NCBI RefSeq assembly: GCF_024346395.1
Contig: NZ_JAGQCW010000004.1
Location: forward strand, 62,001-126,000
DNA: 64,000 bases
Source: Cyanobium sp. AMD-g
GTDB lineage: Bacteria; Cyanobacteriota; Cyanobacteriia; PCC-6307; Cyanobiaceae
Direction: 5' to 3'
The notes under the pieces are model-generated. The model did no database searches, was not told where the DNA came from, and worked only from the letters and a program-made list of their open reading frames with translations. Of this stretch, positions 1-64,000 are shown piece after piece; the first letter of the stretch is position 1; each line of letters starts with the position of its first letter. A program made the position numbers and the translations under genes.

Positions 1-1929
1 GGCTGGATCGGGTGGCTTCGGACCGGCCGGGAGAACATCCAAGTTTTCGACGATGGAATGAATGAAATCCGTGGGCTTCCGAGCTGAATCGGACAACAGT
101 GTGGACAGGCCTTCACCCTGTTCGGCGCCCAGATATCTGGCCTGCATGGGCAGACGCATGTCGGAATCAACCACAAGCACCTTCAGGCCAAGATCAGCAA
201 GGGTCCGGGCAAAGACAGCCACAGCAGTGGACTTTCCCTCCCCTTGGGTAGAGGACGTGATCCCCACCATGCGAATGTTGTTGTCGGCGCGAAGCAGGCG
301 GAAGGTGGTGAACAGGCTGCGCAGGGACTCCTTGATCGCAAAGCGCTCGCTGGAGGACATCTTGGAGATGCTGGTGGCGATGTCGACACCTGGCTCCAGG
401 GGAAGGTAAGGAATCAGACCCAACACGGGCAGCTGGAGCTCCTTTTCCACCTCCATGGGGGTATGGAAGACGTTGTCCGTCTTCTCCCTGAGAATGGCTG
501 CACCGAGCCCGGCCAGCAGGCCGATCATGATCGCCCTCAGGAGATTGCGCTGAATGTTGGGCTCCACTGGACTGCTGCCGAAATCGGGGGGGCCAATCAC
601 TTCCCAGGGTGTGATCGAACGGGCCATCTCCAGCCGGTAGCGCTCCCTGGCCTGGATGTAGGAGGAGTACTGCTCCCTGGCGATGGCCAGACGCTGGTTG
701 ATGTTCTCAAACTCCGACATCTTCTGCGGATTATTCCGGAAGTTCTCGCTGAGAAGAAGGATCTGGCGGTTGAGTTCATCTTGCTGGGCCACGTTCGAAA
801 GCAGCCTGGCCTTCACGGCATCTGCGGCCTGGCGCTGGACCACGGGCAGCAGCTGGTCACGTCTCGCCAACAGGGACTTAACAATGGGGGAGTTCTCCTT
901 GAACGTGCCTTTGGCGGTGGCCAGTTCCTGCTCGAACTGGTTGAGAAGATCAAGGGGAGTGGCGGCGCCGCGGGCCGCGTCCACTCCAGAGGAGGCCCGA
1001 TCCGGCACGAGAACACTGTTACGACCCAACTGCTCAAGGGCCGTAGGAGCTCCACTGGGGGTGAACTGGAGTTTCCCTGTCTGGATCGATTTCAGTTGGC
1101 TGTCGAGCTGCACCTGCTCGTTCTGGAGGGTGCGCAACTGGTTGACAAGCCCTTCACGGGCACCGAGGATCTGGCCGGCGGCCGTGGCAGGGTCGACGAA
1201 ATTATTGCGCTCGCGGAATTTGAGCATCTCCAGGGAGAGCTTCTGAACCCGAGCCTCGATTGACGGGGCCTGCTCATCCAGGAATCGGACACCTGAATTG
1301 ACAGCGGCTTGGCGCTGGGTGAGGGAGAAGGCGGTGTAATCCTTCGCAAGCTGACGGAGAATCACTTTCCCTTTGGCTGGATCAGGCCAGCGCAATGAGA
1401 CATTCAGAACATTGGCGACGCTTGCCGATTCTTGGTTGATGGACAGGCTGCCCTGAAGGGCCCCAAGAGGAATGCCCTGTCGCTGGGCAACCGGCCCCAG
1501 CAGCAAGGGGCTGCGCATCAGGACGATCAGGCTTGGGATGTCCGTCTCGATTTCACTACGGGCGACGCTTTCGACAGAGCCGCCGCCGCTGCCGCTGGAG
1601 GGGGTGTCGAAGGGATTACTGATCTGCATCTGGAACCCGCCCTGGTAGACGGGATCGAAAATGCGTTGCCGCAGGGTATTGATCGCCAATACACCCGTCA
1701 CGGCCGCAAAGGTGATCAGGAAGATGGATTGGCGGCGCTTGACGGTCCGCACCAGTCCCCCCAAGCCACCAGAGCCTGACTGACCGTCACTGGTGGGGTT
1801 GAGGGGACTCTGGAGAGTGGGGTCGTAGGGGAGGCTCTGGATGGGGCCCTGACCCGTCGACGGCGGCAGAGACAGCGGGCGCGGCGTTCCACCCGGAAAG
1901 GTCTCAGGAGGAACACCCGTCGTTGTCAC
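1..1929 (-). CDS. Polysaccharide chain-length determinant / BY-kinase (3' end off window)
   Basis: Wzz-type co-polymerase fused to a bacterial tyrosine kinase that would control length and export of an exopolysaccharide at the inner membrane. Translating the minus strand from the GTG at 1929 gives an open frame to the left edge: a Pro-rich N-terminus, a membrane segment near residues 60-80 (RQSIFLITFAAVTGVLAI), a long coiled-coil-like periplasmic region, and a cytoplasmic kinase domain with Walker A GEGKST at about residues 563-568 followed by a Walker A' motif VLVVDSDMR. The C-terminal tyrosine cluster expected of BY-kinases lies outside the window. The gene diverges from the SLBB export protein, the usual partner. 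GTG 1929 is the best start I see; no strong ribosome site supports it. Confidence 0.88.
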   Translation of the reverse strand, partial: MTTTGVPPETFPGGTPRPLSLPPSTGQGPIQSLPYDPTLQSPLNPTSDGQSGSGGLGGLVRTVKRRQSIFLITFAAVTGVLAINTLRQRIFDPVYQGGFQMQISNPFDTPSSGSGGGSVESVARSEIETDIPSLIVLMRSPLLLGPVAQRQGIPLGALQGSLSINQESASVANVLNVSLRWPDPAKGKVILRQLAKDYTAFSLTQRQAAVNSGVRFLDEQAPSIEARVQKLSLEMLKFRERNNFVDPATAAGQILGAREGLVNQLRTLQNEQVQLDSQLKSIQTGKLQFTPSGAPTALEQLGRNSVLVPDRASSGVDAARGAATPLDLLNQFEQELATAKGTFKENSPIVKSLLARRDQLLPVVQRQAADAVKARLLSNVAQQDELNRQILLLSENFRNNPQKMSEFENINQRLAIAREQYSSYIQARERYRLEMARSITPWEVIGPPDFGSSPVEPNIQRNLLRAIMIGLLAGLGAAILREKTDNVFHTPMEVEKELQLPVLGLIPYLPLEPGVDIATSISKMSSSERFAIKESLRSLFTTFRLLRADNNIRMVGITSSTQGEGKSTAVAVFARTLADLGLKVLVVDSDMRLPMQARYLGAEQGEGLSTLLSDSARKPTDFIHSIVENLDVLPAGPKPPDPA

Positions 1930-2028
1930 GTTATGAACTGCGGAGAAAGTCCCACCGATGATAATGGCAACCGGCGAAGAATGCCCCCTTGACGCGGGCG
2001 TCTATGGTGGTAATCCGATCAATGTCCG

Positions 2029-3270
2029 TTGGTGGCTTCTCCTCCCAGAACATCTGTACGCCAATGGCCTCCCGGAGGCCAGACGCTTGCCGTCGTTCAA
2101 CGGTCTCCCTTCCGTCAATGGCTGGGCCGCCGAACAACCGGACGGCGGCTCTCCTCCTTGGGGGTACTGGGCCTCACCGGGATGATCTTCTCCCCAACCG
2201 GCCTGCTGGCCTCGGTGCCCCAGGGAGTCAATCCACAGGCCCCCTGGAGTGGGGCTGTCCCGGTCAGCCCTGTTCCAGCCTCAGGCCCTGCCTCATCGGC
2301 TCCGCTTCCCCTCTCGGTGACCGAGGTTTACAACGATCTTTACGTTCTCGGACCAGGGGACGGTCTCCAACTCACTTTCACCGACCCTTCCGCCGTGGCC
2401 ATCGGTGGTCCGGTCGTCATCCTTCCTGACGGGACCTCCACCCTTTCCCTGCTGGGATCGGTCCAGTTGACAGGTCTGACCATCGGTCAGGCCACCCGTT
2501 GGCTGACTTCCCTGTATGCCAAGCAGCTGGTACGGCCTGAACTCATCCTCAGCCTGACCACTCCCCGGCCCGTCAAGGTCACCATCATCGGTGAGGTTGG
2601 CCGCCCGGGTCTTTATCCCTTGCCCTCCTATTCCACCCCGGTTTCCGCCATCCAGACGGCCGGTGGGGTGACCCTGAACGCGGATATCCGCAAGGTGTTG
2701 CTCCGCCGCCTTGCCGGGCCAGACGGCAGCCAGAAGCAGACCGTCCTCGATCTGGCCCAGGTGTTCCAGGTGGGCAACCAGCGCCAGAACCCCATTCTTT
2801 TCGACGGTGACACCATCGTCATCGCCCGCACCGAAGATCTGATTCCCGAGGAAGTTCTTCAGATCGGTGCGACGAACCTGGCTCCTGCCACCATCACCGT
2901 TTCGGTGATCGGTGAAGTGAGGAGCCCTGGCACCATCAGCGTGCCCGCCAACACCCCTTTGGCTGAAGCCATTTTCCGTGCTGGTGGCGCACAGAACTGG
3001 CGAGCCAACAAGAACGACATCCAGCTCGTCAGACTCAACCGCAACGGCACCACCACCCGTGAAGTGTTCAGTTACAGAGATGGGCTCGGTGTCTCCAAGG
3101 GGCTGAATCCACCCCTGCGGGACAGGGACACGATCATCGTGAACCGCACCTTCTACGCCGAAGCCCTCGACGTCATCAATCAGGTCATCGTTCCCCTCAG
3201 TCAGGCTGCCAGCTCCTATTATTTCTTCCGAGATACATTTAACGGCAACAACAACAACAATTTCCGCTGA
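2029..3270 (+). CDS. Wza-like polysaccharide export protein with SLBB domains
   Basis: Outer-envelope polysaccharide export protein. The chain has a basic N-terminus and hydrophobic stretch (about residues 40-62) consistent with a signal sequence, a Poly_export domain beginning at YVLGPGDGLQLTF (about residue 105), then two SLBB-like repeats marked by VTIIGEVGRPGLYPLP and VSVIGEVRSPGTISVP. No lipobox cysteine is visible, unlike E. coli Wza. The tail ends in an Asn-rich FNGNNNNNFR. It is divergent from the BY-kinase gene across about 100 bp, which probably holds both promoters. The start is uncertain: ATG 2182 (MIFSPTGLL) is an in-frame alternative, but it would remove the basic n-region. Confidence 0.85.
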   Translation: MVASPPRTSVRQWPPGGQTLAVVQRSPFRQWLGRRTTGRRLSSLGVLGLTGMIFSPTGLLASVPQGVNPQAPWSGAVPVSPVPASGPASSAPLPLSVTEVYNDLYVLGPGDGLQLTFTDPSAVAIGGPVVILPDGTSTLSLLGSVQLTGLTIGQATRWLTSLYAKQLVRPELILSLTTPRPVKVTIIGEVGRPGLYPLPSYSTPVSAIQTAGGVTLNADIRKVLLRRLAGPDGSQKQTVLDLAQVFQVGNQRQNPILFDGDTIVIARTEDLIPEEVLQIGATNLAPATITVSVIGEVRSPGTISVPANTPLAEAIFRAGGAQNWRANKNDIQLVRLNRNGTTTREVFSYRDGLGVSKGLNPPLRDRDTIIVNRTFYAEALDVINQVIVPLSQAASSYYFFRDTFNGNNNNNFR

Positions 3271-3321
3271 CACTCGTCCATCAGCTCGCGCCTCCTCCGA
3301 AAGCCACTTCACCTGACAGCC

Positions 3322-4407
3322 ATGTACCGCGAACCCACCATCAGCCCGAAAGCCATCGCCTGGGCCTTGTTGAGTCAGTCCATCTGGCTTCCCCTGCTCG
3401 CCATCGATGCCCATGACCGCTGGCAGGCCAACGTCAAGGACATGGCCATCCCCCAACCCGCCGATCCCAAGGCTCCGGATGAGGCGATCGCTTCGCTGCC
3501 TGAGGCACCCCCCAAAGCCACCGAACCGACCTCCCCGTCGCCCCTTGACGAACTCGGTGTCACAACAGGCCATGTGCTGAGTTCTGCTTCCCAGAAGATC
3601 GGCTCGCTCCTGGACGCTCCCCTGTCACGCAGTCTTGACCTGAGAGGTCCCTCCAATTCTTCACGGGCCAGGCCTGATCCCGGTCGGCGCCCCGCGGTTG
3701 CCATCAGGAGCACCAGCCCTGCCCGCACCGCCAAGGCACCCGTCGCCACGGCCAGCTTCACCATCGAGGGTCCTCCCCTCGGCACCTCCGGCCTGGGCAG
3801 CGCCAAGACCCTCCTGCAGCGCAATTTCTCCAACTCCGAACTCCTCGGCGGCGTACTCACCATCCAGGACCTGGGTGCCCCTGCCATGCCGCCGGTGGCC
3901 AGGGCCGAGCGAGCCCGCTGGGCCAGCAGCGGAGATCCCATGGCCCCCCTGCCCCAGAGCCTGAGGGAGCCGATGCGTCAGGCCATTCGCACCCTGCCGG
4001 CCCCAACCCCCACCAAGACCGCCAAACTTCAGCAGGGCCGAGTGATCTACGTGCCTTCCACCCGTGTCAGCAAGCCCACCCAGGTGCCGCTGGCCGTTCA
4101 GGCCGATGGCACCGTGGATGTGCTCAGCCAGCCCGATGATCCCGCGGTGATCGAGGACATCAAGGAATGGTCGAGCCGCCAGCCGGCCCAGGCCCCAGGT
4201 ACGGTCACCCCCACGGTGGTGAACCTGCAGCCGATCCCTCCTGACGTCCGGTCCACCCCCGCCCCTGCCAAGGTTTCCCCGGTGGCCAGCGCCCCGATCG
4301 CCCCCCCACCGGTCCCCTCCGCTGCCAGCGTGGCTCCAGTTGCTGAAGCTCCCGCCGCAGCCCCAACGCCGGCAGGGACCGGCGGTTCCATGGTGGCTCC
4401 GCAGTGA
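3322..4407 (+). CDS. Pro/Ala-rich unknown protein of the export locus
   Basis: I do not recognise a family. The 361-residue product starts MYREPTISPKAIAWALLSQS with a hydrophobic segment (residues 11-27) that could be a signal or anchor, followed by a low-complexity chain rich in Pro, Ala, Ser and Thr, and ends in repeated PAPAP/PVAEAPAAAP runs. This looks like an extended periplasm- or wall-spanning linker rather than an enzyme. It lies 51 bp after the SLBB export gene and overlaps the start of the next gene by 4 bp (GTGA), so the three are probably one operon. A role in the envelope part of polysaccharide secretion is inference from context only. Confidence 0.7.
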   Translation: MYREPTISPKAIAWALLSQSIWLPLLAIDAHDRWQANVKDMAIPQPADPKAPDEAIASLPEAPPKATEPTSPSPLDELGVTTGHVLSSASQKIGSLLDAPLSRSLDLRGPSNSSRARPDPGRRPAVAIRSTSPARTAKAPVATASFTIEGPPLGTSGLGSAKTLLQRNFSNSELLGGVLTIQDLGAPAMPPVARAERARWASSGDPMAPLPQSLREPMRQAIRTLPAPTPTKTAKLQQGRVIYVPSTRVSKPTQVPLAVQADGTVDVLSQPDDPAVIEDIKEWSSRQPAQAPGTVTPTVVNLQPIPPDVRSTPAPAKVSPVASAPIAPPPVPSAASVAPVAEAPAAAPTPAGTGGSMVAPQ

Positions 4408-5078
4408 GGCGTCCGGGTCTCCACCACCGCAGTCTAGCCCTGATTGGCCTCACCTGCCTGGGCCTGGGTCTGCAACCACTTCGGGCCCAGTCTCTGCCGG
4501 CAGGCCTGGCGCCGTGGGTACCGGTCGCACCGGAACCCGCAGCGGCAGGCTGGGAACCCGTGACAGACGCCGCCAGCCTGCCGCCCGATTACCAGCCCGC
4601 GCCTGCCAATCGCAACCCGGCCGAAATGGCGATCGTTCCACGCCAGGGCAAACCCATTGAGAATGTCGGCATCTACGGCATCGGCGGCGGTGTCAATTTC
4701 GGCAGCGATCTTCCCAACAGCGGTGTGTTCACCGGTCGGGTCGGATACAAGCTCAACGAAACTCTCGCGGTCTCCCTGCGACCCAGCGTCATCTTCGGCA
4801 ACAGGGATGTGGTTGGCCGTTACAACGGCCAGACCTCTTTCCAACTGCCCCTCACCCTCGACCTCTTCCGCCGCTCGGTCATCTCCCCCTATCTCGGCGG
4901 GGGTATCGCCACCAACACCTATTCCACCGGCCAGACCAACGCCATGCTCACCGGTGGCGTCGATGTTAACGTCACCCAGAACGTCACCCTGGGCTTCAAC
5001 GTCAATTACGTCTTCCTGCCCGACGGTGTCACCTTCGATGCCCTCCAGGCCATGACGCTGCTGTACCTGAGGTTCTGA
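4404..5078 (+). CDS. Small outer-membrane beta-barrel-like protein
   Basis: 224 residues from GTG 4404, overlapping the previous stop (GTGA). The N-terminus has a signal peptide (LALIGLTCLGLGLQPLRAQ, cleavage after ALRAQ-like site about residue 29). From about residue 88 the chain alternates polar and hydrophobic residues in short strands (VGIYGIGGGVNFG, GVFTGRVGYKLNE, LAVSLRPSVIFG, VTLGFNVNYVFLP) and ends in LLYLRF with a terminal Phe, the signature of eight-stranded outer-membrane barrels. Likely an OmpA/opacity-type barrel; position suggests it serves the exopolysaccharide locus, but that is inference. Confidence 0.72.
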   Translation: MRRPGLHHRSLALIGLTCLGLGLQPLRAQSLPAGLAPWVPVAPEPAAAGWEPVTDAASLPPDYQPAPANRNPAEMAIVPRQGKPIENVGIYGIGGGVNFGSDLPNSGVFTGRVGYKLNETLAVSLRPSVIFGNRDVVGRYNGQTSFQLPLTLDLFRRSVISPYLGGGIATNTYSTGQTNAMLTGGVDVNVTQNVTLGFNVNYVFLPDGVTFDALQAMTLLYLRF

Positions 5079-5097
5079 GGCCGGGTTGGCTTCAGGC

Positions 5098-5673
5098 TCA
5101 GTCGGCCACCGCCACGATGGCCGCGGCGATCGAATGACATTGTTCAGCATCGTACCCCCATCGCGCCAGGAAGGCCCGGTCCTCCACCACGGCCTGCTCA
5201 GCTCCAGCCGCATCCGTCGCGGCTGCCAGCAGGGTCTCCAGGCGTTGCTTCACGGCCACGGGCTCCAGGTGCCGCAGCAGTTCTCTGCTGCGCCGCTGCA
5301 CCCGCTCCGAACCGGCCTGGTGCTCCTGATCACCAGAGCGCTGGTGGTGCAGGACCATGGCCGTGCTCATGGCCAGATTGCGGGCGGTGAGATCCACCAC
5401 CCCCGCTCCGGCCTGGCGCAGGGCGGCCACCAGGGCCTCCGGCAGACGATCAAGCAAGGGGGCCTCGCCGGTGAGGCTCACCACGAAGAAGCCGCGGGCC
5501 CCATCCCGGCTGGCCACCAGTTCCCCGACCCGATCAGCCAGCACCTCATCGCTGAGTTCCCCGGCCTCCCAGAGGCCGATCCACTGCGCCGCGATCTCCA
5601 TCGCCTGGGAAAAGCTCGGCGCCAGCGGGGTCTCGGTTCCCGCGGTCTCGTTCAGGCGGGCGGCATCTGTCAT
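5098..5673 (-). CDS. Conserved cyanobacterial protein of unknown function
   Basis: 191 residues, starting MTDAARLNETAG at ATG 5673 (the frame stays open further upstream into the era region, but that part is antisense). The chain looks soluble and helical, with a segment ARGFFVVSLTGEAPLLDRLP and a C-terminal WGYDAEQCHSIAAAIVAVAD. No signal peptide, membrane helix or catalytic motif is apparent. It is divergent from era, 46 bp apart. I recall similar proteins next to cyanobacterial era genes but cannot assign a function. Confidence 0.7.
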   Translation of the reverse strand: MTDAARLNETAGTETPLAPSFSQAMEIAAQWIGLWEAGELSDEVLADRVGELVASRDGARGFFVVSLTGEAPLLDRLPEALVAALRQAGAGVVDLTARNLAMSTAMVLHHQRSGDQEHQAGSERVQRRSRELLRHLEPVAVKQRLETLLAAATDAAGAEQAVVEDRAFLARWGYDAEQCHSIAAAIVAVAD

Positions 5674-5719
5674 GGCGAGAGGCGGGCGGCGGGGCCCATG
5701 GACTGGCAGTGTTGAGGCT

Positions 5720-6703
5720 ATGGACCCGAGCACCCCAACCGCCAGCCCAGGCCAGCCGGACGACGGCAGCAGCGAAGCGGTTCCCTTCCGCTCCGGCTTC
5801 GTGGCCCTGATCGGACGACCCAATGTGGGCAAGTCCACCCTGCTCAACCAGCTGGTGGGCCAGAAGGTGGCGATCACCTCCCCCGTGGCCCAGACCACGC
5901 GCAACCGCTTGCGCGCCATCCTCACCACCCCCGCCGCCCAGCTGATCCTGCTGGACACCCCGGGCATCCACAAACCCCACCACTTGCTGGGGGAACGTCT
6001 GGTGCAGAGCGCCCGTGGGGCCATCGGCGAGGTGGATGTGGTGCTGCTGCTGGTGGACGCCAGCCAGCCGGCCGGCCGGGGCGACGGCTTCATCGTCGAC
6101 CTGCTGCGCCACAGCCGGGTGCCTGTGCATGTGGCCCTCAACAAGAGCGATCGGGTGGGGGCCGATGCCGAAGATCTGGCTGCCACCTACCGGGAGATGC
6201 TGGCGGCGGCAGACGATCGACCCGTCGCCTGGCCCCTGCACCCCTGCAGCGCCCTCAACGGTGACGGCTGCCAGGCCCTGGTGGAAGCCCTGGCCGCCGA
6301 CCTGCCTCCAGGGCCTCTGCTGTACCCGGCCGACACGGTCAGTGACCAGCCGGAGCAGCTGCTGCTGGCGGAGCTGATCCGGGAGCAGGTGCTGACCCTC
6401 ACCCGCGAGGAGGTGCCCCATTCAGTGGCGGTGCGGATCGAGCGGATCGTGGAGGACGAGGGCAACGTCAAAGGCAAGGAACGCACGGCCGTTCTCGCCA
6501 CCGTGCTGGTGGAGCGGAGCAGCCAGAAGGGGATCCTGATCGGCAAGGGGGGCCAGATGCTCAAGGCCATCGGCCAGGGAGCACGGCTGCAGATGCAGAA
6601 GGTGTTCGACGGTCCGGTGTACCTCGAACTGTTCGTCAAGGTGGTGCCGAACTGGCGCAGCCATCCGGGCCGGCTGGCGGAACTGGGCTACCGGGGCGAC
6701 TGA
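5720..6703 (+). CDS. era: GTPase Era
   Basis: Ribosome-assembly GTPase that binds the 3' end of 16S rRNA and helps 30S maturation. Visible motifs: G1 GRPNVGKST (about residues 35-43), G3 DTPG, G4 NKSD, and a C-terminal KH domain with GKGGQMLKAIG. Length is 327 residues versus about 300 in the family, the excess being a Ser/Pro-rich N-terminal tail before FVALIGRPNVG. ATG 5720 is the start that gives this tail; earlier in-frame sequence is antisense to the neighbouring gene. Confidence 0.96.
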   Translation: MDPSTPTASPGQPDDGSSEAVPFRSGFVALIGRPNVGKSTLLNQLVGQKVAITSPVAQTTRNRLRAILTTPAAQLILLDTPGIHKPHHLLGERLVQSARGAIGEVDVVLLLVDASQPAGRGDGFIVDLLRHSRVPVHVALNKSDRVGADAEDLAATYREMLAAADDRPVAWPLHPCSALNGDGCQALVEALAADLPPGPLLYPADTVSDQPEQLLLAELIREQVLTLTREEVPHSVAVRIERIVEDEGNVKGKERTAVLATVLVERSSQKGILIGKGGQMLKAIGQGARLQMQKVFDGPVYLELFVKVVPNWRSHPGRLAELGYRGD

Positions 6704-6789
6704 CCACGGCTGCGAACCGCACGCAGCGGCAGGGGGTTTGCGAAGATCCCAACCGGGTCCACCGGCCCCGATCTCCCGCCGCCCCCGCC

Positions 6790-7326
6790 GTGACCAGCGC
6801 GACCGAGCCTTCCACCCCAGCGACGATCGCTCCTTTCCCGCCCGAGACGATCGCGGCCTTCCTGGCCCTCTGCGCCGGGGACTGGCTCGCCCTGCGCAGC
6901 CGGTTCAGCCTGGAGGAGGCCAGCGACGAGGCCCGGCAGGCCGAGGAGGAGGAGGAGGTCAGCTGGCACAGCTCCGAACGCGGTGAACTCCAGGTGACCT
7001 ACATGGCTCCGGAGGAACTCGATGGACCTGGGGGCCTGGAGATCAGCCCGCCCAGTGGCGGTCGCCATCGGCTGTTGTTCCAACCCGACGGAGGCTTCCA
7101 GGGCCAGGCCCCGGATGGAGCCGTCAGTACGGGTCGCTGGCAGCTGTGGCCGGATGGCAGCCTGGAGCTGAGCAGCGAGAGGGCCGGCACCTCGGTTCGT
7201 GAACGGATCTGGTTCACCAAGGCCAATCTGCGCCTGCGCAGCAGCGTGGAGCACCTCCCCGACGGCCGGCCGGGCCGGGCCAGCTTCAGCTCCGAGATCC
7301 GGCGGGTCAGCCGACCCGCCGGCTGA
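6790..7326 (+). CDS. CpcS/CpeS-family phycobiliprotein lyase
   Basis: Chromophore lyase that attaches phycobilins to cysteines of phycobiliproteins. The C-terminal half carries the family signature ERIWFTKANLRLRSSV followed by ASFSSEIRRVSRP, and the N-terminal half reads FLALCAGDWLALRSRFSLEE, matching the opening of CpcS/CpeS lipocalin-like lyases. 178 residues from GTG 6790, normal length. It sits between era and trmD, far from any phycobilisome structural gene in this window. Which bilin and subunit it serves (CpcS, CpcU or CpeS/U type) cannot be decided from the sequence alone. Confidence 0.85.
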   Translation: MTSATEPSTPATIAPFPPETIAAFLALCAGDWLALRSRFSLEEASDEARQAEEEEEVSWHSSERGELQVTYMAPEELDGPGGLEISPPSGGRHRLLFQPDGGFQGQAPDGAVSTGRWQLWPDGSLELSSERAGTSVRERIWFTKANLRLRSSVEHLPDGRPGRASFSSEIRRVSRPAG

Positions 7327-7337
7327 GGCCGCCCGCC

Positions 7338-8033
7338 ATGCGCTTCGATGTGGTCAGTCTGGTGCCGGACGCCTTCACGCCCCTCCTGGGGCTAGGGGTG
7401 ATCGGCCGCGCCTTCGCCGCCGGCATCGCCGAGGTCCACACCCACAACCCCCGCGACCACGCCACGGATCGCTACCGCAAGGTGGACGACGTCCCCTATG
7501 GCGGCGGTGCCGGCATGGTGCTCAAACCCGAGCCGGTCTACGCCGCCTTCGAGGCCATCCCGGTGCTGCCGCGCCGCCGCGTGCTGCTGATGAGTCCCCA
7601 GGGTCAGCCCCTGCACCAGCGCGACCTGCGCCGCTGGGCCACGGCATACGACCAGCTGGTGCTGCTCTGCGGCCACTACGAGGGCTTCGACGAGCGCATC
7701 CGCCCCCTGGCGGACGAGGAGGTGTCCCTGGGCGATTTCGTGCTCACCGGCGGCGAACTGCCGGCCCTGGTGGTGATCAGCGGCGTGGTGCGGCTGCTGC
7801 CCGGCACCGTGGGCTCACCGGACTGCCTCGAAGCCGAGAGTCACAGCAGCCTGCTGCTGGAGCACCCCCACTACACCCGGCCGGCGGAGTTCCGCGGCAT
7901 GGCGGTGCCGGAGGTGCTGCGCAGCGGCGACCACGGCGCCATCGCCCGCTGGCGCCAGGAGCAGCAGCTGTCCCGCACCCGCGAGCGGCGTGCCGACCTG
8001 CTGGCCCTGTGGCAGGCGGAGCAGACCCACTGA
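7338..8033 (+). CDS. trmD: tRNA (guanine-37-N1)-methyltransferase
   Basis: SAM-dependent SPOUT methyltransferase that makes m1G37 in tRNAs with G36, preventing frameshifts. The 231-residue chain starts MRFDVVSLVPDAFTPLL and contains GGGAGMVLKPEPVY, the knot segment LLCGHYEGFDERI and DEEVSLGDFVLTGGELPALV, all typical of TrmD. It lies 12 bp after the lyase gene, followed closely by ispF, in a plus-strand run that may be cotranscribed. Confidence 0.97.
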   Translation: MRFDVVSLVPDAFTPLLGLGVIGRAFAAGIAEVHTHNPRDHATDRYRKVDDVPYGGGAGMVLKPEPVYAAFEAIPVLPRRRVLLMSPQGQPLHQRDLRRWATAYDQLVLLCGHYEGFDERIRPLADEEVSLGDFVLTGGELPALVVISGVVRLLPGTVGSPDCLEAESHSSLLLEHPHYTRPAEFRGMAVPEVLRSGDHGAIARWRQEQQLSRTRERRADLLALWQAEQTH

Positions 8034-8085
8034 AGCCCGCCTCACCCCCTGAGCAGCCACACTGGATCGGCCTCCATCGCCATCC

Positions 8086-8571
8086 ATGCAGCTGCGCATC
8101 GGCAACGGCTACGACATCCACCGGCTCGTGCCCGGCCGGCCCCTGATCCTGGGCGGCGTGCGCCTGGAGCACCCCGCAGGACTGGGGCTGGCGGGACACA
8201 GCGATGCCGACGTGCTCGTGCACGCCCTGATGGATGCCCTGCTGGGGGCCCTCAGCCTGGGGGACATCGGCACCCACTTTCCGCCTGAGGACGAGCACTG
8301 GCGTGGGGCCGACAGCCTGGTGCTGCTCGAGAAGGTGATCGAGCTGGTGACGGAACGGGGCTGGCAGGTTCTGAACGTCGACACGGTGGTGGTGGCGGAA
8401 CGTCCCCGGCTCAAGCCCCACATCGCCGCCATGCGCGAGGCCATCGCCAGCCGCCTGGGCGTGGCTCCTGCCCTGGTGGGCGTCAAGGCAACCACCAACG
8501 AGGGACTCGGGCCCACCGGGAGGGAGGAGGGCATCGCCTGCCATGCCGTGGCGTTGCTGCACCAGCCATGA
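8086..8571 (+). CDS. ispF: 2-C-methyl-D-erythritol 2,4-cyclodiphosphate synthase
   Basis: MEP-pathway enzyme converting CDP-ME 2-phosphate to MEcPP for isoprenoid (carotenoid, phytol) synthesis. Metal site residues are in GNGYDIHRL (Asp, His at residues 8 and 10) and the His of [21 protein letters not shown]; further signatures are DIGTHFPP and the C-terminal [16 protein letters not shown]. 161 residues, full length. Its stop overlaps the start of the next gene by 4 bp (ATGA). Confidence 0.97.
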
Positions 8572-9083
8572 GCCGCGGCCCTCTCTGCCGTCTGGGTGGT
8601 CTGCTGGCCTGCTTCGGCCTGATGCTGCTCATGCTGACCGGCCGTCCAGTGAGGGCCAGCGCCCTCAGCCCGCCGCTCGTCAGCCCGGGCTGGAGCGAAA
8701 CCCCCACGGCCGTGGTGGAACAGCTGAGGGTCAAGGTGCCCGCCGGCGCCCGAAAGGCCTGGCTGCAGGCGGAGCAGGAGACCTGGGGCCCCTGGCTGCG
8801 GCGACAGGAGGGCTTCCTGGGACGAGATCTGCTCTGGGACGCTGAACGGGAGGAAGGCCTCCTGCTGATCCGCTGGAGCAGCCGCCGTCAGTGGCTGGCC
8901 ATCCCCGTCAGCGAGATCGAAGCGGTGCAAGACCAGTTCGAGGCTGCGGCGAGGAGGGCCCTGGCGCTGGATCTCCCGGACCCGGGTGCCGAGACCCCAG
9001 CCAACCCCTTTCCCCTGGTGGACGCCGGCGCCCTCGAATGGGTGGGTCTCACGCCGGCGGCGGCAGCCGTGGAGGTTCGGTGA
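8568..9083 (+). CDS. TIGR03792-like conserved cyanobacterial protein
   Basis: 171 residues: a hydrophobic N-terminal segment ([20 protein letters not shown]) that reads as a signal peptide or anchor, then a domain with [20 protein letters not shown] and [20 protein letters not shown], matching the ferredoxin-like dimeric alpha/beta barrel fold family known as TIGR03792 in cyanobacteria. Function unknown. It overlaps both neighbours by 4 bp (ispF ATGA before, larB GTGA after), so translation of the three is likely coupled. Confidence 0.75.
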
Positions 9084-9799
9084 ACGAGGACGCCCGTCTC
9101 GACCTGGGCCGCCGCCAACGGCTTGGCATGGTGGAGGCGGTGTGGGGCGAGCACAAGAGTGCCGAGCAGATCACCGCCGTGATGCTGGGGCTGCGCCAAG
9201 CCGGGGAGCTGGCCCTGGTCACAAGGGTCAGCGTGGAGAAAGCCGCGGCGGTGGAGCGGCTGCTGGCCGACCAGGTCGGCAGCGACGGAGCCGACCCACC
9301 GCTGCAGCACCATCCCCTGGCCCGCTGCCTCACCTGGCCCGCACCGCCGCCCGCCGATCCGGCCTTCGGGCGGGTGGCGGTGCTCAGCGGCGGCAGCAGC
9401 GACCTGGCCGTGGCCTCGGAGGCCCGGCTGGCCCTCGCCTGCCATGGGGTGGCCAGCGACCTGGTGCTCGATGTGGGCGTGGCTGGGCTGCACCGGCTGC
9501 TGGCGGAGCTCGAGGGTCTGCGCCGGGCCCGGGTGCTGATCGCCTGCGCCGGGATGGAGGGGGCCCTGCCCACCGTGCTGGCGGGGCTGCTGCCCCAACC
9601 GGTGATCGGGGTGCCGGTGGCGGTCGGCTACGGGGTGAGCGCCGGGGGGCAGGCGGCCCTGATGGGCATGCTGGCCAGCTGCGCCCCGGGGCTCACCGTG
9701 GTGAACATCGACAACGGCTATGGCGCCGCCATGGCGGCCCTGCGGATCCTGCAGCTGGCCCATGGGGTGGCTTCAGCCGCCAGGGAGCAGGGGCCCTGA
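9080..9799 (+). CDS. larB: Nickel-pincer cofactor biosynthesis protein LarB
   Basis: LarB carboxylates and hydrolyses nicotinic acid adenine dinucleotide in synthesis of the nickel-pincer nucleotide. The 239-residue chain starts [20 protein letters not shown], has KSAEQI and ALVTRVSVEKAA in the N-terminal part, and a PurE-like C-terminal domain with VAVLSGGSSDLAVASEA, LIACAGMEGALPTVLAGL and ALMGMLASCAPG. GTG 9080 is chosen because it overlaps the upstream stop (GTGA). No larC, larE or larA occurs in this window, so its substrate enzyme here is unknown. Confidence 0.88.
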   Translation: MNEDARLDLGRRQRLGMVEAVWGEHKSAEQITAVMLGLRQAGELALVTRVSVEKAAAVERLLADQVGSDGADPPLQHHPLARCLTWPAPPPADPAFGRVAVLSGGSSDLAVASEARLALACHGVASDLVLDVGVAGLHRLLAELEGLRRARVLIACAGMEGALPTVLAGLLPQPVIGVPVAVGYGVSAGGQAALMGMLASCAPGLTVVNIDNGYGAAMAALRILQLAHGVASAAREQGP

Positions 9800-9946
9800 G
9801 GGGGGGCCCTCAAGCTCCAGAACTGTTTGCAGCCAGAGGGCCAGGGAGCGGGGCAAACGGCCTTGCTCATAGCGCTCGATCGCCTCGATCAGGACCGGTG
9901 TGTTAACCCAGCTGATCCGATGAGGAACCATCGGGACCCGACGCAT
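9773..9946 (-). CDS. Possible small protein antisense to the larB 3' end
   Basis: A 57-codon frame from ATG 9946: MRRVPMVPHRISWVNTPVLI then EAIERYEQGRLPRSLALWLQ and a short Gly/Pro tail. The composition is protein-like, with an amphipathic helix, and G+C drops relative to larB. It overlaps the last 27 bases of larB on the opposite strand and is in line with the DUF1517 gene upstream on the same strand. An alternative start is ATG 9931. No family recognised; it could be spurious. Confidence 0.4.
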   Translation of the reverse strand: MRRVPMVPHRISWVNTPVLIEAIERYEQGRLPRSLALWLQTVLELEGPPSGPLLPGG

Positions 9947-9994
9947 CGCCAGCGCAGTGTGAGGTAGCCCACCCGGCCTGGCAAGACGGAGCGC

Positions 9995-10957
9995 TCAGAG
10001 ATGTTGAAGATCGGGGTAGGCGGTGATCACCTGTTCGGTGCTGAGCACCTCTCCGGCGCCTTCCGGCTGCCAGATCACCTCCAGGGCCAGCAGGTCATCC
10101 GCACCGAGCGCCCCGAGTTTCTGGAGCGAATCGCGCAGATCTTCGGCGGAGCGGGCCCCTTTGATCGCCAGTCGCTGGCGGCTGGCCACCAGCAGGGTGA
10201 CAACGATGAAGTCGCTGGCCGCGTCACTGGCCCCGGGGGCCACGGTCGCTGGCTCGCTGAAACGGCGCCCCGCCACATTGGCGGTGAGCTCCCGCTCCAG
10301 CTTGCTGCGCTCCTGCATGGAGAGGCGATTGAAGGTGGATTCGGCGCTGGCGAAGGGCACCTGGCCCACCTCGCCATTGGCGTACACCCAGAGGTCGGGA
10401 TGGCGCAGCAGGGAGAGGCTGGTTTCCTGCAGAACCCTCTGAAGGCCGGAGCTGCTGGAGGTATCCGACGCGCCGGCCAGGCGGCGCAGGTCGTCCTGAA
10501 GATCGCGGGCGGACGCCAGCAGGCCCACCTGGATCTGGGCGATCGCCACAGGACCATCTGGGCGGGGGTTGTAGGCCAGGTCGGACGCGGAGCCGCCCAG
10601 GGCAGGGCCACCGCCGCCGCCCCCCCGCAGGGCATTGACCACGACGCCCACCACCGCCATCAGGATCAGGAAGCCGAACAGGCCGCCGCCACCGAAGCCG
10701 AAAATCGGCACGATGAACGGAAAGCCCATGCCCCCGCCCCGGTAGCCGCCGCCGTAGCCCCCTCCATAGCTGCCCCGGTAGCCGCCGCCACCGCCGCCGT
10801 AGCTACGGGGCATGGAAGGAGCAGAACGGAAGCTGCCGCCACCGATGCGGCCGCCGCTGGCCGCCTGGGCCGGCTGGGGGGCCGCCATCACCAGGCCTGC
10901 CACCAGGACAGGAACGACCATCAGACCGGCCAGGCGCCGCAACAACCGGGAACCCAT
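9995..10957 (-). CDS. DUF1517 membrane-anchored protein with Gly-rich linker
   Basis: 320 residues. A signal peptide (LAGLMVVPVLVAGLVMAAPQPAQA) is followed by a Ser/Gly/Tyr-rich segment (RSYGGGGGGYRGSYGGGYGG), a single membrane helix (FGFLILMAVVGVVVNAL), and then a soluble DUF1517 domain containing VAIAQIQVGLLASARDLQDD and SDFIVVTLLVASRQ. Homologues occur in cyanobacteria and plastids, but the function is unknown. It is the last gene of a minus-strand run thiE-thiS-DUF1517. Confidence 0.85.
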   Translation of the reverse strand: MGSRLLRRLAGLMVVPVLVAGLVMAAPQPAQAASGGRIGGGSFRSAPSMPRSYGGGGGGYRGSYGGGYGGGYRGGGMGFPFIVPIFGFGGGGLFGFLILMAVVGVVVNALRGGGGGGPALGGSASDLAYNPRPDGPVAIAQIQVGLLASARDLQDDLRRLAGASDTSSSSGLQRVLQETSLSLLRHPDLWVYANGEVGQVPFASAESTFNRLSMQERSKLERELTANVAGRRFSEPATVAPGASDAASDFIVVTLLVASRQRLAIKGARSAEDLRDSLQKLGALGADDLLALEVIWQPEGAGEVLSTEQVITAYPDLQHL

Positions 10958-10984
10958 TTCCAGAGACCTTTTGATGACGGGAAT

Positions 10985-11224
10985 CTAGGAACCTCCCCCA
11001 ACGATGGTGACCACTTCCAGCACATCGGATTCCCCCACAGACTGGCTGGCCCAGCGCTCCCTGGGCAGGATCTCGCCGTTGAACTCGACCACCACCAGGC
11101 GCGGCTGATAACCGAGGCAGACCAGCACCGCATCCAGACACAGACCCGCCGGGCAGGGTCGCGTTTCGCCGTTGACCCGCAGTCGCAGGCCCCCCGGCTC
11201 ATGGCTTGCAGGTGTGTCCGTCAC
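10985..11224 (-). CDS. thiS: Sulfur carrier protein ThiS
   Basis: Ubiquitin-fold sulfur carrier for thiazole synthesis in the thiamin pathway. 79 residues: LRLRVNGETRPCPAGLCLDA, RLVVVEFNGEILPRERWAS and a C-terminal VLEVVTIVGGGS. Family members are adenylated and thiocarboxylated on a terminal Gly-Gly; here one extra Ser follows the glycines, which is either trimmed or tolerated. The gene overlaps the end of thiE by 4 bp and lies in the same direction, so the two are probably coupled. Confidence 0.9.
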   Translation of the reverse strand: MTDTPASHEPGGLRLRVNGETRPCPAGLCLDAVLVCLGYQPRLVVVEFNGEILPRERWASQSVGESDVLEVVTIVGGGS

Positions 11225-12303
11225 GCCCGAGCCTCCAGTCCCGTCAGCAGGGCAGCGGCGGCGGCCCCGGGATCCTCTGCCTGGGTGATGGCCCGCACGA
11301 CAGCCACCCGCTCAGCCCCGGCCCGGCGCACGGCCGCCAGGTTGGCCAGGTCGATGCCACCGATGGCGAAGAAGGGCACGGGGGATGCTGCCGCCGCCTG
11401 GCCCACGTAGGCGAGCCCCACCGGCTCGCGGCCCGGCTTGGTGGGCGTGGCATTGACGGGCCCCACCCCGACGTAGTCGCAACCGTCGGCAACCGCCCGA
11501 TCCAGGTCCTCAAGGCAGTGGGTGCTGCGACCGATCAGCCGGTCGGGCCCCAGAAGCCGGCGGGCCACGGCCGGCGGCAGATCGCCCTGGCCGAGGTGGA
11601 CGCCATCGGCCCCCACCGCCAGGGCCAGGTCGATGCGGTCGTTGACGAGGAACAGGGCCCCATGGCGATGGCAGAGCTGGCGCAGCGCACTTGCCTGCAC
11701 GAAGCGGCTCTGGTCATCCGGGACGTCGCCAGCCTTGGCGCGGTATTGCACCAGACGCACCCCCGCCGCCAGGGCGGCAGCCACCACGTCCTCGAGCCCC
11801 TGCACCGGACTGGTGACCAGATACAGGTGGCAGCGGCGCAGCAGGGCCCGGCGATCGTCGCCGCCGCGGCCGGCCTGGATCAAATTCACCTCCAGGTCGT
11901 AGAGGGCGTAGCGGATCGCCGCCGCCTCGGCCGCCAGCGCCGGATCCTGCATCCGGCCGAACTCCTCCAGCACCCGCAGGGCCTCCTGCACCCGGCCCGC
12001 ATTGGCGGCCAGGACGCTGGCACCGTCCTGGCGCTCGGCCTGGGCGGGGTGGGTCATGCCTGCAGCCGGGTCGCTGGCGGTGTGCCGCGCCAGCTTGTAG
12101 CGCTCCTGGTGCAGCCGACCCAGGCGCTGGCGCTGGTCCTTGCAGCGGGCCACCAGGTCGGGACGGTCGAGGGCAAAGCGGGCCCAGTCCTCCAGCACCC
12201 GCAGCCCCTCGCGGGCCCGGTCCAGGTTGGCATCGAGCAAGCGGTCGATGGCGGCGCGCTCGCTGCCGAGGGTCGATGGCGGAACTGGGGGCTGAGGCGT
12301 CAC
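11221..12303 (-). CDS. thiE: Thiamine-phosphate synthase, N-terminally extended
   Basis: Couples HMP-PP and thiazole phosphate to thiamin phosphate. About 140 N-terminal residues form the extra domain seen in cyanobacterial ThiE (LLDANLDRAREGLRVLEDWA). The C-terminal TIM barrel shows LVNDRIDLALAVGADGVHLG, VGVGPVNATPTKPGREPVGL and FFAIGGID. I place the start at GTG 12303 (VTPQPPVPP), giving 360 residues; the frame is open to ATG 12414, but that would overlap ribF by 68 bp and add a low-complexity Pro-rich leader. Confidence 0.92.
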   Translation of the reverse strand: MTPQPPVPPSTLGSERAAIDRLLDANLDRAREGLRVLEDWARFALDRPDLVARCKDQRQRLGRLHQERYKLARHTASDPAAGMTHPAQAERQDGASVLAANAGRVQEALRVLEEFGRMQDPALAAEAAAIRYALYDLEVNLIQAGRGGDDRRALLRRCHLYLVTSPVQGLEDVVAAALAAGVRLVQYRAKAGDVPDDQSRFVQASALRQLCHRHGALFLVNDRIDLALAVGADGVHLGQGDLPPAVARRLLGPDRLIGRSTHCLEDLDRAVADGCDYVGVGPVNATPTKPGREPVGLAYVGQAAAASPVPFFAIGGIDLANLAAVRRAGAERVAVVRAITQAEDPGAAAAALLTGLEARA

Positions 12304-12346
12304 CGGACCGGGGCGGGTGAGGACCCCAGGGTATGGGAGGGGTCCG

Positions 12347-13342
12347 TCAGGCGAAGGGAGCGGGGGAGGAAGGTCCACACCAGGAGTCGCACGCCTGAAG
12401 CGCCTGGTCAGCATCCAGGCGGATCTGGCGACTGAGGGCCTCGAGACTCCCGAACGCCTGCTGGCGCCGCAGCAACCTCAGGGGCTGGACGGTCAGTCGG
12501 GAGCCGGCCAGCTCAAGAGTTCGCTCCAGCAGGTGCACCTCCACCGCCGAAGGCGCCAGGGGGTCAACCGTGGGCTGGGGGCCAAGGTTCATCACCGCCG
12601 CCATCGCGCCGTCCTCGCCGTCCCGCCAGGCCAGGGCCGCGTACACCCCTTCCAGCGGCAGGAACTTGCGCCCATCCACGGCCAGGTTGGCGGTGGGCCA
12701 GCCCAGCTGGCGGCCCAGGCCACGGCCCCGCACCACCTTGCCGCTGAAGCGGTAGGGGCGCTCGAGCAGGCGCCCGGCCTCCTCGATGTCGCCGGCTGCC
12801 AGGGCACGCCGGATGCGGCTGCTGCTCACCCGCTCAGCCCCATCCCACAGCATCGGCAGCACCCGCACATCGATGCCAAGGGCGGCGCCGATGCGGGACA
12901 GATCCTCCACATCGCCGCTGCGGTCGACCCCGAAGCGGAAGTTGGTGCCCACGGCAATGCGGCGGGCCTGGAGCCGCTCGGCCAGCACCTCCTGGACAAA
13001 GCGCTCCGGCGTCAGCGCCGAGAGCTCACGGGTGAAGGGCACCAGCACCAGTTGTTCGATGCCGAGAGGTTCCAGCAGCTCCAGCTTCTCCTCGGGCAGA
13101 TCCAACCTCAGCCGCGTCTCGCCATGGAGCACCTCCCGGGGGTGGGGCCAGAAACTGACCACCGTGGGAACCACCGGCGGCTGCGCCACTGGCAGCGCTT
13201 CGGTGACGGCGTTGATCACACGCCGATGGCCCCGATGCAGCCCATCGAAGCTGCCAAGGGCGATGGCGGTGGGGCGCAGGGCGTGCTCGGGGTCGTGAAG
13301 CGGGATCAACGGCCTGGGCCCTCGCCGAAAGGATCCTCCCAT
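12347..13342 (-). CDS. ribF: Bifunctional riboflavin kinase / FAD synthetase
   Basis: Makes FMN and FAD from riboflavin. The N-terminal adenylyltransferase domain has ALGSFDGLHRGHR, GTNFRFG and RVSSSRIRRAL; the C-terminal flavokinase domain has GRGLGRQLGWPTANLAV and VYAALAWRDG. 331 residues from ATG 13342, normal length. It precedes thiE on the same strand and diverges from the DUF3611 gene with only 30 bp between starts. Confidence 0.95.
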   Translation of the reverse strand: MGGSFRRGPRPLIPLHDPEHALRPTAIALGSFDGLHRGHRRVINAVTEALPVAQPPVVPTVVSFWPHPREVLHGETRLRLDLPEEKLELLEPLGIEQLVLVPFTRELSALTPERFVQEVLAERLQARRIAVGTNFRFGVDRSGDVEDLSRIGAALGIDVRVLPMLWDGAERVSSSRIRRALAAGDIEEAGRLLERPYRFSGKVVRGRGLGRQLGWPTANLAVDGRKFLPLEGVYAALAWRDGEDGAMAAVMNLGPQPTVDPLAPSAVEVHLLERTLELAGSRLTVQPLRLLRRQQAFGSLEALSRQIRLDADQALQACDSWCGPSSPAPFA

Positions 13343-13372
13343 GCCAAGTTTGGGGCCTTCGCCCCTTCCCCC

Positions 13373-13954
13373 ATGGTCGACCCGCTGGATCTGCAGCGCA
13401 TGGCCGATGCCCTTCGCCGCATGGGCTGGGTGCGCTTCTGGGTCCTGCTCGCCCTCGGGGTGGTGGTGGTGGGGGTGCTGATCTTCAACAACATCGGCGG
13501 CCAGATGGCGGCCAACTCCTCCCGTGCCCTGGGGCTGGGCCCCGGTCTCTCCCTCACCACCCTGTCGTTCCTGGTTCTGCTCTGGAGTCTGTGGCAATCC
13601 TGGCTGGTGGTGCGCTGCGGCCGCGCCCTGGCCAGCCCGGCACGCCCCAGCAAAGGGGAAACCACGCGCCTGGTGAAACGCGGCCTGCTGGCCGACCTGG
13701 GCGGGCTCACCCTGGCGGCGGTGGGCTATCAGGCCCTGGCCGGCAGCCTGTTCGTGCAGGCCTCCCAGCAGGTGCCGGGCTTCTTCGGTGCCCAGATGCA
13801 GGTGGCCCCGGGCAGCGGCGGCCGGGTGGTGGGGCTGCCGATCACCTCGATCGAGATGCTCTCGGTGCTCAGCAACACCCAGGTGCTGTTCGCCCACCTG
13901 ATCGGGCTGATCATCAGCCTGTGGCTGCTGCAGCGGATCTACCGACGCGCATAG
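13373..13954 (+). CDS. DUF3611 family membrane protein
   Basis: 193-residue integral membrane protein with four predicted helices: WVLLALGVVVVGVLIFNNIG (about 23-43), LTTLSFLVLLWSLWQSWLVV (about 60-80), LADLGGLTLAAVGYQALAGS, and a C-terminal LIGLIISLWLLQRIYRR. This pattern with the LFVQASQQVPG segment matches the DUF3611 family of cyanobacteria and plastids, whose function is unknown. Start ATG 13373 follows the divergent ribF start closely. Confidence 0.8.
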   Translation: MVDPLDLQRMADALRRMGWVRFWVLLALGVVVVGVLIFNNIGGQMAANSSRALGLGPGLSLTTLSFLVLLWSLWQSWLVVRCGRALASPARPSKGETTRLVKRGLLADLGGLTLAAVGYQALAGSLFVQASQQVPGFFGAQMQVAPGSGGRVVGLPITSIEMLSVLSNTQVLFAHLIGLIISLWLLQRIYRRA

Positions 13955-14302
13955 CGCCTCACCAGGAAGGAGGCGCTTGGATGTGTGGTGCCACCAGCTG
14001 AGCTGGTGAAGCGGGTTCAAAACCTATGGACAACCGGAGCGGCAGCCCCTGGCGTTGGAGGAGGACTCGCTTGATTGCCATGAAGCTCACTGACAAGAAA
14101 GGACGATCATCATTGATAGCCACGTCGAATCTCTCCAGGAAGGTGACCTCCGCCACCAGAGCAACTCCCCTAATCCATTGCCTGAAGGCCTGGAGACGTC
14201 TTTGCCGCTGAAAAGAAGCATCGTTGTCATCGGCCAGGATCACGCACACACGCGGCCAGACCAATCGGCAGCGCAAGCCTTCTGGAGGCTATCGGGCCTC
14301 CG
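13955..14302. other. Gene-poor stretch with one weak reading frame
   Basis: This 348 bp is visibly richer in A+T than its surroundings. The only sizeable frame is minus 13959-14276 (105 codons, MRCRLVWPRVCVILADDND at its start), lying in the same direction as the upstream glycosyltransferase and 27 bp beyond its stop. It matches no family I know and has no convincing ribosome site. It may be a decayed gene or part of an acquired segment together with the glycosyltransferase. Confidence 0.35.
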
Positions 14303-15478
14303 TCAGAAATCATCTCCCAACACCTTGGCCATCAAACGGGGCAGAAGTACATCGAAAGCGTGCCCAGCCTGACATTCGCGCAGGGCCCGCTCCCCCAGAC
14401 GGCGTCGCATAGCATCATCCTCCAACAACTTTTGCAGAGCAACGGCCATGGCGGAGACGTCAAATCGGTCCACCACCACTCCTGCGCCTGCGGCGATGAA
14501 GGATTCAGCGCCCGCACAGCCTGAGAAACACATGCTCGGAATCCCAAGCATGGCTGTTTCCAAGCAAACCGCCCCGAACGGCTCCTCCCTTGAGGTGAGC
14601 AGAAACACGTCAAAGGAATCAAAATAGGGGTAGGGATTCTCACGAGGCCCTGTGAAGCGGACCATCGACTCCAAGCCCATCCTTTGGATATCGCTTTCAA
14701 TTTGATAGGTTGTCATTGGATCACCCCCGCCCACCCAGGCAAACAAAGGAGGATCGCTCATTTCAGTCGCAAGATAGTGAGCAATCTGAAGGAAGATATC
14801 TGGTCCCTTGCGCCACTCAATGGTCCCCGCCATACCAACAAGCTGGCGTTGCCGGGGGAGATTGAACTCCTCACGCAGTCGATCACAGCCTCGCCAGCGC
14901 ACAACCTCTTCCGTGTCGCAGTATTCATCAATCACGCACAGATCCTCTTCCTGCAAACCGAGGTAAGCCTGCAGATGGCTTGCCGTCAGCTGCGAGTCAG
15001 CGATGATGCACGTCGCAAGCTGTTGGAAGCTCTGCTGGGAGATGCCGGAGCGACGGATCCAGTATCCCATCTCGCGCACATGCACGCTGACCCTGGGAAG
15101 GCGCTCAGGGAGCAGGGCAAGCGAATCCAGCAAGCCCTGCAAACATTGCAGCCCAACCACAGTATTGCAATAGATGGCATCAGCGTTCAGCAGCAGTGCC
15201 GCCATGGCGCGGGCCTGAAGACGACTCTCGACGTGGTGGAGAACTCGGCGCCTGACGGGAACAAGGGGCTTAACGCCTCGAACATTGGGAAGCGCGAGTA
15301 GTTGCTCCCTTAATGGTCCATTGTGGCGATAAAGAATCTCGAAAACGACATCGGGATGGCGCGATTGGGCCCAACGCAGAAATCGGTACAGAAGCAGAGA
15401 AGATCCGTCATGGTGCAGATAAGGGGTAATCACCACCACCACAGCGGGACGGGCACTGGAACGCTTCATGTCTTCCAT
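14303..15478 (-). CDS. GT4-family glycosyltransferase
   Basis: Retaining GT-B glycosyltransferase of 391 residues. The acceptor half begins VVVVITPYLHHDGSSLLLYR, and the donor half shows LVGMAGTIEWRKGPDIFLQI and the E-x7-E motif within SREEPFGAVCLETAMLG. Donor and acceptor are unknown; the gene's theme fits cell-surface polysaccharide. It follows surE on the same strand (24 bp gap). Its A+T content and codon use differ plainly from both neighbours, with many TTG/CAA/AAA codons, suggesting horizontal acquisition. Confidence 0.85.
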   Translation of the reverse strand: MEDMKRSSARPAVVVVITPYLHHDGSSLLLYRFLRWAQSRHPDVVFEILYRHNGPLREQLLALPNVRGVKPLVPVRRRVLHHVESRLQARAMAALLLNADAIYCNTVVGLQCLQGLLDSLALLPERLPRVSVHVREMGYWIRRSGISQQSFQQLATCIIADSQLTASHLQAYLGLQEEDLCVIDEYCDTEEVVRWRGCDRLREEFNLPRQRQLVGMAGTIEWRKGPDIFLQIAHYLATEMSDPPLFAWVGGGDPMTTYQIESDIQRMGLESMVRFTGPRENPYPYFDSFDVFLLTSREEPFGAVCLETAMLGIPSMCFSGCAGAESFIAAGAGVVVDRFDVSAMAVALQKLLEDDAMRRRLGERALRECQAGHAFDVLLPRLMAKVLGDDF

Positions 15479-15502
15479 GATTTCTCTTTTTTTGAGCGCA
15501 AG

Positions 15503-16354
15503 TCAGCTCCTCGTGTCCTTTGTCAACCAAGCTTCCAGGACCCCAGACGATCCGGGGACACCCAGCCGGTCCAAATCTGGCAACAGGTTTGAATCCCCGC
15601 GCCAGAAGAGTTCGGGCTGCAGGGGCGTCAGGGACGATCCCCCCTGCTGCACCCAGGCCACATCGGTGGGCCAGTCGGCCGGGCCCGCTCCTGAACCCTC
15701 CAGATCATCCACCACCTCACCAGCCAGCCAGTAGTAGGTGCGGCCGCGGGGGTCGGTGCGCTTCTCGAACTGATCGATGTAGCGCCGCACCGCCGTGCGG
15801 CACCAGCGCAGAGGCGCGAGGGCCTCGGCGGGCCGCGGTGGCACGTTGAGATTGAGCAGCATTCCCTCGGGCCAGCCGCCGGCATGCATGCGCTCGGCCA
15901 CATCGAGAGCCAGGGCCGCCGCCGCCTCGAAGCGACGCCAGTGAAAATCGGCGCTGCTCACCGCCAGGGCGGGAAGGCCCTCGATCGTCCCCTCCATGGC
16001 CGCCGACACCGTGCCCGAATAGAGGACGTCGGTGCCGAGGTTGGGGCCGTGGTTGATGCCGGAGAGCACCAGGTCCGGCGTCTGCTCCAGCAGCCTGAAC
16101 AGGGCCAGCTTGACGCAGTCGGAAGGGGTGCCGCTGCAGGCCCAGGCGGTGACACCCGCCGCGAAGAGTTCGTCGGCCCGCTCTGCCCGCAGCGGGGTCT
16201 GCAGGGTGAGGCCATGGCCGGTGGCGGAGCGCTCCCGATCGGGGCAGACGACGGTGACCGCATGACCTCGGGAGGCCGCCTCTGCGGCCAGGGCCTGAAT
16301 GCCATCGGCGAAGACCCCGTCATCGTTGCTGATCAGGATCCGGAGCGGTGCCAT
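15503..16354 (-). CDS. surE: 5'/3'-nucleotidase SurE
   Basis: Metal-dependent nucleoside monophosphatase of the SurE family. [17 protein letters not shown] gives the Asp-Asp metal site near residues 10-11, and [20 protein letters not shown] the second conserved block, followed by [17 protein letters not shown]. 283 residues from ATG 16354, slightly long for the family because of a C-terminal extension after the [16 protein letters not shown] segment. It is divergent from pheS. Confidence 0.95.
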
Positions 16355-16427
16355 CGGCCTCGACCGCGGGGACTGCCGGAAAGCTAGACGCTGCTGCCTA
16401 CAGTCGCTTCCTTCCCTGATCTGTCCC

Positions 16428-17435
16428 GTGAGCGCCACCGTCAGCCTGCAGCAGCTCACCGACCAGCTGGAGCACCTGGAGGCTGAGGCCGCCGCCGCCA
16501 TCGCCAACGCCAGCGATGCCGCCGCCCTTGAGGAGCTGCGGGTGGGGCTTCTGGGCAAGAAGGGTCGGCTCTCGGGGGTGCTGGGGGCCATGGGCCGCCT
16601 GCCGGGTGAGGAGCGCCCCCTGGTGGGCCAGCGGGCCAATCGGCTCAAGGACCAGGTGCAACACCTGCTCGGCGCCCGGCTCGAGGCCGTGCGCAGCGCC
16701 GCCATGGTGGAGCGGTTGGAACGGGAACGGATCGATGTGACAGCGGGCTGCAGCTACGTGCCCCCCGGCCACCGCCATCCCCTGCAGAGCACCGTTGAAG
16801 AAATCGTCGATATCTTTGCCGGCCTTGGCTACCGGGTCTCGGAGGGTCCCGAGATCGAGACCGACCACTACAACTTCACCGCCCTGAACATCCCTGAGCA
16901 CCACCCGGCCCGGGACATGCAGGACACCTTCTATCTCGGTGGGGACCGTCTGCTGCGCACCCACACCTCCCCCGTGCAGATCCGCCACCTGGAGGCCAAC
17001 CCGCCGCCGGTGCGCGTGATCGCCCCCGGCCGGGTGTATCGGCGCGATGCGGTGGATGCCACCCACTCGCCGGTGTTCCACCAGGTGGAGGTGCTCGCCC
17101 TCGATGAGGGGCTGGATTTCAGTCACCTGCGCGGCACCGTCACCACCTTCCTGCAGCAGTTCTTCGGCGATCTGCCGGTTCGCTTCCGGGCCAGTTATTT
17201 TCCCTTCACCGAGCCCTCCGCCGAAGTCGACGTGCAGTGGCGCGGCCGCTGGCTGGAGGTGATGGGCTGCGGCATGGTGGATCCGGCGGTCCTCGAGGGT
17301 CTGGGCCTCGATCCCGAGCGCTGGAGTGGTTTTGCCGCCGGTCTGGGGGTGGAGAGGTTCTGCATGGTGCGCCACGGCATTGACGACATCCGCAGGCTGT
17401 TCAGCAGCGATCTGCGCTTCCTGGAGCAGTTCTGA
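16428..17435 (+). CDS. pheS: Phenylalanine-tRNA ligase alpha subunit
   Basis: Class II aminoacyl-tRNA synthetase subunit. An N-terminal coiled coil ([20 protein letters not shown]) binds tRNA; the catalytic domain has motif 2 [17 protein letters not shown] and motif 3 [20 protein letters not shown]. 335 residues from GTG 16428, as expected. The beta subunit gene is not adjacent in this window, which is common in cyanobacteria. Confidence 0.97.
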
Positions 17436-17476
17436 TCTCCCCCCATAAACTCGATGGGCTCCCCCGCCTGCGATCG

Positions 17477-18403
17477 GTGCCCCGGGTCGGACTGATCGTC
17501 AACGACGGCAAGGATCTGGCGATCAGCACCGCCGACCTGATCGAGAGCCGGCTGAAGGCGGCGGGCCTTGAAGTGGCGCGGGTGAGCAGTTCCGGTGGCG
17601 TGGTGGGTTTCGCCAATCCCGACCAGCACCTGCGCTCCAGGGGCTACGCCGCCTGCGTCCCCGCCAGCTTCGATGAGGAGATGGCCCTGGCGGTGGTGCT
17701 GGGGGGAGACGGCACGGTGCTCTCCGCCGCCCGCCAGACCGCCCCGATCGGCGTGCCGATCCTGACCATCAACACCGGCCATCTGGGCTTCCTGGCCGAG
17801 GCGTACCTGAAGGACCTGGACCAGGCCCTGGCCCAGGTGGTGTCAGGGGAATGGACCGTGGAGGAGCGTTCAATGCTCGTGGTGAGCGTGATGCGGGGCG
17901 AGCAGCGGCGCTGGGAGGTGCTCTGTCTCAACGAGATGGCCCTGCACCGGGAGCCCCTCACCAGCATGTGCCACTTCGAGATCGCCATCGGCCGCCACGC
18001 CCCCGTGGACATCGCCGCCGACGGGGTGATCCTCTCCTCCCCCACCGGCTCCACCGCCTACGCCCTCAGCGCCGGAGGGCCGGTGATCACCCCCGACTGT
18101 CCGGTACTTCAGCTGACACCGATCGCCGCCCATTCCCTCGCCTCCCGGGCCCTGGTCTTCAGCGACCAGGAGCCCGTGACCGTGTTCCCCGCCACCCCCG
18201 AGCGGCTGATGATGGTGGTGGACGGCAGCGCCGGCTGCTACATCTGGCCCGAGGACCGGGTGCTGGTGCGCCGCAGCGAGCATCCGGTGCGCTTCGTGCG
18301 GCTGGCGGATCACGAATTCTTCCAGGTGCTGCGCAACAAGCTGGGCTGGGGCCTGCCCCACGTGGCCAAGCCGTCCAGCAGCCACGCCGACGCCCCCCTG
18401 TGA
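17477..18403 (+). CDS. nadK: NAD kinase
   Basis: Phosphorylates NAD to NADP. 308 residues from GTG 17477: [12 protein letters not shown] nucleotide motif, [23 protein letters not shown] and [16 protein letters not shown], the four hallmarks of the family. Stop overlaps the start of the following regulator by 4 bp (GTGA), suggesting coupled translation. Confidence 0.96.
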
Positions 18404-19095
18404 CGACGCCACCCACCGCCGCCACCCCTGCCCAGACCGCGGTGTTGCTGGTGGGCCTGGAGGCCATCGGCCTGGCTCCCCGGCTGGAGGTGTCCGGCTA
18501 CAGCACCCAGCAGCAGGAGCCTGGCGATGCGCTCCCTGCGGCCGTGATCCTGTCGCCGGGATGCGAACAGCGGATTCCGGAACTGCGCCGCAGGCTGGGG
18601 GCTCGCCCCCTGCTGCTCGGCATCAGCAGCGACAGCGTGGAGAGCCGCAGCCATTGCCTGGAGTGGGGGGCCGACGATTTCTGGCTGCCCAGCCTCGGCA
18701 CCAGCGATCTGCTCACCCGGTTGCGGCTGCACCTGGCCCTGGCCCAGCGGCAGGCCCCCACGCCGGTGTCCGCCCTGCTGACGTTGGCGAATCTGCGGAT
18801 CGACCCGGTGGCACGCCAGGGGTGGCGCGGCCAGCGCCAGCTCAGCCTGACGGCCCGGGAGTATCAGCTGCTGCTGCTGCTGCTGCGCCACCGGGGATCG
18901 GTGGTGAGCCGGGAGCGCATCCTTGAAGAGATCTGGGCCGACCAGGGCGGAGGCGCCAGCAACGTGATCGAGGTGTACGTGCGCTACCTGCGCCAGAAGC
19001 TGGAGCAGGAGGGCGAATCCCGGCTGATCCACACCGTTCGGGGTCGTGGCTACTGCCTCAGTGAAGGTCGGCCCCCCGCGGGGCCCGTGCCATGA
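18400..19095 (+). CDS. OmpR-type DNA-binding regulator with degenerate receiver
   Basis: 231 residues. The C-terminal winged helix (about 130-225) is clear: [31 protein letters not shown] and [16 protein letters not shown] with [13 protein letters not shown]. The N-terminal part aligns with a receiver fold but lacks its chemistry: the phospho-acceptor position reads AVILSPG with Ser52 instead of Asp, the early acidic pair is missing ([11 protein letters not shown]), and the conserved Lys is replaced (DDFWLPSLG). It therefore probably acts without phosphorylation. It overlaps nadK and the DUF192 gene by 4 bp each. Confidence 0.82.
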
Positions 19096-19601
19096 GCTGT
19101 TCCAACCTCCGGCGTTGGGCCCTGGCCGGCGTGGTCCTGTTGGGCGGCTGCGGACCGGGTTTGACCCAGGTGCCACCCCAGTTTCTGCCCATCACCGCCC
19201 AGTGGTGTCTGGAGGGGCCGCCGCCGGCGCGCTGCATCCAGCTGGAGGTGCCCCGGGGCGAGCGCCAGCAGGCCATGGGGTTGCAACTGCGCCCGCCCTT
19301 GCCCCACCTGCGCGGCATGTGGTTCCCGTACGCTCCCCCCGCGGTGGCCAGGTTCTGGATGCACCGAACCCCGGAACCCCTCGACATGCTGTTCATCCAG
19401 GGCGGTCGCGTTGTTTTCCTCGAGAGTGCCGTGCCGCCCTGCATGAACCTGCCCTGCCGCAGCTACGGCCCCGACACGCCGGTGGACGGGGTGCTGGAAC
19501 TGGCGGCTGGCCAGGCCGCCGTGCTCGGCATCAGCGTGGGCACCCCGGTGCGGATCACCCCACTGCCGGGCGCGCTCCCTTCAGCACCAGCACGGGATTG
19601 A
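19092..19601 (+). CDS. DUF192 lipoprotein
   Basis: 169 residues with a lipobox-bearing signal peptide (RRWALAGVVLLGGCG, Cys about residue 20), then a DUF192 domain: LEVPRGERQQAMGLQLRPPL, FWMHRTPEPLDMLFIQGGRV and a cysteine pair in AVPPCMNLPCRSYG. DUF192 proteins are small beta-rich envelope proteins of unknown role. It overlaps the regulator's stop (ATGA). Its last 47 bases run antisense to the 3' end of the cobL-type gene. Confidence 0.8.
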   Translation: MSCSNLRRWALAGVVLLGGCGPGLTQVPPQFLPITAQWCLEGPPPARCIQLEVPRGERQQAMGLQLRPPLPHLRGMWFPYAPPAVARFWMHRTPEPLDMLFIQGGRVVFLESAVPPCMNLPCRSYGPDTPVDGVLELAAGQAAVLGISVGTPVRITPLPGALPSAPARD

Positions 19602-20850
19602 GGGGAGCCAGGCGGGTGCCCTCCGCCAGGGGAGCACCACGCCAGGCCTGGATCTGGGTGACCGCCACCCCCAGGCCGGCCTGCTCCAGCAGGGGACGGC
19701 ACAGGGCCAGTCCCTCCACCGTGGCCAGGGGCAGCACCACCACCCCACCGGGCCGCAGCCGGCCCAGCACCGTCTCCAGCAGCAGGCTGCGCCTAGCACC
19801 ACCGCCACCGATGAGCACGCGATCGGGGTCGGGCAGCTGGGCCAGGGCCGCCGGGGCCTCCGCCTCCAGCACCCCGGCGGGCCGCACCCCGAGCCGGATC
19901 GCATTGGCGCCGATCAGGGCGGCGGCCCCGGCCCGGCGCTCCACGGCCCACAGGGTCAGCCCGGGACGCAACCGCAGCGCCTCCAAGCCCACCGATCCCA
20001 CCCCGGCACCGATGTCCCAGAGCACGCCCGTCTCAGGCAGATCCAGATCGGCCAGCAGCTGGACGCGCACCTCCCGTTTGGTCATCAGCCCCGGCTGGTC
20101 TGCATGTTGCAGCCAGAGCCCGTCGGGGATGCCGAACAGGGGCAGGGCCTCCGGCGCGACCGCGGCGGGCTCGCTGGCGATCAGCAGCACCAGGTGCAGG
20201 GGATCGAGATCCGGCGGCAGGGGGTCGGCGGGCGCCAGCCGCTGCAGACGCTCCGCCGGATGGCCGAGGCGCTCCGCCAGCCAGACCTGATAGGCGGCCT
20301 CCAGCCCCGAAGCCCGCAGGATGCCGCGCACCTCGGCGGCTCCTCCCCGGGCCGGATCGGTCAGCACCGCCAGGGCGGCGGGCCGCTGCTGCAGCCGCGC
20401 CGCCAGGGGCTCGGGATCACGGCCGTGCAGGCTGATCCAGGAGGCGTCCTGCCATGGGCGGCCCAGCCGGGCGAAGGCCAGCTGCAGGGAGGTGGGGGCC
20501 GGGTGGAAGCGGAGTCGCTCGGCGGGAAGGTGCTGCAGCAGCAGCCGACCGATCCCGAACCAGAGCGGATCGCCGCTGGCGAGCAGCACCACCTGCTGGC
20601 CGGCGGCGAGGGCCTGCTGCAGCCGGGGCAGCAGTTCGGTGGGCCGGTCGCTGGCCAGCAGCTCCGGTGCAGGGGCGTCGCCGCGCCAGGCCTCGAGGTC
20701 CGCCAGCAGCCGCCGGGGGGCCGCCACCAGATCAGCACCAAGGATCTGCTCCTGCCAGTGGCGGGAGAGGCCCGCGATCCCGGCGGCATCGGTGCCAAGC
20801 ACCTCCAGCAGCGAACCCTCCAGCCGTTCCCCTGCGCCACTGCTGGCCAT
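19555..20850 (-). CDS. cobL: Precorrin-6Y C5,15-methyltransferase (decarboxylating), CbiE-CbiT fusion
   Basis: Cobalamin corrin-ring enzyme methylating C5 and C15 and decarboxylating C12. 431 residues from ATG 20850. The CbiE half shows VVLLASGDPLWFGIGRLLL and LAFARLGRPWQDASWISLHG; the CbiT half shows QPGLMTKREVRVQLLADLDL, LWDIGAGVGSVGLEALRL (SAM motif I) and VLIGGGGARRSLLLETVL. The frame is open upstream to 23856 but that is antisense to the GH116 gene. Other cob genes are not in this window. Confidence 0.93.
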   Translation of the reverse strand: MASSGAGERLEGSLLEVLGTDAAGIAGLSRHWQEQILGADLVAAPRRLLADLEAWRGDAPAPELLASDRPTELLPRLQQALAAGQQVVLLASGDPLWFGIGRLLLQHLPAERLRFHPAPTSLQLAFARLGRPWQDASWISLHGRDPEPLAARLQQRPAALAVLTDPARGGAAEVRGILRASGLEAAYQVWLAERLGHPAERLQRLAPADPLPPDLDPLHLVLLIASEPAAVAPEALPLFGIPDGLWLQHADQPGLMTKREVRVQLLADLDLPETGVLWDIGAGVGSVGLEALRLRPGLTLWAVERRAGAAALIGANAIRLGVRPAGVLEAEAPAALAQLPDPDRVLIGGGGARRSLLLETVLGRLRPGGVVVLPLATVEGLALCRPLLEQAGLGVAVTQIQAWRGAPLAEGTRLAPLNPVLVLKGARPAVG

Positions 20851-20886
20851 GATGCTCCCCACGCGTGCTGGCCCCACCCCCTGCCC

Positions 20887-21150
20887 ATGAGCGATCGACG
20901 CCAGAGGATCCACGCCCTGGTGCTGGCCCTGCTGGCCCACCAGAGCGATCTCGAGCTGCTCGAGGACGAGCGCTCCGGACCGGGCGGCCATCCCCTGGGG
21001 GGCGGCGGTGACCCTGGCAGCTGGCTGGACCGCAACCGGCGGGTGGTGCAGCGCTACCAGTCGCTGGTGCGCAGCGCCGTCACCCTCGATGCGCTGATCG
21101 AGCAGGAACTGGGCAGCGATCAGCTGGGGGGAGGCTCCACACCAGGCTGA
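20887..21150 (+). CDS. Small conserved hypothetical protein
   Basis: 87 residues from ATG 20887: MSDRRQRIHALVLALLAHQS, then DLELLEDERSG, a Gly-rich linker and RRVVQRYQSLVRSAVTLDAL. Helical and soluble; no family recognised with certainty. It is divergent from cobL (36 bp). The 120 bp after it, before the GH116 start, holds a 28-codon frame from ATG 21157 (MEQAIITSPSWKDLFPRLPW) that I cannot support as a gene. Confidence 0.6.
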   Translation: MSDRRQRIHALVLALLAHQSDLELLEDERSGPGGHPLGGGGDPGSWLDRNRRVVQRYQSLVRSAVTLDALIEQELGSDQLGGGSTPG

Positions 21151-21270
21151 TCGACGATGGAACAAGCCATCATCACCAGCCCCAGCTGGAAGGATCTTTT
21201 TCCACGGCTGCCCTGGGCCGCTCCTTCTGACGGCCAGCTCTGACAAGCTGGGCCCACCTTGTCTGGCCCC

Positions 21271-23778
21271 ATGGCGCCCTTCGGCCTCTCCGCTCTCCAG
21301 AACCTGCGGCGCGGCAGGACTCCCTGGCAGCCCCCCGAGGCCAGCTGGTCGCGGCCCTTCGGCCAGGGCTGGGACAAGCCCTACACGGTGCGCTACGCCA
21401 GCAACCTGGATGACGGCCCCAACCACGGCATGCCCCTCGGGGGCTTCGGCGCCGGCTGCCTGGGCCGGGGCATCGACGGCGCCTTCAACCTCTGGCACCT
21501 CGACGGCGGGGAGCACTGGTTCGGCGTGCTGCCCGACTGCCAGTTCGCCCTGTTCGAGCAGGACGGCGAGGGGCGGCGGGCCCATGCCCTGGCCACCACA
21601 CCCGCCTCTGACGCTTCCCGCCCCGACGCCGCCCCGCCGCTGGCCGCCTGGAGCTGGTACCCCGCCGCCACGCCGGAGCAGCCGAGCGGCACCGTGGCGG
21701 TGCGCTATCCGGTCAGCTCCCACCACTACGCCTCCGTGTTCAGCGGCGACGTGCGCTGCGAGGCCTTCAGCCCGATCCTCCCCGGCGACTACCGGCGCAC
21801 CAGCTATCCCGTTGCCGTCTTCGCCTGGACGTTCAGCAACCCCACCAACCAGCCGCTGGATCTGTCGCTGCTGCTGAGCTGGCGCAACACCGTCGGCTGG
21901 TTCACCAACACCGACCCGGCGGCGGAGGTCCACTTCCGTGACGACGGCAGCCCGGAGCACAACTACGTGCCGGCGATCGGCCGCGGCAAGGGGCAGCGCA
22001 ACCGCTGGGTCGACGGGGCCGGCCTCAAGGGCCTGCTGCTGGAGGGCGAGCGGTCGCAACCCCTGGCTGAAGGGCAGGGCCAGTGGTGTCTGGCGGTGCC
22101 CGACGAGGCGGCGCTGAACCACCCGGGGCTGGAGGTGTTCCGCTGCAGCCGCTGGGATCCCAGCGGTGATGGGGCGGAACTCTGGGAACCCTTCAGCCGC
22201 GACGGCTCGATCCCCGACAGCGACAACGACCGCCGCAGCACCGGCGACGATCCCCTCAGCGCCGCCCTGGCGGTGCGCTTCCGGCTGGAGCCCGGGGCCT
22301 CGCTGGAAATCCCGGTGGTGATCAGCTGGGACCTGCCGGTGACGGCCTTCGCCACCGGCACCCGGGCCCTGCGCCGCTACACCGACTTCTTTGGCAGCGA
22401 AGGCGACAGCGCCGCCGCCATCGCCGGCGAAGCCCTGGCCGAATGGCGCGACTGGCAGGCCGCGATCGAGGCCTGGCAGGCGCCGGTGGTGCAACGCCAC
22501 GACCTGGCGGAGCCGCTGCGGATGGCCCTGCTCAACGAGCTCTACGACCTGGCGAGTGGCGGCAGCCTCTGGACAGCCGCCAGCGGTGACGATCCGGTGG
22601 GCCGCTTCGGGGTGCTCGAGTGCCTCGACTACGCCTGGTACGAAAGCCTCGATGTGCGGCTGTACGGCTCCTTCGCCCTGCTGCAGCTGTGGCCCGAGCT
22701 CGACAAGGCGGTGCTGCGCAGCTTTGCCCGCGCCATCCCGGCCGCCGATCCGACGCCGCGGCCGATCGGCTGGTACTTCACCCAGGGACGGGGCCGGGTG
22801 GAGGCGGCCCGCAAGGTAGCCGGCGCCACCCCCCACGACCTCGGCGCCCCCAACGAGCGCCCCTTCGACGCCACCAACTACACCGCCTACCAGGACTGCA
22901 ACCTCTGGAAGGACCTGGCCAGCGATTTCGTGCTGCAGGTCTGGCGCACCTACAAGCTGGCTCCCGGTGGCCTGGACATCCGCTTCCTGGCGGACTGCTG
23001 GCCGGCGGCGGTGACCGCCCTCGACTACCTCAAGCAGTTCGACGTCAACGACGACGGCCTGCCCGACAACGGTGGTGCCCCGGACCAGACCTTCGATGAC
23101 TGGCCCCTGCAGGGGGTGAGCGCCTACTGCGGTGCCCTCTGGATCGCCGCCCTGGAGGCGGCCCTGGCCATCGGCCAGCGGCTGCAGCTGGAGCTGGGGC
23201 TCGACACCGCTGAGGAGCAACGGCGCTTCGGCGGCTGGCTGGAGCAGTCCCGAAGCCACTTCGATGCCCTGCTCTGGAACGGCGAGTACTACGCCATCGA
23301 TGCCGGCAGCGGCACGCCCGTGGTGATGGCCGACCAGCTCTGCGGCGACTTCTACGCCCGGCTGCTGGGGCTGCCGCCGGTGGTGGCCGACGAGCGGGCC
23401 CTCTCGGCCCTCAAGGCGATCCGCCAGGCCTGCTTTGAGTCCTTCGAGGGCGGCCGTCTGGGGGTGGCCAATGGCCTGCGCCGCGACGGCACCCCCCTCG
23501 ATCCCGAGGGAACCCATCCGCTGGAGGTCTGGACCGGTATCAACTTCGGCCTGGCCGCCTACTACCGGCTGATGGGACAGAGCAGCACCGCCTTCGCCAT
23601 CACCGGTGCCGTCGTGCGCCAGGTGTACGAGGGTGGCCTGCAGTTCCGCACACCGGAGGCGATCACCGCGGCCGGCACCTTCCGCGCCTGCCACTACCTG
23701 CGGGCCATGGCGATCTGGGCGCTCTGGGCCACCCACACCGGCTGGCAACCGATCCCGGGGGCCGAACGCCAGCCATGA
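21271..23778 (+). CDS. GH116 beta-glucosidase, GBA2 (non-lysosomal glucosylceramidase)-like
   Basis: 835 residues, with a beta-sandwich N-terminal part starting NHGMPLGGFGAGCLGRG and an (alpha/alpha)6 catalytic part. The nucleophile region FGVLECLDYAWYESLDV contains Glu450, corresponding to the GBA2 nucleophile; the acid/base region DGLPDNGGAPDQTFDDW contains the candidate Asp (605-609), followed by SAYCGALWIAALEA. No signal peptide is seen, so a cytosolic location is likely. Substrate is unknown: a glucosyl-lipid or other beta-glucoside. ATG 21271 is preferred over TTG 21259. Overlaps the next gene by 4 bp. Confidence 0.87.
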   Translation: MAPFGLSALQNLRRGRTPWQPPEASWSRPFGQGWDKPYTVRYASNLDDGPNHGMPLGGFGAGCLGRGIDGAFNLWHLDGGEHWFGVLPDCQFALFEQDGEGRRAHALATTPASDASRPDAAPPLAAWSWYPAATPEQPSGTVAVRYPVSSHHYASVFSGDVRCEAFSPILPGDYRRTSYPVAVFAWTFSNPTNQPLDLSLLLSWRNTVGWFTNTDPAAEVHFRDDGSPEHNYVPAIGRGKGQRNRWVDGAGLKGLLLEGERSQPLAEGQGQWCLAVPDEAALNHPGLEVFRCSRWDPSGDGAELWEPFSRDGSIPDSDNDRRSTGDDPLSAALAVRFRLEPGASLEIPVVISWDLPVTAFATGTRALRRYTDFFGSEGDSAAAIAGEALAEWRDWQAAIEAWQAPVVQRHDLAEPLRMALLNELYDLASGGSLWTAASGDDPVGRFGVLECLDYAWYESLDVRLYGSFALLQLWPELDKAVLRSFARAIPAADPTPRPIGWYFTQGRGRVEAARKVAGATPHDLGAPNERPFDATNYTAYQDCNLWKDLASDFVLQVWRTYKLAPGGLDIRFLADCWPAAVTALDYLKQFDVNDDGLPDNGGAPDQTFDDWPLQGVSAYCGALWIAALEAALAIGQRLQLELGLDTAEEQRRFGGWLEQSRSHFDALLWNGEYYAIDAGSGTPVVMADQLCGDFYARLLGLPPVVADERALSALKAIRQACFESFEGGRLGVANGLRRDGTPLDPEGTHPLEVWTGINFGLAAYYRLMGQSSTAFAITGAVVRQVYEGGLQFRTPEAITAAGTFRACHYLRAMAIWALWATHTGWQPIPGAERQP

Positions 23779-24332
23779 GCGCAGCCGGCCGGTTGGTGGA
23801 AGCGTGCCGCCGAAGCTGGTGGCAGGCGGGGATCCTCGTTCTGATCGTGGGCCCACTCATGGTGCTGGTGCTGGCCGTGGCCCCGGCGCCGGCCCTGGCG
23901 CAACTGCATGCCCACCCGAATGGCAACGGCACCCCGGTGGTGCGCAGCCTGGAGAGCCTGCGCGACCTCGACGACCAGAGCTGGCAGGTGGTGGCCTACC
24001 GGGAGGGACCGCCCGGCGGCCCGTTGCGGCTACGGATCGTCGGCTACCCCGGCAAGGTGCGCCTCGACCATCCCACGGCCCTGGAGGTGCGCAGCGGCCG
24101 GCTGCTCTGGGACCTCGAGGATGTGACCCTCAATAGCGCTGCCCTGGCCGGGGATACCCGATCCGCCGCCGCCGAGTTCGATCTGGCGCCGCTGCTGGCC
24201 GATCTGGAGCGGAACCGTCCCCTGCGACTGCGGCTGCCGCGGGTGTTCAGCGAGTTGGCGGTTCCGCCCTACGTGGTGGCGGAATGGCGCCGCCTGCTGA
24301 CCTGGCAGGAAGCGCTGCCGGGCCAGCCGTGA
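23775..24332 (+). CDS. DUF3122 secreted protein
   Basis: 185 residues. A strong signal peptide (WQAGILVLIVGPLMVLVLAV, ending near APALA) is followed by HPNGNGTPVVRSLESLRDLD and SWQVVAYREGPPGGPLRLRI, the pattern of the cyanobacterial DUF3122 family, whose role is unknown. ATGA overlaps with the GH116 stop upstream and GTGA with ribD downstream imply a coupled three-gene operon. Confidence 0.78.
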   Translation: MSAAGRLVEACRRSWWQAGILVLIVGPLMVLVLAVAPAPALAQLHAHPNGNGTPVVRSLESLRDLDDQSWQVVAYREGPPGGPLRLRIVGYPGKVRLDHPTALEVRSGRLLWDLEDVTLNSAALAGDTRSAAAEFDLAPLLADLERNRPLRLRLPRVFSELAVPPYVVAEWRRLLTWQEALPGQP

Positions 24333-25459
24333 GCGATTCGGCGGCCCCTCACTGGCTCCCCTGGATGCGGCGCGCCCTGCAGCTGGCGAGCCTTGGCCGG
24401 GGGGGCACCAGTCCGAATCCACTGGTGGGCGCCGTGGTGCTGGATGCCGCCGGGCAGCTGGTGGGTGAGGGCTTCCACAAGCGAGCCGGTTCGCCCCATG
24501 CAGAGGTGGTCGCCCTGCGACAAGCGGGGGAGCGGGCCAGGGGTGGGACGGTGGTGGTGACTCTGGAACCCTGTTGCCATCACGGCCGAACGCCCCCCTG
24601 CTGCGATGCGGTGATCGCCGCGGGCCTGAAGAGGGTCGTCGTGGCGATGGCTGATCCGGATCCTCGGGTCTGCGGTGAGGGTGTGGCCCGCCTGCGCCGG
24701 GCTGGCCTTGAGGTGATCGAAGGGGTGGCCCGGGCGGAGGCGACCCAACTCAACCGGGCTTTCGTTCACCGGGTGCACACCGGCCGACCGCTGGGGATTC
24801 TGAAGTGGGCCATGAGCCTCGACGGACGCACCGCCCTGCCCAACGGCGAGAGCCAGTGGATCAGCAGCCAGAACGCCCGGGAATGGGTGCACCATCTGCG
24901 GGCGACCTGTGATGCGGTGATCGTGGGAGGCGGCACTGTGCGGGCCGACGACCCCCTGCTCACCAGCCGCGGCCGGCGCCATCCCGAACCCCTGCGTGTG
25001 GTGCTGAGCCGCGGCCTGAATCTGCCGAAAGCCGCCCGCCTCTGGGATCAGGACGGCGCCGCCACCTTGGTGGCCCATGGCCCGGAAGCGCCCCTCGACC
25101 GCCGGCTTTGGCTCGACGCCATCGGCGTGGAACGCCTGGAGATGGGCGTCTGCGAGCCGGCGTCACTGCTGGAGGCCCTGGCCCAGCGCGGTTGCAACCA
25201 GGTGCTCTGGGAATGCGGGCCCGAACTGGCGGCGGCGGCCCTGCGGCAGCTCTGCGTGCAGGAGCTGGCGGCCGTGGTCGCGCCGAAGCTGCTGGGGGGC
25301 CTGCCGGCAAGGACTCCAGTCGGGGAGCTCGGGCTCAGCCGCATCGAGAGTGATCCCTCCTGGACAGAAGACACGGTGCGACGGCTCGGCGTCGATCTGG
25401 TCTGGACCCTCAGCCGGGCCAGTCCCTCCGGCACACCTCGGGACCGTCCAAGGCCTTGA
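24329..25459 (+). CDS. ribD: Bifunctional riboflavin-specific deaminase/reductase
   Basis: Catalyses the deamination and side-chain reduction steps of riboflavin synthesis. The deaminase domain has the zinc site HAEVVAL and TLEPCCHHGRTPPCCDAVIA; the reductase domain follows with LKWAMSLDGRTALPNGESQW, AVIVGGGTVRADDPLLTSR and VLWECGPELAAAALRQ. 376 residues from GTG 24329. The end of the protein (SGTPRDRPRP) is a basic tail. Confidence 0.95.
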   Translation: MSDSAAPHWLPWMRRALQLASLGRGGTSPNPLVGAVVLDAAGQLVGEGFHKRAGSPHAEVVALRQAGERARGGTVVVTLEPCCHHGRTPPCCDAVIAAGLKRVVVAMADPDPRVCGEGVARLRRAGLEVIEGVARAEATQLNRAFVHRVHTGRPLGILKWAMSLDGRTALPNGESQWISSQNAREWVHHLRATCDAVIVGGGTVRADDPLLTSRGRRHPEPLRVVLSRGLNLPKAARLWDQDGAATLVAHGPEAPLDRRLWLDAIGVERLEMGVCEPASLLEALAQRGCNQVLWECGPELAAAALRQLCVQELAAVVAPKLLGGLPARTPVGELGLSRIESDPSWTEDTVRRLGVDLVWTLSRASPSGTPRDRPRP

Positions 25460-25480
25460 GGACGTCGGTCAGGGGCTGTT

Positions 25481-25966
25481 TCAGATCAGCTCCGGGTGGC
25501 GGAGATCTCCTTTGAACGGACCCTCCACGTCGGCGGTGATCCAGCCGCCGTAGAAGCCCCCGGGTTGGGCGGTGACCTGTTCCCCGTCCACCCAGCAGCC
25601 TTCCATCTTGCCGGGATAAAGGGAGAACCAACCCGCCAAGGCCTGGTAGGGGGGCGAGGGATCGGGGTACTGCCACAGGGCCCGTTCCAGGCGGCGACCA
25701 TCGGCGGCCACCACATCGAAATAGCGGGCCACCCCTTTCCACTCGCAGAAGGAACGGCCCGGAGCCGGCACCAGCATGTCCAGGTTCATCACCTCCGGGG
25801 GCAGGTAATAGGTGGGCGGGTGGAAGGTTTCGAGCAGCCTCAGGCTGCAACGGGTATCGGCGAGCACTTTGCCGAAGATCTCGACCCGCACATGCCGTTC
25901 GCATGGCAACAGCAACGGAGGGCGTGGATAGTCAGAGACGCGTTCCATCATCGGGCTCTCCCCCAT
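25481..25966 (-). CDS. DUF427 domain protein
   Basis: 161 residues with the single-domain DUF427 pattern: HVRVEIFGKVLADTR, TYYLPPEVMNLDMLVPAPG, SFCEWKGVARYFDVV and WQYPDPSPPYQALAGWFSLY. The fold is a small beta-rich domain of unknown function. ATG at Met6/7 (MMERV) is an alternative start. Convergent with ribD (21 bp apart) and followed upstream by the Nif11 gene on the same strand. Confidence 0.82.
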   Translation of the reverse strand: MGESPMMERVSDYPRPPLLLPCERHVRVEIFGKVLADTRCSLRLLETFHPPTYYLPPEVMNLDMLVPAPGRSFCEWKGVARYFDVVAADGRRLERALWQYPDPSPPYQALAGWFSLYPGKMEGCWVDGEQVTAQPGGFYGGWITADVEGPFKGDLRHPELI

Positions 25967-25984
25967 CCCTGGGCCACTGTGGTT

Positions 25985-26239
25985 TCAGCCCGGGATGAAG
26001 TGGCGCAATCGTCTTGCCTCCACCCCGGCACGCTCCTGGAGTTCTCCCTCGCTGAGTCGCGCCTCCTCCCGCTGCTGGGCGGCCAGGATGTCGTCGGCGC
26101 TGAGGGCGAATCCTTCGCCACGCGCCACTTCCAGGAAGGCGGGCAGATCAAGGGGTTGCTGATGATCGTGCAGACGTCGGTTGAGTTCAGGGATCCCTCG
26201 CGCGTGGGCCAGGAAAGCATCGAGGTCAGCGAGGCTCAT
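25985..26239 (-). CDS. Nif11-domain small protein (leader-peptide-like)
   Basis: 84 residues from ATG 26239. The N-terminus MSLADLDAFLAHARGIPELN and middle FLEVARGEGFALSADDILAA match the Nif11 domain, which in picocyanobacteria forms the leaders of many RiPP precursors such as prochlorosins, and also occurs as stand-alone small proteins. The domain continues into RLSEGELQERAG, where such leaders usually end in a double-Gly cleavage site; here no GG follows and only VEARRLRHFIPG remains, with no Cys or Ser/Thr-rich core. A stand-alone Nif11 protein is therefore likelier than a modified-peptide precursor. No lanthionine synthetase or ABC exporter is visible nearby. Confidence 0.75.
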   Translation of the reverse strand: MSLADLDAFLAHARGIPELNRRLHDHQQPLDLPAFLEVARGEGFALSADDILAAQQREEARLSEGELQERAGVEARRLRHFIPG

Positions 26240-26291
26240 GGGCGGGAAGGCTGGAGGGCCGTCGGAGGGGCAGTGCCCTGTCCACCTTGCC

Positions 26292-27590
26292 ATGGAGGAC
26301 GGGGACGAATCTGAGCGACAGGAGGCCAGAGCGTCCTGCTGCTGCCAAGATTCCACGGACCCAACCCTATCCAACTCCGTGGCCAAGACCCTGGTGAAGT
26401 CAGGGATACTCTCCGCTGTCCTGCTGCTGCTGCTGCTGCTGCTGCTGGTCCATGTCTCGGTCGGTCTGCGTATGCAGCGGGTGCCGCACCCGGACGAGGT
26501 CTGGACGATCAACAAGCTGCTGGCCAGCTCCGGCCAGCTCATCTGGGTGACCGTTCTGAAGAACGACAATCATCCCCCCTTGTATTACATGCTGTCCAAG
26601 GGTTGGATCGAACTGACTGGTGCCACGATTCCGCAGCTTCGCTGGTTGTCTTTTCTGTTCACCTCTTGCACACTCTTCTTTGTTGCCTGGGTCTATCGCA
26701 GACAGCCCCGCTTTGAGATGGCGGTTGTCCTGGTGCTGTTCGCCACCAATCCTCTGCTCACCTATTTCTCGGCCACCGTTCGGCCCTATTCCCTGGTGGT
26801 TCTCCTGGCCACCGTGATGACGTGGAGTGCCCTTCAGCTGAGGCGTTGCCAACCCGTCGGGACGGAGCTGCCAGCCCCGTCAATGGGCCGCTTCGCCGCA
26901 TCGGATTCCGACGGCCGGCGGGTCTGGGCTTGGCTCTACTACGGCTCTGCACTCCTCCTGGGGCTCACGCACTATTTCGGCACCCTCTATGTCCTGATGG
27001 CCTGCGGCCTCGACGTTCTCAGCCGCAGGATCGAGCGCACACCGTGGAAGGCAATCATGCTCGTGCTTCTGATCAGCGCCTGGCCGCTGCTGCAGAGCCT
27101 GACCGGCACGCTGGACCAGCAGGCAGAAGCGAACAGCTGGGTGAACGTGTTTCCCCTGATCAGCACGGTCAACAACTTCCTGGCCGGCGTCTTCCCGCTG
27201 CTGATGATCTCCCGCATGCCCCAGCTCGGCTTCGGCGTGGTGCTGGCGCTGGTCCTGCTCCTGATCTCCCTCCGACCCCTGCTGCAGGGCACCGGACGAC
27301 ACCCCCGCGGGAGACGCGCCCGGCTTGTCGCGCTCCTGGGCTCCGATGCTGCCTATCTCGTCGCACTGAACGCTGCCGTTATCGCCGCCGGCTGTGTCGC
27401 CGATGCCCTGATTCCCTTCACCACGCCCTACTACTTTCTGGTCTGCCTTCCGGCGGTGACCATCCTGCTGGGCCGGCTGTTGACCGTCTCCTGGCGGGAC
27501 CGTTTCAGCGGAGGGCTCTGTCTGTTCCTGACGCTGGTCATCGTGGCGCTCCAGATTCAGCTGGCCCACCAGAGGCTCAACACGCCCTGA
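26292..27590 (+). CDS. Polytopic GT-C-like glycosyltransferase
   Basis: 432 residues from ATG 26292, with about ten hydrophobic helices. After the first helix comes MQRVPHPDEVWTINKL, whose acidic pair sits where GT-C (GT39/GT83-type) enzymes keep the catalytic Asp/Glu; NDNHPPLYYMLSKGWIE is the second typical block, and FSATVRPYSLVVLLATV the third. Such enzymes use polyprenyl-phosphate sugars in the membrane. The substrate is unknown. The first helix is encoded partly by a CTG trinucleotide run (26421-26447). Related in architecture to the gene at 30369. Confidence 0.75.
   Translation: MEDGDESERQEARASCCCQDSTDPTLSNSVAKTLVKSGILSAVLLLLLLLLLVHVSVGLRMQRVPHPDEVWTINKLLASSGQLIWVTVLKNDNHPPLYYMLSKGWIELTGATIPQLRWLSFLFTSCTLFFVAWVYRRQPRFEMAVVLVLFATNPLLTYFSATVRPYSLVVLLATVMTWSALQLRRCQPVGTELPAPSMGRFAASDSDGRRVWAWLYYGSALLLGLTHYFGTLYVLMACGLDVLSRRIERTPWKAIMLVLLISAWPLLQSLTGTLDQQAEANSWVNVFPLISTVNNFLAGVFPLLMISRMPQLGFGVVLALVLLLISLRPLLQGTGRHPRGRRARLVALLGSDAAYLVALNAAVIAAGCVADALIPFTTPYYFLVCLPAVTILLGRLLTVSWRDRFSGGLCLFLTLVIVALQIQLAHQRLNTP
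26421..26447 (+). repeat. (CTG)9 trinucleotide repeat inside a coding membrane helix
   Basis: Nine perfect CTG triplets encode a run of leucines in the first membrane segment of the GT-C-like gene. In-frame gain or loss of triplets would only change helix length. Confidence 0.9.
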
Positions 27591-27616
27591 GCTGGTGGTG
27601 ACGGATCCGATCACCG

Positions 27617-28318
27617 TCAATTGACGGCGTCGTCCATGGGACGGGCCAGCAGATCCAGCTGCACCGCCGCCGCCGGGCTCAACTCCAGCTTCACCGCCTC
27701 CCAGGCCGCCGGATCCCAGGGATCCATCAGCGGCTCAAGGGCCCGCAGCTCCGGTCCATCGACGGCCGCCAACCAGGCCTCCTCCAGGCCGTCGGGGATC
27801 ACCACCGGCATGCGGTCGTGCACCCGGGCCAGCAGGTCGTTGGGGGCGGTGGTGAGCACGACGCAGGTCTCGAGTTCACCCCCATCCCCCCCCAGCCAAC
27901 GCTCCCAGAGCCCGCCGAGCCAGAAGGGGCGCTGATCACGGCGACGGAACAGCCAGGGTTGCTTGAAGGACCGGCCCTCCACTGTTTTTGTCTGCCATTC
28001 GTAGAACCCATCGGCGGGGATCAGGGCGCGGCGGTGGCGCCAGGCGCCCCGGAAGAAGGGCTTCTCCCCCACCGTCTCGCTGCGGGCGTTGATGGGTCGG
28101 CGGCGGGCCATCGGGTCGGGGCACCAGTCCGGCACCAGCCCCCACAGGGCCAGGGCCACCTCCAGGCGCCCGTGCTCCTGGCGCTGCAGCAGCACCGGCT
28201 CCCCTGGCCGCACCTGGGGCCGGGGGGCGTAATGCTCGACAAATCCCGGCGGCATCGGACCCTTCAGACGGGGCAGCAGCCGATCGAGGCGGGTGGCCAG
28301 GGAGTAGCGGCCGCACAT
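27617..28318 (-). CDS. SRAP family protein (YedK/HMCES-like)
   Basis: Abasic-site processing protein that crosslinks to abasic sites in single-stranded DNA. 233 residues starting MCGRYSLATRL, with Cys2 as the catalytic residue after Met removal; further family motifs are NARSETVGEKPFFRGAW, RALIPADGFYEWQ and VHDRMPVVIPD (the active-site His). Length is normal. It is divergent from ftsH; the 107 bp between them must contain both promoters. An SOS link is plausible but I see no clear LexA site there. Confidence 0.92.
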   Translation of the reverse strand: MCGRYSLATRLDRLLPRLKGPMPPGFVEHYAPRPQVRPGEPVLLQRQEHGRLEVALALWGLVPDWCPDPMARRRPINARSETVGEKPFFRGAWRHRRALIPADGFYEWQTKTVEGRSFKQPWLFRRRDQRPFWLGGLWERWLGGDGGELETCVVLTTAPNDLLARVHDRMPVVIPDGLEEAWLAAVDGPELRALEPLMDPWDPAAWEAVKLELSPAAAVQLDLLARPMDDAVN

Positions 28319-28425
28319 GGGGGAGGGGGGAGCCGAAGGGGCGGGCGTTCGGTTCTCCCGACCGGGTGGTGGAACGGCCGGTGACGACCAGACCTAGCTT
28401 GGGCCCATACGCCGTTTTGCGCAGC

Positions 28426-30321
28426 ATGGCCATCCGTCAGGACGACAACCGCCCCACAAGGCGGTTCGGACTCGTCAATCTGCTCCTGATCGGTTTCGGC
28501 GTCCTGCTGCTGTTCAGCAATTTCCTGCCCAATCCCGCCACCCAGGTGCCCCGGGTGCCCTATTCCCTGTTCATCGACCAGGTGAACGACGACAACGTCA
28601 AACGGGCCTACATCACCCAGGACCAGATCCGCTACGAGCTCACCACGGCTCCGGAGGAAGGGGCCCCCACGGTGCTCTCCACCACGCCGATCTTCGACAT
28701 GGAGCTGCCCCAGCGCCTGGAGCAGCACGGTGTTGAATTCGCCGCCGCCCCGCCGAAGCGGCCCAGCTTCTTCACCACGGCGCTGAGCTGGGTGGTGCCG
28801 CCGCTGATCTTCATCCTGGTGCTGCAGTTCTTCGCCCGACGCAGCGGCATGGGCGGCGGTGGCGCCCAGGGGGCCCTGAGCTTCACCAAATCAAAGGCGA
28901 AGGTCTACGTGCCCGATGAGGAGTCGCGGGTCACCTTCGCCGATGTGGCCGGCGTGGACGAAGCCAAGACCGAACTCACCGAGATTGTCGACTTCCTCAA
29001 GACGCCCCAGCGCTACATGGACATCGGCGCCCGCATCCCCAAGGGCGTGCTGCTGGTTGGTCCTCCTGGCACCGGCAAGACCCTGCTCTCCAAGGCCGTG
29101 GCCGGTGAAGCCAGTGTGCCCTTCTTCATCATCTCCGGTTCCGAATTCGTGGAGCTGTTCGTGGGGGCCGGTGCCGCCCGCGTGCGCGACCTGTTCGAAG
29201 AAGCCAAGAAGAAGGCGCCGTGCATCATCTTCATCGACGAACTCGATGCCATCGGCAAGAGCCGTTCCGGCTCCATGGGCGTGGTGGGCGGCAACGATGA
29301 ACGGGAGCAGACCCTCAACCAGCTGCTCACCGAGATGGACGGCTTCACCGCCCAGGACAAACCGGTGATCGTGCTGGCGGCCACCAACCAGCCGGAAACC
29401 CTCGATGCCGCCCTGCTGCGTCCTGGCCGTTTCGACCGTCAGGTGCTGGTGGATCGGCCCGACCTCTCCGGCCGCAAGATGATCCTGGACATCTACGGCA
29501 AGAAGGTGAAGCTGGCCGAAGGCGTCGATCTCGACAAGATCGCCCAGGCCACCAGCGGCTTCGCCGGCGCCGACCTGGCCAACCTGGTGAATGAGGCGGC
29601 CCTGCTGGCGGCCCGGGCGTACCGCACCACCGTGGAGCAGGCCGACCTCAACGAAGCCATCGAACGGGTGGTGGCGGGCCTCGAGAAGAAGAGCCGCGTG
29701 CTGCAGCCCGATGAGAAGAAGGTGGTGGCGTACCACGAGGTGGGCCACGCGATCGTGGGGCACCTGATGCCCGGCGGCAGCAAGGTGGCGAAGATCTCGA
29801 TCGTGCCCCGCGGCATGGCGGCTCTCGGCTACACCCTGCAGCTGCCCACCGAGGAGCGCTTCCTGAATTCCAAGGAGGATCTCGAAGGCCAGATCGCCAC
29901 CCTCCTGGGCGGCCGTTCCGCCGAGGAGGTGGTCTTCGGTGAGGTCACCACCGGCGCCGCCAACGACCTGCAGCGGGCCACCGACATCGCCGAGCAGATG
30001 ATCGGCACCTACGGCATGAGCGAGACCCTCGGCCCCCTCGCCTACGACAAACAGGGTGGCAGCCGATTCCTGGGAGGTAACTCCAACCCCCGCCGGGCCG
30101 TGAGTGACGCCACCGCCCTGGAGATCGACAAGGAAGTGCGGGGGCTGGTGGACCGGGCCCACGACCGGGCCCTGGCGATCCTGCACCACAACCGCGAACT
30201 GCTGGAGGCCATCTCCCACAAGATCCTTGAAAAGGAGGTGATCGAGGGCGACGAGCTGAAGCATCTGCTGGCCTCCAGCCGCCTCCCGGATGCACCGGTG
30301 CTGGAGGGAGTCCCCGCCTGA
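28426..30321 (+). CDS. ftsH: ATP-dependent zinc metalloprotease FtsH
   Basis: Membrane AAA+ protease degrading damaged membrane proteins such as photosystem components. 631 residues: helices at about 15-33 and 118-136 enclosing a lumen-facing domain, Walker A GPPGTGKT (212-219), Walker [13 protein letters not shown], second region of homology [20 protein letters not shown], and zinc motif HEVGH (437-441; usual HEAGH). The C-terminal [18 protein letters not shown] resembles the cyanobacterial FtsH1/FtsH3 branch rather than the photosystem II FtsH2 branch; that assignment is from memory. ATG 28426 is chosen; sequence before it is not FtsH-like. Confidence 0.95.
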
Positions 30322-30368
30322 CCCCTGAGCTGCCCCACCGACGTCACTCCCGCCGGAGCTGGGCGTCG

Positions 30369-31886
30369 TTGATTGACCAGAGGATCCAGCCCGCCATCTG
30401 TGCGGCGCTGGTCCTCTTTTTTCTTGTGGCCGCCAGCCGCGGCCTGGCTGAGAACTACTCCTACTGGTCGGATGAGCTCTGGTCGGTGTCCGCCAGCCGG
30501 GCCGACTGGGGCGTGCTGCTTCGGGACTGGCTGATTCCCGACACCCATCCCCCCCTCTACCAAACCCTGCTCAAGCTCTGGATCGGCAGCGGCGGCAGCG
30601 GCGAAAGGGCCACCCGCAGCCTGAGTCTGCTGATGGCCGGCATCGGCCTGGTGGCCACCGCGCTGTTCGCCTCGGGCAGGGGAGCAGGCCGCCGCCTGGT
30701 GAGCGTGGCCTTTCTGGGCACCAGCCCGGCGTTTCTGTTTTATGCCCAGGAAACCCGCAGCTATGCGACCTCCCTGGCCCTGTCGGCCGTGCTGCTGGGA
30801 GCAGCCATGGAGCTGAGGCAACGGCGCCTGGGTGGCTCCAGCAACGTCCTGCTGGCGCGCTGGGGCGACCCTGCCTTGAGAGGTCTGTTCGTCCTTGCCT
30901 GCCTGCTGCTCTCCCTCACCCACTACGTCTCGCTGCTGTTCGTCCTGGTGGTGCTGGCGGTGGCCTGCGCCGAAGGCCTGGTATGGCGACAACGCCGGCA
31001 GATGCTGCCCCTGCTCCTGGGCGTGTTGAGCTGGCCCATGGTCCATCTGTTGTCGAGTTCGCTCGCGACCAAGTTGGAGCGTCTCGACTGGATCCAGGTG
31101 ACGCCAATCAGCGGCACTCTGAGCGCGTTCCTGAGCGGCACCCTGCCGCTGCTGGCGCCGGGCCGCGCGGGACCGGAAGGGCTGCTGCTGGGCGCCTTGG
31201 GGGTGGCCATGGCCCTGGTGTTCGCCGTCACGGCGGTGCGGCGGCGCCCACAGCCCCTGGCTCCCGTGCTGCCAAACCCTGCCCTGGGGGAAGCCAGGTT
31301 CCTGCTGCTGGCGATCGGTGGCTTCGTGGCCCTGATGCTGCTGATCGACCTGGTCAAGCCCCTGTCCCAGGCCAGGTATGCCATCGTCGTGCTGCCCGCC
31401 CTGGCCTACCTCTGCGGCGATGGCTGGGAGCTGGGCCGGCACATCTCCCGCCCAAGGCGACTCGCCCTGGCCAGCCTGCTGGCGGTCTGGCTGCTGCTGC
31501 AGTGGCAGCTGGGCCAGCAGGAGTTGGCCGAGAAGCGGGCTCCGCTGCAGAACTACAAGTTGATGGCCGCCTTCGTCGAGCGCAGCGGCATTTGCGACGG
31601 GGGCTGCTGGAGTAGCGGCTGGCTGCTGGAGGCCCTCAGTCCCCTTTATGTCCAGCCGGGCCAGCTGCAGCAGGCGCCGGAGGCGTTACGGGACTTTGCC
31701 GCGCCCCTTGAGCGACCATTCCTGGGCTTTCACAACGCTTACAGGGACCTTTCCACCCTTCGTGCCGCCAACCCCGACCTGGCCTGCTGGGAGGCCCCCG
31801 GGGCCTGGCGGTCCGCCCCCTTCGTCCTGCTGCCCCGCACCAGCTCCGTGCAGCCGGCGCGACACGGCCTGCGCCCCTGCCCTTGA
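30369..31886 (+). CDS. Polytopic GT-C-like glycosyltransferase
   Basis: 505 residues from TTG 30369 (no ATG or GTG nearby fits the first helix). Many hydrophobic helices; the first loop carries NYSYWSDELWSVSAS with a DE pair, and PDTHPPLYQTLLKLWIG and FYAQETRSYATSLALSA follow, the same three-block pattern as the gene at 26292. A PMT/ArnT-like enzyme transferring sugar from a lipid-phosphate donor is likely; the acceptor is unknown. A C-terminal soluble tail with four cysteines (ICDGGCW, LACWEAPG region) follows the last helix. Confidence 0.75.
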   Translation: MIDQRIQPAICAALVLFFLVAASRGLAENYSYWSDELWSVSASRADWGVLLRDWLIPDTHPPLYQTLLKLWIGSGGSGERATRSLSLLMAGIGLVATALFASGRGAGRRLVSVAFLGTSPAFLFYAQETRSYATSLALSAVLLGAAMELRQRRLGGSSNVLLARWGDPALRGLFVLACLLLSLTHYVSLLFVLVVLAVACAEGLVWRQRRQMLPLLLGVLSWPMVHLLSSSLATKLERLDWIQVTPISGTLSAFLSGTLPLLAPGRAGPEGLLLGALGVAMALVFAVTAVRRRPQPLAPVLPNPALGEARFLLLAIGGFVALMLLIDLVKPLSQARYAIVVLPALAYLCGDGWELGRHISRPRRLALASLLAVWLLLQWQLGQQELAEKRAPLQNYKLMAAFVERSGICDGGCWSSGWLLEALSPLYVQPGQLQQAPEALRDFAAPLERPFLGFHNAYRDLSTLRAANPDLACWEAPGAWRSAPFVLLPRTSSVQPARHGLRPCP

Positions 31887-31932
31887 CGGAGGGGGGGTCG
31901 ATCTCGCATAAGGGTTGTTTGGGACGTGGGCC

Positions 31933-32895
31933 ATGGTGTCCCCCTCAGCCCCACTCGCCGCCCTCAAGGGCCGCGATCTCCTCTCCTCGGCCGACCTGGA
32001 CGGTCCCCAGACCCTCGCCCTGCTGGAGCTGGCACGCCAGCTGAAGGGCGGCGAGCGCCGCATCGACCTGGCCGGCCGGGTGCTGGGGCTGATCTTCTCC
32101 AAGGCCTCCACCCGCACCCGGGTGAGCTTCATCGTCGCCATGGCCAGGCTCGGCGGCCAGACGATCGACCTCAACCCGGCCGTCACCCAGGTGGGCCGCG
32201 GCGAGCCGATCGCCGACACGGCCCGGGTGCTGAGCCGCTATTGCGATGCCCTGGCGATCCGCACCTTCGCCCAGGAGGACCTGGTCGACTACGCCCACTG
32301 GGCCTCGATCCCGGTGATCAACGCCCTCACCGACCTGGAGCACCCCTGCCAGGCCCTGGCCGATGCCCTGACGATCCAGGAGCGCTTCGGCCACGGTCCC
32401 ACCGATCTGCACGGCCTCACCCTGGCCTACGTGGGCGACGGCAACAACATGGCCCACTCGCTGATGCTGGTCGGGGCCCTGCTGGGGATGGACGTGCGCA
32501 TCGGCAGCCCCGACGGTTTCGCCCCCAGTCCTGCCGTGGTGGACCAGGCCCGGGCCCTTGCCGGGGAGCGCTCCACGATCACCGTGCTGCAGGAACCGGT
32601 GGCGACGGCCCGGGGGGCCCACGTCCTCTACACCGATGTGTGGGCGTCGATGGGCCAGGAGGAGGAGCAGGCCCAGCGGGAGCGGGCCTTCGCCGGCTGG
32701 TGCCTCGACGAGGACCTGCTGGCCGAGGCCGATCCGCGGGCGATCGTGCTGCACTGTCTGCCGGCCCACCGGGGCGAGGAGATCAGCGCCGGTGTGATCG
32801 AGGGCACCGCCAGCCGGGTGTTCGACCAGGCGGAGAACCGCCTGCACGTGCAGCAGGCCCTGCTGGCCACCCTGCTGGGGGGCATCAGCGACTGA
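31933..32895 (+). CDS. argF: Ornithine carbamoyltransferase
   Basis: Forms citrulline from ornithine and carbamoyl phosphate in arginine synthesis. 320 residues: carbamoyl-phosphate motif FSKASTRTRVSF, HPCQALADALTIQ, and ornithine motif LHCLPAHRGEEIS. An in-frame TTG at 31915 is an alternative start; ATG 31933 is preferred. It ends 59 bp before lexA. Confidence 0.96.
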   Translation: MVSPSAPLAALKGRDLLSSADLDGPQTLALLELARQLKGGERRIDLAGRVLGLIFSKASTRTRVSFIVAMARLGGQTIDLNPAVTQVGRGEPIADTARVLSRYCDALAIRTFAQEDLVDYAHWASIPVINALTDLEHPCQALADALTIQERFGHGPTDLHGLTLAYVGDGNNMAHSLMLVGALLGMDVRIGSPDGFAPSPAVVDQARALAGERSTITVLQEPVATARGAHVLYTDVWASMGQEEEQAQRERAFAGWCLDEDLLAEADPRAIVLHCLPAHRGEEISAGVIEGTASRVFDQAENRLHVQQALLATLLGGISD

Positions 32896-32936
32896 GGGGA
32901 GTGGACAAACCGCCCCTGGGATGGCAGAAAGGGAGT

Positions 32937-32950
32937 GGTTCATCCGTACT
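32937..32950 (+). promoter_or_regulatory. Candidate LexA operator
   Basis: The 14-mer GGTTCATCCGTACT immediately upstream of lexA is an imperfect palindrome and fits the cyanobacterial LexA consensus RGTACNNNDGTWCB (from memory) with two mismatches. Autoregulation of lexA would explain it. It lies only 4 bp before the chosen GTG start. Confidence 0.4.
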
Positions 32951-32954
32951 GCCC

Positions 32955-33569
32955 GTGTTCGCCACCCTTCAGGAGCTCACCGAGGCCCAGCGGGAGCTGT
33001 ACGACTGGCTCGCCGACTACATCGGCAGTCACCGCCACAGCCCGTCGATCCGCCAGATGATGGAGGCCATGGGCCTGCGCTCGCCGGCGCCGATACAGAG
33101 CCGCCTGCGCCACCTGCAGCAGAAGGGCTGGATCACCTGGCAGGAGGGGCAGGCCCGCACCCTGCAGCTGCTCGGGAACGCCTCCACAGGCATTCCTGTG
33201 CTCGGGTCCGTGGCCGCCGGCGGGCTGGTGGAAACCTTCGATGATGTGCAGGAACACCTCGATCTGGCCCCGGTGCTCGACACCCGCGGCCTGTTCGCCC
33301 TCACCGTCAACGGTGACTCGATGGTGGACGCCCACATCGCCGATGGCGACGTGGTGCTGATGGAGCCCGTGGCCGACCCCTCCCGGCTGCGGGAAGGCAC
33401 GATCGTGAGCGCCCTGGTGCCGGGCAGCGGCACCACCCTCAAGCACTTCCACCGCCAGGGGGCCCAGGTGCGGCTGGAGGCCGCCAACCCGGCCTACGCA
33501 CCGATCCTGCTGCCCGCCGACCAGGTGAGTGTGCAAGGCCGCCTGGTGGCGGTCTGGCGTCAGGTCTGA
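32955..33569 (+). CDS. lexA: LexA repressor / autoprotease
   Basis: SOS-type repressor. 204 residues from GTG 32955: an N-terminal winged helix with HSPSIRQMMEAMGLRSPAPI and RLRHLQQKGWITWQE, the cleavage site Ala-Gly in GSVAAGGLVET, catalytic Ser in VNGDSMVDAHIADGD and catalytic Lys in TTLKHFHRQG. All catalytic residues are present, so self-cleavage should be possible. GTG 32901 is an in-frame alternative giving 222 residues; the shorter start fits family length and leaves the putative operator upstream. Confidence 0.93.
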   Translation: MFATLQELTEAQRELYDWLADYIGSHRHSPSIRQMMEAMGLRSPAPIQSRLRHLQQKGWITWQEGQARTLQLLGNASTGIPVLGSVAAGGLVETFDDVQEHLDLAPVLDTRGLFALTVNGDSMVDAHIADGDVVLMEPVADPSRLREGTIVSALVPGSGTTLKHFHRQGAQVRLEAANPAYAPILLPADQVSVQGRLVAVWRQV

Positions 33570-33635
33570 GGGAGACCCAGGGGGCGATCGGCCACGTTGT
33601 AAGCTCCTCTAGCGCCGGTCAGCCGGTGCATCAAT

Positions 33636-33708
33636 GGGGCCATAGCTCAGCTGGTAGAGCACCTGCATGGCATGCAGGGGGTCAGCGGTTCGAATCCGCT
33701 TGGCTCCA
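33636..33708 (+). tRNA. tRNA-Ala (anticodon GGC)
   Basis: Complete cloverleaf of 73 nt: acceptor GGGGCCA pairs with TGGCTCC (one G-T), D-arm AGCTCAGCTGGTAGAGC, anticodon stem CTGCA/TGCAG with loop TGGCATG giving GGC, and T-arm with GTTCGAATC. CCA is not encoded after the discriminator A. The 238 bp that follow, up to the coiled-coil gene, show no feature I can support. Confidence 0.95.
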
Positions 33709-33946
33709 TTCCGTTTCCTGTTCTCTCTCACCGGGCAGGTTCTCGCCATTCCTTCGATTTCCTCTTCAGGAGAGGCATCAGGACTTTGTTGGCGCGCCAA
33801 AGGAACCAGCCCCGAGGCGCCAGGGCTCGAGGCCATCACCTTCGAGGGCAGTTGCAGCAGCGGTGCCACCGATGCGAAGAGCCCGTCGCTACCGACAAGC
33901 AGCCGCTCGCAGACTTAGAGCGATCGTCTTACCCCCACTGACGCCG

Positions 33947-34588
33947 ATGTCCCCCTCCTTCTCCCAGGCGGTCGAGGCCCTCACCGCCCAGGCCCAGAGC
34001 CTGGTCGCTGCCACCAGCGGCGAAGTCAACGCCCTGCGTGAGGAACTGGAGCAGGAGCGGCGTTTCCGGCGCCACCTCGAAGCCAATGCCGCCGCCAGGG
34101 CCCATGCGGTGGCTGCCCAGCTGGAGGAAGCCCGCCTGCAACAGGAACGGCTGGAAGCCGAACTGGCCGAAGCCCAAGAGGGCCGGCGCCTGGCCGAAGC
34201 GGAGGTGGAGCGCTTCCACGAGGCCGTGCGGCAGCAGCTGGCCATCGCCGAACAGGAGCAGGCGGCCCTGGAGGAGGCCGAGCGGGAACGGGACCGCCTC
34301 CGCCAGGAAGCCGCCGAACTGCAGTGCCGGGTGTTGACGCAGGAGCTGGAGCAGGAGCAACAGGTACGCCTCAGGCTGGAGCGACGCCTCTCGGGGGTGC
34401 GCCAGGCCGTGCTCGATCTTCTGGAACCCCTGGACGGGGAGGGGGGAGGAGCCGACAGCGCTCTGGAACCGGAGGGAAACGCCCCGGAGGGGTATCCGGA
34501 CCACGCGGACGGGCATGGACGCCTCTCGATGCGCAAGCTCCTGGTGCCCCGCTCGGCGAGCCAGGCCCCCCAGCCGGTCCTCACCTGA
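33947..34588 (+). CDS. Coiled-coil protein of unknown function
   Basis: 213 residues from ATG 33947. Residues about 25-160 form one long charged coiled coil (EVNALREELEQERRFRRHLE, LEAELAEAQEGRRLAEAEVE, ELEQEQQVRLRLERRLSGV), then an acidic Gly-rich linker and a short basic C-terminus. No signal or membrane segment. Its stop is at the 5' border of the MscS gene, in the same direction. No family recognised. Confidence 0.65.
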   Translation: MSPSFSQAVEALTAQAQSLVAATSGEVNALREELEQERRFRRHLEANAAARAHAVAAQLEEARLQQERLEAELAEAQEGRRLAEAEVERFHEAVRQQLAIAEQEQAALEEAERERDRLRQEAAELQCRVLTQELEQEQQVRLRLERRLSGVRQAVLDLLEPLDGEGGGADSALEPEGNAPEGYPDHADGHGRLSMRKLLVPRSASQAPQPVLT

Positions 34589-34644
34589 GGCCCACCCTGC
34601 CGCGGCGTGTCTCGTCCGGTCGCCGCCGGGGCCGTCTGGCGGCC

Positions 34645-36243
34645 GTGGCCGCCCTGATGGCCCTGGCCATCTTGGTGGTGATGGCCCCCTTCAGTGGGGC
34701 CGGAGCCCAGGAGGCGACCGTTGCCCCTGCCTTTCTCCAGTTGGACGGCAACCGGCTGTTCCCGGTCAGCGCCTCAATGGACTACACGGCTGACCAACGG
34801 GTGGAGCGGGCCAATCGGCTGCTGCAGGAGGTGGTGGCGACCGGGAGCCCGGCCAGGATCGGCGTGAAGGAGCTCCGCAACCTGCCCGTGATCACCCTCG
34901 ATGACGCGGTGGTCCTCACGGTCACCCGGCGCGACACGCCGGAGGGCCTGACGGTGCAGGGGCAGGCCGAGCTCTGGCGTCAAACTCTGACGGCGGCTAT
35001 CAAGCGGGGGCGGCTCGAACGGCAGCCCGCCTACGTGGTCCGCATGGTCCCCATCTCCCTGGGGATCCTGGGAGCCACGTTCCTGCTGCAGCGGCTTCTT
35101 GGGCTGCTGTGGCGGCGGTACCTGCCCTCAGCCCTCACCCAGCCCCTGGTCAGTGAGCCCGGCAGCCAACCGCTGCGGGCCATGGACTGGCTGCTGCACG
35201 GGGTGTTGGTGATCCTGCGGCTTGGCCTCTGGATGGGAGCGATCCTGGTGATCGCCGGTTTCTTTCCCGTCACCCGGCTGCTGATCAGCCGCCTGCTGGA
35301 GGCCCTCACCAAGAGCCTGGGCTCCCCTTTCCTGCCCCTGGGGGGACGCAGCTACTCCGTGCTGGATGTCTTCGTCCTGGTGGCCCTGTTCCTCGTGCTG
35401 GTGCGCGGGGTGGCGTTCCTCAAGGGGCTGCTCCAGATCCGCGTCCTGCAACGCACGGGCATCGAGCCGGGCTCCCAGGAAGCGATCGCCTTCGTTCTTC
35501 AGTACGGCCTGCTGTTCCTCGGCACGCTGGTGCTGCTGCAGCTGTGGGGCCTCGATCTCACCTCCCTGGCCCTGTTCGCCAGCGTCCTGGGTGTGGGGGT
35601 GGGCCTGGGCCTGCAGGGCATCGCCAAGAACCTGATCAGCGGCCTGATCATCATGTTCGAGCGCCCCATCAAGGTGAACGATTTCGTCGAGGTGGGCGAC
35701 CTGCAGGGCACCGTGACCCGCGTCAATCTGCGCAGCACCGAGGTGGTCACCCTTGACCGCATCTCGATCATCGTTCCCAACGCGGAGTTTCTGGAGTCCC
35801 GCGTCGTCAACTGGAGCCACGGAAGTTCGGTGGCCCGCCTCAAGATTCCGGTGGGCGTGGCCTACGGCTCCGATTGCCAGGTGGTGCGTCAGGCCCTGCT
35901 GGAGGCTTGCCACGACCTGTCAGACATCCTGGCAACGCCACCACCCCAGGTGTTCTTCAAGGGCTTCGGGGAGAGTTCCCTGGATTTCCAATTGCTGGTC
36001 TGGATCAACCAGCCCCGGCGTCAGTATGAGATCCGCAGCGCGCTCAACTTCCGCATCGAAGCGATCCTGCGCCAGCACGATTTGTCCGTTCCGTTCCCCC
36101 AGCGGGATCTGCATCTGCGCAACGAACGCCTCGAGGTGGCCTTGCCCCCCGCCATCACCGACGCCCTGCTGAACCGGCTGAGCCCGACACCGCACGACCA
36201 AGACGGAGGCACACCGGCACCCGCCCCCCCTGTGCAAGGGTGA
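34645..36243 (+). CDS. MscS-family mechanosensitive channel, larger paralogue
   Basis: Large MscS-type channel. A signal-like hydrophobic N-terminus (ALMALAILVVMAPFSGAGA) precedes a periplasmic region, then helices around YVVRMVPISLGILGATFLLQ, WLLHGVLVILRLGLWMGAIL and FVLVALFLVLVRGVAFLKGL, a pore helix LALFASVLGVGVGLGLQGIA, and the beta domain IKVNDFVEVGDLQGTVTRVN. The start is unresolved: GTG 34645 lacks a basic n-region, while the Arg-rich RRVSSGRRRGRL just upstream would supply one but has only CTG codons (for example at 34585, overlapping the preceding stop) as starts. Confidence 0.85.
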   Translation: MAALMALAILVVMAPFSGAGAQEATVAPAFLQLDGNRLFPVSASMDYTADQRVERANRLLQEVVATGSPARIGVKELRNLPVITLDDAVVLTVTRRDTPEGLTVQGQAELWRQTLTAAIKRGRLERQPAYVVRMVPISLGILGATFLLQRLLGLLWRRYLPSALTQPLVSEPGSQPLRAMDWLLHGVLVILRLGLWMGAILVIAGFFPVTRLLISRLLEALTKSLGSPFLPLGGRSYSVLDVFVLVALFLVLVRGVAFLKGLLQIRVLQRTGIEPGSQEAIAFVLQYGLLFLGTLVLLQLWGLDLTSLALFASVLGVGVGLGLQGIAKNLISGLIIMFERPIKVNDFVEVGDLQGTVTRVNLRSTEVVTLDRISIIVPNAEFLESRVVNWSHGSSVARLKIPVGVAYGSDCQVVRQALLEACHDLSDILATPPPQVFFKGFGESSLDFQLLVWINQPRRQYEIRSALNFRIEAILRQHDLSVPFPQRDLHLRNERLEVALPPAITDALLNRLSPTPHDQDGGTPAPAPPVQG

Positions 36244-36262
36244 CCCCAGCCGTAGCGAACCC

Positions 36263-37318
36263 ATGACGACCCTGGGCGTCACGTTCCTCCTGGCCGCGCT
36301 CCGCGTTGTGGCGGGTTCCGCCGTCATCTGGCTGCTGACCAAGCTGATAGGGCGCTTGCTGCGGGGGGTCGCAGGCCGCAGGGCCACCCTTGCCGACGAC
36401 TCCCTGCTCCGCCTGATCCTGGGAACCGTTGCCCGCCTGGGCTATCTGGCCATGGCGTCCTGGGGCTGGCAGTCCCTGGTGAGGGGATGGGACGGACGGG
36501 CCTTCGACCAGGGTCCCGACCGGTTCGTGAACGGCGCATTGCTGTTGGCGGCCATCGTGATGGTGGTACGACTGATCAACCGAGCGCTGTTGCTGTTTCT
36601 CGATCGCTCCATGCAGCGACTGGGGCGTTACGACCAGCTGGCCACCCTGCATGGACTGGCGCCGATGATCCGCACGATCATCTGGCTGATGGCCGCCCTG
36701 GTGTTCCTGCAGAACCAGGGGGTGGAGATGGGCGCCCTCTATGCCTCCCTGGCCGGCGCTGGCATCGGCCTCGGCCTGGCCTTGAAGGGGCCGCTCACCA
36801 ACTTCATCAGCTACCTGACGATCCTGCTGGACGCGCCCTTCCAGATCGGCGACTTCATCCGCTTCGGTGATGTGCTCGGACCCGTGGAGGAGGTGGGGCT
36901 GCGTTCCACGATCATCCGCAGCCTGAGCGGGGAGCGGATCGTGATCAACAACGATGAGCTGCTCAACCAGACGATCCATAACTTCAGCGACCTGCCGCGG
37001 CGACGGGTCGCCCACAGCATCGGAGTGGTCTACGAGACACCGTTGGAGCAGGTGGCCGCCATTCCCGAACTCGTGGCCCAGGTGGTGCAGGCCCATCCAC
37101 CGGCCACATTCGACCGCTGCCACTTCACCGGCTTCACCGACATGGCCCTGGAATTCGAGTTCGTTTTCTTCGTCCCCGATGGCGACATGGTGCTTTACCT
37201 GGATCTGCAACAGCAGATCAACCTGGGCCTGCTGCGCCGTTTCGAAGACCAGGGCATCCACTTCGCCACCCGGAACCCGCACCTGCTGGTGGAGCCAACG
37301 TCAGCCCCCGAGGCCTGA
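36263..37318 (+). CDS. MscS-family mechanosensitive channel, smaller paralogue
   Basis: 351 residues from ATG 36263. Three to four helices (VTFLLAALRVVAGSAVIWLL, LLAAIVMVVRLINRALLLFL, TIIWLMAALVFLQNQG), pore segment YASLAGAGIGLGLALKGPLT, and beta domain FQIGDFIRFGDVLGPVEEVG with IRSLSGERIVINNDELL. It lies 19 bp after the larger MscS gene; the pair is probably an osmotic-release unit. C-terminal domain ends in FATRNPHLLVEP. Confidence 0.88.
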   Translation: MTTLGVTFLLAALRVVAGSAVIWLLTKLIGRLLRGVAGRRATLADDSLLRLILGTVARLGYLAMASWGWQSLVRGWDGRAFDQGPDRFVNGALLLAAIVMVVRLINRALLLFLDRSMQRLGRYDQLATLHGLAPMIRTIIWLMAALVFLQNQGVEMGALYASLAGAGIGLGLALKGPLTNFISYLTILLDAPFQIGDFIRFGDVLGPVEEVGLRSTIIRSLSGERIVINNDELLNQTIHNFSDLPRRRVAHSIGVVYETPLEQVAAIPELVAQVVQAHPPATFDRCHFTGFTDMALEFEFVFFVPDGDMVLYLDLQQQINLGLLRRFEDQGIHFATRNPHLLVEPTSAPEA

Positions 37319-37342
37319 AGATCGGCTGCAGCCACCCGGCCC

Positions 37343-38824
37343 CTAGCCACGCCAACGCCAGAGGCCGGCGATGGCGGCGATCCCCAGCAGGGGGGCCTCC
37401 CCCCAGCGGACATAGGGCGTGAGCGTGGAGCGGTGCCGCACCGTGAGCACCCCGGAGGCGGGACGATCGGGCGGCAACTGGTCCACCAGCCGGCCCTGGG
37501 GATCCACCACCAGGCTCGGTCCGGTGTTGGCCGAACTGATCAGCCAGCGATCGGTTTCGATGGCTCGGAGGCTGGCCAGGGATCGGAACTGGCCCTGCAG
37601 CATTGCCGGATAGGGATCCAGATTGGCGGTGGCCAGCAGCCAGAGAGCGCCGTCCCGACTGGCGGCCGCCAGGGCGGCGCCATCGGACATCTCGTAGCAG
37701 ATGGCGACACCCACAGCACCCCCCGGACGGTCGAGCAGGCGGGACGGGGGACCCGGTTCGATGCCGCCCACCGCCGACAGTCCGCTCCAGCGCCACAGGC
37801 CAACCAGCGGCACCCACTCCCCGAGCGGCACCACCCGGTGCTTGTCGATCCAGTGACTGGCCCGCCGCTCGCCGGGGGCGAAGCGGAGCACACTGCTGCG
37901 CTGCTCAAGGCCCTCCTGACGGAAGCCGCCGCTGAGCACCTCCACGGTCGCCGGCTGTGGCAGGGGCTGGCCCAGGGCCAGGGCTCCCTCGGGCAGCAAC
38001 AGCCCCGTGATCGCCTCCGAAGCGGACGCCCCTGCGGCAACAAGGGCCTGCCGCTGGGCTCCGCCCAGCTGTTGCAGCAGCCGCTGCTGCTGCTCGGGCA
38101 GGAACTTCTGGCGCGTGGGGCTGGCCGGCTGGAGCACCAGCCATCGCTCCACCGACCCGCCGGCAGCGGAACTGCCGCTGATCAGCACCAGACCGAGCAG
38201 ATGGGCCGCCAGCACCAGGGCCAGCGTCACACCACCGGCGCGCAAGGGCCAGGAGGTCGCCACGACGGTTCGCCACAGTCCCCAACCGATCAGCAGTTGG
38301 ACGGCGGCCAGCAGCCCGGCGCCACCGATGGCGGCCAGGCCGGCCAGGGCCCGGTCCCCGGGCAGGGCGGAGGCGCCCAGACCCAGCCAGAACAGGGGAC
38401 CGCGGGACAGGGTCACCTCGGCGATCCCCCACAACGCCGCCATGAGCAGGGCCGTGCTGAAGCGGCGGCCATCCAGCCGCCACACCAGTCCGCACCAGGC
38501 CCCGACCAGCACCCCTCCCGCCAGGCCGCAGGCCAGCCACAGGGCCAGGCAGATCGGCAGGCTCAGCGGGCCTGGCACACCGACCCAGTCGAGCGGGTGA
38601 AGCCAGAGCAGCCAGCGGTGGCTGACCAGAACCGCCGCCAGACCCCAGCAGGCACCGACCCTGACGGCGGACCAACCGGAGGGCCTTGGCAGGGCCGCCA
38701 ACCCCCAGAGAACGGCCAGGGCCGGCCAGAGCAGCCAGGGCCAGCCCAGGGGCGGTAGCGCCACTCCCGCCAGCAGCCCTGCCATCGCCGCCGCGATCCA
38801 GCGGGGCCTTCGGTCATTGCCCAT
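37343..38824 (-). CDS. lnt: Apolipoprotein N-acyltransferase
   Basis: Inner-membrane enzyme adding the third acyl chain to lipoproteins. 493 residues from ATG 38824: N-terminal helices (LLAGVALPPLGWPWLLWPAL and others) and a C-terminal nitrilase-type domain with the catalytic Glu in GLLLPEGALALG, Lys in the WIDKHRVVPLGEWVP segment, and Cys in VGVAICYEMSDGAAL. All three catalytic positions are intact. Convergent with the small MscS gene. Confidence 0.93.
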   Translation of the reverse strand: MGNDRRPRWIAAAMAGLLAGVALPPLGWPWLLWPALAVLWGLAALPRPSGWSAVRVGACWGLAAVLVSHRWLLWLHPLDWVGVPGPLSLPICLALWLACGLAGGVLVGAWCGLVWRLDGRRFSTALLMAALWGIAEVTLSRGPLFWLGLGASALPGDRALAGLAAIGGAGLLAAVQLLIGWGLWRTVVATSWPLRAGGVTLALVLAAHLLGLVLISGSSAAGGSVERWLVLQPASPTRQKFLPEQQQRLLQQLGGAQRQALVAAGASASEAITGLLLPEGALALGQPLPQPATVEVLSGGFRQEGLEQRSSVLRFAPGERRASHWIDKHRVVPLGEWVPLVGLWRWSGLSAVGGIEPGPPSRLLDRPGGAVGVAICYEMSDGAALAAASRDGALWLLATANLDPYPAMLQGQFRSLASLRAIETDRWLISSANTGPSLVVDPQGRLVDQLPPDRPASGVLTVRHRSTLTPYVRWGEAPLLGIAAIAGLWRWRG

Positions 38825-38891
38825 GGTCACCTGGCGCCGGAGGCGCCATGGTCGATAGAGCGTGACGCTGTTCCCCCAAGGAATCCTTTTC

Positions 38892-39233
38892 ATGGACCAG
38901 GGCAATCTGCTGCAGATGCTGCTGCTGCGCGGCCTCGGCACCACCTCGCTGGTGGCTGACCGACTCAAGTACGTCAGCCAGGAATGGGTCAGCAGCGGCC
39001 GCCTCGATCCCAACCACGCCTCTGCCCTGGTCGAGGACGTGATGCGCGCCTTGCGGGGCGAGACGCCGGAGGTGGAACAACAGGCGGAACGCCAGCTGGA
39101 GCGCAACCGCGACCAGCTGCTGCAGGACCTGGGTCTGGCCCGCCAGCGGGAGCTGGACGAACTGCGTGGCCGCATTGATCGCCTGGAACAGGCGCTGCGC
39201 CAGCGCCAGAACAACGGCGAGAGCAGCGACTGA
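38892..39233 (+). CDS. Phasin-family-like small helical protein
   Basis: 113 residues from ATG 38892: [20 protein letters not shown] then [20 protein letters not shown] and a long charged helix [20 protein letters not shown]. Similar proteins in cyanobacteria are annotated as phasin family; a storage-granule role here is not supported by neighbours. The start is fixed by the conserved MDQ opening; an earlier ATG at 38862 is in frame but unlikely. Confidence 0.65.
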
Positions 39234-39271
39234 TCGCACTGGCAGAATCGCCCCATCCAGGGACTTTCCGC

Positions 39272-39922
39272 ATGCGCGACATCCTGATCAGCTCGTTCGT
39301 CTGTGTGGCCTGCCTGATGCTGGCCCTGGTGAGCCAGCTGGTGTCCCCCTCGGTGGTGGAAGCGGCTGCGCCGGCCCCCGCCGACGCTGGCGTGCAGCAG
39401 GCCCTGGACCGCTCCGGCCCTGCCCCCACCGCACCTCAGGCGCGCCCCGCTGTGGCGGCGCCCCTCGAACTCGATCCCGACGTCCCCAACCCCACCCTGT
39501 TCACCATGGCCCCCGATTCCTCCAGCGCCGACCTGGCCTCCAGCGGGGCCGCGGCCCTGGGCGGGGAGCTCGTCTCCCCCACCGAGCGCACCACCCCCAG
39601 CGGCCTGCGCATCACCGACCTGGCCCTGGGCGAAGGCGCCGAGGCCAAAAGCGGCCAGACCGTGGTGGTCAACTACCGCGGCACCCTCACCAACGGCAAG
39701 GAGTTCGACAGCAGCTACGGCCGCGGCCCCTTCTCCTTCCCCCTCGGCGCCGGCCGGGTGATCCGGGGCTGGGACGAAGGGGTGGCCGGCATGAAGGTGG
39801 GCGGCAAGCGCAAGCTGGTCATCCCCCCCGATCTGGCCTACGGCGAGCGTGGCGCCGGTGGCGTGATCCCCCCAAACGCCACCCTGGTGTTCGAGGTGGA
39901 ACTGCTGGAGATCAAGGGCTGA
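39272..39922 (+). CDS. FKBP-type peptidyl-prolyl isomerase, exported
   Basis: 216 residues: signal peptide or anchor ([20 protein letters not shown]), an Ala/Pro-rich linker, then one FKBP domain from about residue 110: [60 protein letters not shown] and [20 protein letters not shown]. Periplasmic or lumenal protein folding is the likely role. It ends 70 bp before sodB. Confidence 0.93.
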
Positions 39923-39961
39923 GGCCCGGCCCAAGGCAGCCGGGATTCGGGTGACGATCGT

Positions 39962-39967
39962 TACAAT
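39962..39967 (+). promoter_or_regulatory. Candidate -10 element of sodB
   Basis: TACAAT lies 24 bp before the sodB start codon in a short A+T-rich island. No good -35 match is visible, so this is a weak call. Confidence 0.3.
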
Positions 39968-39991
39968 GCCGCGTAACCCCAACCGTCTCCC

Positions 39992-40591
39992 ATGGCTCAC
40001 CAGCTGCCCGAACTGCCCTACGGCCTCGACGCACTCGAGCCCCACATCTCCCGGCAGACCCTGGAGTTCCACCACGGCAAGCACCACGCCGCCTACGTCA
40101 CCAACCTCAACAAGCTGGTCGAAGGGACTGACCTCGAGGGCAAGAGCCTCGAAGAAGTGATCCTGGCGGTGGCCGGCGACGCCGGCAAGGCAGGCGTGTT
40201 CAACAACGCCGCCCAGGTCTGGAACCACAGCTTCTACTGGCAGTGCATCAAGCCCGGCGGCGGCGGCGCCCCCACCGGTGCCCTGGCCGAGAAGATCGCC
40301 GCCGACTTCGGCAGCTTCGAGGCCTTCAGCGAGCAGTTCAAGACCGCCGGTGCCACCCAGTTCGGCAGCGGCTGGGCCTGGCTGGTGCTCGATGGCGGCA
40401 CCCTGAAGATCACCAAGACGGCCAACGCCGATCTGCCCCTGGCCCATGGACAGAAGGCCCTGCTCACCATGGATGTCTGGGAGCACGCCTACTACCTCGA
40501 CTACCAGAATCGCCGTCCCGACTACATGACCACCTACCTCGACAAGCTGGTCAACTGGGACTTCGTGGCCGCGAACCTGGCCGCCGCCTGA
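39992..40591 (+). CDS. sodB: Iron superoxide dismutase
   Basis: Converts superoxide to peroxide and oxygen. 199 residues. Metal ligands: His in [13 protein letters not shown], His in [10 protein letters not shown], and Asp/His in [19 protein letters not shown]. Fe-type rather than Mn-type is indicated by [14 protein letters not shown] with Gln at the outer-sphere position and [16 protein letters not shown]. No export signal. A strong terminator follows. Confidence 0.95.
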
Positions 40592-40613
40592 TCAGGCTTC
40601 AGCGCCAACCACC

Positions 40614-40644
40614 AGCCCCTGGGGATCCCCGGGGGCTTTTTTTT
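40614..40644 (+). terminator. Rho-independent terminator after sodB
   Basis: AGCCCC (40614-40619) pairs with GGGGCT (40632-40637) around an inner GGGG/CCCC stem, followed by eight T (40637-40644). It abuts the convergent queA stop and could stop transcription from the sodB side. Confidence 0.88.
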
Positions 40645-41765
40645 CAGGCTGGCCTGGCCCCTGGCAGCACCGCCTCCGGCGCGATCCACATGGCATCGCC
40701 GTAGGAGAAGAAGCGGTACTGGCGTTCGATCGCCTCGCCGTAGAGGGCCAGGAGGCGCTCGCGGCCGATCAGGGCACTCACCAGCAGCAGCAGCGAGCTC
40801 TTCGGCAGGTGGAAGTTGGTGAGCAGGCCCTGCACCACGGCGAAGCGGTAGCCGGGCTGGATCACCAGGTTCACCGGGCCGGTGTGGGGCCGGAGCTCGC
40901 CGCCGTGCAGCTGGGCCACGGCCTCCAGGCTGCGGACCGAGGTGGTGCCGATGGCGATCACCCGGCCGCCGGCCGCCCGGCAGGCCGCCACCGCCTCCAC
41001 CAGCGCCGGGCTCACCTCCACCCATTCGCTGTGGAGCTCCAGAGCGCTGAGGTCTTCCGTTTCGATCGGCCGGAACGTGCCCAGGCCCACATGCAGGGTG
41101 GTGGTGGCCACCCCGACACCACGCCCCCTGATCGCCGAGAGCAGCTCGTCGCTGAGGTGCAGGCCGGCGGTGGGGGCGGCCACGGCGCCGGGACGGGCGG
41201 CGTAGCGGGTCTGGTAGCGCTCGTTGTCGCTGGCGTCGTGTTCGTGGATGTAGGGCGGCAGGGGGATGGCGCCGTACTGCACCAGCAGGGGCTCGAGGGC
41301 CGCCGCATCGGCGCAGTCCGGCGGGAACTGCACGATGCGGCCGCCGGTGGTGGAATCGCTGCCCACCACCGCCACCGTCAGGGGCGGCTGGCCCTCGGCC
41401 ACCACCTCCAGGCGGTCACCGGGCCGCAGCTTCTTGGCGGGCCGCGCCAGGCACAGCCACTGGCCCGACCCGCCCGGCCAGGGCTCGAGCACCAGCAACT
41501 CCACCGCACACCCGCCGGGCCGCCGCGCCTCCAGCCGGGCGCGCAGCACCCGGGTGTCGTTCACCACCAGCAGATCGCCGGGCCTGAGTTCGTGCTGCAG
41601 ATCCCAGGCGCTGAGGTGGCGGGCCTGGGGGGCTGGCCCTGCCCCCGCCGGGTCCACCACCAGCAGCCTCGCGGCGTGCCGGGGCTCCACCGGCCGCTGG
41701 GCGATCCGCTCCTGGGGCAGGGCGAAGTCGTAGCTCGACAGGCGCAGGTCGGAAGGATCCGGCAC
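40644..41765 (-). CDS. queA: tRNA preQ1(34) S-adenosylmethionine ribosyltransferase-isomerase
   Basis: Transfers and isomerises ribose from SAM onto preQ1 to give epoxyqueuosine in tRNA. 373 residues: [20 protein letters not shown] at the start, [32 protein letters not shown] and [15 protein letters not shown], then [20 protein letters not shown] and [14 protein letters not shown]. Complete and of normal length. Confidence 0.96.
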
Positions 41766-41796
41766 GGCGGGGGTGACGACGCGGAAGGGAGTGGTC

Positions 41797-43158
41797 CTAG
41801 AGGGCCAGGCTTTCGGGGCGGTTCTCGATCAGGTCGGCCAGATCCTTGAGGAAGGCCGCCGCATGGGTGCCGTAGATGACGCGGTGGTCGGCGGTGAGGT
41901 TGACCTGCATCTGGCGCCGCACGGCGATCGAGCCGTCCTTGAGGGCGGCGACGACGGGCCTGGAGGCAGCCACCGCCAGGATGGCGCCGGTGCCCGGGGG
42001 CAGGATCGCGTCGAAGCGATCGACCCCGAACATGCCCAGGTTGGAGAGGGTGAAGGTGCCGGTGGTGTACTCCTCCGGCTTGAGCTGCTTGGAGCGGGAG
42101 CGGGCCACCAGATCGGCCCAGTTGCGGGAAAGGGAATAGAGGTCGGTGCGGTCGGCCGCGGCCAGCACCGGGGTGATCAGGCCGCCGTCATCCATGGCGA
42201 CGGCCACGGCCACGTTGACGGAGGCCGGGTAGGCCATGCCCGCGTCGCTGGCGGAGGCATTCACCTGGGGATGGCGGGCCAGGGTGACGCCCACCGCCTT
42301 GGCCAGCAGGGCCGTCATCGTGACGCCCTTGGCCTTCACCTGCTTGTAGAAGGCGTCCAGCCGGTCGGTGGTGATCGTGTAACCGACGTGGAAGCAGGGG
42401 ACCGCCAGGCTGGCGTTCATGTTGCGGACGACCGCCTGCTGCAGGGTGTTGAAGGCCACCGTCTCACCGGCGCGGCCGAAGGCCTGGCCGGCGGGGGCGG
42501 CCGGCGCGGCAGCGGCGCCGTTGCCCGCAGCGACCGCCATCGCTGGAGCGGTGCCCTCCGCCACCCGCGGCACACTCACCGGTTGGCCGGTGGCCTGCTC
42601 CACATCTTCGGCCTGGATCCGGCCGTTGGGGCCGGTGCCCCGCAGCGAGGCCAGGGCAACCCCCAGCTGGGCGGCCAGTTTGCGGGCCCGGGGGGTGGCC
42701 ACGACGCGGCCGTCTCCGGCGCTGGCCGGCACGGGCACCGGCTGCGGGGCGGCGACGGGGGCTGGCACCGGGACCGCTGCGGCCACCGGCGCTGGTGCCG
42801 GGGTGGGGGGCACGGCAGCAGGCGCCGCCGGAGCCGGAGCCGCGGCGGTGGCTGCCGCCGGTGCGGGAGCGGCCGCCGGTGCGGGAGCGGCCGCCTTGGC
42901 CGCAGCGATCTCCGCCTCGCTCTCCACGATCAGCCCGATCGTTTCGCCCACCGGAGCGGTGCTGCCCGCCTCCATCAGCACAGCCGCCAGGAAGCCCTCC
43001 TGGAAGGCCTCCACGTCCATGTCCGCCTTGTCGGACTCGACCACGAGCACCGACTCGCCCCGTTCGACGCGCTCACCGGGCTTCTTGAGCCACTCCACGA
43101 TCTTGCCCTCCGTCATGGTGGAGCTGAGGGCCGGCATGAAGATTTCGTGGGTGGCCAA
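41797..43158 (-). CDS. pdhC: Dihydrolipoamide acetyltransferase (pyruvate dehydrogenase E2)
   Basis: E2 subunit of pyruvate dehydrogenase. 453 residues: lipoyl domain with the lipoylated Lys in [14 protein letters not shown], an Ala/Pro-rich swinging linker (about residues 85-150), peripheral-subunit-binding domain [20 protein letters not shown] with [16 protein letters not shown], and the catalytic core ending in [20 protein letters not shown] with the active-site His. The lipoyl synthesis gene lipB is 2.5 kb away on the same strand. Confidence 0.95.
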
Positions 43159-43204
43159 CGGGGGACTGCCTCTGTGATGGGGGGGATTTTAGGCGGCGGA
43201 AGGA

Positions 43205-43648
43205 TCAGCCCCCCTCGATCGCCTCGATCACGCCGTCCCGCACCAGCACGGACACCTGCAGCTTCTGCACCAGGTTGTCGCCCACCTGAACATCGCAGAA
43301 GCTCTCGATCTGCCCCTGCTCCACCACCTGCTCCATCTCCAGTTCCCGCACCTGGCGCTGCTGTTCCAGCACCTGGCGCTTCTGCTCCTCAAACTCGGCC
43401 CGCTTGGCCGCCACCTGCTGCTGCACCGAGCCCACCTGTTCCTGCACCCGGGGATCGAGGGGATTGGCGCTCTGGCGGCGGATCTCGTCGATCAGCCGCT
43501 GCCCCTCCTGCTCCAGCTGGGCCAGCTGCTGGTCGAAATTGGTGAGCGCATTGCTGAGCTCCCGCTCGGCATCTTCCTTCCAGCGCGGCGTCACGACGGC
43601 TCGCACCGTGATCGATCGCTTGATGTTCAGGCTGTTGCCGTCGGCCAT
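43205..43648 (-). CDS. YlqD-like protein
   Basis: 147 residues: KRSITVRAVVTPRWKEDAER, a central coiled coil (NFDQQLAQLEQEGQRLIDEI and AAKRAEFEEQKRQVLEQQRQ) and a C-terminal strand-rich part FCDVQVGDNLVQKLQVSVLV. This matches the YlqD family (cyanobacteria and firmicutes), function unknown. Same strand as pdhC, 46 bp upstream of it. Confidence 0.8.
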   Translation of the reverse strand: MADGNSLNIKRSITVRAVVTPRWKEDAERELSNALTNFDQQLAQLEQEGQRLIDEIRRQSANPLDPRVQEQVGSVQQQVAAKRAEFEEQKRQVLEQQRQVRELEMEQVVEQGQIESFCDVQVGDNLVQKLQVSVLVRDGVIEAIEGG

Positions 43649-43695
43649 GGGACTGCAGGTGCAGGGGTCAGGCTGTCAGGCCACGGGCGATCCGG

Positions 43696-45636
43696 TCAAC
43701 CATGGGGTCGGCTCTCTCCGTAGAGCGCCGCGATGGCGGCCCGGTCCCGCTCGGCGATCCGATCCCGTCGTTGCTTCAGGGTCTGGGTGAGCAGGCCGTT
43801 GTCGATGCTGAAGGGCTCCACCAGCGTCACGCCGCCGAGGCGCTCGTCCGGGCGGGACCCGGGACGGGCCGCCAGCAGACGATTGCACTCCCGGCAGAGG
43901 GCCCGCAGCAGGGCTGGATCAGCGCTGGGATAGGGGAGATTGGCCTCGGCGGCAAAGGCCTGCAGGGTCTCCGCCTTCGGCACCACCAGGGCACCGAGTT
44001 GCTTGCGGTCCTGGCCCACCAGCATCACCTGCTCCACCAGCGGAGAGGCCACCAGGGCCTCCTCCAGGGGGCCGGGCTCGATGTTCTCGCCGCTGCTGAG
44101 CACGATCGTGTCCTTGGCGCGGCCGGTGAGCACCAGGGTTCCATCGGCCAGCAGCAGGCCCAGATCGCCGGTGTCGAACCAGCCTTCCCCATCCAGCACC
44201 TTCGCCGTGGCCTCGGGCTTGTTGTGGTAGCCCGCCATCACCTGGGGCCCCTTCGCCAGCACCAGCCCCCGTTCCCCCACCGGCAGCAGGGCCCTGGTGG
44301 CGGGGTCCACCACCTTCAGGGAGGTGTCCGGCAGGGGCAGCCCGGCACTGCCGCGGCGGTTGCTCCAGGGCCGGCGGCAGGCGAGCACCGGGCTGGTCTC
44401 GGTGAGCCCGTAGCCCACCAGCAGTTCGATGCCGACGGCCTCGAAGAATCCATCGACATGGATGGCCAGGGCCCCGCCACCGCTGATGGCGGTGCGCAGC
44501 CGCCCCCCCACCAACTGACCGCGCACCTTCGGCCAGAGCAGCGCCCCGGCCGTGGCGTGCAGCGGCCAGATCAACAGGGCACCCGCCGCGGCCACCAGCC
44601 GGGTGGCAGGAGATTCCTGCGTCAAGGTGAGATCGAGAGCCACCCGCTTGCGCCGGTGGAAGGCCCGGCTGACGGCCAGGGCCTTGCGCAGCAGTCGCTG
44701 GCGGGAGGCCGGCATGGCCGCCAGGGCGTCCTCGAAACCGGAGAGCAGGGCCTCCCAGAGGCGCGGCACGCTGATCAGGTACTGGGGGCGCACCTTCTGC
44801 AGGTCGGCGCGCAGTTGCTTGAGGGTGGTGTAGGTCTGGCGGCAGCCGCAGCTCAGCAGGAAGTATTCGGCCGTGCGCTCGTAGGCATGCCAGATCGGCA
44901 GCACCGAAAGCACGTGATCCCCCGGGCTCGGCGACACCGCCACCCCGAGGGTGCCCAGTTGGTGCAGCAGGTTGGCGTGGCTGAGGGGCACCCCCTTGGG
45001 CTGGCCCGTGGTGCCGGAGGTGTACAGCAGGGTGGCCAGCCGCTCAGGTCCCCCCGTGGGGGAGGGCGGCAGGGGCCTGGAGGCACCACGGGAGAGGAAC
45101 TCCGCCCAGGTGAGGCAGGGCAGGGCCACCGGGGTGGAGGGGGCCTCGCCCTCCAGCAGCACCACGAAGCGCAGCCGCTCCAGGGCCGGGCCATCGAGGG
45201 CCAGCCGCTCCAGCAGGGCCGCCGACTCCAGCACCAGGCCGACAGCGCCGGCGTCCTCGAGGATGTAGCGCAGTTCCTCGGCCGGCGCCGCGCTGCCGCG
45301 CACGGCATCGGCCGCTCCGGCCCGCATCAGTCCCTGGTCGGCCACGAGCCAGCGGGGGCCGTTTTCGGCAAACAGGGCCACCACATCGCCGCTGGCGACC
45401 CCCAGATCGGCGAAGGCCGCCGCGGCCCGGTCGATCGCCTGGCGCAGCTCGTCGAATCGCAGCGTTTCCGGATGGCGGCCATGGGGGGCATCCAGCGCCA
45501 GCTGGGAGCCATAGAGGCGCTCCAGCTCAGGCCAGAGACCTTCCAGTCCCTCGAGCTGGCTCCAGTCACGGCGGCTCACAAGGGCGCGGCGGTCCTGGTC
45601 GTTGCCACTCCAGTGGATCTCGGCTCTGGCGTTCAT
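43696..45636 (-). CDS. aas: Long-chain acyl-ACP/acyl-CoA synthetase
   Basis: AMP-forming ligase; in cyanobacteria the single such enzyme acts as acyl-ACP synthetase, recycling free fatty acids. 646 residues: P-loop-like LLYTSGTTGQPKGVPLSH, VLPIWHAYERTAEYFLL, YGLTETSPVLACRRPWSNR, and GWFDTGDLGLLLADGTLVLT with GRAKDTIVLSSGENIEPGPL, the A5-A8 motifs. The product being acyl-ACP rather than acyl-CoA is inferred from the lineage. Confidence 0.9.
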   Translation of the reverse strand: MNARAEIHWSGNDQDRRALVSRRDWSQLEGLEGLWPELERLYGSQLALDAPHGRHPETLRFDELRQAIDRAAAAFADLGVASGDVVALFAENGPRWLVADQGLMRAGAADAVRGSAAPAEELRYILEDAGAVGLVLESAALLERLALDGPALERLRFVVLLEGEAPSTPVALPCLTWAEFLSRGASRPLPPSPTGGPERLATLLYTSGTTGQPKGVPLSHANLLHQLGTLGVAVSPSPGDHVLSVLPIWHAYERTAEYFLLSCGCRQTYTTLKQLRADLQKVRPQYLISVPRLWEALLSGFEDALAAMPASRQRLLRKALAVSRAFHRRKRVALDLTLTQESPATRLVAAAGALLIWPLHATAGALLWPKVRGQLVGGRLRTAISGGGALAIHVDGFFEAVGIELLVGYGLTETSPVLACRRPWSNRRGSAGLPLPDTSLKVVDPATRALLPVGERGLVLAKGPQVMAGYHNKPEATAKVLDGEGWFDTGDLGLLLADGTLVLTGRAKDTIVLSSGENIEPGPLEEALVASPLVEQVMLVGQDRKQLGALVVPKAETLQAFAAEANLPYPSADPALLRALCRECNRLLAARPGSRPDERLGGVTLVEPFSIDNGLLTQTLKQRRDRIAERDRAAIAALYGESRPHG

Positions 45637-45663
45637 GGGCGGCCGGCGCAGGGCAACGGATGG

Positions 45664-46344
45664 TCAGGATTCTCCCAGTCCTTCCTCCGGCGCGGGCGGC
45701 CGCAGGGTCAGACCGAAGCGGCGGGCGAAGGCCGCCAGCAGCAGCGGCGCCACCTGCTCCGGGGTGAGGCTGGGCCGCCAGTCCGACAGACGTCCCACCG
45801 GCCGGTCGGCCAGACCACAGGGAACGATGGCGCCGAAGCCCTCCAGGGAACCGTTCACGTTCAGGGCCAGGCCGTGCTGGCTGATCCAGCGCCGGGCCCC
45901 CACCCCGATCGCCGCCAGCTTGCGGCCCTCGAGCCACACGCCGGTGAGGCCCTCGAGGCGCTCCCCCTCCAGCCCCAGCGCCTGCAGCACGGCCAGCACC
46001 ACGTCCTCAAGCGCCCTCAGATAGAGGTGCAGGTCACCGCCATGGCGTTGGAGGTCGAGCACCGGATAGAGCACCAGCTGGCCGGGCCCGTGGTGGGTGA
46101 CTTCACCGCCCCGATCGATGCGGTACAACGGCAGGGGCGGGTGGTCAGGGTCGAAACCGAGGTGGGACAGGCTCGCCCCGCGGCCCAGGGTGTAGCAGGG
46201 GGTGTGCTGCAGCAGCAGCAGGGCGTCGGGAGCGGAGGGGTCATCGAGCCGGCGGCGCTGCAGACGACGCTGCCAGTCCCAGGCCAGCGGGAACGGCACC
46301 GGGCCCTGGGCTTCAAAAAGAATTGCGGGAGTGTTGGGGGCCAT
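45664..46344 (-). CDS. lipB: Octanoyl-ACP:protein octanoyltransferase
   Basis: Transfers octanoate to lipoyl domains such as that of pdhC. 226 residues: [60 protein letters not shown], and the catalytic Cys in [15 protein letters not shown]. Complete. Diverges from hpf with 63 bp between start codons. Confidence 0.95.
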
Positions 46345-46372
46345 GCACCTGCGTTCCTAGCCTGAGGTCGTC

Positions 46373-46393
46373 CCAGAGCCAGAATTCCTCTGG
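46373..46393 (+). promoter_or_regulatory. Hairpin in the hpf leader
   Basis: CCAGAG (46373-46378) and CTCTGG (46388-46393) form a 6-bp stem with a 9-nt loop, ending 14 bp before the hpf start and overlapping the GGAG that could be its ribosome site. It could modulate translation; no T-run follows. Confidence 0.4.
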
Positions 46394-46407
46394 AGACGAG
46401 CACCCGA

Positions 46408-46995
46408 ATGAAACTGCTGATCCACGGCCGCAACCTCGACGTCACACCAGCGATCAGGGAGTACACCGAAACCAAGCTCAACCGCGCCATCAGCCACTTC
46501 GATGGCATCGTCAAGGAAGCCGATGTGCATCTGTCGGTGGCCCGCAACCCCAGGGTTCCACAGCAGACGGCCGAGGTCACCGTTTTCGCCAACGGCATGG
46601 TGATCCGGGCCCAGGAACGCAGCGAGAACCTGTACGCCAGCATTGACATGGTGGCCACGAAGCTGAGCCGCCAGCTGACCCGCTACAAGGACCGTCTGCA
46701 GGAGCGCACCCAGGGACCGGTGCACCGCTCGGCCGCCGCCGAGGAAGCCGGAGCCGCCACGCTGCCCAACCCCGGGGACTCGCTCACCGATGGTCTCGAG
46801 CCCGCCGTGCCCCATCGCGGCGTGCGCCGCAAGTACTTCGCCATGCCGGCGATGGAGCTGGAGGAGGCCCTGCACCAGCTGGATCTGATCGACCACGATT
46901 TCTACATGTTCCGCGATGCGGGCACGGGCCAGATCCAGGTGGTCTACCGACGCAACCACGGTGGATTCGGCGTCATCCAGGCCCGTGACACCTGA
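46408..46995 (+). CDS. hpf: Ribosome hibernation-promoting factor, long form (LrtA)
   Basis: Long HPF that dimerises 70S ribosomes in the dark or starvation; the cyanobacterial homologue is known as light-repressed LrtA. 195 residues: N-terminal S30AE domain MKLLIHGRNLDVTPAIREYT with ITRYKDRLQERT-like end near residue 98, a linker, and the C-terminal dimerisation domain VRRKYFAMPAMELEEALHQL with DHDFYMFRDAGTGQIQVVYR. Its last 11 bases overlap deoC. Confidence 0.93.
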   Translation: MKLLIHGRNLDVTPAIREYTETKLNRAISHFDGIVKEADVHLSVARNPRVPQQTAEVTVFANGMVIRAQERSENLYASIDMVATKLSRQLTRYKDRLQERTQGPVHRSAAAEEAGAATLPNPGDSLTDGLEPAVPHRGVRRKYFAMPAMELEEALHQLDLIDHDFYMFRDAGTGQIQVVYRRNHGGFGVIQARDT

Positions 46996-47662
46996 ACGGC
47001 AAGCGGAACGTCCCGATCTCGCCCCCCTGATCGACCACGCCCTTCTGGACCCGCACCAGGGCCAGGAGGCGATTCTGCGCTGCTGCGATGAGGCCCGCCA
47101 CTTCGGTTTTGCCGGCGTGTGCCTGGCCTCGCGCTGGCTGCCGCTGGCCCGCGAACGGCTGCCGGTCGACGGGGCGGTGAAACTGATCGCCGTGGTGGGG
47201 TTCCCCTTTGGAGCCATCCCTACGGCGATCAAACGGGCCGAGGCCGAGTGGGCCGCCGCCGCCGGTGCCGACGAACTGGATGTGGTACCGGATTTCGGCG
47301 CCCTCGCCGATGGTGACGGCACTGCCGTGCTCGACGACCTGGCGGCCATCACCGACCTGGGCCTGCCGGTGAAGGTGATCCTGGAGGTGGGCCGCCTCGA
47401 CCCCGAGGCCCTGGCCCTGCTGGTGGAGGTCAGCATCGATGCCGGCGTTCGCTACCTCAAGACAGGCAGCGGTTTCGGGCCTCCGGTGACGGCCGACCAG
47501 GTGGGGCAACTGATGGCCCTGGCCCGGGGCCGCGCCGCGGTGAAGGCCTCCGGGGGCATTGCCGATCTGGAGCAGGCGCTGGCCCTGGTGGCAGCTGGAG
47601 CCAGCCGGTTGGGCACCAGCCGGGGCGTGGCCCTGATGCAGGCCCTGCGCGCCGGTGCCTGA
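46985..47662 (+). CDS. deoC: Deoxyribose-phosphate aldolase
   Basis: Class I aldolase cleaving 2-deoxyribose 5-phosphate. 225 residues from GTG 46985: IDHALLDPHQGQEAIL, VCLASRWLPLARERL, KLIAVVGFPFGAIPTAIKRA, the Schiff-base Lys in RYLKTGSGFGPPV, and AVKASGGIADLEQAL. The start overlaps hpf and the end overlaps recO by 8 bp. Confidence 0.93.
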   Translation: MTPERQAERPDLAPLIDHALLDPHQGQEAILRCCDEARHFGFAGVCLASRWLPLARERLPVDGAVKLIAVVGFPFGAIPTAIKRAEAEWAAAAGADELDVVPDFGALADGDGTAVLDDLAAITDLGLPVKVILEVGRLDPEALALLVEVSIDAGVRYLKTGSGFGPPVTADQVGQLMALARGRAAVKASGGIADLEQALALVAAGASRLGTSRGVALMQALRAGA

Positions 47663-48461
47663 AGGCCACCTCGAGGGCCTGGCGCTCACCTGTCGCCCCC
47701 TGGGCGAACACGACCGACTGCTCACCCTGCTCAGCGAGACCGAAGGCCTCACCCGGCTGGCGGTGCCGGGGGCACGCCGTCCGAAGAGCAGCCTGGCGGC
47801 GGCGGTGCCCCTGGCCCACCTGTTTCTTCAGGTGGGGGGCGGCCGTGGCCTGCGGCGGGTGCGCCAGCTGCGGATGCTGCGCAACTACAGCGGCCTGGCC
47901 CAGCGGCTGGAGACCCTGGCCGCCGCCCAGGCCCTGGCCGAGCTCTGCCTGAAACTCGTTCCCGCCGATGCTCCCGCCCCGGGCGTGCTCGCCGACCTGC
48001 TGCTCCAGCTGGGGCGTCTGGAGGCGGTGGTGACCGACCGCGCTGAGCGGGTGGAGGCCCTGGCGGTGGCCGTGCAGGGAAGCGTCCACCTGCTGGCCCT
48101 GGGGGGCTTCGCCCTGCCCCTGCAGCACTGCGTCCGCAGCGGCGCCCCGCTTCTGCCGCCGATCGGCGACTGGGCCTGGCGCTGCAGCCTGCTACCCAGC
48201 GAAGGGCTGGCGATCGGCGCCATACCGGGGGCCCGGGTGATGCTCAACCCCTCCGAGCTGGCCCTGCTGCAGCGGCTGACGCGCCCCGCCCTGCCCCGCC
48301 GCCGCGACGGCCAGCTGATGGGGCCGGAGGTGGTGTGGCTGCACCTGCTGGATCTGGTGGAGTCCTGGTGCGGGGAGCATCTCGGTCAGAGACCCCGAGC
48401 CTTCAGACTGCTGCGGACCGCCTGCGACCCCATGCCCTCCCAACCGTCCGAGCCAGCATGA
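47655..48461 (+). CDS. recO: DNA repair protein RecO
   Basis: RecFOR-pathway mediator. 268 residues from GTG 47655: N-terminal OB-fold part GLALTCRPLGEHDRLLTLLS, VPGARRPKSSLAAAVPLAHL, VRQLRMLRNYSGLAQRLETL, and a helical C-terminal half. The zinc-finger cysteines of many RecO proteins are not evident; only LQHCVRSGAPLLPP retains one. Overlaps the MFS gene start by 4 bp (ATGA). Confidence 0.85.
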   Translation: MPEGHLEGLALTCRPLGEHDRLLTLLSETEGLTRLAVPGARRPKSSLAAAVPLAHLFLQVGGGRGLRRVRQLRMLRNYSGLAQRLETLAAAQALAELCLKLVPADAPAPGVLADLLLQLGRLEAVVTDRAERVEALAVAVQGSVHLLALGGFALPLQHCVRSGAPLLPPIGDWAWRCSLLPSEGLAIGAIPGARVMLNPSELALLQRLTRPALPRRRDGQLMGPEVVWLHLLDLVESWCGEHLGQRPRAFRLLRTACDPMPSQPSEPA

Positions 48462-49798
48462 GCCCGAGCGGCAAGATCGAACGGGGACTGGCCGGAGTCC
48501 TTGCCCTGCCGGGGTTCCGGCGGCTTTGGATCGGCCAGGTGTTTTCCCAGCTGGCGGACAAGTTCTACATCGTGCTGATGGTGTTCCTGATCGCCCAGTA
48601 CTGGGTGACGGACACGCCGCAGAGCAACGCGGCCCTCGCCGAGGCGGCCGCGGCCTTCCGGATGAGTTTCGAGACCCGGGCCCAGATGATCACCCTGCTG
48701 GCCACCGGCATCTACGTGGCCAACACCGTGCCGGCGATGCTGCTGGGGACGGTGGCGGGCGTCTGGGCCGACCGCTGGCCGAAGCGCACCGTGATGGTGG
48801 CCTCTAACGGCCTGCGTGCGGCCCTGGTGATGCTGGCCCCCCTGTGCCTGCTGCCGGGGCCGATGTGGCTGGGGCTCAGCTGGGGCTACTGGGCCCTGGT
48901 GGTCATGACGTTCTTTGAATCGGTGCTGACCCAGTTCTTCGCGCCGGCCGAGCAGGCGGCCATCCCGCTGCTGGTGAGCTATCCCCAGCTGCTCGCCGCC
49001 AATTCGGTGTACCAGGCCACCAGCATGGCCGCCACCATCGTCGGTTTCGCCCTCGGTGATCCGATCCTGCGCCTGCTGCGCACCCTCCTGGCCCAGGTGG
49101 GCATCCCCGGCGGCGAATTCGTGCTGTTGCCGCTGTGTTACGGCGCTGCGGCCGTGGCCATCGCCGGCATCGAGATCTCCGAACCGCCGCGGGAGCCACG
49201 CTCCATCTCCGTCTGGGAGGAGATCGGCGAAGGGGTCCAGGTGCTGCGGGAGCGTCCCAAGGTGCGCAGCGCCATGATCCAGCTGGTGCTGCTCTACAGC
49301 CTGCTCGCGGCCCTCTACGTGCTGGCCATCAGCCTGGCGGCGGCGATCGGCGGGCTGGGTCCCACCCGCTTCGGGGTGCTGCTGGCCATGAGCGGGCTGG
49401 GGTTGGCGGTGGGGGCCCTGGCGATGGCCCAGCTGGGCGAACGTTTCAGCCGGCGGGGCCTGGCCAGCGCAGGACTGGGAACCATCGCCTGGTGCCTGGT
49501 GCTGCTGGGCCAGCTGCGCGGCAACCTGGTGTTCACCCTGCTGCTCTGCGGCCTGCTGGGGGTGGGCGCGGCCCTGCTGGCGATCCCCGCCCAGACCACG
49601 ATCCAGGAAGACACCCCGGAAAACCAGCGGGGCCGGGTGTTCGGCCTGCAGAACAACCTGATCAACATCGCCCTCAGCCTGCCCCTGGTGCTGGCGGGCA
49701 CCGTGGTCAGCCGCTATGGGCTGCTGCCGGTGCTGTGGGGGCTGGCGGCCATCGCGGCCATCGCCGCCCTGAGTGAACGCCCCTGGCGCAGCAGCTGA
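48458..49798 (+). CDS. MFS transporter
   Basis: 446 residues, about 11-12 helices. FRRLWIGQVFSQLADKFYIV opens the first helix, GVWADRWPKRTVMVASNGLR is the MFS loop 2-3 motif, and TTIQEDTPENQRGRVFGLQN resembles the loop motif of drug-efflux/EntS-like members. Substrate unknown. Coupled to recO by a 4-bp overlap. Confidence 0.85.
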   Translation: MSPSGKIERGLAGVLALPGFRRLWIGQVFSQLADKFYIVLMVFLIAQYWVTDTPQSNAALAEAAAAFRMSFETRAQMITLLATGIYVANTVPAMLLGTVAGVWADRWPKRTVMVASNGLRAALVMLAPLCLLPGPMWLGLSWGYWALVVMTFFESVLTQFFAPAEQAAIPLLVSYPQLLAANSVYQATSMAATIVGFALGDPILRLLRTLLAQVGIPGGEFVLLPLCYGAAAVAIAGIEISEPPREPRSISVWEEIGEGVQVLRERPKVRSAMIQLVLLYSLLAALYVLAISLAAAIGGLGPTRFGVLLAMSGLGLAVGALAMAQLGERFSRRGLASAGLGTIAWCLVLLGQLRGNLVFTLLLCGLLGVGAALLAIPAQTTIQEDTPENQRGRVFGLQNNLINIALSLPLVLAGTVVSRYGLLPVLWGLAAIAAIAALSERPWRSS

Positions 49799-49850
49799 AC
49801 GGACTGCCCATCGCTGCTAAATTCTGCTGTTGCGAGTGGCCATACAGGTG

Positions 49851-51035
49851 ATGCACGTTGCCTGGTTGGGCAAGAAATCGCCGTTCTGCGGCAATGTCAC
49901 CTACGGCCTGAGCACCACCGAAGCTCTGCGGCAGCGCGGCCACTCGGTGAGCTTCATTCACTTCGACACGCCCACCCCCTCCCTGGGACGCCCCGAGGCG
50001 GGTTCGGGGGATCTGCCGCCCCTGGGAGGGCCGGACCAGAACCCCGAGGTGGCCCTGCCTTACCTGGTGAAGTCGCAGGTGTACACGATTCCCTCCCCTG
50101 GCGCCCAGAGGGAGTTGCGGGAGTCTTTGGAGCGGCAGCGGCCCGATCTGGTCCACGCCAGCCTCACCCTCTCCCCCCTCGACTTCCGGCTGCCCGACCT
50201 CTGTCAGCAGCTGGGGCTGCCGTTGGTGGCCACCTTCCATCCCCCCTTCGACGCCGGGCTGCGCAACCTCACCGCGGGCACCCAGCAGCTGACCTACCAG
50301 CTCTACGCGCCCTCCCTGGCGAAGTTCGATCGGGTGATCGTGTTCTCCGAGCTGCAGGCCGAGGTGCTGGTGCGCCTGGGGGTGCGGCGCGAGCGGCTGG
50401 CGGTGATTCCCAATGGCGTGGACACCGACACCTGGGCGCCAGCGGTCCCGGGCAGCGAACCCGAACTGGCCCAGCTGCGCCTGAGGGTGGGCGGCCGACG
50501 CGTGTTCCTCTACATGGGCCGGGTGGCCACGGAAAAGAACGTTGAGGCCCTGCTGAAGGCCTGGCGGCTGGTGCGCCCCCAGGGCTGCGTGCTCGTGATC
50601 GTGGGGGACGGCCCCCTGCGCTCCTCCCTCCAGAGCGGAACGGAGGCCGATGTGATCTGGTGGGGCTACGAGGCCAGCCGGGCCCGGCGGGTCGCCCTGC
50701 TGCAGCTCGCCGAGGTGTTCCTGCTGCCCTCACTCGTGGAGGGGCTCTCCCTGGCCCTGCTGGAGGCCATGGCCTGCGGCACCGCCTGCGTGGCCACCGA
50801 TGCCGGTGCCGACGGGGAGGTGCTGGAGGGCGGTGCGGGCATCGTGATCAGCACCCAGGGTGTCACCACCCAGCTGCGCACCCTGCTGCCGGTGTTGCGG
50901 GACCAACCGGTGCTGACCGCGGAACTGGGACGGCGGGCCCGCAACAGAGCCCTGGAGCGCTACACCCTGACCGGCAACATTGACGCTCTTGAGAAGCTTT
51001 ACCAGGAGCTCTGCCCCCAACCGGTGGCGGCATGA
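49851..51035 (+). CDS. GT4-family glycosyltransferase, conserved in cyanobacteria
   Basis: 394 residues from ATG 49851 (MHVAWLGKKSPFCGNVTYGL). GT-B fold: N-terminal acceptor domain with LVATFHPPFDAGLR, hinge FDRVIVFSELQAEVLVRLGV, nucleotide-sugar domain VFLYMGRVATEKNVEALLKA, and the E-x7-E motif in PSLVEGLSLALLEAMACG. TTG 49830 also opens the frame, but the preceding TAAATT (49818-49823) looks like a -10 element and leaves a short leader for the ATG. Acceptor unknown; a membrane glycolipid is possible. Confidence 0.85.
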   Translation: MHVAWLGKKSPFCGNVTYGLSTTEALRQRGHSVSFIHFDTPTPSLGRPEAGSGDLPPLGGPDQNPEVALPYLVKSQVYTIPSPGAQRELRESLERQRPDLVHASLTLSPLDFRLPDLCQQLGLPLVATFHPPFDAGLRNLTAGTQQLTYQLYAPSLAKFDRVIVFSELQAEVLVRLGVRRERLAVIPNGVDTDTWAPAVPGSEPELAQLRLRVGGRRVFLYMGRVATEKNVEALLKAWRLVRPQGCVLVIVGDGPLRSSLQSGTEADVIWWGYEASRARRVALLQLAEVFLLPSLVEGLSLALLEAMACGTACVATDAGADGEVLEGGAGIVISTQGVTTQLRTLLPVLRDQPVLTAELGRRARNRALERYTLTGNIDALEKLYQELCPQPVAA

Positions 51036-51112
51036 TCTGGATTTTTTCAGCCACTTTTCATCCCTGCCGATTGACTCGGATCACGCCAAGATGAAGCACG
51101 GTTCCAGGCGCC

Positions 51113-51592
51113 ATGAACTCACCCCTCTCCCTTCAGGGACGTTCGGCCCAGCGGGCGATCGTCCCCACCGCCACCCAGGTCATGACCTGCCCTGAACGGC
51201 CAACGTCCGAACGACCCACCGTCTCGATCGTCGACGATGACCCCCACATCCGAGCCATGGTGGCCGAAGAGCTGGCGGACGCCGGCTGCGACGTCCGCAC
51301 CCTCACCAATGGCCTGGGCCTCCAGAAGGCGCTGGGAGAAGGTGGAATCGATCTGGTCATCCTCGACGTGCAGATGCCCGACTGCGACGGCATCGAATGC
51401 CTGCGTGATCTGCGCGCCCACGGTTTCACCGTGCCGGTGGTGATCTTCACCTCCTTGAACGATCCCGAACGGCGCCGACAGGCCCAGGAGGCTGGCGCCG
51501 ACGACTATGTGCTGAAGCACGAACTGCTCGCCAAGCTGCCCGATCTGCTGGAGCGGCTCCTGCCCAAGCGGAGCGAGAACAGTCCCCTGTGA
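51113..51592 (+). CDS. Stand-alone response regulator receiver
   Basis: 159 residues: about 35 residues of leader, then a full receiver with acidic triad DDD at 41-43, phospho-acceptor Asp85 in LVILDVQMPD, Thr113 in VVIFTSLND and Lys135 in DDYVLKHELL. No output domain. The next gene is its presumed partner kinase, overlapping by 4 bp (GTGA). ATG 51182 is an alternative start that would remove most of the leader. Confidence 0.88.
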   Translation: MNSPLSLQGRSAQRAIVPTATQVMTCPERPTSERPTVSIVDDDPHIRAMVAEELADAGCDVRTLTNGLGLQKALGEGGIDLVILDVQMPDCDGIECLRDLRAHGFTVPVVIFTSLNDPERRRQAQEAGADDYVLKHELLAKLPDLLERLLPKRSENSPL

Positions 51593-53091
51593 CGACCCAG
51601 CCACCCGTCCCCCCCCAGGCTGGGTCGCCTGCCCAACGCTGGCGGCACCGCCTGTTCGGCAGCCTGCTCGGCCAGCTCAGGCTGGCGGCCTTCACGTCGG
51701 TGTTCCTTGGATTCACCGCCGCTTCGGCTTTCACCGTGCTGATCAATCAGCAGTGCCTGCTGCGCCAGCAACAGGCGGGGCAACGGCTGACGGCGGGCTC
51801 GCTCACGCTCTCGCTCGATCAGAGCAGCAGCGACCCCTCCCCGGGAAATGCCAGCCACCTGCGCCAGGAACTGGATCGCCTCAGTGTCAAGGAGCGCTTC
51901 TTCTGGGTGCAGCACAGCGACGGCTCCCTGGTGGTGCCAAGGCCCAGTTCCAGCCAGACCACGGCCTTTTCAGGGCTCGTCGAGCAGTCCATGGCGGCGC
52001 CCAAGGGCCCCTGGCCCGGGCCCAGCATCACGCCGCTGTTGATCGGGACGGACTACCGGCTGGTGAAGGACCTTGAGGGCAACAGCTACCTCAGCCATCC
52101 CCTGCATCGCTCCGCCGAAGGCAGCCAGCTGTGGGTGGCCGAGGACATCAGCCCCAACATCACCACGCTGCGCACCATGCTGCTGGGGCTGCTCGGGGTC
52201 TGGATCCTGTGCCTTGTCCTCACCCTGGTGGCGATCTCGATCCTGACGCGACGCATCCTCCAGCCCCTGCGCGATCTCCATCTGATGGCGGCTGGTGTGA
52301 CGTCGGAAAGCCTCGCCACCAGCCACCTCAAGCTGGAGCGGGCGCCCCTGGAAGTGGCGGAGCTGGCAGGGTCCTTCAATGACCTCCTCGACCGGCTGGC
52401 CCTGGCCTGGAGCCAGCAGCGGCACTTCGTGGGGCTCGTCTCGCACGAGCTGCGCAACCCCCTGATGATCATCGGCGGCTATCTGCGCCGCCTGCAGCGC
52501 CGCGGCCAGAACCTGGATCCGGAGCAGATGCGTGCCCTGGCCACCACCGAGGCCGAGACCCACCGCATCACCCGCATGCTCAACGACCTGCTGGATCTTT
52601 CCCGCAGCGAATCCGGCCAGTTGCAGATGGTGCTGGCGCCGGTGGCGGTGGATGAGGTGCTCACCACCGCCTGCGACCTGGCCCGCAGCCAGCTGTCACG
52701 CCCCCTGCTGCTCACCCTGCCCAAGGAGGCCGCTGAGGGGCCGATCAAGGCCGTGGCCGAAACCGACCGCCTGCAGCAGGTGCTGCTCAACCTGATCGAG
52801 AACGCCGACAAGTATTCGCCTCCTGGCCGGCCGATCAACCTCGATCTGTCCCAGGGCGCAGGGACGCTGTGCATCAGCGTCCAGGACCAGGGCATCGGCA
52901 TCGCCCCCGAGGACATCCCCAAGGTGTTTGACCGCTTCCACCGCGGCCGCAACGCCATCGAGCATGAGCGGGGCTCAGGGCTGGGCCTGTCGGTGGTGAA
53001 GCTGTTGGTGGAGGCGATGGGGGGCTCCATCGACGTCGAGAGCGAGATCGCGGTCGGGAGCCGCTTCCACATCCACCTGCCGGCGGCTTAG
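51589..53091 (+). CDS. Sensor histidine kinase
   Basis: 500 residues from GTG 51589. Two membrane helices (LAAFTSVFLGFTAASAFTVL at about 30-50 and MLLGLLGVWILCLVLTLVAI at about 198-217) enclose a roughly 145-residue periplasmic sensor of unknown ligand; then HAMP (RILQPLRDLHLMAAGVTSES), HisKA with His286 in VSHELRNPLMIIGGYL, and HATPase with NLIENADKYSPPG, DQGIGIAPEDIPKVF and GSGLGLSVVKLLV. Complete kinase core. Convergent with the next gene, overlapping by 4 bp. Confidence 0.93.
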   Translation: MTTQPPVPPQAGSPAQRWRHRLFGSLLGQLRLAAFTSVFLGFTAASAFTVLINQQCLLRQQQAGQRLTAGSLTLSLDQSSSDPSPGNASHLRQELDRLSVKERFFWVQHSDGSLVVPRPSSSQTTAFSGLVEQSMAAPKGPWPGPSITPLLIGTDYRLVKDLEGNSYLSHPLHRSAEGSQLWVAEDISPNITTLRTMLLGLLGVWILCLVLTLVAISILTRRILQPLRDLHLMAAGVTSESLATSHLKLERAPLEVAELAGSFNDLLDRLALAWSQQRHFVGLVSHELRNPLMIIGGYLRRLQRRGQNLDPEQMRALATTEAETHRITRMLNDLLDLSRSESGQLQMVLAPVAVDEVLTTACDLARSQLSRPLLLTLPKEAAEGPIKAVAETDRLQQVLLNLIENADKYSPPGRPINLDLSQGAGTLCISVQDQGIGIAPEDIPKVFDRFHRGRNAIEHERGSGLGLSVVKLLVEAMGGSIDVESEIAVGSRFHIHLPAA

Positions 53092-54974
53092 TACCGCTCC
53101 GGCCGGGGCGCCTGCCAGTCGGGAGCGATGCCATTCCGGCGCAGCTGGGCCACCGACGCCTCAAGGCGGCGGCGGTCGAGGCGCCAGAGCCGATACACCC
53201 CGGCACTGGCGATCTCGCTGGCCCCCAGGTGGCGCCAGAAAGGGGCGCGGGCAGTGGTCTGGTCGATCACCACCAGGACCGTGGGCTGGGCGTCCGGTGG
53301 GCTTGGCTGCTGGCCCGCCCGGCGCTCCCGGCGCAGCCGCTCCGCCAGGTTGATGGGCCCCTCCACTCCGATGCCCTCGTAGATCACCACCCGCCGCCCG
53401 TAGTAGTGCAGCGAGGGCTTGAGGACGCCCACCATCGCCACGGGCTCGCCGGGACGGCCCTCGCGCTGCAGGGCCGCCGCCATCCGGCGCACGGGCTCGC
53501 CCCGCAGGCGATCGCCCACGCTCCACAGGGGCAGCAGGGCCGTGGGAACGAACAGCACCAGCGGCAGTTGCAGGGCCAGCAGTCGCAGGGGGGGGCGGCG
53601 GCGGCGGCAGAGCCAGCCCAGCAGGGCCGCCAGCAGCCAGCAGGCGGCCACCAGGGGCACCAGCGGGCTGCCGTCGAGCTCCGCCGCCAGCGTGGGCATC
53701 TCTGGATCGTTGATCAGGGGCAGCCAGAGGCGGGCCGCAAGGAACACCAGCCCCAGGCCCGTCACCAGCAACAGGCTCAGGCCCCAGGCCCAGCGCTCCC
53801 AGGGGCGGCCGCCACCGCCGGTCCAGGCCGTCTGGGCCGCCAGGGCGACCAGCAGGGCCGCGGCGGGCGTGGCCGGCAACCAGTAGCTCGGCAGCTTGGT
53901 GGCGGCGGCGGTGAAGAACAGCAGCACCGCCAGGAGCCAGCAGGCGGCGAAGCGGGCCAACGAGGCGGCAGGGGGGTGCGGCAGGGTGGGGCACCAGGAG
54001 CGTCGCAGCGGGCCGATGGCCCGGGCCAGCCCCACCAGCAGCAGCGGCGACACCGGCAGGCTGGCCACCAGCATCACCGGCAGGAAAAACCACCACGGCT
54101 GCAGGTGGCGGTTCACCACCTCGGTGAACCGCTGCAGGTTGTGGTAGCCGAAGAAACTGTCCCAGAAGGGTCGGCCTTCGCTGTGGAGTGCCAGCAGATA
54201 CCAGGGCAGGGCCACCAGGGCCGTGAGCGCCAGGCCCCGCAGGGGCTGCAGCCGCCGCCAGAGCCCAGCGATGTCGGCCTGGAGCCAGCCGAACAGCAGC
54301 AGGGTGATCGCCAGCAACACTCCGGCCACCGGCCCCTTGGTCAGCACGGCCAGCCCCAGCACGGGCCACGGCAGCCACCAGGGCCGCGCCGGGTCGGCAT
54401 AGGCCTGCCAGCAGAGCAACAGCGCCAGGGCCACCAGGCCGCTGAACAGGGAATCACTCACGGCCGTGCGTCCCCAGGCCAGGGCCAGGGGGGAGAGGCC
54501 GAAGGCCAGGGCGGCGGTGAGGGCCGTCAGCCCCGGCCGTACGGCCACCGCACCCGGCACCCGGCCGGCGGAGGGGGGCTGGGGCCAGCGCAGCAGGGTG
54601 TCCGCCAGGGCCAGCATCACGCCGATGGCGGCCAGGGCAGAGGGAAACCGGGCGGCCCAGGTGCCCAGGGGATTCCATTGGTCCTGGCCGGGCAGGGCGT
54701 AGACGAGCCCCATCAGCCAGTACACCAGGGGCGGCTTGTCGTAGCGGGGCAGGCCGTTGACCCGCGGGATGAGCCAGTCGCCCGTTTCCGCCATGGCCCG
54801 CGCCGATGCCGCGAACAGGGGCGGCGTTTCATCCACCAGGCCCGTGCTGCCCAGTTGCCAGGCGTAGAGCACCAAGCCCAGCAGCAAGGTGATCAACAGC
54901 AACCGGCGGCGCTGGGGGCGGGGCAGGGCGGGCAAACCGGCGGGGCGAATCGGAGGGAACCTATCGCTCCCCAC
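53088..54974 (-). CDS. ArnT/PMT-like (GT39/83) membrane glycosyltransferase
   Basis: 628 residues from ATG 54974. N-terminal helix LLLITLLLGLVLYAWQLGST then the catalytic-site loop GLVDETPPLFAASARAMAE with the DE pair, and WLIPRVNGLPRYDKPPLVYW, the signature of ArnT-type enzymes that move sugars from undecaprenyl phosphate. About ten further helices and a soluble C-terminal domain. Donor and acceptor are unknown. Confidence 0.88.
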   Translation of the reverse strand: MGSDRFPPIRPAGLPALPRPQRRRLLLITLLLGLVLYAWQLGSTGLVDETPPLFAASARAMAETGDWLIPRVNGLPRYDKPPLVYWLMGLVYALPGQDQWNPLGTWAARFPSALAAIGVMLALADTLLRWPQPPSAGRVPGAVAVRPGLTALTAALAFGLSPLALAWGRTAVSDSLFSGLVALALLLCWQAYADPARPWWLPWPVLGLAVLTKGPVAGVLLAITLLLFGWLQADIAGLWRRLQPLRGLALTALVALPWYLLALHSEGRPFWDSFFGYHNLQRFTEVVNRHLQPWWFFLPVMLVASLPVSPLLLVGLARAIGPLRRSWCPTLPHPPAASLARFAACWLLAVLLFFTAAATKLPSYWLPATPAAALLVALAAQTAWTGGGGRPWERWAWGLSLLLVTGLGLVFLAARLWLPLINDPEMPTLAAELDGSPLVPLVAACWLLAALLGWLCRRRRPPLRLLALQLPLVLFVPTALLPLWSVGDRLRGEPVRRMAAALQREGRPGEPVAMVGVLKPSLHYYGRRVVIYEGIGVEGPINLAERLRRERRAGQQPSPPDAQPTVLVVIDQTTARAPFWRHLGASEIASAGVYRLWRLDRRRLEASVAQLRRNGIAPDWQAPRPERY

Positions 54975-54996
54975 CCCTGAGCTCCTGTGTCGCCCG

Positions 54997-56226
54997 TCAG
55001 GCGATCAGCCGGTCCACAAGTTCAAGCTGCCGGGGCAGGCACACCCGGATCAGATCAAACCGCTCCACCACGGTCCGTCGCGCTTCCTGCCGCAGCCCAA
55101 GGTGGGACGAGGGATCGGCCAGCACGGCCGCCAACCGCTCGGCCAGGGCCCGGTGGTCGAAGAAATCCACCAGCAGGCCGTTGTGGCCATCGGTGATCAC
55201 GTCCTGCACCGGTGCCGTGGCCGAGCCGATCACCAGGGCGCCGCAGCTCATCGCCTCCAGCAGGCTCCAGCTGAGCACGAAGGGAACGGTGAGATACACA
55301 TGGCAGGCCGTGACCCGGAACAGCTCGTGCAGCTCCGGGTGCGGCACGCGGCCGACGAAATGGATCCGGGAGCGATCGAGGTCCTCACCCAGTTCCTGGA
55401 GCATCGCCTCCTTCCAGCTGCCACCACCGGGCGGGGCCGAGCCGTAGCTCAGCCCCTCCCCGCCCACGATCACCACCTGGGCCCTGGGACGCAGCCGCTG
55501 CAGCAGAGGCAGCATGCGCATGAAGGTGTGGAAGCCGCGATAGGGCTCCAGATTCCGGGCCACGAAGCTCACCAGTTCGTCACCGGGGGCGAAGCTCAGA
55601 CCGGCGCGCTGCAGCTGCAGCCGGGCGGCCCCCTGCGGGGCGATGGCGGCGGTATCGATGCCCTCATGGATGACGCTCAGCCGCTGGCGGAACGGAGCTG
55701 GCACGGTGCTGGCCTGCCAGGGGGTGGGGGCCAGCCCCCAGTCCAGATCCTGGAGGGCGAGAAGCTGGGGGGCCCGCCGCAACCGCAACCGGGCCCGCAG
55801 CCGCCAGTCGGCGTCGGCGAACTCCGGGTCGAACCCCACGTCTGCCCCCTGCAGCTGATAGATGAACTCGACCTGGTGCAGGACCGGGACGTCCGGCAGC
55901 AGATCCTTCACCACCAGCAGCTCGCCCCAGCCGGGATGGCCGATGACCAGATCGGGCCGCAGGCCTGCCTGCAGCAGGGACGCGAGGCAGCCGGCCACCG
56001 CCTCGGCCCGCAGCACCTTGATCTGGAAATCAGCTGCCCAGGGGTGGCAGGGGGGCACCCCACCGGCCGGCAGCGGGTCGTAGCGGTGCAGCGGGACGCC
56101 AGGCAGGGGCCGGCTGGTGGGGCCACCGATGGCGACCACCCGATCACCGCGGCGCTGCAGGGCCGGCACCAGGTGGCGGTACTGGCCGGGGAAGTTCTGG
56201 TGAACGAACAACAGCGTGCGGCTCAT
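54997..56226 (-). CDS. GT4-family glycosyltransferase
   Basis: 409 residues from ATG 56226: LLFVHQNFPGQYRHLVPALQ at the N-terminus, VGFDPEFADADWRLRARLRL, SVIHEGIDTAAIAPQG, VSFVARNLEPYRGFHTFMRM and VVIVGGEGLSYGSAPPGGGS. The C-terminal part has VPFVLSWSLLEAMSCGALVI, where the usual first Glu of E-x7-E is replaced by Val or Leu while the second (LLEAM) is kept. Stop of the EamA gene upstream overlaps its start by 4 bp. Confidence 0.87.
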   Translation of the reverse strand: MSRTLLFVHQNFPGQYRHLVPALQRRGDRVVAIGGPTSRPLPGVPLHRYDPLPAGGVPPCHPWAADFQIKVLRAEAVAGCLASLLQAGLRPDLVIGHPGWGELLVVKDLLPDVPVLHQVEFIYQLQGADVGFDPEFADADWRLRARLRLRRAPQLLALQDLDWGLAPTPWQASTVPAPFRQRLSVIHEGIDTAAIAPQGAARLQLQRAGLSFAPGDELVSFVARNLEPYRGFHTFMRMLPLLQRLRPRAQVVIVGGEGLSYGSAPPGGGSWKEAMLQELGEDLDRSRIHFVGRVPHPELHELFRVTACHVYLTVPFVLSWSLLEAMSCGALVIGSATAPVQDVITDGHNGLLVDFFDHRALAERLAAVLADPSSHLGLRQEARRTVVERFDLIRVCLPRQLELVDRLIA

Positions 56227-57167
56227 GGCGCGGCTGGCTGCCAGAGCCGGCCGCGCTGGTTGATCAGCAGCACCGAGATCAGGGCGAGCACGGCACCGAG
56301 CCACTGCAGCGGATCCAGCCGTTCCTCAAGCAGCAGCACGCCGCAGAGCACCGCGAACACCGGCGTCAGGAACGTGAGAGCGGTGAAGCCGGTGAGATCG
56401 CCGCTGCTGGCGAACCAGAAAAACAGGCCGTAGGCCAGGGCACTGCCCAACAGGGCCGCGTAGGCCATCAGGCCCCACTGGCCCAGGCTCCAGTGGGGCC
56501 AGAAGGCGACAGCCGCAGGCCGCAGCAGGGATTCACCGCCGGCCACCAGCAGCAGGGGCACGCCGCCCAGGAGCATGTGCCAGCCGGTGACGGCGACCGG
56601 ATCGCTGCGCCGGGTGGCGTAGCGGCAGAGCACGGTGCCCAGGGCCATCGCCGCCGCCGCCCCCAGCATCCAGGCTTCACCGTGGCTCCAGGCCTGCCCC
56701 TGCAGGGCCGGTGGCCCCTGCAGCCACCAGTGGCGCAGCACCTCCCCGGGGAGCCCCAGGCAGAGGATGCCCAGCAGGCCGATCAACAGGCCCAGCCAGC
56801 CCACCGGGTTGATCGCCTCGCCGAACAGGGTGCGGGCCAGCAGGGCCACCAGCAGGGGCTGGGAATCGATCAGCACCGAGCCGAGGCCCGCCCCGGTCTG
56901 GCCCAGTCCCCGGGCCAGCAACCCCTGGAACAGGCTGCCGTCGACGGCCGCGAACAGCAGCAACCAGGGGACATCCACCGGATCGATGCGCCAGGAGCGT
57001 CCCAGCAGGCGGGCCGCCAGCAGCAGCACCAGCCCGGCGGGCAGCAGCCGCAGGCTGGCCAGCATCGCCGGGGAGGTCCCCACCAGCAACGGCTTCATGG
57101 CCGCCATCGCTGTGCCCCACAGGGCGAAGGGCAGAAGCATCAACACCCAGCGCAGGGTCCGGGGCAT
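56223..57167 (-). CDS. EamA-family (DMT) permease
   Basis: 314 residues with ten predicted helices in two EamA repeats: first repeat from WVLMLLPFALWGTAMAAMKP, second from LGAAAAMALGTVLCRYATRR, ending VLALISVLLINQRGRLW. Family members export amino acids, purines or sugars; substrate unknown. Overlaps the GT4 gene, with which it is probably cotranscribed. Confidence 0.85.
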   Translation of the reverse strand: MPRTLRWVLMLLPFALWGTAMAAMKPLLVGTSPAMLASLRLLPAGLVLLLAARLLGRSWRIDPVDVPWLLLFAAVDGSLFQGLLARGLGQTGAGLGSVLIDSQPLLVALLARTLFGEAINPVGWLGLLIGLLGILCLGLPGEVLRHWWLQGPPALQGQAWSHGEAWMLGAAAAMALGTVLCRYATRRSDPVAVTGWHMLLGGVPLLLVAGGESLLRPAAVAFWPHWSLGQWGLMAYAALLGSALAYGLFFWFASSGDLTGFTALTFLTPVFAVLCGVLLLEERLDPLQWLGAVLALISVLLINQRGRLWQPAAP

Positions 57168-57221
57168 GGGGCGGGTGACCTGGGGCGTCGGTGGAGGTGG
57201 AGGGGTGGGCAGCGCGGGAGC

Positions 57222-57244
57222 AGGCCTCTCCAGGCCTTCTTTTT
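57222..57244 (+). terminator. Terminator-like hairpin upstream of sppA
   Basis: AGGCCT (57222-57227), loop CTCC, AGGCCT (57232-57237), then TCTTTTT. It reads as a plus-strand intrinsic terminator 27 bp before the sppA start, between divergent genes, and the following TAAGAT (57244-57249) could instead be a -10 box. Its role is unclear. Confidence 0.4.
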
Positions 57245-57271
57245 AAGATCCAGCCACCGCGCATCTCCACA

Positions 57272-58084
57272 ATGCCCTGGCCCTGGCGCCGCAAGTCCCG
57301 ACGAACCCTGGCGCGAATCGCCATCGAAGGGCCGATCGCCGGAGGCACCCGGGTCCGGGTGCTGAAGGCGATTGAGCAGGTGCAGGAACGGGAGTGCCCC
57401 GCGCTGCTGCTGCGCATCGACAGCCCCGGCGGCACCGTGGGCGACAGCCAGGAGATCCATGCGGCCCTGCTGCGGCTGCGGCAGAAGGGCTGCCGGGTGG
57501 TGGCCAGCTTCGGCAACATCTCCGCCTCAGGCGGTGTCTATGTGGGGGTGGCGGCGGAGAAGATCGTCGCCAACCCCGGCACCATCACCGGTTCGATCGG
57601 GGTGATCCTGCGGGGCAACGATCTGTCGCGGTTGCTGAAGCGGATCGGCATCCGGTTTGAAACCGTCAAGAGCGGCCTCTACAAGGACATCCTCTCGCCC
57701 GACCGGGCCCTCTCAGAGCCCGAACGCCTGCTGCTGCAGGAGCTGATCGATTCCAGCTACGGCCAGTTCGTCACCGCGGTCGCCGCGGGGCGGGGCCTGG
57801 AGGAGGCGGCGGTGCGCACCTTCGCCGACGGACGGGTGTTCAGCGGCGCCCAGGCCCTGGAGCTCGGCCTGGTGGATGTCCTGGGGGACGAGGAGAGTGC
57901 TCGCCGGCTGGCGGCGGAGCTGGCGGGGCTGGATCCGGAGAAAACCCGCACCGTCAGCTTCGGCAAACCGCCCAGGAAGCTGCTGGGCCTGCTGCCGGGC
58001 GCCACACTGCTCCAGCAGCTGTCCCAGTCCCTGAGCCTGGAACTGGCCTGGAACGGCCAGCCCCTCTGGCTCCATCGCCCCTGA
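57272..58084 (+). CDS. sppA: Signal peptide peptidase SppA, short form
   Basis: Ser/Lys protease degrading cleaved signal peptides. 270 residues from ATG 57272: LLLRIDSPGGTVGDSQEIHA, SFGNISASGGVYVGVAAEKI with the catalytic Ser86, NPGTITGSIGVILRG, and the Lys segment TVKSGLYKDILSP. No N-terminal membrane anchor is visible (start PWPWRRKSRRTLARIAIEG), so it would be soluble or peripherally bound. Confidence 0.92.
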   Translation: MPWPWRRKSRRTLARIAIEGPIAGGTRVRVLKAIEQVQERECPALLLRIDSPGGTVGDSQEIHAALLRLRQKGCRVVASFGNISASGGVYVGVAAEKIVANPGTITGSIGVILRGNDLSRLLKRIGIRFETVKSGLYKDILSPDRALSEPERLLLQELIDSSYGQFVTAVAAGRGLEEAAVRTFADGRVFSGAQALELGLVDVLGDEESARRLAAELAGLDPEKTRTVSFGKPPRKLLGLLPGATLLQQLSQSLSLELAWNGQPLWLHRP

Positions 58085-58088
58085 CGTC

Positions 58089-58505
58089 ATGAAGCCTGGT
58101 CTCGAGCTGAGGGCCCTGCGGGGAGCCACCACCGCCAGCGCCAACAGCGGCGACGCGATTGCCGAGGCCGTGGCCGAGCTGATCGAGGAGCTGCTGCGCC
58201 GCAACGACCTGGCGGGGGACCGGGTGCTCTCGGTCACCTTCTCCGTCACCGCCGATCTGGACGCCTGCTTCCCGGCCGCGATCGCCAGGCGCCGGGCCGA
58301 CTGGGGACGGGTCGCCCTGCTGGACTGCCAGCAGATGGCGGTGGCCGGGGACCTGCCCCGCTGCATCCGGCTGCTGGCCCACGCCTGGATGGACGCCCAT
58401 CGGGAGGTGGTCCATCCCTACCTGCGGGACGCCGCCCGGCTGAGGCCCGATCGGGCTGATCCCGTACAGCCTTCGGCCCCAGCCAGCTCCCCCGCCGACC
58501 ACTGA
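58089..58505 (+). CDS. aroH: Chorismate mutase, AroH type
   Basis: Converts chorismate to prephenate for Phe/Tyr synthesis. 138 residues resembling the Bacillus AroH fold: ELRALRGATTASANSGDAI, VTFSVTADLDACFPAAIARR, VALLDCQQMAVAGDLPRCIR and HPYLRDAARLRPDR. It begins 4 bp after sppA. Confidence 0.93.
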   Translation: MKPGLELRALRGATTASANSGDAIAEAVAELIEELLRRNDLAGDRVLSVTFSVTADLDACFPAAIARRRADWGRVALLDCQQMAVAGDLPRCIRLLAHAWMDAHREVVHPYLRDAARLRPDRADPVQPSAPASSPADH

Positions 58506-58543
58506 AGGCGCGGCAGACGCACGGGCGTGTTGAGACTTTCAAC

Positions 58544-59179
58544 ATGACATTCTTCGAAGCCATGCCCTCCTTTCCGTCTGAGCGGTCCCATCCCCCGGGC
58601 CTGATCGGCCGTCTGGGCACTGCTGCCCTCGGAGCCCTGGCCGTCGCCACCGCCACCGTCCTCTCCCCTGTCGGCACCGCTCCGGCTCTCGCCCAGGGCA
58701 CGCCAGGGCTGATGGAATTCCGCTGGGAGAACAACAAGGATTATCGCAAGCTTTACTTCTTCACCACCGACACCGTCCGCATGCAGCGGGCGGAGTACTA
58801 CCTGATGCTGCGGCCGAAGGACCGCAAGACCGCGATTCTGAAGTTGAGCATCAGCGTTCCCAGCCACTTCGATACCAAGATCGATCCCAAGCAGGTCAAG
58901 CTCTGCAGGATGAGTGAAGGGGGGATGCTGAAGAGAACCCGCTGCCTGGAAACGATCCCCGCCACGATCGAAGTGTCGGCAAATGGCAGATCCATCGATA
59001 TTTTCCCTGAAACGCCTGTCTCTGACAAGGACACCATCGGTGTTTACATGAACGTGTTCAACCCGTTCAACGCCGGCATGTATCAGTTCAACGCCCTGGC
59101 CCAGGCCCCCGGCGACATCCCCGTCTCCGGCTACCTGGGCAGCTGGGTGATCCAGATCGTGCCAAGCAACACCAACTGA
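58544..59179 (+). CDS. DUF2808 exported protein
   Basis: 211 residues: N-terminal signal region (LIGRLGTAALGALAVATATV, ending near APALAQ), then LMEFRWENNKDYRKLYFFTT, VRMQRAEYYLMLRPKDRKTA and IDIFPETPVSDKDTIGVYMN, as in DUF2808, a cyanobacterial family of unknown role. Codon use is less G+C-biased in the second half than in neighbours. A second ATG at 58562 is an alternative start. Confidence 0.8.
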   Translation: MTFFEAMPSFPSERSHPPGLIGRLGTAALGALAVATATVLSPVGTAPALAQGTPGLMEFRWENNKDYRKLYFFTTDTVRMQRAEYYLMLRPKDRKTAILKLSISVPSHFDTKIDPKQVKLCRMSEGGMLKRTRCLETIPATIEVSANGRSIDIFPETPVSDKDTIGVYMNVFNPFNAGMYQFNALAQAPGDIPVSGYLGSWVIQIVPSNTN

Positions 59180-59207
59180 TAGGGTGACCCACTGAGCAGA
59201 CAGCAGC

Positions 59208-59345
59208 ATGACGAAGCGCACACTCGAAGGGACAAGCCGCAAGCGCAAGAGGGTTTCCGGCTTCCGGGTGCGGATGCGCACCCACACGGGTCGTCGCGTG
59301 ATCCGCACCCGCCGTCGCCGGGGTCGGGCCCGCCTGGCGGTCTGA
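59208..59345 (+). CDS. rpmH: 50S ribosomal protein L34
   Basis: 45 residues, [20 protein letters not shown] then [20 protein letters not shown], the standard L34 sequence. It begins the usual rpmH-rnpA-yidC block. Confidence 0.97.
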
Positions 59346-59363
59346 GGCTGACCGTGAGGGGCC

Positions 59364-59780
59364 ATGGCCCTGCCACAGCAACACCGGCTCCGGGGCCGAC
59401 GGGTCTTTGATCGGCTCTACCGCCAGGGTCGCCGGTTCCAGGGCCCGGCGCTCGTTCTGCGCATTCTTGCCGCGGACCCGTCCCTGCTCCCCCCCGGCAC
59501 ACCGCCACGCCCCAGCCCCTGGCGCTGCGGGATCGTGGTCAGCAGCAAGGTGAGCAAGCTGGCGGTGCGCCGCAACCGCCTCAGGCGCCTGTTTCACGAC
59601 CAGCTGCTGCGCCACCCCCCGGCACCGGCCAGTCCGCTCTGGCTGCTGATCACGCTCAAGCCAGGCTGCCTGGAACGCGGCGAGGTCCAGCTCCTGGGAG
59701 AATGCAGCCATCTGCTGCGCCAGGCAGGATTGCTCCTTGACCCCGGAGGACAGGGTGGAGAACAAACTCGAGATCAATGA
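59364..59780 (+). CDS. rnpA: Ribonuclease P protein component
   Basis: 138 residues: MALPQQHRLRGRRVFDRLYR, CGIVVSSKVSKLAVRRNRLR with the RNR motif for RNA binding, and LWLLITLKPGCLERGEVQLL. It overlaps the PH-domain gene by 26 bp. Order and spacing with rpmH match other cyanobacteria. Confidence 0.95.
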   Translation: MALPQQHRLRGRRVFDRLYRQGRRFQGPALVLRILAADPSLLPPGTPPRPSPWRCGIVVSSKVSKLAVRRNRLRRLFHDQLLRHPPAPASPLWLLITLKPGCLERGEVQLLGECSHLLRQAGLLLDPGGQGGEQTRDQ

Positions 59781-60201
59781 AACGGTCTTCTACGAAGGAG
59801 GTCCCGCCAAGGGCGACCTGGTCATCAACCTGCTGTTCGGCCTGACGCTGATCGGCATCCCTTTTGCCGTTGGAGCCATCGTGCGGGCCCTGTGGCTGCG
59901 GTTCCGCATCACCAGCCGGCGCATCAGCGTCAGTGGCGGCTGGCTCGGCCGTGATCGCACCCAGGTGGTCTACAGCCAGATCCGCGAGGTGCGCTCGGTC
60001 CCACGGGGCTTCGGCGCCTGGGGCGACATGGTGCTTGTCCTCAACGATGGCGCCAAGCTCGAAATGCGTGCGGTGCCGCGCTTCCGTGAGCTCGAGACCT
60101 ACATCGAAGAGCGGCGCGACAGCCGCAGCAAAACCGCCCCCCGCACGCCCGGTGGCAGCGGTGCGGCCGGCTTCGCCCCCCCGGCCCGTGAAAGCGCCTG
60201 A
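59755..60201 (+). CDS. PH-domain membrane protein between rnpA and yidC
   Basis: 148 residues from GTG 59755, preceded by GGAGGACAGG, an unusually good ribosome site that decides this start over the in-frame TTG 59737. Contains a membrane segment (LVINLLFGLTLIGIPFAVGA) and a bacterial PH-like domain with RFRITSRRISVSGGWLGRDR and TQVVYSQIREVRSVPR. Located in the ribosome/insertase block; function unknown. Confidence 0.85.
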   Translation: MENKLEINETVFYEGGPAKGDLVINLLFGLTLIGIPFAVGAIVRALWLRFRITSRRISVSGGWLGRDRTQVVYSQIREVRSVPRGFGAWGDMVLVLNDGAKLEMRAVPRFRELETYIEERRDSRSKTAPRTPGGSGAAGFAPPARESA

Positions 60202-60276
60202 CCACCTGACCCCCATCCGGTCTCCCCGGTCGGGCACACTGGCTGCCGAGAGTCCCCACCCCAGCGAACCCCTGCC

Positions 60277-61410
60277 GTGATCGGCTACATCTCCGACAAC
60301 CTGCTGCTCCCGATCCTCGACTTCTTCTACGGATTGGTCCCCAGCTATGGGCTCGCGATCGTGGCCCTCACCGTGGTCATCCGCTTGGCCCTGTTCCCCT
60401 TGAGCGCCGGCTCGATCCGCAGCGCCAGGCGCATGCGCATCGCCCAGCCGGTGATGCAGCAGCGCCAGGCGGAAATCAAGGCCAAGTACGCCAACAACCC
60501 CCAGAAGCAGCAGGAAGAACTGGGCGGCCTGATGAAGGAGTTCGGCAGCCCCCTGTCGGGATGTCTGCCCCTGCTTGTGCAGATGCCGATCCTCTTCGCC
60601 CTGTTCGCGACCCTGCGGGGATCGCCGTTCGCCGATGTCCCCTACCCGGTCAACCTCAAGGTGCTGCCGGCCGAGGAGATCGCGGCGGTGGAAACCAAGC
60701 CCTTCAACAGTGCCAGCCACTCCATCTTCATCAGCGAAACCGAGCACGTGCCGGTGATCGCCAGCCTCGAAGGGGGCACCAAGCTTGGCGTCGGTGACAG
60801 CACCAAGGTGGAGCTGCACGGCAAGGACGGCACCAGCTTTGCCTCCCTGCTGGGCACCGTGGAGCACGGCGACAGCTTCACCCCCAGCTGGGTGGTGACC
60901 AAGGGCGAGGGCGTGGTCCAGGTGGATGACCAGGGCACCATCACGGCCCTGGCCCCCGGCGACGCCACCGTCGAGGCGCGCATCCCCGGCCTGGCGGCCC
61001 GCAGCGGTTTCCTGTTCATCAAGGCCCTCGGCCAGGTGGGCTTCTACACCGATGGGGCGATCAACTGGGACATCGCCATCCTGGTGGGAGCCTTCGGCGC
61101 CTCCCTGTTCGCCTCCCAGCTGCTCTCGGGGATGGGCATGCCCGCCAACCCCCAGCAGGCCACGGCCAACAAGATCACGCCCGTGATGATCACCGCGATG
61201 TTCCTGTTCTTCCCGCTGCCCGCCGGAGTGCTGCTCTACATGGTGGTGGCCAACGTGTTCCAGGGGGTCCAGACCTTCCTGCTGACCCGTGAGGCCCTGC
61301 CCGACAACCTGCAGGCGATCCTCGACAAGCAACTCGCCCAGCAGCCGGCCACGGCCACGGCCGGTGCTGGCGGAGGCCGGTTGCCCTTCGAGCCCAAGGC
61401 CAAGAAATGA
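60277..61410 (+). CDS. yidC: Membrane protein insertase YidC/Oxa1
   Basis: Inserts proteins into plasma or thylakoid membranes. 377 residues from GTG 60277: first helix [20 protein letters not shown] with the conserved Arg36, [20 protein letters not shown], and C-terminal helices [20 protein letters not shown] and [17 protein letters not shown] soluble insert spans about residues 150-250; part of it ([20 protein letters not shown] then [14 protein letters not shown]) reads like a bacterial Ig-like BIG2 fold. Overlaps yceD by 4 bp. Confidence 0.94.
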
Positions 61411-61898
61411 CTCCCCGGCTGCAGCCGCTGCCCCTGCAGGAGTTGCGGTTGCTGGGCGAGGGCCGCAACTGGCCGATCGACCAGCCCATCGCCGGGCTGG
61501 CCAGCCTCACCCCGGTGCGGGGCCAGATGCGGGCGATGCATCACGGCACGGTGCTCGAAGTGGAGGGCTCAGTCGAAACGATCATCACCCTCTGCTGCGA
61601 CCGTTGTCTGCAGACCTACAACCACGCCCTGACGGCCAAGGCCCGGGAACTCCTGGAGATCGCGGTGGCGGGCCCCGAGGAGGAGGAGGTGGTGTTCGCG
61701 GCCGAGGATCCGGTGGAGTGCCTCGATCCGGGGGGCAGCTTCGATCCCGAGCGCTGGCTGTTTGAACAGCTCAGCCTGCAGCTGCCCCTGGTGAACCGCT
61801 GCGGGGCCGACTGTCCAGGCCCGCCGCCGCCCACAGGTGACGCCAGCGACACAGGGGAAGGTGATCCCCGCTGGGCGGCCCTTCGCTCCCTGCGCTGA
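61407..61898 (+). CDS. YceD/DUF177 family protein
   Basis: 163 residues: [39 protein letters not shown] with a CxxC pair, and a C-terminal [17 protein letters not shown] with a second cysteine pair, suggesting a bound metal. DUF177 (YceD) proteins are linked to 23S rRNA or ribosome assembly in bacteria and chloroplasts. ATG 61407 overlaps the yidC stop. Confidence 0.85.
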
Positions 61899-61901
61899 GC
61901 C

Positions 61902-63392
61902 ATGGTCCACGACCTGGCCGATCAGCTGGATCTCCTGATCCGCTCCCGCACGCCGATCCTCTGGATCCGCAGCCTGGAGGAGGAGCGGGTGGAGGGGCTG
62001 CTGGAGCGGGCCGCCGAGCGCCTGGGGGGGCGCACCCTGCTGCGCTGGGACTTCATCGGCGGCTTGGCCGGCGCCCCCAACCTGCAGGGCCAGGCCGTGC
62101 GTCAGCCGATGGCCGCCCTCAGCGGCCTGGACGGGCTTCCCCCGGAGCAGGGGGCGATCCTGCTGCTCAAGGACTTCCACCGCTATGCCGATGATCCAGG
62201 CATCTGCCGAAGGCTGCGCAACCTGGCCGCCGGCCTGCGGCAGGTGCCCCACACCCTGGTGATCAGCGCCCCGGAGTGGCAGATGCCGCGGGAGCTGGAA
62301 GACAGCGTCACCCTGCTCGAATTGCCCCTGCCGGAGGCCCGCGAGATCGGCCGGCTGCTGCGGGCGATCGCCGAGGCCAGCGGCCAGCCCCTGGCCCCGG
62401 GGGTGCTCGAGCAGCTCACGGCCGCCTGCCACGGGCTGAGCGAGCAGCGGGTGCGCCAGCTGGCGGCCCGGGCCCTGGCCCAGCGGGGCCAGCTGGGCAT
62501 CGAAGACCTTTCGGAGGTGCTGGAGGAGAAACGCCAGGCCATCGCCCGCAGCGAGCTGCTGGAGTACTGCCCCACCGAGGCCACCCCCGCCGACATCGGC
62601 GGCCTGGAGACCCTCAAGCACTGGCTGGAGCAACGCCACCGGGCCTTCAGCGAGGAGGCCCAGCGCTACGGCCTGCCCCTGCCCCGGGGGGTGCTGCTGA
62701 TCGGTCCCCAGGGCACCGGCAAATCGCTCACCGCCAAGGCGATCGCCCACAGCTGGGCGATGCCGCTGCTGCGGCTGGATGTGGGGCGCCTGTTCGCGGG
62801 CCTGGTGGGGGCCAGCGAGGCGCGCACCAGGGAGATGATTCAGCGGGCCGAGGCCATGGCCCCCTGCGTGCTCTGGATCGACGAGATCGACAAAGGCTTC
62901 GGCGGTGGCGACGGCCGCAGCGACGGCGGCACCAGCCAACGGGTGCTGGCCAGCCTGCTCACCTGGATGGCGGAAAAAAGCAGCGCCGTGTTCGTGGTGG
63001 CCACCGCCAATGCGGTGGAACGGCTGCCGGCGGAACTGCTGCGCAAGGGCCGCTTCGACGAGATCTTCCTGCTGGAACTGCCGGATGCCGAGGAGCGCCG
63101 GGCGATCCTGGATCTGCAGTTGCGGCGGCGGCGGCCGGCCCACACGATTCCGCTGGAGGTGCTGGTGGACCGCACCGCCGACTTCTCCGGCGCCGAGCTG
63201 GAGCAGACCGTGATCGAGGCCATGCACCTGGCCTTCGGCGAGGGCCGCGAACTCGGGGAAGCCGACCTGATCGCCGCCGCCAGCCAGGTGGTGCCCCTGT
63301 CGCGCACGGCCCGGGAGCAGCTGGAGGCCCTGCGCAGCTGGGCCAGCAGCGGCCGCGCCCGGCCGGCTTCCGGCGCCGGCCGGCTTTCGTGA
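61902..63392 (+). CDS. AAA ATPase, Ycf46-like
   Basis: 496 residues. The N-terminal half is a helical/P-loop-like region typical of Ycf46; the C-terminal AAA domain has Walker A GPQGTGKSLTAKAIAHSWA (about residues 268-286), Walker B CVLWIDEIDKGFGGGDG, and ATANAVERLPAELLRKGRFD with the Arg finger. Ycf46 was reported to matter for CO2-related growth in cyanobacteria (from memory). Placed after yceD, in the conserved block that usually continues to serS. Confidence 0.9.
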   Translation: MVHDLADQLDLLIRSRTPILWIRSLEEERVEGLLERAAERLGGRTLLRWDFIGGLAGAPNLQGQAVRQPMAALSGLDGLPPEQGAILLLKDFHRYADDPGICRRLRNLAAGLRQVPHTLVISAPEWQMPRELEDSVTLLELPLPEAREIGRLLRAIAEASGQPLAPGVLEQLTAACHGLSEQRVRQLAARALAQRGQLGIEDLSEVLEEKRQAIARSELLEYCPTEATPADIGGLETLKHWLEQRHRAFSEEAQRYGLPLPRGVLLIGPQGTGKSLTAKAIAHSWAMPLLRLDVGRLFAGLVGASEARTREMIQRAEAMAPCVLWIDEIDKGFGGGDGRSDGGTSQRVLASLLTWMAEKSSAVFVVATANAVERLPAELLRKGRFDEIFLLELPDAEERRAILDLQLRRRRPAHTIPLEVLVDRTADFSGAELEQTVIEAMHLAFGEGRELGEADLIAAASQVVPLSRTAREQLEALRSWASSGRARPASGAGRLS

Positions 63393-63552
63393 GGCCAATC
63401 GGCACGAAAGTGGAAGACTTTCATTGCATCGATGCGGCCCGATGTAACGGCTTCATGAAGAACAACCACGCCTGGTAACAGCTTGGCCGGGCTGGCGGTG
63501 TCGATCGATTCATCACCCGTAGCGTCTGACGATCAATCGTGACGAAGCCGCC

Positions 63553-63741
63553 GTGACCCCGAGCCCCAGCCCCCGCACCGGCAGCGAACTCACCTCCCAG
63601 CTCGCCGTCGCCAGCCTCGGGGCCGGGGTGATCACCACCCTGGCGGTGGCCCAGGGCCAGAGCCCGCTCACCGCCCTCGGCATCACCCTGTTCTCGGCCG
63701 TGGCGGCCGTGGTGGTGGGCCAGGTGATCTCCAGCAACTGA
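63553..63741 (+). CDS. Small membrane protein
   Basis: 62 residues from GTG 63553: a Ser/Pro-rich head, then two hydrophobic segments (LTSQLAVASLGAGVITTLAV and LTALGITLFSAVAAVVVGQV). A short conserved cyanobacterial protein of unknown function is the best guess. The 160 bp between it and ycf46 contains no other gene that I can see. Confidence 0.6.
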   Translation: MTPSPSPRTGSELTSQLAVASLGAGVITTLAVAQGQSPLTALGITLFSAVAAVVVGQVISSN

Positions 63742-63772
63742 GACGCAGAACGCAAGTCTCTCAGGGCTGAAT

Positions 63773-63846
63773 CGTTCCGCTGATTGTTTCCGCTGAACTT
63801 TTCAGCGTTGAACCTTTCTGTGTCGAACCATTCAGCGTTGAGCAGT
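63773..63846 (+). repeat. Degenerate ~15-bp tandem repeat
   Basis: About five imperfect copies of a unit near TTTCAGCGTTGAACC (for example TTTCCGCTGAAC, TTTTCAGCGTTGAACC, TTTCTGTGTCGAACC, ATTCAGCGTTGAGCA) lie in a low-G+C intergenic stretch. Read on the minus strand it would give five-residue repeats such as STLNG/STQKG, but no gene is supported there. Confidence 0.55.
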
Positions 63847-63893
63847 CAATCGCGGGACGTTGGAAGGCCGAACGATCGTCAGGATCGTGTGGA

Positions 63894-64000
63894 TCACTCC
63901 TCGCTCGGGGACTTGGTGCCGACAAGCCACCGTGAAGGCGCGCCTCCGGTTGGCTGGCGCTCCAGCATGAAGCGTCCACTGCCATGCTTCACCGGCGCCA
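63894..64000 (-). CDS. C-terminal end of an unidentified protein (5' end off window)
   Basis: The minus strand encodes 34 residues, APVKHGSGRFMLERQPTGGA then PSRWLVGTKSPSEE, and a stop at 63894-63896. The composition is protein-like and nothing contradicts it, but the fragment is too short to name. Confidence 0.4.
   Translation of the reverse strand, partial: APVKHGSGRFMLERQPTGGAPSRWLVGTKSPSEE

Follow-up and report, generated by a model that had tools for sequence, protein, structure and literature searches.

The window analysed here, a stretch of 64,000 nucleotides from Cyanobium sp. AMD-g, carries on its minus strand a short gene whose product joins a Nif11 domain to a small C-terminal tail, followed closely by a gene for a DUF427 protein. 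The features discussed below are as follows.

25985..26239, minus strand: Nif11 mini-protein gene (84 aa, ATG at 26239, stop included), matching TIGR03798 and PF07862
26090..26239, minus strand: Nif11 domain, residues 1-50 (Pfam match), with predicted helices at residues 3-15, 17-24 and 32-42
25988..26029, minus strand: conserved C-terminal tail, residues 71-84 (A-G-V-E-A-R-R-L-R-H-F-I-P-G), in place of a Gly-Gly site and core
25481..25966, minus strand: DUF427 (PF04248, NTP_transf_9) protein, 161 aa (Pfam 94 bits), starting 18 bases after the Nif11 stop

The product of the 84-aa open reading frame ends in ...GVEARRLRHFIPG. The frame itself extends further upstream, to 194 aa from a TTG, and a start codon is found at the place matching the ATG in 68 relatives, with products of 79-86 aa; in each relative the start was chosen by script as the start codon nearest to that place. 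Their N-termini read MSL (52), MAL (7), MGL (3), MTL (3) or MSI (3). The first-pass annotation had assigned the protein to the Nif11 leader family, and an HMM search bears this out with scores above both curated cut-offs: 37.4 bits against a cut-off of 32.3 for TIGR03798, the Nif11-like leader (residues 1-72, profile positions 1-67 of 68), and 25.1 bits against a gathering cut-off of 23.8 for Pfam PF07862, Nif11 (residues 1-50). A chance or compositional similarity to Nif11 is ruled out by these two curated models together with 66 aligned distinct sequences. As the annotation had also noted, the 84-aa protein lacks the Gly-Gly cleavage site and the Cys/Ser/Thr-rich core of a RiPP precursor: it contains no Gly-Gly and no Cys, and its last Ser/Thr is Ser63. 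The description of its C-terminus as atypical holds when the protein is compared with RiPP precursors, but not within its own orthologous family, where this C-terminus is the norm.

A protein search of 151 genomes from the same taxonomic family gave matches in 76, of which two (G120 and G140) are other Nif11 paralogues, and a profile search places an orthologue in 74 of the 151. These two genomes were left out before counting, as were L005 (the same place as L009) and L076 and L077 (the paralogues in question). From the 74 carriers, 68 orthologues were extracted, yielding 66 distinct sequences; six were not fetched. The copy in G138 is cut short, with an open frame of 53 aa. In a larger draw of 400 family genomes, 183 carry the orthologue, always as a single match at E <= 1e-15, and the carriers span 19 of the 59 genera of the family. 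Named carriers (at least 44 loci, found with two peptide patterns) comprise strains of Synechococcus, Cyanobium and Aphanothece and one Prochlorococcaceae MAG. Within its own genus the mini-protein is present in 37 of the 42 genomes of the larger draw; a miss here is weak evidence of absence, since four of the five non-carriers are drafts with at least 250 contigs and at most 13 candidates were scored per genome. The orthologue was not found in at least four near-complete genomes of more than 2 Mb (G008, G030, G054 and G140), nor in eight family genomes consisting of a single contig of 1.6-1.9 Mb, for which a phylum-wide draw listed no match, which indicates that the mini-protein is dispensable. 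In one genus (g30) the gene is missing from the near-complete G030 and G140 and present in G072, G099 and G121, with DUF427 kept; the two absences are a probable lineage-specific loss, and the genus could serve as a natural knock-out comparison.

The phylum-wide draw covered 292 genomes, with at most 19 candidates scored in each, and 34 of these matched, 20 from the family and 14 from outside it. All 20 family genomes match the whole profile, whereas none of the 14 outside-family genomes matches past profile position 68. Because the outside genomes match the Nif11 part only, the full architecture is a trait of this lineage within the genomes searched. Some Nif11 proteins from outside the family have shared endings of their own: L126, L128 and L129 end similarly in N-P-G...R-R-H-I-x-P-R, L125 and L127 have one common tail, and L131 and L132 have a third. 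A Nif11 domain with a fixed tail may thus be a recurrent architecture. Among viral contigs, the search run gave seven pattern matches, none of them confirmed as a relative.

Across the 66 distinct sequences, the nine-column alignment window of lowest entropy covers residues 74-82, which spell the tail stretch E-A-R-R-L-R-x-F-I. Invariant in all 66 are M1 (as follows from the choice of start), D7, D50, R57, L67, Q68, R79 and F81, and R76, L78 and I82 are each kept in 64. Taken over all 14 columns, the tail shows a modest excess of conservation, with random column sets equally conserved in 578 of 20,000 draws. In 24 disjoint close pairs (>=75% identity), pN/pS is 0.104 in the tail versus 0.204 in the rest of the protein, and pS is 0.38 versus 0.34; looser pairs, some of them distant, give pN/pS values of 0.233 and 0.457, respectively. 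Since synonymous sites change as freely in the tail as elsewhere and pN/pS is low there, the constraint acts on the peptide and not on the DNA. Net charge is +1 or +2 over the final 12 residues of every one of the 66 orthologues, and -3 to -11 over the remainder. Arg is frequent in the tail, and no Cys, Tyr, Ser or Thr there is conserved among these orthologues.

An AlphaFold2 model built on the 66-row alignment has helices at residues 3-15, 17-24, 32-42 and 48-79 and a mean pLDDT of 75, with block means of 74-86 over residues 1-50 and of 62, 55 and 51 over residues 61-84, a low-confidence region. The conserved tail is thus predicted, at low confidence, to continue the last helix. As a helix it would be only moderately amphipathic (moment 0.36-0.41, versus up to 0.58 in windows within residues 6-31). 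Foldseek found no meaningful match to the model in the PDB (one hit, at E 6.8). By sequence, PDB entry 9zn4, a 77-aa "Nif11 domain-containing protein", matches over profile positions 1-69 (E 1.9e-5); its chain stops about where the tail of the mini-protein starts and is therefore uninformative on the tail.

For comparison, 38 RiPP-type Nif11 paralogues matching the same profile were collected from chosen stretches of three related genomes. Of these, 35 have Gly-Gly near the end of the leader and 37 have Cys behind it; inspected by eye, the tails seem mutually unrelated. By contrast, none of the 66 orthologues has Gly-Gly within the last 25 residues and two have Cys within the last 18, the windows differing slightly between the two sets. 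At the would-be cleavage position they have A, M, Q or T, followed by G or A, and their last 12 residues contain no Ser, Thr or Cys in 26 sequences, one in 32, and two or three in eight. A tree of the leaders alone is in agreement; with weak support (72/100) for the dividing branch and a bootstrap that had yet to converge, it counts as agreement only. All 66 orthologues lie on one side, and the 38 RiPP-type leaders and ten outside sequences lie apart, with two very long-branched sequences from the Cyanobium sp. AMD-g genome falling on the orthologue side. That genome encodes five other Nif11 proteins above the Pfam cut-off (L001, L002, L003, L004 and L006), in which no Gly-Gly followed by a Cys-bearing core was seen by eye; one of them, L003, has a cupin-like extension (Cupin_6, 25.7 bits, slightly under the cut-off of 26.7). 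The genome therefore seems to possess Nif11 proteins and to lack a typical Nif11 RiPP precursor.

The assembly (3.1 Mb, 13 contigs, 99.98% complete) contains no match to the LANC_like model, which is positive in 10 of the 151 family genomes, and none to YcaO, for which 5 of 14 controls are positive. The earlier remark that no modification enzyme is visible within the window thus extends to the whole genome for these two families. The LanM dehydratase domain PF13575 likewise gave no match in the genome, but it gave none in the controls either and is uninformative alone. A survey for C39 exporters, which the first-pass annotation had proposed, gave a single match at E <= 0.001 (E 3e-5; L039, C1:210810-211163), in an ABC transporter-like ORF with a 1012-aa open frame, but its C39-like domain has Ser for the expected Cys, reading E-S-P where 28 C39 domains from related genomes, picked because they carry this motif, have D/E-C. 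The Cys of the D/E-C motif is the catalytic residue, and judged by its sequence the C39 domain of this genome looks degenerate. A LanC-like protein occurs in 7 of the 74 carriers (Fisher p 0.20), and the presence of the mini-protein is accordingly not tied to LanC-like enzymes. Strong C39 matches (E <= 1e-20) are commoner in carriers, with 22 of 74 against 7 of 77 non-carriers (Fisher p 0.002); this excess either counts against a non-RiPP reading or is an effect of genome size. Of the 74 carriers, 49 lack both a LanC-like protein and a strong C39 match.

We compared the surroundings of the gene in 64 genomes. It has SRAP, FtsH or RibD nearby in 31 (the SRAP/FtsH/RibD setting), LeuA or a transport permease in 20 (the LeuA setting), a ferredoxin-like gene or its neighbour in eight, and none of these in five. 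A DUF427 gene follows downstream on the same strand in 31 of the 64; in 22 of these its start is no more than 400 bases from that of the Nif11 gene. This arrangement is found in 26 of the 31 SRAP/FtsH/RibD settings and in 5 of the 20 LeuA settings; DUF427 was not found nearby in the other 15 LeuA settings, in any of the eight ferredoxin settings or in any of the five remaining genomes, and at three loci (L148, L150 and L164) it lies on the opposite strand. DUF427 is the commonest neighbour of the Nif11 gene, not an obligate one. In Cyanobium sp. AMD-g the two genes are possibly co-transcribed. Over the 151 genomes, 68 have both genes, six the Nif11 mini-protein only, nine DUF427 only and 68 neither, and two DUF427 genes are present in 53 of the 68 carriers that have DUF427; because both genes are missing from many small genomes, their co-occurrence is weak evidence of a shared function. 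DUF427 is described as a beta-tent fold domain of unknown function in the part of PMC4287342 covered, and the part of PMC7760959 covered holds nothing on the mini-protein. A link through DUF427 to glutamine-synthetase inactivating factors proved false, as those papers, in the parts covered, concern DUF4278. A Pfam scan of ten neighbour representatives gave no known RiPP-modifying family, and in particular no radical-SAM or similar enzyme; one belongs to signal peptidase family S26, and three have no Pfam match.

The SRAP gene is separated from the Nif11 gene by a membrane-protein-like gene (26181-27590, plus strand) with a run of CTG codons at its start and a weak match to PMT_2 (E 0.006, below the cut-off). 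Its product is related to a protein encoded at 30369-31886 (26% identity, E 3e-24). This gene is probably a recent insertion, as it is found at this place in 3 of the 64 genomes, namely in Cyanobium sp. AMD-g and two near relatives.

On balance we favour the reading that the gene encodes an intact, single-copy, stand-alone Nif11 mini-protein of the Cyanobium/Synechococcus lineage, which is probably not a RiPP precursor and which acts through its tail as a cytoplasmic binding adaptor or small regulator. In its sequence, the Nif11 domain is joined to the fixed basic stretch E-A-R-R-L-R-x-F-I, which stands where a Gly-Gly site and variable core would otherwise be. The protein would remain whole in the cytoplasm, where its acidic Nif11 domain and basic tail may bind a conserved cellular partner, the tail providing the main contact, and it may modulate or tether that partner. 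A first candidate for the partner would be the downstream DUF427 product, with the proviso that the mini-protein also occurs without DUF427.

Of the three origins that the first-pass annotation had offered, a decayed precursor, in which the leader remains after the core was lost, is hardly credible. The missing core and the lack of LANC_like and YcaO enzymes in the genome would fit it, but the gene is kept in 19 of 59 family genera, with a single match in each of 183 of 400 genomes; the 68 translated copies all measure 79-86 aa, none of them shortened; and pN/pS is low throughout and lowest (0.10) in the tail, which holds the most conserved window. As far as sequence allows, conservation and selection refute this option. 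The annotation's precursor of an unmodified short peptide, the last ~12 residues of which a C39-type exporter would cut off and release, we regard as very unlikely. It can draw on the fact that Nif11 leaders of the related-genome paralogues are of the Gly-Gly kind, on an A-G pair lying roughly at the place of their Gly-Gly, and on the excess of strong C39 matches in carriers (22/74 vs 7/77). Weighing more heavily, none of the 66 orthologues has Gly-Gly, the position being A/M/Q/T and then G/A; the only C39 match of the genome itself has Ser for Cys; and 49 of 74 carriers do without both LanC-like proteins and strong C39. The remaining option, a regulator derived from a leader, fares better in its first half: a regulatory role, which we infer, is the favoured one, and for the descent both directions stand, from leader to regulator or the reverse.

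Two further explanations were weighed. PqqA and the mycofactocin precursor are RiPP precursors of the cofactor kind, and the mini-protein might likewise be a conserved RiPP-like precursor, single in each genome, whose core is cut from the C-terminus by an unlinked enzyme. Its single copy and fixed C-terminus are what such precursors would lead one to expect, and its N-terminal part is a genuine leader-family domain. We nevertheless hold this quite improbable, given that no neighbour gene is constant across the 64 genomes, that the ten neighbour representatives (three without a Pfam match) include no known RiPP-modifying family, that the Arg-rich tail lacks a conserved Cys, Tyr, Ser or Thr, and that the predicted helix passes, at low confidence, through the would-be cleavage site. 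A two-gene module of the mini-protein and the DUF427 protein, whose gene begins 18 bases further on, is unlikely, though not to that extent. A downstream same-strand DUF427 gene is seen in 31 of 64 genomes and occurs in two different wider contexts (26/31 SRAP/FtsH/RibD and 5/20 LeuA), and of the 74 carriers, 68 possess DUF427 at some locus; against this, six carriers have none and nine genomes have DUF427 alone, a second DUF427 gene is present in 53 of those 68 carriers, the gene is not nearby in 15/20 LeuA, 8/8 ferredoxin and 5/5 other settings, and it lies on the other strand at the three loci named above.

With a cytoplasmic adaptor or small regulator as the preferred reading, the Nif11 leader fold could have a housekeeping life, in which a single-copy protein docks with its fixed basic tail on a core picocyanobacterial partner and has its docking module in common with the prochlorosin-type leaders. 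We put this forward as a speculation, and a rather doubtful one; if true, it would mean that an intracellular regulator gave rise to a promiscuous RiPP leader, or arose from one. On the practical side, the NCBIfam model names the mini-protein a RiPP precursor, and picocyanobacterial biosynthetic-gene counts resting on that model would include it. Such counts would become cleaner if it were recognised as conserved but not a RiPP precursor, and the mini-protein would offer a simple system for asking what a Nif11 domain does alone.

The papers compared below are cited for the passages of them that were covered, and all statements refer to those passages. Several report on Nif11 proteins of some kind. 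A Nif11 domain-like transcript is raised with iron (PMC9723758), which may concern another Nif11 protein. In a Prochlorococcus island, four of five nif11-domain genes respond to nitrogen stress (PMC2784084); as these adjoin transposases and are paralogues of each other, they are probably not this gene. Nif11-domain proteins are counted among predicted extracellular proteins (PMC11928666), a prediction that would speak for the export of some Nif11 proteins. A MALDI peak at 9067 was assigned to a Synechococcus Nif11 protein (PMC8002600); the calculated masses of 12 orthologues fall within 30 units of it and none is exact, so that nothing follows for the mini-protein. Within the covered passages of the open-licence PMC literature, we found no description of the mini-protein family or of its tail. 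Nif11 proteins as a kind are known, and the stand-alone family with the fixed R-R-L-R-x-F-I tail would be a new variant as far as that literature shows.

Three known systems come closest. The "Group F" Nif11 peptides of marine Synechococcus, whose function is given in that paper as unknown, have a mostly conserved C-terminal -GEYH/N- (PMC10783134) and resemble the mini-protein in that a Nif11 leader is followed by a largely fixed C-terminal stretch. Going by their description, they are set apart by the N-terminus MALDQL and a different tail, and the covered main text of that paper makes no mention of an R-R-L-R-x-F-I tail. Unk10 of the chromatic-acclimation (CA4) island likewise has an N-terminal Nif11 domain and unknown function and is not presented as a RiPP precursor (PMC3877281); compared by description, it differs in its length of 107-118 aa and in being tied to phycobilisome/CA4 gene regions. 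The third system is the Nif11-derived RiPP precursors, the prochlorosins and synechococsins (TIGR03798; Haft et al., 2010, PMC2887384; Arias-Orozco et al., 2023, PMC10783134), which share with the mini-protein a homologous N-terminal Nif11 domain and a leader end of the S-D-x-E-L type. Unlike these precursors, which form paralogous sets, the mini-protein has neither Gly-Gly nor a variable Cys-bearing core, is present in single copy and is not tied to LanC-like enzymes. The two differ most plainly at the C-terminus, which is hypervariable in the Nif11-derived RiPP precursors and is the most conserved stretch of the mini-protein.
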